A stretch of DNA of 24,621 nucleotides from IMG/VR virus record IMGVR_UViG_3300020471_000031, positions 1 to 24,621 of that record. One strand, written 5' to 3'. The notes beneath the pieces are model-generated. The model saw only the letters and a list, made by a program, of their open reading frames with translations, had not been told where the DNA came from and made no database searches. The translations under genes and the position numbers were made by a program. This document shows positions 1 through 24,621 of the stretch, piece after piece (the first letter of the stretch is position 1; every line of letters starts with the position of its first letter). Origin of the DNA: a virus.

Positions 1-584
1 AAAGCATCCCAACCATTAGCAGCTGCCGTTAACATACCAATACGCATACCATGAGCATGGTTGCCACCTAATTTTTTCAAATTAAGTAAACGGTATTTTT
101 CCTCTAAACTAGCTTTATAGTTAGAATCATCCCATGTTTGTTCAATACCTTTAGCAGTTTTAAGAACTTTTTCTCTTTGTATCTCTACATCTTTTCGGAT
201 CTGTTCAACTTGCTCTTCACTTAACTTAATACGTTCAAGAGCTGATTTATCTCCTTGAGCTGCTCTAACTCCATCATTGATACCTTTTTCAATTTGATTT
301 TCAGTGATAGGTTTTATAACATCTTCAGCTGCAGTTGCTAAAAAGTTATTAAGAGTCTTACTGAAATTACGCAAACTTTGTAATTCGTAAGCATCTTTTT
401 TTGATGCCAACGCATCTACTCGTGTCATCTCATTTGACATTTGAACGCCTTGACGTTCCATACCTTGAACATTCTCTTTACGGCTATTGTCCAGAGCTGT
501 AGCATATTGCCGTAGCTGCTTGCTTTCATCTGGAGCTGTACGTCTTCTGAATCCCGAGGCTTGTGTGCTTCTTTGATAGGGCAT
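1..584 (-). CDS. Internal virion protein, probably gp15-like (partial)
   Basis: About 194 residues are visible from an ATG at 584, and the frame stays open to the left edge, so the C-terminal part is missing. The visible part is hydrophilic and largely helical, rich in Lys, Glu and Gln (for example SLRNFSKTLNNFL and SEEQVEQIRKDVEIQREKV), as expected of a coiled-coil core protein. It follows directly after the gp14-like gene, the place of gene 15 in T7. T7 gp15 is ejected with gp14 and gp16 to form a trans-envelope DNA channel. No catalytic motif is visible in the part present. The gp15 call rests on gene order and composition; a gp16-type protein is possible. The gap to the previous gene is 18 nt. 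Confidence 0.6.
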   Translation of the reverse strand, partial: MPYQRSTQASGFRRRTAPDESKQLRQYATALDNSRKENVQGMERQGVQMSNEMTRVDALASKKDAYELQSLRNFSKTLNNFLATAAEDVIKPITENQIEKGINDGVRAAQGDKSALERIKLSEEQVEQIRKDVEIQREKVLKTAKGIEQTWDDSNYKASLEEKYRLLNLKKLGGNHAHGMRIGMLTAAANGWDA

Positions 585-602
585 TTTTAATTTTATGAAT
601 AG

Positions 603-1412
603 TTAACCTACATTCCAAGCAAATGGTTTAATAGTACCAGCTGGAGCTATAGTTGATGTTGCTTTTCCTGGTAACCATTTACTAAACTTATTACCCCAGA
701 AACCTTTACCACCTATCATTGTACCTGCCATTAATCCAGTAGTAACACCACTAAGTATAGGTCCAAGTATAGAAGGTTTAGAAGGAGCGTTTTGTTTGGT
801 AGGTTTGATAGTCTGGAATGAAGCAGTTGGTGCCATTAAAGCAGATCTAGTAATATTATTTCTAGCATTTGTATCTGCTGAGTATTGATCTAAATCAATA
901 CCATATCTATCAATCCCGTAAGATCTAGTAGCATCAAATACAGTAGCATCAATCTGAGCTTGTTCAAATCCAAGCTCTCTTTCAACTTGATTAAGCTCTA
1001 ACAACATAGACTGTCCAGCTGTCATACTACCTGCTAATACAGTACCTTGAGCCTGTATAGCTTGGGCTAGATTAGCTTGGCTAGCAAACATTTGTTCATT
1101 TAGTTTCTCCCGAAGCTCTTGGTCTGCAGCTGTTATTGCTCTATTAGCTTCAACTTGATTTATGTCTTTTTGTTGGTAGTATGCTTCTTGTGATGCTGCA
1201 TCAGCTTTTAACTGAGCTTCAAATACGTTAAGTTTTTGTTGGTCATTATAAGCAGAGATCTGTATATCATTGAGGTACTTCTGCCTAGCCATAGCATTAG
1301 AACGATTAACAGCATCGACTTGCATCCGATGTTGTCTGTTTTGTTCTGCTATACCTGTAACTGTAGTAGCACCACCTAATAATCCCGCTACTACGAGGGT
1401 TGGTTCGCACAT
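603..1412 (-). CDS. Internal virion protein B (T7 gp14-like)
   Basis: A 269-residue protein (T7 gp14 has 196). The N-terminus MCEPTLVVAGLLGGATTVTG gives a short Cys-containing hydrophobic stretch, followed by a long Gln/Ala-rich helical segment (about residues 25-170). A Gly-rich hydrophobic segment follows near residues 218-240 (GPILSGVTTGLMAGTMIGG). T7 gp14 is a virion core protein ejected into the host outer membrane at the start of infection. The two hydrophobic segments fit that role. The gene sits between the gp13-like gene, which it overlaps by 22 nt, and the probable gp15-like gene. The assignment uses gene order, composition and the N-terminal pattern. It is a family-level call. Confidence 0.75.
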   Translation of the reverse strand: MCEPTLVVAGLLGGATTVTGIAEQNRQHRMQVDAVNRSNAMARQKYLNDIQISAYNDQQKLNVFEAQLKADAASQEAYYQQKDINQVEANRAITAADQELREKLNEQMFASQANLAQAIQAQGTVLAGSMTAGQSMLLELNQVERELGFEQAQIDATVFDATRSYGIDRYGIDLDQYSADTNARNNITRSALMAPTASFQTIKPTKQNAPSKPSILGPILSGVTTGLMAGTMIGGKGFWGNKFSKWLPGKATSTIAPAGTIKPFAWNVG

Positions 1413-1849
1413 GTTTTTATAAACTCTATAAGAGGTACACCATTGTAAACATGGTAATTAATAAATTTGAATCCAAGTAGTTTAAGTAATTTAATGTGAG
1501 ACTCATTTCGCATATCAGCGTGGTTCATTAGATAAGGTTTAGATAAACTATCTATCCAGCGTTTAGCTTCCCTAATAAACGTATGGGGGTATTCTGTACT
1601 GGCCTCAGTACAAAGCATCCATATAACATTCTGTGGGGTTACACCCGCCACTCCAGCAGCCTTGCCGTTGGGAACCTTAAAATAAACACAACTCCCATAT
1701 GCGGAATTATAATATGATTGGACACAAACTGCTTCAGCAGACCATCCTGTTGTCTCTTCTACCTCACGCCTATCTTCATAGCGTAAGTTCAACCCCACAC
1801 TTAGAGCTAACTCTGGAGTGCAGGGTTGGATATACTTACCTTCGTACAT
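1391..1849 (-). CDS. Internal virion protein A (T7 gp13-like, DUF2833 family)
   Basis: A 152-residue protein starting at ATG 1849 and overlapping the end of the tail tubular B gene by 14 nt. Its C-terminal half has the pattern of T7 gp13: a Trp-containing helix (KRWIDSLSKPYL), then the segment ESHIKLLKLLGFKF, then a strand-rich end (YNGVPLIEFIK). The SHIKLLKLLGF segment matches the SHIRFLKTIGA stretch of T7 gp13 and looks like the last helix and strand of a GNAT-like fold. T7 gp13 is needed for virion maturation. Enzymatic acyl transfer has not been shown for the T7 protein and is not claimed here. Position between tail tube B and gp14 agrees with T7 gene order. Confidence 0.7.
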   Translation of the reverse strand: MYEGKYIQPCTPELALSVGLNLRYEDRREVEETTGWSAEAVCVQSYYNSAYGSCVYFKVPNGKAAGVAGVTPQNVIWMLCTEASTEYPHTFIREAKRWIDSLSKPYLMNHADMRNESHIKLLKLLGFKFINYHVYNGVPLIEFIKTCANQPS

Positions 1850-4844
1850 GTCTTCTTTGGTTGTAATTGCCGTCCCAGCTAGCTGAGATTAAAGCGGTGG
1901 AAAATGGGTCTGGTACTTTTATTTGTAAATCAAACTTATTATTCTTCTTTTGTATAGGTACTCTCACAGACTTATTTAATTGTGTAGGTGGTTTACCAAA
2001 GTTAGCTAAACCAGTTTTCATACCTGATTCATATTGAATGTAAGTATCAAACTCAGGTGTTACAGTACCACTAGCATCTATATAAGAGTTTTTAGCTATT
2101 AGGTGGAACTCCATAGGACCAGATACACCTAAATCAAAGTTCATACCAGAGATTCTTAAAGAACCATCTGTATCAAATTTATTAGCTTCAAGTGTCAAGT
2201 GATAGTCAGGTAATTCTAATAAGCTAGTATAGCTATAACCAATAACTACTTCCCATCCAGTCATGTTAATACCGTTAAAGGTAGCACTATTGGTACCTAC
2301 AGAATCAGCTTTAATAACCATACCTGCGTTGTTACCATTTAAACCAACTGCATAAAAATTAGTAGCAGCAGTAGGTGTATAGTTTAAAGCTAATACAGTT
2401 TTTTCAGGAGTTGTTGTAGTTTGAGCTGTGTAAGTTATAGATGTTGGTACATCCATACAATCTAGACAAGCTTCAAACCATCTAGCTGTGTATAACGGTG
2501 AACCTACATCACCTTCATTACCGCCTACAGTATAACTTCTAGTAGCTGTAGCATCAGTTATATACTCATGTCTACATAAGATGTAATCACTACCTTGTTT
2601 CGTTACTACATAAAAACTACCAGCAGTATAAGTCATATGCTGCAGAGTACCTGTTAAAGTCCAACTATACCAAGCAGATTGTTCTCTCTTTTCTCCAACA
2701 TTAAAGTATTTATAATGGTAAATTTGAGATGAATTTTTTTCACCAAAAGTAACAACACCTAATGCAGTAGAATTAGTTACTGTTGTAATATTTTTAGGGA
2801 GATATTCTGGTACTACTCTAGTTTGTTCTATAACTTGAGGTGGTACATCATCATCTAATATAGTAACTTCATACGATCTCGTGTATGCAGATACATTAGA
2901 AGTAAACATAACTGAGGTACCTAAATCGCTAGGTGCTAAAGAAGCATCAGTTTCATAACTAGCTACTTTCTTTAATCTAGCTGTTTTAGGACTAAAAATA
3001 TCAGATTCTGTAAATAGTAAAAACTGAGCATTATCACTAAACATCATTACCCCTTTTTGTATTGGGAGTACATGATTAATAAATGCAGGTTTAATATCTG
3101 ATACTGTTATATCAATAGGGTTGTCATCAGTAACACTAATAGCTGATACAATACCAAAGTTAAAGTAATCTCCAGGACGACTTAAAACGACCTGTTCATT
3201 TGCAATAAAACCTAGTCTATTTCTATGGAAAAATATTTTCTGGATTTTTTTACCATTAAAACTAGGGAATGGGTTTGTTACATCATCACCTACATCTCGG
3301 TCTTTCCAGTAATTATCAGTGGTTCCTTTGTTTGCTTCAGTTAAAACTTTGAAAGTAAATGTACCATCAAGATTATTAATCAAAGCGTGTGGCATAGTAG
3401 CAGGGTCTAAACCAAGTACCATAGGATCACTATTTGATGAGAAGTTATGTGGTCTTAAACACTCTTCCCATTTACCAGAACCTTGTGTACCATTATCAGC
3501 TATAAATTTAAGATAATAATTATCAGATTCTGTGTTATCATCATTCGCTACTTGAACAACATAACCATTTTTACATTGAGCTGGTAATCTACTAACATCT
3601 TGTGCAGTATTACCTAAAACAGTTATTTGTTCACTTACAGCACCTCCTAAAAAGTTTACTGTAGGAGCTGCAGTACCATATAAGTATAAACCACTACCAA
3701 TCATTTCAGCAGTGACATTAGGAAGACTGCTATTAACACTCGTAAATAGATTCCTTATAATCTTAGTCATACCAAGACTACCTTCATCAGGATTACGTGG
3801 TGTTTTATAGAAAGCTATACCACTTACACCCTCGTAAGTTTCAACCTCCTCAACTGCATCTACATGAACTGTATAGTTAACACCTTCAATAGTTATACTA
3901 TGTGATTTTGCTAAAGCTGCTGATTCAGTAGTCTCTTTAATAATACCACCGTCTTTTAATGTGACTTGTGCTGTATAACGTACTCTATAAATTTGTGTAT
4001 ATCCTAAAAAATCTTCACTAGAACCTGTAGTTGTACCACTTTTATTACCATCGTTATCAATAGTACCAGTATTACCATTGTCCCAATTATACCTTTGCTT
4101 CTCTACATAACTAGCAGCATTAACAGTTACATGCCCTTCAAGGTTTTCACAATTAGCATCACTAAATGAGAACTGAGTTAAACCTACATAAGGACTATCC
4201 TTATCAGCATCATCCCATGTATTACCAGTATCAGTATTACCAGAAGGTGAGTTAGAATCTTTAGTTACACTTAATGCAGTTGCTCTATAATAAGTATTAG
4301 GAGTTGGTGGTGTACTACCTGTATATAGTACATACTCCGTGTTATATTGAAGAGTATCTAACCTAGCAAAAGAGTACTCCCCATTGTTGAGAGGAGCATC
4401 AGCAGTCCCAGTGGTACCCACCGTTTTCTGAGGGTTAGTGATAATTGTGTAGTCTTGTATGGTTGATGTCGCATAAGCCTCAGTAGTACCTGTCTGGAAT
4501 AAATAATCAAATACTGAATCACCGTTACTATTAGTAAGAGTCTGTTCAACTCCAGTTAAAAGATTCCAGATTCTTATAGGTTTAGTACCTGAATAATTAT
4601 TTGCTGCTGTTATTTGTAGTAAATATTTTTGATCACCATCTCTAATTATCTCATACCAATACCCATCAGCAGTAGTATTAGTAAGTGTTTTCACAAACTC
4701 ACCTGCAGGTCGTTTGGTTAATCCAAAAGTGACATCAGGTACAGCATTATCACATACTCTTACCTGTCCAGGAAATTTAATTGTGTCGGGTTGTTGTGAT
4801 ACTCCCCCTAGAAAGTTAGGAATACGTTGATTAATTGCTGGCAT
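1836..4844 (-). CDS. Tail tubular protein B (T7 gp12-like)
   Basis: A 1002-residue protein, the longest in the window (T7 gp12 has 794). The N-terminus has the family's typical opening: INQRIPNFLGGVSQQPD, then RVCDNAVPDVTFGLTKRPAG. T7-like tail tubular B proteins form the nozzle at the end of the short tail, below the gp11 ring. The middle is rich in Thr, Asn and Ser with alternating polar and hydrophobic residues, as in beta-rich tail proteins. A later stretch, KIQKIFFHRNRLGFIANEQVVLSRPGDYFNFG (about residues 532-563), is also typical of this family. Start and stop of neighbours are coupled: the tail tube A stop and this start share one base (TAATG at 4842-4846). Confidence is high. Confidence 0.93.
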   Translation of the reverse strand: MPAINQRIPNFLGGVSQQPDTIKFPGQVRVCDNAVPDVTFGLTKRPAGEFVKTLTNTTADGYWYEIIRDGDQKYLLQITAANNYSGTKPIRIWNLLTGVEQTLTNSNGDSVFDYLFQTGTTEAYATSTIQDYTIITNPQKTVGTTGTADAPLNNGEYSFARLDTLQYNTEYVLYTGSTPPTPNTYYRATALSVTKDSNSPSGNTDTGNTWDDADKDSPYVGLTQFSFSDANCENLEGHVTVNAASYVEKQRYNWDNGNTGTIDNDGNKSGTTTGSSEDFLGYTQIYRVRYTAQVTLKDGGIIKETTESAALAKSHSITIEGVNYTVHVDAVEEVETYEGVSGIAFYKTPRNPDEGSLGMTKIIRNLFTSVNSSLPNVTAEMIGSGLYLYGTAAPTVNFLGGAVSEQITVLGNTAQDVSRLPAQCKNGYVVQVANDDNTESDNYYLKFIADNGTQGSGKWEECLRPHNFSSNSDPMVLGLDPATMPHALINNLDGTFTFKVLTEANKGTTDNYWKDRDVGDDVTNPFPSFNGKKIQKIFFHRNRLGFIANEQVVLSRPGDYFNFGIVSAISVTDDNPIDITVSDIKPAFINHVLPIQKGVMMFSDNAQFLLFTESDIFSPKTARLKKVASYETDASLAPSDLGTSVMFTSNVSAYTRSYEVTILDDDVPPQVIEQTRVVPEYLPKNITTVTNSTALGVVTFGEKNSSQIYHYKYFNVGEKREQSAWYSWTLTGTLQHMTYTAGSFYVVTKQGSDYILCRHEYITDATATRSYTVGGNEGDVGSPLYTARWFEACLDCMDVPTSITYTAQTTTTPEKTVLALNYTPTAATNFYAVGLNGNNAGMVIKADSVGTNSATFNGINMTGWEVVIGYSYTSLLELPDYHLTLEANKFDTDGSLRISGMNFDLGVSGPMEFHLIAKNSYIDASGTVTPEFDTYIQYESGMKTGLANFGKPPTQLNKSVRVPIQKKNNKFDLQIKVPDPFSTALISASWDGNYNQRRHVRR

Positions 4845-5488
4845 TACCTTCTTTGTAAAACTTTATATGGTCGGTAAACAGTGCTAGCATTAGTCCTACC
4901 TTCTTGGTTATTGAAGATATTGTAATCACCTTGAACAGTATCATACTCCAACGCTACAGCCCTTGCTTGGGCTTCATCTGCTGAAATGAGTTCTGCTGCC
5001 TGTGGGTTGTTTACCATGCGGTTAGAAGCGATCCTAGAGGCTCTGACGGTTATATAGTCTTGGAATACTTGTGGTATATCATTGAAATCTAGCATCCAAA
5101 CTACATCAACGTATATTTTACCACCAGATGTATTAGTAAATTCAAAAGTATGATCATGTAAATCATATAATTTTTGAACACCATTATGGGTTTTCCTGAT
5201 AGTATCAAAAGCGTCAGGGTGTCTATATCTATTAAGATCTATTTGTAGTACATTGTTTGGTATGATGCACTCATTGTTAGAATCTAATGTAATAGGATAT
5301 TGTGTTTCAGTATTGAATTTCCACCCTTCTGATAATATCTCACGGCAGACTTGCTGCAGAGTTTTCTGTGCAATAGCCACTTCAGGGCTTTGTACACTCA
5401 AGGTATTAACAGGTGACTCTCCAACACTCATCAATATAGAGTTGACTGCATCCAGTTCGGTGGACGCTCCATATGATATGCTTGCCAT
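4844..5488 (-). CDS. Tail tubular protein A (T7 gp11-like)
   Basis: A 214-residue protein close in size to T7 gp11 (196). The family's N-terminal signature is visible: TELDAVNSILMSVGESPVNTL, then EVAIAQKTLQQVCREILSEGW. A YITVRASRIASNRM stretch follows near residue 150. T7 gp11 forms the ring that joins the portal to the gp12 nozzle. I chose the ATG at 5488 because the frame upstream of it overlaps the capsid gene and a terminator hairpin, and starting there puts the signature at the N-terminus. The start lies only 6 nt past the terminator T-tract, so the 5' leader of any transcript crossing it contains the hairpin. Confidence 0.9.
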   Translation of the reverse strand: MASISYGASTELDAVNSILMSVGESPVNTLSVQSPEVAIAQKTLQQVCREILSEGWKFNTETQYPITLDSNNECIIPNNVLQIDLNRYRHPDAFDTIRKTHNGVQKLYDLHDHTFEFTNTSGGKIYVDVVWMLDFNDIPQVFQDYITVRASRIASNRMVNNPQAAELISADEAQARAVALEYDTVQGDYNIFNNQEGRTNASTVYRPYKVLQRR

Positions 5489-5494
5489 AAGAAT

Positions 5495-5517
5495 AAAAAA
5501 GGGGGGCAAAAGCCCCC
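5495..5517 (-). terminator. Rho-independent terminator after the capsid gene
   Basis: On the minus strand the stem GGGGGC / GCCCCC (6 bp, all G-C) closes a TTTT loop and is followed by one C and six T. It lies 18 nt past the capsid stop codon and just before the tail tube A start. This is the position of the T-phi terminator between genes 10 and 11 of T7, which partly stops the phage RNA polymerase and gives capsid mRNA in excess. The structure is seen directly; partial read-through is inferred because the tail genes downstream must be transcribed. Confidence 0.9.
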
Positions 5518-5534
5518 GTATATAATGAATAAAA

Positions 5535-6713
5535 TTAAGTAGCGTTAGCTGGGTATGTAGTACCAAACGCAGCTGGCTTAGTAGTTGTACCTGCGAACAG
5601 TTCAACACAAGCTGCTGGGTTCAAGAAATCTGCCCCCATTGCTAAACGTCCCAATATTACATCTCCTTGGTAGATTACGTTTATATCTCCGCTTGTTACC
5701 TGAACCTGTGGTCCCATTGCTTCAACAACACCTGCACCTTCTCTTTGGAAGATAAGTCCACAAGAGTTAGCAAAGTCGGTAGCGTTACCGTAGTTGTTGT
5801 TGATACCATCTACAGAAGCACGTCCGTCTTCAGTAGCTACGTCAACGAATGAACCTGTGTTTCCAGGATTCACTGTATCAAGGTCAGTAGCAGCAGATGC
5901 ACCTGAGTTAGGAGCATACTTAGTACCGTACTTACTGAAGAATGGTACGTTCATTGATTTGTAGATATGAATACCTGCAATCTCAAGAATACCTTCTCCG
6001 CTTTGTAATGCTGTACCCTGTACGTCTCTGTTAATCAAGTTGTTGTTTGAACAATCTTTAATTAGTGCATAGTACTGTCTTGGGTTAAGTACGGCAACCC
6101 GACCATCATTACTCACTCCTTTTTCGTCAAGAGCAGCAGCTGCATCATAGAAAGCAGTTACTAGAGTAGATGCGGTTAATGCGTCATCAGCATTAGAACC
6201 AGCTCCAACTTGGATCTGTGTTCCACCAGGCTCTACAAAGCTAGACTTTACGATAGGGCTGGCTTGACGAGCACCTTTAGATACAGCTCTAAAGATTAGA
6301 CGGTCATACTTCTCAGCGAGAGCGTAACCAATCTTCTTAGAAATCTCACCACGTAAGTCATAGTGGGCAAGTGTCTCATCTAATTCATAAACAAAAGCTG
6401 AACTAATAAGTAGATCATCAATTGTTATGGTTTTTTCAGCTACTGGAGGTGCTCCATCACTGTTACCAAGTATGGACTGGCCAGGAACATGGTACTCAGC
6501 TGTGGTTCTACCTGTGTAGATGAATTGTAAACTCTTACCGTTTTTAAGAGTTCTCTTTGTTACAAGATCCCTTGCGATTGTATTACGCTGGAATCCTTTG
6601 AACATTTCGCCACTGAACAGCTTAAGATATAAGGCTCTCGAATCTCCTGTTGAGTTCGATTGACCAGGCCGTGTCAGATCAGCTAATGGTTCGTTACTAT
6701 TTTGATGTGCCAT
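5535..6713 (-). CDS. Major capsid protein (T7 gp10-like)
   Basis: A 392-residue protein (T7 gp10A has 345) with an HK97-type coat protein fold expected. The segments RALYLKLFSGEMFKGFQRN, KSLQFIYTGRTTAEYHVPG, EKTITIDDLLISSAFVYELD and ETLAHYDLRGEISKKIG match T7 gp10 block by block (LALFLKVFGGEVLTAF, GKSAQFPVLGRTQAAYLAPG, EKVITIDGLLTADVLIYDIED, MNHYDVRSEYTSQLG). The gene is set apart from its neighbours by a structured leader of about 235 nt upstream and a strong terminator downstream, which suggests its own transcript level. Its first residues MAHQNSN resemble the start MSHQNSK of the small gene at 6949-7113. Confidence 0.95.
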   Translation of the reverse strand: MAHQNSNEPLADLTRPGQSNSTGDSRALYLKLFSGEMFKGFQRNTIARDLVTKRTLKNGKSLQFIYTGRTTAEYHVPGQSILGNSDGAPPVAEKTITIDDLLISSAFVYELDETLAHYDLRGEISKKIGYALAEKYDRLIFRAVSKGARQASPIVKSSFVEPGGTQIQVGAGSNADDALTASTLVTAFYDAAAALDEKGVSNDGRVAVLNPRQYYALIKDCSNNNLINRDVQGTALQSGEGILEIAGIHIYKSMNVPFFSKYGTKYAPNSGASAATDLDTVNPGNTGSFVDVATEDGRASVDGINNNYGNATDFANSCGLIFQREGAGVVEAMGPQVQVTSGDINVIYQGDVILGRLAMGADFLNPAACVELFAGTTTKPAAFGTTYPANAT

Positions 6714-6899
6714 TGTTATGGATAATGTTTATATTGATTCTCTCTGTACAGAAATTAAAATTGAAATTTGTAGGTCTATCCCTACCGTCTAGACGGCAAA
6801 AGGTATCCAGCGTACTGGGCTAATGCCAATTACAGAGAGGTCCGACACTGAGGTGCCTCTCTGCTATGGAAGTTCACATGAAGTACTTCCACATGTATT
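6714..6899 (-). promoter_or_regulatory. Structured non-coding leader of the capsid gene
   Basis: No reading frame of note fills this stretch. It holds the perfect palindromes CCGTCTAGACGG (6785-6796), TCTGTACAGA (6743-6752) and GAAGTACTTC (about 6880-6889). It also has a stem CAGAGAGG / CCTCTCTG with a 15-nt loop (about 6833-6863). It starts just past a terminator and leads into the most strongly expressed virion gene, so it is the likely site of a late phage promoter and perhaps RNA-processing sites. I could not define a promoter motif, because no second copy stood out by eye. Confidence 0.5.
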
Positions 6900-6930
6900 A
6901 AAAAGGCTAGAAGTCCTAAGACAACTAGCC
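6900..6930 (-). terminator. Hairpin terminator before the capsid leader
   Basis: On the minus strand GGCTAG-TT-GTC-TTAG-GAC-TT-CTAGCC forms a 6-bp outer and a 3-bp inner stem around a TTAG loop, followed by TTTTT. It begins 18 nt past the stop of the 54-residue gene. It would end transcripts coming from the psbA cassette before the capsid leader. The structure is seen directly; function is inferred. Confidence 0.75.
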
Positions 6931-6948
6931 ATAAACTATTAAAGTTTT

Positions 6949-7113
6949 TCAACTTGTCAACGCTTCTTCCAGAGAACTGTACTCCTCATCCACACCAGGG
7001 GGTTGTTTATCACTAGGCATCGTATCAGGATGCTCCTCTGGTTTGTTATGATGATTTACTATCCCATAAGGATAGACAGAAGCAACTGCTCCTTTAGAGT
7101 TTTGATGTGACAT
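6949..7113 (-). CDS. Small protein of unknown function, 54 residues
   Basis: ATG at 7113, stop TGA at 6949-6951. The protein begins MSHQNSKGAVASVYPYGIVN and ends with an acidic tail (VDEEYSSLEEALTS). It is hydrophilic and Pro/His-rich in the middle, with no membrane segment or Cys. Its start shares one base with the stop of the preceding 18-residue gene (TAATG), so the two are probably translated in a coupled way. The start MSHQNSK resembles MAHQNSN of the capsid protein next downstream, and the DNA shares CACATCAAAA at that point. I do not recognise the family. A minor virion or capsid-associated role is a guess from position and the shared N-terminus. Confidence 0.6.
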   Translation of the reverse strand: MSHQNSKGAVASVYPYGIVNHHNKPEEHPDTMPSDKQPPGVDEEYSSLEEALTS

Positions 7114-7169
7114 TAGTTTTTAGTTGTTTTAGTGTACGAAACACCACGATAAACAAGTTTTACAGTCAT
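7113..7169 (-). CDS. 18-residue micropeptide with a DUF4278-like core
   Basis: ATG at 7169, TAA at 7113-7115. The product is MTVKLVYRGVSYTKTTKN. A GAGGT Shine-Dalgarno sequence lies 6 nt upstream of the ATG, one of the clearer ribosome sites in the window. The stop overlaps the next start by one base (TAATG). The KLVYRGVSY core resembles the short DUF4278 proteins common in marine cyanobacteria and their phages, which are usually longer. Function is unknown in that family. The ribosome site and the coupling argue for translation; its size makes chance possible. Confidence 0.5.
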   Translation of the reverse strand: MTVKLVYRGVSYTKTTKN

Positions 7170-7214
7170 TGTAATACCTCATTTACCTAGACCCCGTTCC
7201 ATGCCTAGGCAGTC

Positions 7215-7246
7215 ATGCGTCCATGAAAGATGGATGAACGGACGTG
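7215..7246 (-). terminator. Weak hairpin after psbA
   Basis: On the minus strand, just past the psbA stop, CGTCC and GGACG can pair around a loop, and an alternative inner stem TCCAT / ATGGA is also possible. No T-tract follows. It may protect the 3' end of psbA mRNA rather than terminate transcription. A 10-bp palindrome TGCCTAGGCA follows at 7202-7211. Confidence 0.3.
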
Positions 7247-7249
7247 ATG

Positions 7250-8305
7250 TTATGCTATTGGTGTGATCTCTTTTGCTGCTAGATCAAGCGGGAAGTTGTG
7301 AGCATTACGCTCATGCATTACTTCCATACCTAAGTTGGCACGGTTGAGTACGTCAGCCCAAGTGGGGACGACTCTCCCATTAGCATCAACGACTGACTGG
7401 TTAAAGTTAAAGCCGTTGAGATTAAAAGCCATAGTGGAGATTCCCATAGCGGTAAGCCATATGCAAACGACGGGCCAAGTAGCAAGGAAGAAATGTAAAC
7501 TCCTGCTATTATTAAAAGAAGCATACTGGAAGATGAGTCTCCCAAAGTAGCCATGAGCCGCAACGATGTTATACGTCTCTTCTTCTTGGCCAAATTTATA
7601 TCCATAGTTCTGAGAGTCAAGCCCAGTTGTTTCACGAATGAGCGAAGAAGTAACGAGACTTCCGTGCATAGCAGCAAATAGTGCTCCACCGAACACCCCA
7701 GCAACGCCAAGCATGTGGAAAGGGTGCATAAGAATATTATGTTCTGCTTGAAAAACGAACATAAAGTTAAAAGTACCGCTAATACCGAGAGGCATACCAT
7801 CAGAGAAACTCCCCTGACCGAATGGGTACACTAGGAATACAGCAAAAGCTGCTGAAACAGGTGCGGAATATGCTACACATATCCACGGCCTCATTCCGAG
7901 TCTATAACTAAGTTCCCATTGTCGTCCCAGGTATGCAGAGATACCGATGAGAAAGTGGAACACAATGAGTTGATATGGTCCTCCGTTATACAACCATTCA
8001 TCGAGGGTTGCAGCTTCCCAGATTGGGTAGAAGTGAAGACCGATTGCGTTAGATGACGGGACAATCGCTCCCGATATGATGTTGTTTCCATAGAGTAATG
8101 CGCCAGATACAGGTTCACGGATACCGTCAATGTCAACTGGAGGCGCAGCTATGAAAGCAATTATAAATGCAGTAGTTGCTGTTAATAGTGCAGGGATCAT
8201 AAGTACCCCAAACCACCCCACGTAGAGGCGGTTGTCAGTACTCGTAACCCAGTCACATAAACTATCCCAGTTACTGTTGGGTTTTGTTAGTGTGGCTGTA
8301 GTCAT
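7250..8305 (-). CDS. psbA: Photosystem II D1 protein
   Basis: A 351-residue D1 reaction-centre protein with five membrane helices expected. All key residues are present, numbered one lower than in the standard scheme: redox Tyr160 ([11 protein letters not shown]), Asp169, Glu188 and His189 ([13 protein letters not shown]), and the C-terminal manganese ligands in [15 protein letters not shown]. The residue equal to position 130 is Gln ([11 protein letters not shown]), as in the D1:1 form. The processing site after Ala343 is kept, but the cleaved tail is only 8 residues (AKEITPIA), against about 16 in many host proteins. Phage D1 replaces host D1 lost to photodamage and keeps energy flowing during infection. 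The gene lies in the hli cassette, 4 nt after the secreted protein. Confidence 0.99.
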
Positions 8306-8309
8306 TTAA

Positions 8310-8669
8310 TTAAAAAGAGAATTTAAGTCCTAGTTTAGAACCATAAGAATTGTCTACATCTTTCTTTGAGATGCCTGAGAACTCTCCATAGATACCAAGC
8401 TTCTGTGTTACATTCCATGTACCACCTGCTTTGCCAGAGAATTCTGTTTCTGTACCATCTACATCAGCGACTGCTGTTACAGCTGGACCGCCTTGAATGT
8501 AGTAGTCAAGTTTACCTGAAGAACCTTCGTAACCTACATGTAGGTCTACAGTTCTACCGTCATAATCAGAACCAGTGTAACCATTGTTAACTTCTGTGTT
8601 CAAATAAACTCCAGCAAATGCGGGAGTAGAGCATAATGATGCTGCTGTTATAGCTAAGATTTTTTTCAT
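8310..8669 (-). CDS. Small secreted beta-barrel-like protein
   Basis: A 119-residue protein with a clear signal peptide: MKK, a hydrophobic core ILAITAASLCSTP, and a signal peptidase I site after AFA (about residue 19). The mature part of about 100 residues alternates polar and hydrophobic residues in short strands (TVDLHVGYEG, KLDYYIQGGPAV, KLGIYGEFSGI) and ends in SKLGLKFSF. A terminal Phe is the usual outer-membrane barrel insertion signal. The pattern fits a small outer-membrane or periplasmic beta-protein of about six to eight strands. The start is ATG 8669 directly after the hli stop, with GGAG upstream. Its place between hli and psbA suggests action on the infected host envelope. I cannot name a function; a structural virion role is less likely given the signal peptide. 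Confidence 0.7.
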   Translation of the reverse strand: MKKILAITAASLCSTPAFAGVYLNTEVNNGYTGSDYDGRTVDLHVGYEGSSGKLDYYIQGGPAVTAVADVDGTETEFSGKAGGTWNVTQKLGIYGEFSGISKKDVDNSYGSKLGLKFSF

Positions 8670-8825
8670 TTAAAAAACTCCAGGAATGATTTGACCTGTA
8701 GTTGCATAAGCTCCTAGTGCGGAGATGATTCCAATCATAGCCCAACGGCCATTTTGTACTTCTGCGTTCTCGTTCATTGTATATTCAATAGGGGGTTGAA
8801 GAGCGATTACTTCTGTATCGTTCAT
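8670..8825 (-). CDS. hli: High-light-inducible protein
   Basis: A 51-residue protein from ATG 8825. It carries the single chlorophyll-binding helix motif of the Hli family: AEVQNGRWAMIGIISALGAY, then TTGQIIPG. In cyanobacteria Hli proteins bind chlorophyll and carotenoid, associate with photosystem II assembly intermediates and help dissipate excess light energy. Phage copies are thought to protect photosystem II during infection, together with phage D1. The longer frame from 8882 was not used, because it starts upstream without an ATG and the conserved part needs only the shorter form. The stop abuts the next ATG (TAAATG). Confidence 0.95.
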   Translation of the reverse strand: MNDTEVIALQPPIEYTMNENAEVQNGRWAMIGIISALGAYATTGQIIPGVF

Positions 8826-8889
8826 TATTAAAAGTGTAAGTGAACCGAGGCGAGGATGAACTGTCAGGTCGCCACGTATCACTATGCAT
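8785..8889 (-). CDS. Possible 34-residue protein overlapping hli
   Basis: ATG at 8889 shares one base with the stop of the preceding 28-residue gene (TAATG), the same coupling used by firm gene pairs here. The product, MHSDTWRPDSSSSPRFTYTF and 14 more residues, is Ser/Arg-rich and overlaps the hli start by 41 nt. No recognised domain and no strong ribosome site. It fills an otherwise empty gap of about 60 nt, but it could be chance. Confidence 0.35.
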   Translation of the reverse strand: MHSDTWRPDSSSSPRFTYTFNNERYRSNRSSTPY

Positions 8890-8975
8890 TAATAACCAAT
8901 TTTCTTTCCTCCTTTAATGATTTTCTTAGGGGGTCTACCTTTTTTTGTACCGTAAGTACCTTTACCTTTTGGCAT
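8889..8975 (-). CDS. 28-residue basic AT-hook-like protein
   Basis: ATG at 8975, TAA at 8889-8891, 2 nt after the scaffold stop. The product begins MPKGKGTYGTKKGRPPKKII and ends KGGKKIGY. It is almost entirely Lys, Gly and Pro. The KKGRPPKK core resembles the AT-hook (GRP flanked by basic residues) that binds the minor groove of AT-rich DNA. Very short proteins starting MPKGKGTYG and carrying GRPPKK are common in marine cyanophages near the head genes, to my memory. Binding to packaged DNA is an inference. The strong charge bias over the whole frame makes it unlikely to be accidental. Confidence 0.75.
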   Translation of the reverse strand: MPKGKGTYGTKKGRPPKKIIKGGKKIGY

Positions 8976-8977
8976 AA

Positions 8978-9865
8978 TTATACTCTCAGATTAGATCGTT
9001 GTAATTTTTCTTGGACTTCATCACGATAGGCTTCATCTCTATCATAACGTGGGTCGTTCATATCTGAAACAACCTGTGCCATGCTTTTATAGACATCAGC
9101 TGGTGCAGCTTTACCTGTTACCAAAGTAGAATCACGTCCTACTGCATCTTCATATTGTCCAAACAGTGCCTTTACTGCGAAAGTGACTGCGGCTTTGTTT
9201 CCTGTCTCAACAACTTCATCAAAGTTTTTAGCGTCAGCATCCGATATGTTATCACTAGCCCATGCCATTAATTGTTCATAACCTTGTTTACCACCAGCTA
9301 TAGAATGTACTTCTGCTACCTCTGCCTCTGTTAAAGCAGGGGCTTCTACAACTTGTGGTGTCTCATACCCCACTTCACTTCGTACACCTGAAAGATATGA
9401 ATCAACCATAGCTTTGTTAAAGCCAGCGTTGTTCAGCTCAGTGTACATCTCATCACTTAGAGTACCATTGTTCTCCATGAAATACTCATTCATTTTAAAT
9501 GGATCTATTCCATTATCTGAGAATTGTTTAGTGATCTGTTCACCATAAAGTTCACCAGCAGTTTCATAGTTGACACTACCATCTTCAGTATAAAAAGAAG
9601 CAGGGTCTATTTGATCTGGTTCTGCAGTTTCTTCAGTAGGTTCTTTATCTAGTTTTCCTAAACTAGATTCCTCACCTTGTTTCTTTTGTAATTCAAGGTA
9701 AGCTTTCTCTAAATCTTTTGGTGATTTATATTTACCAGCAAGCAAGCCTTCTTGCTCTGCCATCATTTGTTCACCAACTTGCAGAGAGTCTTGCTCGTCT
9801 GCAGTTAGTGAATCTTCAGTTGATACCGTATCAGTAGCGGCATCATATGTAATTGTTTCTCCCAT
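8978..9865 (-). CDS. Capsid assembly (scaffolding) protein, T7 gp9-like
   Basis: A 295-residue acidic protein (T7 gp9 has 307) between the portal gene and the capsid block, the place of T7 gene 9. It is rich in Glu, Asp, Gln and Ala. It carries the segment LLAGKYKSPKDLEKAYLELQKK near residues 41-62, common in scaffolds of T7-like marine phages, and ends in a basic stretch RSNLRV. Scaffolding proteins guide coat protein assembly around the portal and leave before DNA packaging. The ATG at 9865 lies 6 nt after the portal stop. In T7 the capsid gene follows directly; here the hli-psbA cassette lies in between. Confidence 0.85.
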   Translation of the reverse strand: MGETITYDAATDTVSTEDSLTADEQDSLQVGEQMMAEQEGLLAGKYKSPKDLEKAYLELQKKQGEESSLGKLDKEPTEETAEPDQIDPASFYTEDGSVNYETAGELYGEQITKQFSDNGIDPFKMNEYFMENNGTLSDEMYTELNNAGFNKAMVDSYLSGVRSEVGYETPQVVEAPALTEAEVAEVHSIAGGKQGYEQLMAWASDNISDADAKNFDEVVETGNKAAVTFAVKALFGQYEDAVGRDSTLVTGKAAPADVYKSMAQVVSDMNDPRYDRDEAYRDEVQEKLQRSNLRV

Positions 9866-9871
9866 AGGTGC

Positions 9872-11458
9872 TTATTCTTGAGGTTGTGGTGTTTGTCCAG
9901 CCATAGCTCCAGCCATTGCTTGCATTGCTGGTATAGCTTCAGGGTTTTTGGAAGGGTCCATTGCAGGGGCACTGGCAAATTGACCAGCTTGATCCATTAA
10001 GGATGCTTGCATCTGTGTGGCTTCAGCTTGTTGTTGTTCTTGTTGCATCTGTTCCATGCTCTTAACAAGGTTCAGTACATCAATACCTTGAGCTGCAGCT
10101 AATCGTTTGATAGCTTCATCTGCATTAACGAATCTTTGTAATGCCTCTGGTCCCATAGTCTGTGCAATAGTAGTTATAAACTGAACTAATGCATCCCTAT
10201 CTTGTCCACGTCCTAGTGCATTAATACCTGCTACAATAGTAGGTTTGACTAGGTTCTTAGGGACAGCAGGAATCTGCTTACTCCTTTGTAGAGTATGCAT
10301 TTTTCTATTAAGATATGGTATTAAAAATTCAGTTGTAAGTAAACTAAATAGTCCACCCAACTGTTGTTCTAATTCCATTTGAGTCATACGAACTTCTTCT
10401 GCAGTAGTTCTTTCTGACTGTCTCACATTGAGAATGAGGAAAGCCTCTGATAATCTTTTCTCTAATACATTAACCAATTCAAATGCTGTACGGAAGTCAG
10501 CAGTTTTACCTACCTGTACTACACCTACATCATCTGGTCTACCTTGTATGATAGCACCGTTCCCAGCTTGTGCTAATGACTGTGGCTTAGTTATAGAACT
10601 AGGTGACACAGTGAAAATAACTTTAGCTGCAGCTGCACTACCTTCAACAAGAGCTTGCATCAATGCTTCTAATGATTTAAGATCACCAAGAAACTCTTCA
10701 ACTCTTGAACGTCCATAGTCCTCACCATCTACAGTGACAAAACGTAATGGTATCCAAGGGCTTTTATCTTTAGGTGCTTTACCTTCACTCCCAGGAATTA
10801 ATTGATCATTTACTTCTTGGTACCAGATCCATCCCTTTGATGTTAGTTTAACACAAGTGTAAACATTGACATCCTTTTCATGGTCACTATCGTTTTTGTT
10901 AGGGTCATTAACTAACTCTTTAGCCATCCCTAACTGATCTCTATTAACCTTTTCTTTAGTAATAACTTTGATAACATTACCGTTACCATCTCTGTCAACA
11001 ACATAACGGTTAAGAGGATATACTTTCATACCATCTTTACCCATGTAGACTAGAGAATTACCTGTTACTACAAGATGTTTAATAGCTGAAAAGATTTGAA
11101 CTCTATCAGTGGAAGCAGCTATGCTATCCATTATCATACGTTCTATCTTTGCAAAGCTAAGATCCATCTCGCTCTTTGCTTCTGGTGGTATCTCTATTCC
11201 TAACTTAGAGTCATCTAATTGTAGTTTAAAGAAACTTGTTGAGGGAGGGAGTAGTCCTAACATAAGTTTTGAACTCAGCGTGACTACACCCTTAGCCCCC
11301 ACGCTTTGCCAAGGTGTTTTAAACTCTTGGTAAGCTGGAGGCTTTTCATTCCTCATAAGTAATGTGGGAATGGTTAATTCCGCACAGTCATAAGCAATAT
11401 TAAGAAACTGTTCACGGTTAGTAGATAATTTATTGTACTCGTCCCGTGCGTGTGCCAT
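9872..11458 (-). CDS. Portal (head-tail connector) protein, T7 gp8-like
   Basis: A 528-residue protein (T7 gp8 has 536). Recognisable blocks are PTLLMRNEKPPAYQEFKTPW and KGVVTLSSKLMLGLLPPSTSFFKLQLDD near the N-terminus, YGRSRVEEFLGDLKSLEALMQ in the middle, and ERTTAEEVRMTQMELEQQLGGLFSLLTTE, a typical late helix of T7-like connectors. The last 60 residues are rich in Gln and Met. The dodecameric portal forms the DNA channel and binds the terminase and tail tube. The start is coupled to the preceding gene by TAATG (11456-11460), with an AAGAAGG ribosome site just upstream. Confidence 0.95.
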   Translation of the reverse strand: MAHARDEYNKLSTNREQFLNIAYDCAELTIPTLLMRNEKPPAYQEFKTPWQSVGAKGVVTLSSKLMLGLLPPSTSFFKLQLDDSKLGIEIPPEAKSEMDLSFAKIERMIMDSIAASTDRVQIFSAIKHLVVTGNSLVYMGKDGMKVYPLNRYVVDRDGNGNVIKVITKEKVNRDQLGMAKELVNDPNKNDSDHEKDVNVYTCVKLTSKGWIWYQEVNDQLIPGSEGKAPKDKSPWIPLRFVTVDGEDYGRSRVEEFLGDLKSLEALMQALVEGSAAAAKVIFTVSPSSITKPQSLAQAGNGAIIQGRPDDVGVVQVGKTADFRTAFELVNVLEKRLSEAFLILNVRQSERTTAEEVRMTQMELEQQLGGLFSLLTTEFLIPYLNRKMHTLQRSKQIPAVPKNLVKPTIVAGINALGRGQDRDALVQFITTIAQTMGPEALQRFVNADEAIKRLAAAQGIDVLNLVKSMEQMQQEQQQAEATQMQASLMDQAGQFASAPAMDPSKNPEAIPAMQAMAGAMAGQTPQPQE

Positions 11459-11802
11459 TATGCCTTCTTCTTAGTAGTAGTAGTACCAGTTGTGTCACCA
11501 GGCTTTCCTGTATTAACACCTTGAGGTGTGTTGATACCTGACAGTCCACCGTCTACTGGTTTCTTGGTTTGTAACTGTGTGGTACCTGCTGATCTCTTCT
11601 TCCTTTGAACTTTTTTAGATGATAGTTTTGCTTTACGCTTACTTTCATCTTCTTGTGTTGGTCCTGGAGTTGGTTGACCAGGTTTATCTGGTGATACAAC
11701 TTGTGTAGGTGTTGGTGCTGGTGGTGGAGTTGGAGCTGCCATTATTGGAGGTGGTTCTGGTTGTGAACCGCCCAAGAGATTACGAATAAAGCTTCCGCAC
11801 AT
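11458..11802 (-). CDS. Proline-rich protein, probably T7 gp7.3-like
   Basis: A 114-residue low-complexity protein. It begins MCGSFIRNLLGG, continues with a Pro/Ala/Thr-rich segment (residues 14-50) and a basic segment (KRKAKLSSKKVQRKKRSAG), and ends in a Gly/Thr/Lys tail. T7 gp7.3, a small virion protein needed for tail assembly and adsorption, is coded directly before the portal gene and also ends with a basic stretch and a Gly-rich end containing GIN. Here GGLSGIN lies near residue 90. Position, size and composition support the link; sequence identity is too low to be sure. The stop is coupled to the portal start (TAATG). Confidence 0.55.
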   Translation of the reverse strand: MCGSFIRNLLGGSQPEPPPIMAAPTPPPAPTPTQVVSPDKPGQPTPGPTQEDESKRKAKLSSKKVQRKKRSAGTTQLQTKKPVDGGLSGINTPQGVNTGKPGDTTGTTTTKKKA

Positions 11803-11806
11803 AATA

Positions 11807-11986
11807 TTAATCCGATAATTGTTGTTTAAGTAATCTAATAATAGATAGTTGACCAGCTCTAAAAGATATTTCTTTCTCAGATAGGTTGTGGTCTGGAAAT
11901 ACGTCAGGGAATTGTTCGTCTAGGTCAGCTATGACCTTTTCAATCCGTCCCCACTCAAGCGTATTTTGGGAGGTTTGTATTTGCAT
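11807..11986 (-). CDS. Small protein of unknown function, 59 residues
   Basis: The product begins MQIQTSQNTLEWGRIEKVIA and ends QLSIIRLLKQQLSD. It is acidic in the middle (DLDEQFPDVFPDHN) with two predicted amphipathic helices, and has no Cys or membrane segment. I prefer ATG 11986 over the upstream ATG 12049, since the longer form would lie 95 nt deep in the reductase beta gene; with 11986 the overlap is 32 nt. It lies between the reductase and the gp7.3-like gene. I do not recognise the family. Confidence 0.65.
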   Translation of the reverse strand: MQIQTSQNTLEWGRIEKVIADLDEQFPDVFPDHNLSEKEISFRAGQLSIIRLLKQQLSD

Positions 11987-12674
11987 GTTCAAAAAATGCT
12001 GGCATCCTAGCTGCCTTGGTGTCAGAAAGCTCTGGTGCTTTGCCTTCATACATTAGGCGATCACTAGAATCGGCCCAAAATTTTCTGTCTAAATATCTGT
12101 CTTCTGTATGCCTACCTAAAGGTTGTAGAATCCAGTTAATTGTGGCCTTCCTAAGTTTATCCAAAGAAGGAGAAGCAGATAGACCCAGCTCTGCACATAC
12201 AAGAGAATTACTGCCGACATGGATCTGTTCGTCTCTTGAGATATCTGCCGATACTGTCCTAAGAGCAGCATCGCCATTAAACCTAAAGAAAGGGAGAAGA
12301 ACAAAGAAGATTGCTCTTTCAGCCACGAGAGCTTTGGTAATTGTATGATCAGGGTGTGCAATCCAAGCATCTCTCAACCTCATTGCTTCTAGTTCTGATT
12401 GTTCATCTGCACCTAGAGCATCTACATAATACCCTAGTGCTAGATCATGGCGTTCCTCATCTTTAACATTATCTATTAGTAATGCTCTAGCGTTTTCGGG
12501 AACAGTTTTTTCAAGCCCTTCAGTAATGAAAGCACCGACAGGTAGCTCCATATGACGTATAGCGAGGGCACGTTTAATGGTTTCTTCTGCCCCTTCTTTA
12601 AGCTTACCAACGGTAGGCTTGACTGGGGACCATTTTCTCTTACGAGAGAAGAGTTTATCATAAGGGTTATTCAT
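11955..12674 (-). CDS. Ribonucleotide reductase class I beta subunit (atypical)
   Basis: A 239-residue ferritin-like protein, shorter than usual NrdB (about 320-380). Two carboxylate-bridged metal motifs are visible: E73-x-x-H76 (DEERHD) and E149-x-x-H152 (RDEQIH). Glu119 (VAERAIFF) and Glu43 are likely further ligands. In E. coli NrdB the radical Tyr122 lies four residues after the first motif His; here that residue is Leu80, so the usual stable tyrosyl radical cannot form there. The start at ATG 12674 overlaps the alpha stop as ATGA. Published work has re-assigned the P-SSP7 reductase from class II to an atypical class I enzyme with its beta gene next door, which fits. The cofactor type cannot be told from sequence. 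Confidence 0.85.
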   Translation of the reverse strand: MNNPYDKLFSRKRKWSPVKPTVGKLKEGAEETIKRALAIRHMELPVGAFITEGLEKTVPENARALLIDNVKDEERHDLALGYYVDALGADEQSELEAMRLRDAWIAHPDHTITKALVAERAIFFVLLPFFRFNGDAALRTVSADISRDEQIHVGSNSLVCAELGLSASPSLDKLRKATINWILQPLGRHTEDRYLDRKFWADSSDRLMYEGKAPELSDTKAARMPAFFEHANTNLPKYA

Positions 12675-14044
12675 TCTTGACAATCACATTGTGGTTCTTT
12701 AATAAGACCCTCTAAGTAATCGTTGACATCAGCTTCATCTAATGCTGCATAAGCATTTGATTTATCTTGCACGTCACCCATAACTTGAAGGCTGTAGTAC
12801 AAGGAGGTTTGGGGTGAACCCAACCACTCTTCCACGAACGCATTGTCGTAGGCTACCACATCCGACCAAGAGTTGAATGAATATCCGTGAAGAAGTCCTG
12901 TAATATTTAATAGTTTCATGAAGCCATCTGCTACACGCTTGTATGCGTCCCAGCCAACCTCACTGGCAATCTCTACATCGCCATAGTCATATTTTTGCAC
13001 ACCGAAAGTACCGCTGTCACGGTCTACGGTTCTTGCAATAGGTGGTGCGATCTCTGGAGTACATGTGTACCCATCTAAGTCTTCGCTTCTATAAGAACAC
13101 GAAGCAGTAGGAGCAATAGCAAAAGCTCTTACCATATCATTAGCTCTAGCTATACTAGCAGCTGCTTCTATACCTTTGGCTAATTCAGATACCAGTACAC
13201 CAGCTTTACCTCCAACGGAGAAGCCAGCATTATAACTATCTAAGGCTTCACCAAATTTAGCATAGCTTACTCGTTCACGTCTGAGGAGATTCGAGAGTCC
13301 AAGGAATCCAAGTCCGACCTGCCTGTCACTTTGTGAGGGAAGATATTCTCCAGTCCCTCCAACACCTGTTCTCCCATGAAGACGGCACAGTTCGGACATA
13401 CCTTGACGGAGAGCCTTTTGTATGTCGCTGATACCACAGGCACCGAGATTAATATGTTGAAGGAGGCAAGTTCCTCGTGAGGGCAGGTACACCTCAAGAC
13501 AGACGTTGCCGTAGATCCTGTTGCCATTTTTGTCATGTTTAATTTTGTTGAGCCAGATGTCTCCTGATTTAATTCCATAAATTAGGGCATCCTTGGTTAG
13601 TGAATCGGTCTTGTCCCATTTTTCTTTGTCAAGGTTGACACATCTCTTGATCCAAGGGAGTTCGGATCGAGGAGTAGTAATAAAATCAATGATATCGGCA
13701 TGGTCAATATCACAGTGAGCCACAATAGCCCCGTTCTTGTAGACCCCGCCACGTCTAAGTGTTTCATTTAATACTGAGTAAATTTTTGCAAACGATACTG
13801 GACCACTCGCAACAAGTCCCTTGCCATTCTCAGTTCCTTTAGGTCTAAGCTTGGATAAGTGGATTGCAACGCCTGCTCCGTATCTAAGAGCGTGGCTCGC
13901 AAATCTCCAAGAGGCTTCAATGCCATTCTCTCCCTCCATTGAGTCTTCTACTACGAAGACAGTACAGCTTACAGGCAATCTTCCTTCTGGGTTATCCATC
14001 CAGTTTTGCACTCGGCCTGTACGAGCGATCAATTCTGCTGTCAT
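12671..14044 (-). CDS. Ribonucleotide reductase class I alpha subunit (compact)
   Basis: A 457-residue catalytic subunit, against about 760 in E. coli NrdA. The N-terminal ATP-cone for activity control is absent. Active-site parts are present: Cys27 (RLPVSC), Asn180-x-Cys182-x-Glu184 (GNVCLEV), and Cys193 (GTCLLQHINLGA), matching Cys225, Asn437/Cys439/Glu441 and Cys462 of E. coli. The PTAS motif is present (APTASCSYRS), as is the tyrosine pair in TSLYYSLQ (Tyr730/731 of E. coli), which marks radical transfer from a beta subunit and so class I. The C-terminal CDC can re-reduce the active site. It supplies deoxyribonucleotides for phage DNA. The start shares one base with the MazG-like stop (TAATG). 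Confidence 0.93.
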   Translation of the reverse strand: MTAELIARTGRVQNWMDNPEGRLPVSCTVFVVEDSMEGENGIEASWRFASHALRYGAGVAIHLSKLRPKGTENGKGLVASGPVSFAKIYSVLNETLRRGGVYKNGAIVAHCDIDHADIIDFITTPRSELPWIKRCVNLDKEKWDKTDSLTKDALIYGIKSGDIWLNKIKHDKNGNRIYGNVCLEVYLPSRGTCLLQHINLGACGISDIQKALRQGMSELCRLHGRTGVGGTGEYLPSQSDRQVGLGFLGLSNLLRRERVSYAKFGEALDSYNAGFSVGGKAGVLVSELAKGIEAAASIARANDMVRAFAIAPTASCSYRSEDLDGYTCTPEIAPPIARTVDRDSGTFGVQKYDYGDVEIASEVGWDAYKRVADGFMKLLNITGLLHGYSFNSWSDVVAYDNAFVEEWLGSPQTSLYYSLQVMGDVQDKSNAYAALDEADVNDYLEGLIKEPQCDCQE

Positions 14045-14448
14045 TAAACTAAATCATCTAAATTTGGTGGTGCATAATTTGGTCCTTTAAGAACCTTACC
14101 GTCATCACGGTAGATGGGTTTACCATCTTCATCCAACTTAGACATGTTGCTTTCATGCACTCGGTGCAATGCTTCGTCTAAATCCCAGTCCATGTTAGCA
14201 GCGTACTGGTAACAAACATAAACTAAATCAGCTAATTCTTTCAGGCACTCTGCTCTAAAGAAATTGTTCTTTCTAAACAACATCCCTTCAGCCTCAAGAA
14301 ACTCTTTAAACTCTTCAGTTATAAGGTTCTTTTGCTTAGTCCGATGTGGCCGATCCGTGTTGTTGCCAATCGCATACTTCGTCCGAAACTCCTCCGCCTG
14401 TTGGCTCAGAAATGTCTTGTGTATGTCTGGTGTAATCGTTAGCGACAT
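14044..14448 (-). CDS. MazG-like nucleotide pyrophosphohydrolase
   Basis: A 134-residue all-helical protein. It has the MazG/phosphoribosyl-ATP pyrophosphatase-type pattern: EEFKEFLEAE near residue 45, then ECLKELADLVYVCYQYA near 68-83, then DLDEALHRVHESNMSKLDEDG. The E-E-x-x-E and E-L-A-D clusters normally bind magnesium and a nucleoside triphosphate. The end KPIYRDDGKVLKGPNYAPP is typical of the marine phage and bacterial versions. Likely activity is hydrolysis of (d)NTPs to monophosphates, either recycling nucleotides next to the reductase or lowering alarmone-type signals. The N-terminus overlaps the DUF3310 gene by 113 nt in another frame, and no closer ATG exists before the first motif. 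Confidence 0.85.
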   Translation of the reverse strand: MSLTITPDIHKTFLSQQAEEFRTKYAIGNNTDRPHRTKQKNLITEEFKEFLEAEGMLFRKNNFFRAECLKELADLVYVCYQYAANMDWDLDEALHRVHESNMSKLDEDGKPIYRDDGKVLKGPNYAPPNLDDLV

Positions 14449-14644
14449 GTTCTAGTTCATTGGTTAGGTAATGGATAGCTTTTGTAAGATCCTTTACAGA
14501 ATCTTCTTTGTAACCAACCCTGCAGATATACTTGATAGCATTTCCGAGGTGGTAGTTAAGTCCTTGATCTCTAATGAAATCCCAGACTTCTATGGAACCC
14601 CTTTTATAATACTGGGGTCCATAGGATTGGTTCTTCACGGTCAT
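14336..14644 (-). CDS. DUF3310 protein (similar to C-terminal part of T7 gp1.7)
   Basis: A 102-residue protein. The domain is clear in residues 8-65: GPQYYKRGSIEVWDFIRDQ, LNYHLGNAIKYICRVGYKE, then DLTKAIHYLTNELEH. T7 gp1.7, reported to be a dTMP/dGMP kinase without a usual P-loop, carries this same domain at its C-terminus, so a role in nucleotide metabolism is plausible but not shown for short versions. The last 37 residues are low in structure, and their coding DNA also encodes the N-terminus of the MazG-like protein. The start overlaps the exonuclease end by 41 nt. Confidence 0.85.
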   Translation of the reverse strand: MTVKNQSYGPQYYKRGSIEVWDFIRDQGLNYHLGNAIKYICRVGYKEDSVKDLTKAIHYLTNELEHVANDYTRHTQDISEPTGGGVSDEVCDWQQHGSATSD

Positions 14645-15332
14645 AGTCGTAGTTTTCGTGTTGTAAAATCTTAGCTAAACGTGCATTAAGTAAAGCATCA
14701 TCGTCTGATAATCCTCGTTCTCTAAAGGCTTGGCAAATTGCTTCCCACTTAGAGTCATGTTTGTTTAGTAAATCTAATGCACGTTTCACTCCTATTCCTG
14801 GGCAACCTGCGTAACCATCTGTAGGATCGCCAGCTAGCGATTGTATTAGATGCCACTTGTCCCCATCTTCTTTTGTAATCTCTTCAACTTCATCCGTAAG
14901 ATTCCATAGAACCCCAGGGATTTGTTTCATATCTTTATCAGGACTCACCACAATGTTATCTAGACTTGCATACTTAGGGTCGGTTGCATCAATTCCAATC
15001 GAATCATCTGCTTCTAATCCTTTACGGCATACAAAATTGTAGTTATCTTGACAATGGTTGACCAATCTTCTATATCCTAGTGGCTTACGCCTATTTCGAT
15101 GTCCCTTGTAATCGGGATAAATTTTCTTCCTAAAATTTTCAGTACTAGAAAAATAGAGAATAATCTCATCATCCATCATAGCGGTCTTGACTTTCTTAAT
15201 TTCTCTCTCAAAGATCTTCAGAACACTACTAAAATTGGATTGTGTTACAATAACATCATTTCCAAAATCAATACCTTCTTCACACGCTTGAGCAGCCTTA
15301 TAGGCTAAAAAATCACAGTCAATTAATAGCAT
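14604..15332 (-). CDS. 5'-3' exonuclease (T7 gp6-like)
   Basis: A 242-residue nuclease of the flap endonuclease / 5'-3' exonuclease family. Metal-binding acidic clusters are visible: D5 and D7 (MLLIDCDFLAYKAAQ), a central KGLEADDSIGID, and VSPDKDMKQIPG. A helix-hairpin-helix follows (GCPGIGVKRALDLL). The basic arch residues KIYPDYKGHRNRRK are also present. In T7, gp6 removes RNA primers and degrades host DNA made accessible by gp3. The start is ATG 15332, which shares one base with the polymerase stop (TAATG); the open frame upstream to 15350 has only a TTG. Confidence 0.93.
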   Translation of the reverse strand: MLLIDCDFLAYKAAQACEEGIDFGNDVIVTQSNFSSVLKIFEREIKKVKTAMMDDEIILYFSSTENFRKKIYPDYKGHRNRRKPLGYRRLVNHCQDNYNFVCRKGLEADDSIGIDATDPKYASLDNIVVSPDKDMKQIPGVLWNLTDEVEEITKEDGDKWHLIQSLAGDPTDGYAGCPGIGVKRALDLLNKHDSKWEAICQAFRERGLSDDDALLNARLAKILQHENYDYDREEPILWTPVL

Positions 15333-16600
15333 TAGTGTACCTCGGCCCAATTATCACCTATATTTGCATCAGCAGCTATAGGGATTCTCAGTTTGTAGTA
15401 TTCACCAGCTTGAGCAGCAGACATTTTACAAGTAAAAGCAACGTATTTCGCCAATGATGGTGGCGAGGCTAATACCTGTTCGTCATGCACAAAGGCGTAC
15501 CTTTCATGCTCAAAGTTAGATATTTTTAAGTTCTCGTCTGTAATAAGACACCACCTCTTCGCAATTACCCCTGCGGATGACTGCAAAAGGAAGTTTAAAG
15601 CCTTATGTCCAGAGTTAACATGTATATCACGCCCATCTATAGAACGTATAGTACCTTTTTCAGCAACTTTTTTAGTAGCTTCAACTAGATCTTTAAGGCC
15701 AGGAATTGCTTCCATATATGCCTTTCTAATCTCAGCCCCTTTTTTCTTTGCTTCTTCAGGTGATAACATGTTGTCATATGATAAGCCTAGTTTCTGGTTT
15801 CCCCCGCCATATAAAAAGCAGTAAGTTACAGTCTTGACTTGTCTACGAGTTATGCCGATCTTATCAGCATTTTCTTGGTGAATATCTCCGTTAAGTAATA
15901 TATCTGCGTATCGTCCCCCATCGTAACGGGCTAGATAATGTGCAAACATTCTTAACTCAATCCCTGCAAGGTCACTGTCAATCAGTTTCCATCCAGGTTT
16001 TGTAATAAACAACTCACGACAATCCTTATCGGAACTGACTTGTGCCAGATTCGGTGTTGCGTGGGCCATTCGGTGCGTGGCAGCCCCTATAAAACAGGAG
16101 TGGTGAAGCCTGCCATCCTTGACTAACTTCAACCATGCATTACTGCCTTGCGACAACATTCCGAGCTTCTTTTGGATAATCAGAATCTCAAGGAATAGTA
16201 ATGCTTCATCTGTGCCTATCTCTTTTAAAACAGTCTCATCAATGACTGGTTTACCAGTAGGCGTTAATTTGTTTGGGTTCCAACCTTGAAAGGTTTTGAA
16301 CCACCAAGCAATGTGTTCTCTGCTACTAGCATTGAAATCTTTTAAGCGTTGCATTTCGCAACCTTTAACGTAACCTTGCTTGGCATTGTCACGTTTTGGT
16401 GTGAATGAGTTACCAGGAACGTAAGTACATATGGCCTGAGTGGCCTCTCTAAGCTCCTCTAAGCGGTTCAAAAGTTTATTCTCTAACTCTTGAGCCTTCT
16501 TAACATCCAAGGGCCATCCAACCCGTTTTTGGTCCTGCATCAATTCAGCGAGACGATGCTCTAAGATGATGGGTTCAGGTATTTTTGGAAATGTTTCCAT
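15332..16600 (-). CDS. DNA polymerase, polymerase domain (second part of a split family A enzyme)
   Basis: A 422-residue polymerase domain. Motif A is SDLAGIELRMFAHYLARYD with Asp210 and Glu215; motif B is RRQVKTVTYCFLYGGG with Lys256 and Tyr260 (equal to T7 Tyr526); motif C is FVHDEQ with Asp373. The end IGDNWAEVH matches the T7 gp5 end MGPNWAICH. The thumb region between residues 60 and 95 is about half as long as in T7, so most of the thioredoxin-binding insertion is missing. The ATG at 16600 lies inside the end of the exonuclease-domain frame, without a ribosome site. A one-base insertion in the A5 run at 16582-16586 would fuse both parts into about 595 residues. Confidence 0.93.
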   Translation of the reverse strand: METFPKIPEPIILEHRLAELMQDQKRVGWPLDVKKAQELENKLLNRLEELREATQAICTYVPGNSFTPKRDNAKQGYVKGCEMQRLKDFNASSREHIAWWFKTFQGWNPNKLTPTGKPVIDETVLKEIGTDEALLFLEILIIQKKLGMLSQGSNAWLKLVKDGRLHHSCFIGAATHRMAHATPNLAQVSSDKDCRELFITKPGWKLIDSDLAGIELRMFAHYLARYDGGRYADILLNGDIHQENADKIGITRRQVKTVTYCFLYGGGNQKLGLSYDNMLSPEEAKKKGAEIRKAYMEAIPGLKDLVEATKKVAEKGTIRSIDGRDIHVNSGHKALNFLLQSSAGVIAKRWCLITDENLKISNFEHERYAFVHDEQVLASPPSLAKYVAFTCKMSAAQAGEYYKLRIPIAADANIGDNWAEVH

Positions 16601-17118
16601 AGTTTTGCGAGTACAGCGACATCTTGTTTGCAGTATTCCTGCATTTCAGGGGTCCAATTCTTCCAGTCAGTTGTATGACCGTACTCCCCTTTACGACACC
16701 TTAACCGATACCCGTAGGCTTCAAGGCTATGTGATCCATACAATTTAGCTGGCATGTCACGCCATTTCCTTGTAAGATCAATGTCTAAGAGGTTTGGATG
16801 GTAAAATCTACTGAGAATTAAGGTATCCCAGTGTTTAGCCATTAGTTTTCTAAAGAATGGGTAGTGCTTTTGTGCTTGTGCTACGTCATACGCTATTCCA
16901 TTATGACTTACGATATTATCACAAGCCATTAGACTGGTAAGTCCATTAGAAATAGAATGACTAGACATAGGCAATTCTTTAGGGTTATCCGCATATTTTT
17001 CATCATTATACTCCTCTACAAGACCTGTATCCAGATCTTGAGTGACTATACAATGAATACGGGTGGAATCTAGCCCATCTGTCTCCATGTCAAAGGCTAG
17101 GTTGAGGGTTTTTTCCAT
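16561..17118 (-). CDS. DNA polymerase, 3'-5' exonuclease domain (first part of a split family A enzyme)
   Basis: A 185-residue proofreading domain. Exo I is AFDMETDGLD with Asp10 and Glu12; Exo II is VSHNGIAYDVAQ; Exo III is YCKQDVAVLAKLW with Tyr162 and Asp166. All catalytic acids are kept. In T7 gp5 this domain is joined directly to the polymerase domain. Here the frame stops 19 codons after Asp166 (ending KYLNPSS), while the polymerase frame opens within the last 40 nt at -1 relative to it. The two products may assemble, a ribosomal slip may join them, or the break may be a base error. The ATG at 17118 overlaps the end of the small basic gene by 22 nt. Confidence 0.9.
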   Translation of the reverse strand: MEKTLNLAFDMETDGLDSTRIHCIVTQDLDTGLVEEYNDEKYADNPKELPMSSHSISNGLTSLMACDNIVSHNGIAYDVAQAQKHYPFFRKLMAKHWDTLILSRFYHPNLLDIDLTRKWRDMPAKLYGSHSLEAYGYRLRCRKGEYGHTTDWKNWTPEMQEYCKQDVAVLAKLWKHFQKYLNPSS

Positions 17119-17261
17119 GTGTAGGTTTTATCTTTGAACTGTGCCTTAGCAACAGCTTCTGATGATGGTGGTTTCGGTCTTTTTAAGTATGTGTACCAAG
17201 GGTGTTCATACTTACTCCCTTCAAAAATCCGTGGCTGGGTTGAAGTCTCTTTCAATTTCAT
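17097..17261 (-). CDS. Small basic protein between primase/helicase and DNA polymerase, 54 residues
   Basis: ATG at 17261, TAG at 17097-17099. The product begins MKLKETSTQPRIFEGSKYEH and continues PWYTYLKRPKPPSSEAVAKA. It is basic (ending KDKTYTWKKPST) and aromatic, with no membrane segment or Cys. It fills the gap of about 100 nt between the primase/helicase stop and the polymerase start, and overlaps both (41 nt and 22 nt). The non-repetitive, protein-like composition across the whole gap argues for a real gene. I do not recognise it. A replisome accessory role is only a guess from position. Confidence 0.6.
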   Translation of the reverse strand: MKLKETSTQPRIFEGSKYEHPWYTYLKRPKPPSSEAVAKAQFKDKTYTWKKPST

Positions 17262-18831
17262 GTTCAGTAAAACTACAAGTTGATAAATCGTAAGAAATTT
17301 GACATGCTATTCCAGTTTCGCCAGAATACCTGTTTTTAAGCACTCTAACAGTCGTAGAATTTCCAGTAGAGTCGGCTTGTTGATCTCTTTCGAGTGCAAT
17401 GACCGTATCTGATATTTGAGCAATTGAATGTGATCCTCTAAGTGAGGACAAGTTAACTCGACCTCCCTCTTCGTGCGAAGCCCTATCATTTGTACTTCTC
17501 CTTAAATGTGATACAAGGAATAATGCTATTCCAGTACGTTCAACTAATGATCTTAACTTGGTCATTGTTGTGTCGATCATCCTACGCTCATCCCCTTCCA
17601 GTCCTGAAAGGAGGATACTAAGGTGGTCTAAGAATACAACACGACACTCCAATCCACTGGCAAGGTATTCAATCCTATTGTATATGACATCAGGATCAAA
17701 AGAGCCGAAGCCATCGAAAAGGTAAAGATGCCAATTACCAATGGTATCACGAAAATCTTCTTTAAGTTCTGACTCATCGTGTTCTCCAAGATGTAGTGGT
17801 TTACCCACCGCTGTAGACATTAATCCAAGTGCGGTGTTTCTATTACTTGCTTCAAGCTCCACGACCCCAACCCGTTCCCCCTTTTGGAGGAGGTCAGCTG
17901 CAAGTTGACGACAGAATGAGGTTTTTCCTGTACCAGTGCCCGCAGTAATTGCAGTAAGTGTTCCGTACCTGATCCCGTGTAGTTTCTCGTTAAGTCCTTT
18001 GAATGGGTATTCATAAGCACATGGTGGTTCTGGTTGTGTAACTAATTCAAGTAGCGATTTTGCATCAATAATTCCGTCAGGACGATACGTCTTTGCGTCC
18101 CAGACAGCCCTTCTAATTGCCTCCGAATCCCCCGCTTGGAGTGCTTCAGACGCATCTTTGTACTTTTCAAGTCGTGCAATCTTCGCCTTCCCTGGTGGTA
18201 AAAGAGCCGCACATTCTTCAGCGGCTTCAATACCAGCTTGGTCATTATCGAAGAAGAGAACAATCTCGTCATAACCCTGTGTTAAATCTAGTACTTTTTG
18301 TAAGTCTTTCTTAGCCCCTGCAGCACCATTAGGTACTGACATGTGAGGCCAAGTGGGCATTGCAGCATAACCTGATACTGCATCTAATTCACCTTCATAT
18401 AGAGTCAGTCTTGACCCTTTATTGGGGAATAAGTTTTGACCAAAGAATTGGTTATCGGTATTCTTACCGTCCCAATAGAAATCTTTGCCCTTTGTTTTTA
18501 CTTTAGCCGCAACTACATGCCCCTTCTTATCGAAGTAATGGAAACGTAATACATCTCCATCTTTATGGACACGATATTTACGACAATGTTCTTCGGTGAG
18601 TTTCCGTTTCTTTAAGGAAACAGGTTGGCCTTGTATCATAGCCTTATGAGGAATTTGCGGTGATGATGGTGGCTCTTCTTCTCCAGACGTTCTAGCATTA
18701 CAGCTGAAGCAATAAGTATGACCGTCAGAGTAGACGCTGTTAGCATCGGACGAGCCACAGTTAGAGCATGCTGTATGATAGCAGAACTCGGATCCTTCAT
18801 TTGCATTTGAGCCAACTGATTGGAATTGCAT
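17221..18831 (-). CDS. Primase/helicase (T7 gp4-like)
   Basis: A 536-residue bifunctional protein (T7 gp4A has 566). The N-terminal zinc finger has Cys22-x2-Cys25-x15-Cys41-x2-Cys44, the same spacing as in T7 gp4A, so primer recognition should be intact. The Toprim primase core follows with Glu146 (LYEGELDAVSG) and Asp195/Asp197 (LFFDNDQAG). The RecA-like hexameric helicase has Walker A AGTGTGKTS (about residues 297-305), a Walker B-type CRVVFLDHLSILLSG, and SSLRGSHSIAQISDTVIALERD with a later arginine region. I chose ATG 18831, since the longer frame begins with TTG at 18939 deep inside endonuclease I. With 18831 the overlap is 35 nt. Confidence 0.93.
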   Translation of the reverse strand: MQFQSVGSNANEGSEFCYHTACSNCGSSDANSVYSDGHTYCFSCNARTSGEEEPPSSPQIPHKAMIQGQPVSLKKRKLTEEHCRKYRVHKDGDVLRFHYFDKKGHVVAAKVKTKGKDFYWDGKNTDNQFFGQNLFPNKGSRLTLYEGELDAVSGYAAMPTWPHMSVPNGAAGAKKDLQKVLDLTQGYDEIVLFFDNDQAGIEAAEECAALLPPGKAKIARLEKYKDASEALQAGDSEAIRRAVWDAKTYRPDGIIDAKSLLELVTQPEPPCAYEYPFKGLNEKLHGIRYGTLTAITAGTGTGKTSFCRQLAADLLQKGERVGVVELEASNRNTALGLMSTAVGKPLHLGEHDESELKEDFRDTIGNWHLYLFDGFGSFDPDVIYNRIEYLASGLECRVVFLDHLSILLSGLEGDERRMIDTTMTKLRSLVERTGIALFLVSHLRRSTNDRASHEEGGRVNLSSLRGSHSIAQISDTVIALERDQQADSTGNSTTVRVLKNRYSGETGIACQISYDLSTCSFTEHEIERDFNPATDF

Positions 18832-19147
18832 ATGATGCACACCACGGGAAACCGTGTTTCTCGGCCCACATGGCATAAGTGGTCTTTGAGCGTTTAGATA
18901 ATTTGTTATATGGTGATTGAAATACAAACCTAATGTCAAGGTCAGGATGAGCCTTCTTAACAGCTAGCATCTTACGTCTATCTGTTGACTTAAACCAACC
19001 CTTACATTCTAGGTAAACATCCCCAACCCTAAAGTCAGGGATGTAGTTATGTTCTATGACATAAGGTAGCTTATCTTCTTCGTAAGTATATTCCAGACCT
19101 AACCTACCTAATATAGCAGCTACCTCTTTTTCAAGAGTACTCCTCAT
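18797..19147 (-). CDS. Endonuclease I, Holliday junction resolvase (T7 gp3-like)
   Basis: A 116-residue nuclease with the endonuclease I fold. Catalytic residues line up with T7 gp3: Glu6 (RSTLEKEV; T7 Glu20), Asp38 (YIPDF; Asp55), Glu47 and Lys49 (VYLECKGW; Glu65 and Lys67). The later blocks DRRKMLAVKKAHPDLDIRFVF and YAMWAEKHGF also match (DRKKHLLIREQHPELDIRIVF in T7). It cuts branched DNA and, in T7, starts host DNA breakdown and resolves replication branches. It is shorter than T7 gp3 (149) at both ends. The start shares one base with the ssDNA-binding protein stop (TAATG). Confidence 0.95.
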   Translation of the reverse strand: MRSTLEKEVAAILGRLGLEYTYEEDKLPYVIEHNYIPDFRVGDVYLECKGWFKSTDRRKMLAVKKAHPDLDIRFVFQSPYNKLSKRSKTTYAMWAEKHGFPWCASYAIPISWLKCK

Positions 19148-19722
19148 TAGAAGTCTTCATCCTCTTCAGTGTCTTCAGCAGCTACAGGGTTGGGTGCGGA
19201 TACCTTGAATCCTTTCGTGGCTCCGAACAATGCTGTAGCTTCTTCTGGGGTCATATCCCCGTCATCAACAACACCAGCTCCAGTATTTAAACTGACAACT
19301 TGTACTGCCTTTAACTTCAATGATGTACCAATATCACCTGCTGGTAGGACGTATGGCTTTTGGAAAAAAGCTAACTTAACCATCGTACCGCTATATATAG
19401 GGGTAGTCTCGTCAGTTATTGCAGTACCTTCCGTGTCAACGACAACAGGTACATACTTGTCTCCATCTTTCCAACTGAAACGTACTTGATAGAATCCTGG
19501 CTTGCTATCTATTTCTTCCCAAGGCTCAGGTTTTACTGTAACTCTTTTAGGGTTCTTTGCCTTGCTTCTAGCCCATTCAAGAGCACTTTCACGCTCTTCC
19601 TCTAGGTCTTTCACAATACTCTCTGGTAAGACAGCAGCTAATTTATAGCCCCACTCCCCAGGTTTTAGAACGGCTTGGAACCCATCGAGTAATACAGGTT
19701 CTTTAGTGACATAAGTAGTCAT
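19147..19722 (-). CDS. Single-stranded-DNA-binding protein (T7 gp2.5-like)
   Basis: A 191-residue protein (T7 gp2.5 has 232) in the gp2.5 position between RNA polymerase and endonuclease I. The N-terminal two thirds have alternating strands fitting an OB-fold (GFYQVRFSWKDGDKYVPVVV, SGTMVKLAFFQKPYVLPAG, SLKLKAVQVVSL). The C-terminus is very acidic and ends in Phe (AEDTEEDEDF), the tail by which gp2.5-type proteins contact polymerase and helicase. I chose ATG 19722, 5 nt after the RNA polymerase stop; the frame extends to a TTG at 19734, which overlaps that gene. It coats single-stranded DNA during replication and recombination. Confidence 0.9.
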   Translation of the reverse strand: MTTYVTKEPVLLDGFQAVLKPGEWGYKLAAVLPESIVKDLEEERESALEWARSKAKNPKRVTVKPEPWEEIDSKPGFYQVRFSWKDGDKYVPVVVDTEGTAITDETTPIYSGTMVKLAFFQKPYVLPAGDIGTSLKLKAVQVVSLNTGAGVVDDGDMTPEEATALFGATKGFKVSAPNPVAAEDTEEDEDF

Positions 19723-19727
19723 GGTGT

Positions 19728-22100
19728 TTAACAAAAAAAGTAAGTGGAATTAGTGACAACATTAGGGTCTAATGTGCCTACTATTGGCGGTGGCTCTGAT
19801 GCATTAATGGTTTTTCCAAAACGTGTAAGCCAGCAATCTCTTGTGAAGATATCGGTGTAGGTTTCTCGCACAAGTGTATTGAGTGTTCCCATGTCTCCTG
19901 CTCTACAAAGAACGGAATCATGGATGACTGTGAATGGTCCATTAAACTTTTGAAAAGAACTGTGCAGTATGGAGGCATCCAGAGAATGTATGAAATTAGG
20001 AGCAGTACTAGACCGATGTTTTCTAGGACAAGGGGTTTCAATAACCTTCCCGTCCTCATCTGTCTTAGGTATGTTAACCCTGACTCTACCTAATAACTGT
20101 AATCTCATTTGAACTGTTTCAATATGGTTCCTTACTTGATTAACTACGAAACCTGTTGGGGTTTCCCATTCAACTTCAGTACCACCATTCTTGATGTATT
20201 CTCCTACATGTTTCTTGATCCAACGCATAACACGCATTGGTCCAGGAACTATAGCATCCATACTTTTATAGACAGCATTGACAACCTCAGTTAACTCATC
20301 AGGTTCAGGGTCTATATCCTTCTCCTTCAAAGCTTCCCTTATGTACTTCCGAGATGAGTCTTTAGTAGCATTATAGGGTATAGTCATCACGGTTCTTTTG
20401 ACCGTCTTCCTGTCCATCCAAGATTGCATCCGTTCAGGCAGATACTTCTTGGCTTCTATGGCAACAGCTTTATATGCATCACTAGGTCTATCAGCAGGAC
20501 ACACGTTAACAAGACCAGCTGTACTAGCATCTTTAGCTAGACCAGCAAGAATCTGGAGTCCTGAGCACGTAGCATCTACGGCTACCATTAAACCTGTGGT
20601 ATTCTTATCACACACTATGCAACAATGGTAGTATTCGTGACATGCAGCCATGAACTGCCAAGGCTCTTCTACACCTTCCCAATCAGGAAGATTACCTATC
20701 GGGTCTTTAGCGACCCTTGTGATTAAGTCTCGATTATTATCTACCCATTGCACTCTCTCGATGATGGTGGCTTTATCTAAACCAAAAGTAGTAGCCACTT
20801 GAAAGGCTAACCACGTTGACACTGTTCCCCCATCTTTACCTACAGGCTGTTCATCAGCGAAGCGAATACACGCCTTACCAAAGTCTGTATCTTGAGGGGT
20901 TAAGAAAGCAGGTATAGGATATGCTCTTCCTCTGTAATCAAAAGACCAGCATAAATAATAGACCTCATCTCTAAACTTTCTAGCAGCTTCCATCTGTGTT
21001 CTGGTTCTAACTGATCTCTTAAAATTAATACGATCAGCATTATAACTTTCAGCCATCAACCTTCTCCATGCCAGATTTTTCTCTTTATCCTCATCGGCAT
21101 CAGGAGGTCTTGGCGGTTTAAAAGAGGGGGATATAGGAATAAATTTCCCTACTATTCTTCCTGTTCTTTCAAACTCTTCAGCTACACCCAGAACATGAGT
21201 GTTCACACGGTATTTAACCTTCTGTAGCTTATTTAAAAAAGCTATCGGAAGTTCTCCGTGTATAATAAGGCCGTTGCTCTTTCTAGTAAGATCATGGCCC
21301 TGCATAAGTTTATTTACAACATACCCACCGTAAACAATCTTACCATCTTTATAACCCCAGTCATTAGGCTCTATCAACATAGGCCACGGGATACCGCTAA
21401 ACATCTCAGCTGTTTTGATCAGTTCATCCCTCTTTTCAGTAAAGGCTTTTGTAGGTACCACCCTTGACTTCTTACGTTTACGGTGATTGATTGTAGTATT
21501 TATTTCAAACCAGTTTGTTGTTTTCATAACAGCTAACAAACCAAACTTACCTAAAACAATACGAGTCTTTAAACTCCATTTGTCCCACCGAATGTCACGC
21601 TCACCAAACTTCTGGCTAGCTATACTTTCTTTTTGAATAGTACCACAAGCGTCATGAAAGTAGGTGTCTTCGATGTATTTCATTAGCCCAGGATGTTCAG
21701 ACTTGTACCATCTAAACTTACACTCAGCTTCTAATGCTTGACCTATCTTAGTGATAACATTAAGTACATAGTCTTCACGTTCACGAGTGCTGAATACCTG
21801 ATCGAATGTAACCTTCATTACTATTGATGCAATAGCTAATGATTCTAAGTCAGTTAAGTGTTTAGCTACAGGTTGGTAATACTTACCAGCTTGTCCATTG
21901 GTCAGCTTCCAAAACTCCTTGTCTATGTAATCCATAAGCAAGGGGAGTGCAGCCTTGATTGACGGTACTCCGTACACGCTTGCCGAACTGTACGACTTGC
22001 TCTCCAGTTTCTCTATTGAATCTCTCAGTCTCTGTTTCCCACAGGAGATTGCCTCCTGTTCCAATAGAAATTGTTGGTTTATCTGTGAGGGTGTCGCCAT
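19728..22100 (-). CDS. Single-subunit DNA-dependent RNA polymerase (T7 gp1-like)
   Basis: A 790-residue polymerase (T7 has 883). Catalytic residues are all visible: Asp509 (VAVDATCSG; T7 Asp537), Lys568 and Tyr576 (VKRTVMTIPYNATK; T7 Lys631 and Tyr639), and Asp728 (TVIHDS; T7 Asp812). The DYRGR motif lies at 388-392. The N-terminal part is shorter than in T7, but similar in the LESLAIASIVMKVTFD region. It would transcribe the middle and late genes from phage-specific promoters. The C-terminus is YFFC, unlike T7 FAFA. No ribosome site precedes ATG 22100. The gene's first 218 nt also lie in an overlapping frame (21883-22170). Confidence 0.98.
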   Translation of the reverse strand: MATPSQINQQFLLEQEAISCGKQRLRDSIEKLESKSYSSASVYGVPSIKAALPLLMDYIDKEFWKLTNGQAGKYYQPVAKHLTDLESLAIASIVMKVTFDQVFSTREREDYVLNVITKIGQALEAECKFRWYKSEHPGLMKYIEDTYFHDACGTIQKESIASQKFGERDIRWDKWSLKTRIVLGKFGLLAVMKTTNWFEINTTINHRKRKKSRVVPTKAFTEKRDELIKTAEMFSGIPWPMLIEPNDWGYKDGKIVYGGYVVNKLMQGHDLTRKSNGLIIHGELPIAFLNKLQKVKYRVNTHVLGVAEEFERTGRIVGKFIPISPSFKPPRPPDADEDKEKNLAWRRLMAESYNADRINFKRSVRTRTQMEAARKFRDEVYYLCWSFDYRGRAYPIPAFLTPQDTDFGKACIRFADEQPVGKDGGTVSTWLAFQVATTFGLDKATIIERVQWVDNNRDLITRVAKDPIGNLPDWEGVEEPWQFMAACHEYYHCCIVCDKNTTGLMVAVDATCSGLQILAGLAKDASTAGLVNVCPADRPSDAYKAVAIEAKKYLPERMQSWMDRKTVKRTVMTIPYNATKDSSRKYIREALKEKDIDPEPDELTEVVNAVYKSMDAIVPGPMRVMRWIKKHVGEYIKNGGTEVEWETPTGFVVNQVRNHIETVQMRLQLLGRVRVNIPKTDEDGKVIETPCPRKHRSSTAPNFIHSLDASILHSSFQKFNGPFTVIHDSVLCRAGDMGTLNTLVRETYTDIFTRDCWLTRFGKTINASEPPPIVGTLDPNVVTNSTYFFC

Positions 22101-22170
22101 AAGCTAATAGCATTGTGTAATCATGCTCGTCTAGAGCTTCAATCTGTTGTTGTGTCAGGTCATAGGTCAT
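21883..22170 (-). CDS. Possible 95-residue protein overlapping the RNA polymerase start
   Basis: ATG at 22170, overlapping the preceding gene by 11 nt. The first 24 residues (MTYDLTQQQIEALDEHDYTM then LLAYG) look like a genuine acidic amphipathic helix and fill the 59-nt gap before the polymerase. The remaining residues lie in a different frame inside the polymerase N-terminus. Either a small gene truly overlaps by 218 nt, or only the gap is coding-like by chance. No ribosome site is visible. I do not recognise the product. Confidence 0.35.
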   Translation of the reverse strand: MTYDLTQQQIEALDEHDYTMLLAYGDTLTDKPTISIGTGGNLLWETETERFNRETGEQVVQFGKRVRSTVNQGCTPLAYGLHRQGVLEADQWTSW

Positions 22171-22441
22171 AACATTTACATGCGGGGTAATTAGGAAAGT
22201 CTTCACAATACGATTCCATATTGTTGTAGCATTTCCAGTGTGGGAGATAGAAACCAAGTTCATTCTCAACTGTCTTATTCTTTACTTGCAAGGCTCCAAT
22301 AGCTGCGAGTACAATCAGTAGGTTGTCAACATTAGATTCATCTGGATCATAGTTGAGTACTACCTCTCCGTCCTCATCATCTATATAGTATCCTTGTCTG
22401 TCAAGTAATTGTGCGAGATCGTGTACATTAATCAAAGGCAT
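22160..22441 (-). CDS. Early protein of unknown function, 93 residues
   Basis: The product begins MPLINVHDLAQLLDRQGYYI, followed by a very acidic stretch (DDEDGEVVLNYDPDESNVD), a hydrophobic helix (NLLIVLAAIGAL) and a Cys/aromatic-rich end (YCEDFPNYPACKCYDL). Cys are clustered in the last 25 residues, which could bind a metal or form a small knot. ATG 22441 gives a 14-nt overlap with the gene before; an ATG at 22471 would add 10 residues. It is the last firm small gene before RNA polymerase. No family recognised. Confidence 0.7.
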   Translation of the reverse strand: MPLINVHDLAQLLDRQGYYIDDEDGEVVLNYDPDESNVDNLLIVLAAIGALQVKNKTVENELGFYLPHWKCYNNMESYCEDFPNYPACKCYDL

Positions 22442-22733
22442 CCTCGGGTAGTGTGTCCTGTAATTCATCATAAGTCATTAATGTGAAGTCCTCCTTATTA
22501 AGAAGTAAGGATCTCATGAACTTAGATGCGCTTCCAAATTGTTTATATGCTCGTTCCTTAACTGTACCATTCTTTAGGTACCCTCGGACAATAGCTACGT
22601 GTGACTCTGGTAAGTTCCAGTTGTCAGCAGCTCCTAAGCACATCTCGCTATCAAATTGTGTGAGTTCATCCGTGGCTTTCCATCGGTTAACCTCACTTAT
22701 TCTGTTGGGAAATGGGTCGTGTCTTGTAGCCAT
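22428..22733 (-). CDS. Early protein of unknown function, 101 residues
   Basis: Begins MATRHDPFPNRISEVNRWKA from ATG 22733; the open frame upstream to 22778 has only a TTG. It contains a helix-turn-helix-like stretch (PESHVAIVRGYLKNGTVKERAYKQFGSASKFMRSLL, about residues 43-78) and an acidic end (TYDELQDTLPEDAFD). The stretch suggests a small DNA-binding or host-takeover protein, but I cannot match it to a family. It overlaps the small membrane protein gene upstream by 41 nt and the next gene by 14 nt. Confidence 0.75.
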   Translation of the reverse strand: MATRHDPFPNRISEVNRWKATDELTQFDSEMCLGAADNWNLPESHVAIVRGYLKNGTVKERAYKQFGSASKFMRSLLLNKEDFTLMTYDELQDTLPEDAFD

Positions 22734-22845
22734 TGTATTTACTAGGTGGGTCTTTGGTAGTGTGGATAGAAGTAACAACGATCATGCCTATGAATAGCCA
22801 GGCTAAACCGCTTATGGGATATACCCATTCTGGTTTGTCACTCAT
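22693..22845 (-). CDS. 50-residue single-span membrane protein
   Basis: ATG at 22845, TGA at 22693-22695. The product begins MSDKPEWVYPISGLAWLFIG and continues MIVVTSIHTTKDPPSKYNGY. A membrane helix is clear at residues 9-27, with a short acidic N-terminus and a basic C-terminus. The ATG overlaps the preceding stop by 8 nt (ATGAGTGA), the same arrangement used at 24014-24021. It accounts for the gap of about 100 nt between the two flanking genes. Small early membrane proteins in T7-like phages often target host envelope enzymes or superinfection; no specific role can be assigned. Confidence 0.65.
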   Translation of the reverse strand: MSDKPEWVYPISGLAWLFIGMIVVTSIHTTKDPPSKYNGYKTRPISQQNK

Positions 22846-23155
22846 TCAGTAGCTTCTCATAGTATTCAGAAGGGTGGTCCTCATACTCAGGCAAGGAAGC
22901 ATACACCTCCTCACCTAATGGTAGCATACAGCCGTTATACTCATGGTTATAGAAGTTTTGTGCTTCCTCCCATAAGTCACCTTCAGGTGCATCTGATACA
23001 TCCTTACCTTCCATTGAGAATGGGGGTACCCTATCACAATAGAAGTAAGATACCCCCTCACTCATTAGCATACTCAGCATTTGGGTAGGATGTCTACCCT
23101 CTTGCTGTGACACTTCCTTTAGGATTCTCTCCTGTGTTGGTGTTAGTGTGGTCAT
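22838..23155 (-). CDS. Early acidic protein of unknown function, 105 residues
   Basis: The product begins MTTLTPTQERILKEVSQQEG, with a winged-helix-like opening (TPTQERILKEVSQQEGRHPTQMLSMLMSEGVSYF). The rest is very acidic (SDAPEGDLWEEAQNFYNHEY, LPEYEDHPSEYYEKLLNE). Net charge is strongly negative, as in DNA-mimic or regulator-binding proteins of phages, though no known inhibitor is recognised. The ATG overlaps the previous stop as ATGA at 23152-23155. Function unknown. Confidence 0.75.
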   Translation of the reverse strand: MTTLTPTQERILKEVSQQEGRHPTQMLSMLMSEGVSYFYCDRVPPFSMEGKDVSDAPEGDLWEEAQNFYNHEYNGCMLPLGEEVYASLPEYEDHPSEYYEKLLNE

Positions 23156-23400
23156 TTAACTGACGCAATAATGCTTTTAGCCTTTCTCGACTTTGTCGTA
23201 ATTGCTGGGGTCGTAATGTCCTGCAACCCGATTTCCTTTTTGAGTGATGCTGCCAGTTCGGCATTATGTTTGAAGAGTCCACTTACGAATTTGATAATGG
23301 TTTTCTCGGTGATCCCAGTGAATCGTACGTTGTCCTCGTAGTCCTCGGATAGTACGAGTCCTTCGTGTTCAGCACAGTAGTACATGCTAGGGTCTTTCAT
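23152..23400 (-). CDS. Early protein of unknown function, 82 residues
   Basis: I chose ATG 23400, because it overlaps the preceding stop as ATGA (23397-23400), the coupling used elsewhere here; an ATG at 23433 would add 11 residues. The product begins MKDPSMYYCAEHEGLVLSED, has a helical middle (TEKTIIKFVSGLFKHNAELAASLKKEIG) and a basic Ser/Thr end (TKSRKAKSIIASVK). No membrane segment. Family not recognised. Confidence 0.7.
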   Translation of the reverse strand: MKDPSMYYCAEHEGLVLSEDYEDNVRFTGITEKTIIKFVSGLFKHNAELAASLKKEIGLQDITTPAITTKSRKAKSIIASVK

Positions 23401-23792
23401 GTAGTACTCGTGTGTCGTTTCAAATTTGAGCATGATGGGTGCGTGATGATGATAGTGGTCGTGTTGTTCAAGTATTCTAATGCTTGTCGCATTAGCTTGG
23501 GATCGTCATTGAATTTACCAAACCCAAGGTTACAACTATTGCAGATGTAGCCCCTGAATTGGTCAGTGTAGTGGCAGTGATCTAACACCCACTGAGAGGT
23601 TAGCCTATTACAGGCTGGACATGGCCCAGGAGGAGGTGGTGGATTCTCCTTGCGTAGCCTAGCCCTAACAGTTGCTAATTGATTAGAGCAAGCCTTACAT
23701 GTATTCTTCCTTCCTGCCCCTACTGTTGAGAATAGAGGGAAATCCTCCAAGTCTTTAAGCGTATCACACGCTTTGCAGGTTTTCTGGGACAT
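23397..23792 (-). CDS. Endonuclease VII-like HNH nuclease
   Basis: A 131-residue protein from ATG 23792. It has an N-terminal Cys4 knuckle (Cys6, Cys9, Cys32, Cys35), a proline run (PPPPPGP near 51-57), then the nuclease core: Cys58-x2-Cys61, Asp71-His72-x-His74 (VLDHCH), RGYICNSCN with Cys84, Cys87 and Asn88. This is the recombination endonuclease VII pattern of T4 gp49, where Asp40, His41, His43 and Asn62 act around a structural zinc. Such proteins cut branched or other DNA. It adds a second nuclease besides endonuclease I. It could act early on host DNA, or be a relic of a homing nuclease. It overlaps the upstream gene by 29 nt. Confidence 0.85.
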   Translation of the reverse strand: MSQKTCKACDTLKDLEDFPLFSTVGAGRKNTCKACSNQLATVRARLRKENPPPPPGPCPACNRLTSQWVLDHCHYTDQFRGYICNSCNLGFGKFNDDPKLMRQALEYLNNTTTIIITHPSCSNLKRHTSTT

Positions 23793-24021
23793 TAGCATCC
23801 ACGTTATAGTGTGAATAGAGGTAGTTATCCTCCAAGTCAGTGATACCTAGTCCAGCCAACACTTCATGGTGTAACTCACCGTTGTCAGGGACTGTGATGA
23901 GTACCTCGTTATTCTCTTTCCCATAGTCGATACCTCTTTCGATTAAGGTAGGCTCAACTGATTTATCAAAGAATAGTACTCGTGTATCCTCCTGATATGA
24001 TCCTGTATAAGGCTCAGACAT
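23764..24021 (-). CDS. Early acidic protein of unknown function, 85 residues
   Basis: ATG 24021 is fixed by a perfect AGGAGG ribosome site 6 nt upstream, the strongest in the window, and overlaps the previous stop by 8 nt (ATGTCTGA). The product begins MSEPYTGSYQEDTRVLFFDK and continues with mixed strands and helices (SVEPTLIERGIDYGKENNEVLITVPDNG). It is acidic and soluble, with no Cys. The longer frame to 24078 is not needed. Family not recognised. The strong ribosome site suggests high early expression. Confidence 0.8.
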   Translation of the reverse strand: MSEPYTGSYQEDTRVLFFDKSVEPTLIERGIDYGKENNEVLITVPDNGELHHEVLAGLGITDLEDNYLYSHYNVDANVPENLQSV

Positions 24022-24256
24022 TGTAACCTCCTGCAAAGTATGTGAAGTTGGTACGCTCTGGCTTAATGCAGTTCTCATTAACCCAGAACCCTAAGCTTAA
24101 CCTATCATTAAAGCAAAGGTTAAGGATAGCACGTTTAGAAACATTGTAGTAAACGTACTCAGTCGTTGTCTTAGTCTTAACCAAGACAGTACCGTTCCAG
24201 AAGTCAAGGATCTTGATGTCCTCAACCCATTGTGATGATCGCTTAGTTGGTTGCAT
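24014..24256 (-). CDS. Early protein of unknown function, 80 residues
   Basis: Begins MQPTKRSSQWVEDIKILDFW and is strand-rich (NGTVLVKTKTTTEYVYYNVSKRAILNL), which suggests a small beta-sheet fold. It ends NFTYFAGGYNV. It is basic, with two Cys. The start at ATG 24256 follows a gap of 67 nt in which I see no firm gene. Family not recognised. Confidence 0.75.
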   Translation of the reverse strand: MQPTKRSSQWVEDIKILDFWNGTVLVKTKTTTEYVYYNVSKRAILNLCFNDRLSLGFWVNENCIKPERTNFTYFAGGYNV

Positions 24257-24323
24257 GATGATGATTAAGGGATAGTAGTGGACTTACACATAGGAACCCG
24301 AACGCCCCACCTGAAGCCACTGT

Positions 24324-24401
24324 TTAATAATTGTAATGGATGTGATTAAGGATAGCATAGAGTAATAACCCTACACCTAACCCAATGAGTAAATGAGTCA
24401 T
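24324..24401 (-). CDS. 25-residue membrane micropeptide
   Basis: ATG at 24401, TAA at 24324-24326. The product begins MTHLLIGLGVGLLLYAILNH and ends IHYNY. Residues 4-18 form one hydrophobic helix with a Gly-x-Gly-x-Gly pattern suited to helix packing. The ATG overlaps the previous stop as ATGA (24398-24401). The coupling plus a clean membrane helix favour a real gene, but it is very short. Confidence 0.5.
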   Translation of the reverse strand: MTHLLIGLGVGLLLYAILNHIHYNY

Positions 24402-24520
24402 AGGTTAAAGCGGTGATAGTCGCCTAACTTACCCATAACATCAGCTTGTCGTATGCGTTTAGCCTCTAGTCTTAGAATGGCTTGCCATACGTCTTCAGGG
24501 ATAGGTTGCCCATTAGTCAT
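24398..24520 (-). CDS. Small early protein, 40 residues (start uncertain)
   Basis: From ATG 24520 the product begins MTNGQPIPEDVWQAILRLEA and ends KLGDYHRFNL, with one charged helix (EDVWQAILRLEAKRIRQADVM). I prefer 24520 because it overlaps the stop of the partial gene upstream by 8 nt (ATGACTAA). In-frame ATGs at 24559 and 24577 would give 53 or 59 residues. Family not recognised. Confidence 0.6.
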   Translation of the reverse strand: MTNGQPIPEDVWQAILRLEAKRIRQADVMGKLGDYHRFNL

Positions 24521-24621
24521 AATCGGAGATGTTCCAATGTCCCATTGGGAGTCGGACATCTTTGTATTGTCTGTCATGTAAATCAGTGAGAACGGCTAGT
24601 ACAGCTGGATCCTGGAGAGCA
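24513..24621 (-). CDS. C-terminal end of an early gene (partial)
   Basis: A frame open from the right edge ends at TAA 24513-24515. The visible 35 residues begin ALQDPAVLAVLTDLHDRQYK and end MGHWNISDYD, with a protein-like mix of helix formers and charged residues. Its stop is followed by a start overlapping by 8 nt, as in other pairs here. The N-terminal part lies outside the window, so identity is unknown. Confidence 0.5.
   Translation of the reverse strand, partial: ALQDPAVLAVLTDLHDRQYKDVRLPMGHWNISDYD

Follow-up and report, generated by a model that had tools for sequence, protein, structure and literature searches.

The gene at positions 8310 to 8669 (minus strand) of the window, the whole 24,621-base stretch analyzed here and a record from a virus of marine cyanobacteria, encodes a 119-aa protein that profile matching places as another member of a known cyanophage family, PF24653 (Phage_OMP). 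Our leading reading, held tentatively, is that the product is a six-stranded outer-membrane half-barrel that would pair into a nutrient pore of about 12 strands. The ORF starts with ATG, eight nucleotides after a GGAG ribosome-binding site (8678 to 8681), and follows directly on hli, encoding a high-light-inducible protein (8670 to 8825; phrog_178, E 3.9e-19), whose ORF extends to 8882 with a GTG start. Four nucleotides downstream lies psbA, encoding photosystem II D1 (7250 to 8305; TIGR01151, E 1.2e-222). This cassette is flanked by a head-assembly/scaffolding gene upstream (8978 to 9865; phrog_1052, E 2.1e-65) and the major capsid protein gene downstream (5535 to 6713; phrog_267, E 1.4e-81), all on the minus strand. 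Running portal, scaffold, hli, PF24653 gene, psbA, major capsid protein, the gene order matches a T7-like cyanopodovirus. The initial annotation had placed this ORF at exactly these coordinates, between hli and psbA, and credited it with a signal peptide and a terminal Phe. All of this was borne out: hli ends at 8670 and psbA starts at 8305, residues 1 to 19 form a signal peptide (8613 to 8669; MKKILAITAASLCSTPAFA, cleaved between AFA and G), and the chain ends in KFSF. The signal peptide is indicated by the sequence, by an AxA motif in relatives and by a low-pLDDT N-terminal helix in the structural model, and the mature protein (residues 20 to 119, 8313 to 8612), with six predicted strands and the C-terminal Phe, by the model, amphipathicity and hairpin coevolution. 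A full-length PF24653 match, a phrog_417 match, relatives in 479 phage records and a dN/dS of 0.12 to 0.25 against 11 close relatives, which indicates purifying selection, together confirmed that the ORF is a true gene and not a chance reading frame. A lysine-rich ORF of 28 aa (MPKGKGTYGTKKGRPPKKIIKGGKKIGY; 8889 to 8975, minus strand) separates the scaffold gene from hli, and tblastn of the phage collection returned no relative of it. PADLOC gave no match.

The match to PF24653, named 'Cyanophage outer membrane protein like beta barrel domain', was strong (E 1.5e-39; 135.4 bits against a cut-off of 27) and ran over the full length, aligning residues 2-119 of the window protein to profile positions 3-122; phrog_417 matched with E 5.9e-38. 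The relatives in phage records, mostly from Synechococcus and Prochlorococcus phages, were each less than 60% identical to the window protein (nearest 54.6%), and a search of plasmids gave no match. Among 369 distinct complete relatives the terminal Phe was conserved in 364 and the AxA cleavage motif was present in 354. Members scoring above the PF24653 cut-off included Syn9 gp222, S-TIM4 ORF224, S-SM2_217/218, P-HM2_229, S-SZBM1_90 and proteins of P-SSP3, P-SSP6 and KBS-P-1A; phrog_417, T4-GC 241, Syn9 gp222 and the annotation 'DUF680' are other names under which the family appears. The window protein has the full-length match, signal peptide, inward-face residues and terminal Phe in common with this family, and is distinguished by its location, flanked by hli and psbA in a T7-like cyanophage. 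Relatives are often mislabeled as DUF680 or gp222: many carry the DUF680 label in GenBank, but Pfam DUF680 matched neither the window protein (E up to 5) nor nine further PF24653 members (E up to 1). The classical eight-stranded OMP_b-brl family (PF13505) reached 20.1 bits, below its cut-off of 28.7. In ACG-2014d, a neighboring gene of 166 aa (4513 to 5013) is annotated as 'OMP1 protein' and had no Pfam match. The initial annotation had held that phage auxiliary genes rarely code secreted barrels and had put the gene forward as a candidate for an undescribed function. The first statement does not stand, as PF24653 occurs in hundreds of cyanophages and was present in 15 of 16 early cyanomyovirus genomes (PMC3037559), and the second is wrong at the level of the family because the protein belongs to one already in Pfam under a matching name. 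PF24653 is a catalogued yet uncharacterized cyanophage family.

Whole-genome scans of 15 cyanopodoviruses showed the gene present in P-SSP2, P-SSP3, P-SSP6, P-SSP10, S-RIP1 and KBS-P-1A, and absent from P-SSP7, P-GSP1, S-CBP1 and S-CBP4, which carry psbA, and from Syn5, SS120-1, P-RSP2, S-CBP42 and P60, which do not. In P-SSP7, otherwise collinear with the window, hli abuts psbA with no gene between them; given this patchy presence, the PF24653 gene is a facultative member of the cassette in cyanopodoviruses. In environmental relatives it lay either between hli and psbA or just after psbA. A requirement for psbA in T7-like phages was considered and set aside, since the association (6/10 psbA-positive against 0/5 psbA-negative phages, p 0.04) is weak and confounded by clade. 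Neighboring psbA and hli were mainly a feature of T7-like relatives, and nrdC was a common neighbor in T4-like ones; the myovirus S-PM2, when scanned, had no PF24653 gene. In P-TIM68 and S-SM2 the PF24653 gene comes immediately after a series of nucleotide-sugar and glycosyltransferase genes, as though it belonged to a region that modifies the envelope. An unannotated psbA in P-SSP6 (32588 to 33461) was matched as two overlapping pieces in different frames, a frameshift or a sequencing error. Cyanophage-like contigs had been binned under Euryarchaeota, Actinomycetota, Dehalococcoidia, Lewinella, Rhodobacteraceae and even a Nonlabens isolate, and are probably contamination.

An AlphaFold2 (AF2) model of the window protein, built on 76 sequences, gave a signal helix followed by an all-beta meander (mean pLDDT 86.7, pTM 0.68), with pLDDT of 92 to 95 over most of the mature part and low values in the N-terminal helix. 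Six strands were predicted (residues 20-32, 35-51, 54-67, 74-86, 91-100 and 108-117), joined by very short extracellular loops, and a model of the divergent, pstS-linked S-SM2_218 also gave six. An eight-stranded barrel of the PF13505 type was rejected on the six strands in the models of both members, so that six strands rather than the usual eight were predicted consistently. Strand amphipathicity was 2.77, above the maximum of 2.23 in 10,000 permutations, with outward positions hydrophobic (mean +1.21) and inward positions polar (mean -1.47). The inward face was more strongly conserved than the outward (p 0.014), and G46, G61, G82, G114, Y22, Y57, Y94, E26, E96, K112 and K116 were among its most conserved residues. 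Coevolution recovered all five hairpins as antiparallel pairs. Foldseek neighbors among solved structures were nearly all outer-membrane barrels, with weak E-values (best 0.03), and a profile search of solved-structure sequences matched only an autotransporter barrel (E 0.29). Both outer-membrane targeting, as predicted from sequence and model, and a beta-barrel-type outer-membrane fold, as modeled, are well supported. The barrel proposed in the initial annotation, which had named a non-barrel prediction as the result that would speak against it, is thus the fold that structure prediction returned.

Superposition suggested that the predicted monomer resembles an open arc, curved as in a 10- to 12-stranded barrel, because the models fitted barrels of that size better than those with eight strands. 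The window model superposed on the 10-stranded OpcA at 2.4 Å over 104 residues, against 3.7 to 4.7 Å (mostly 4.3 to 4.7 Å) on the eight-stranded OprF, NspA, OmpA and OmpX. The second model, of a divergent member, fitted a designed 10-stranded barrel at 1.6 Å over 87 aa, KdgM at 2.0 Å over 88 and BrkA at 2.3 Å over 95, compared with 4.3 to 5.2 Å on natural eight-stranded barrels and 3.9 Å on a designed one. Six consecutive strands of KdgM, a porin of the KdgM/NanC type, and of the BrkA autotransporter barrel could be superposed on the second model, although these proteins form 12 strands from one chain, and no sequence relationship was found. OprF, OmpX, OmpA and NspA share with it the outer-membrane meander, the terminal Phe and the weak PF13505 match, and differ in having eight strands, longer loops and a poorer superposition. 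Coevolution between strands 1 and 6 (z 3.4) is consistent with closure of one chain and with pairing of two, which predict identical residue pairs. The first of these would make the protein a closed, highly sheared six-stranded monomer without a pore that stabilizes or alters the host outer membrane. This weak antiparallel signal is compatible with such a monomer, as are inward couplings between nonadjacent strands (44-78, 42-80, 44-98 and 48-116) and the conserved inward Gly, Tyr, Glu and Lys, which resemble the filled core of small barrels. We nevertheless regard a closed monomer as unlikely, given the superposition on arcs of larger barrels and the implausibly small shear that coupling-derived registers would give for pairing between strands 1 and 6 within one chain. 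Moreover, among solved structures we know of no transmembrane barrel that has less than eight strands, and we know of none that is formed from six strands of a single chain.

Relatives in host chromosomes bear on the alternative, pairing of two units. The initial annotation had suggested a search for homologues in cyanobacterial genomes, and a PF24653 profile scan covering 400 genomes of Cyanobiaceae, the family to which the hosts belong, returned both phage contigs and chromosomal proteins above the cut-off. Chromosomal proteins of 256 to 260 aa each contained two PF24653 stretches in tandem (E 5.9e-11 to 1.1e-13), and their halves aligned with each other (z 17 to 25 against shuffles). A profile of the host halves matched the phage family in hhalign (probability 97.5%, E 8.9e-12), and in pairwise comparison the phage unit was nearer to the first host half (z 5 to 12) than to the second (z 1 to 3.5). 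The host proteins resemble the window protein in that both halves match PF24653, in the same inward pattern and in the C-terminal Phe, whereas they fuse two units in one chain, are chromosomal and have zinc-uptake genes as neighbors. At three loci those neighbors included genes for ZnuA, CobW, FUR-family regulators, an ABC-3 permease and an ABC ATPase. Longer and often His-rich relatives of about 320 to 440 aa were common, and 76 of 300 genomes had a match at E 1e-10 or better. At loci on Cyanobiaceae chromosomes, uncharacterized outer-membrane proteins that contain PF24653-like units, and frequently His-rich loops as well, adjoined znuA, FUR-family and cobW genes and had no NCBIfam match. The longer relatives probably include SYNW0972 of WH8102, a Zur-repressed, zinc-responsive and uncharacterized gene that follows znuA (PMC9337993), an assignment based only on gene order shared with one of these loci. 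Enav et al. found no homologues of ORF224 in the strains they studied (PMC6224464); the host relatives reported here needed profile methods to be detected. The matches from our first search of the genome collection are most plausibly phage contigs that lie within single-cell genomes or MAGs, and true host relatives surfaced only in the later family scan.

Paired units were also found in phages. At 27 loci two PF24653 copies were neighbors, 23 to 42% identical to each other, and pstS, the gene of a phosphate-binding protein, started no more than 250 nt from the second copy in 19 of the 23 tandem loci that allowed the test, compared with 9 of 307 single-copy loci (8/12 against 5/94 in the nonredundant set, p 1.8e-6). 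The order in S-SM2 is OMP-OMP-pstS-phoA, and divergent pairs directly upstream of pstS, sometimes with phoA, recurred as a cassette at myovirus loci. In a striking parallel, host chromosomes place two fused units beside zinc-uptake genes, and phages place two separate units beside a phosphate-binding gene. Among 463 family matches, no single phage ORF held two fused units. The window protein grouped with the first-copy type, and the P-SSP3 protein with the second-copy, pstS-linked type. Membership in the Pho regulon was considered and rejected: the best-scoring Pho box upstream of the window operon was at chance level, and a scan upstream of 348 members gave no enrichment (mean 11.9 against 11.7 in shuffled sequences), although Pho-box predictions are known to be unreliable (PMC10976474).

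The six predicted strands, the tandem units of the hosts, the pstS link and the zinc-locus neighbors lead us to favor the half-barrel pore. The gene would be coexpressed with hli and psbA, and its product exported by Sec and inserted by the host BAM via the C-terminal Phe signal. Two copies would then join along their edges to form a water-filled barrel of roughly 12 strands, which may admit scarce small ions, most likely phosphate, to the periplasm of the infected cell, where they would feed virus DNA synthesis. We infer the pairing from sequence relatives in hosts and phages, and the pore function and its cargo only from gene neighborhood. With more reserve, we consider it possible that cyanophages carry such split pores, with half-barrels akin to both host tandem halves forming 12-stranded nutrient channels in the infected cell, as homodimers here and from divergent neighbors before pstS in some myoviruses. 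The suggestion in the initial annotation that the protein modifies the host envelope, including nutrient uptake, thus remains the best reading, without the novelty it had attached to the gene. Several observations weigh against a pore: the inward couplings between non-neighboring strands (44-78 and 48-116) could mean a narrow closed six-stranded monomer, the conserved inner residues mix acidic and basic side chains and make no obvious anion channel, a divergent member was found in virions, the Foldseek matches are weak, the family shows no Pho-box enrichment, and the window copy has neither a pstS neighbor nor a Pho box.

Superinfection exclusion, reported for some phage-encoded outer-membrane proteins, would have the protein block or remodel a surface receptor or LPS against adsorption of other phages. 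The outer-membrane fold fits this role, as does the position after glycosyltransferase and nucleotide-sugar genes in S-SM2 and P-TIM68. It would also suit the evolution of S-TIM4 on Synechococcus WH8102, where ORF224 gained 13 mutations, many of them disabling, with a cumulative frequency near 100% on this host only (PMC6224464); the gene is therefore dispensable there and probably costly. We still judge exclusion decidedly unlikely, for the modeled extracellular loops are very short, the most conserved face points inward rather than being exposed, and the pstS link is left unexplained.

For a minor virion protein acting at entry, published results point different ways. Mass spectrometry of particles purified on CsCl identified S-SZBM1_90, a divergent myovirus relative in PF24653 (2 peptides, 25.4% coverage, emPAI 1.06; PMC9146016), so that the virion detection which the initial annotation had named as refuting its reading is seen in part, for a divergent relative. 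The finding could reflect a virion role or outer-membrane contamination, as fragments of the membrane may copurify with particles. S-TIM4 ORF224 was classed as nonstructural (PMC6224464), and the sweep of its broken copies on one host fits a host-directed role. In the window the gene has structural genes on both sides, but nearly all family members have a signal peptide and a C-terminal Phe and the gene is absent from the otherwise collinear P-SSP7, and we find a virion role quite improbable. Very improbable, too, is a role in which the half-barrel blocks the host BAM complex or destabilizes the outer membrane and thereby halts envelope synthesis or aids lysis: a partial barrel that ends in a C-terminal Phe signal may by inference resemble a BAM-stalling substrate, but the S-TIM4 gene is dispensable on WH8102, many related lytic phages do without it, and the linkage to nutrient genes would go unexplained.

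To our knowledge, neither the predicted half-barrel structure nor its relationship to host zinc-locus proteins has been reported, and both are testable. Known cyanophage auxiliary genes, such as psbA, pstS and phoA, act within the cell or periplasm. If the half-barrel pore is real, a phage-encoded opener of the outer membrane would supply the step with which nutrient entry begins and which has been missing. It would also account for the location of the gene, which T7-like phages carry in photosynthesis cassettes and some T4-like phages ahead of pstS. The host relatives, in turn, suggest a testable function for the uncharacterized outer-membrane proteins of picocyanobacterial zinc loci.
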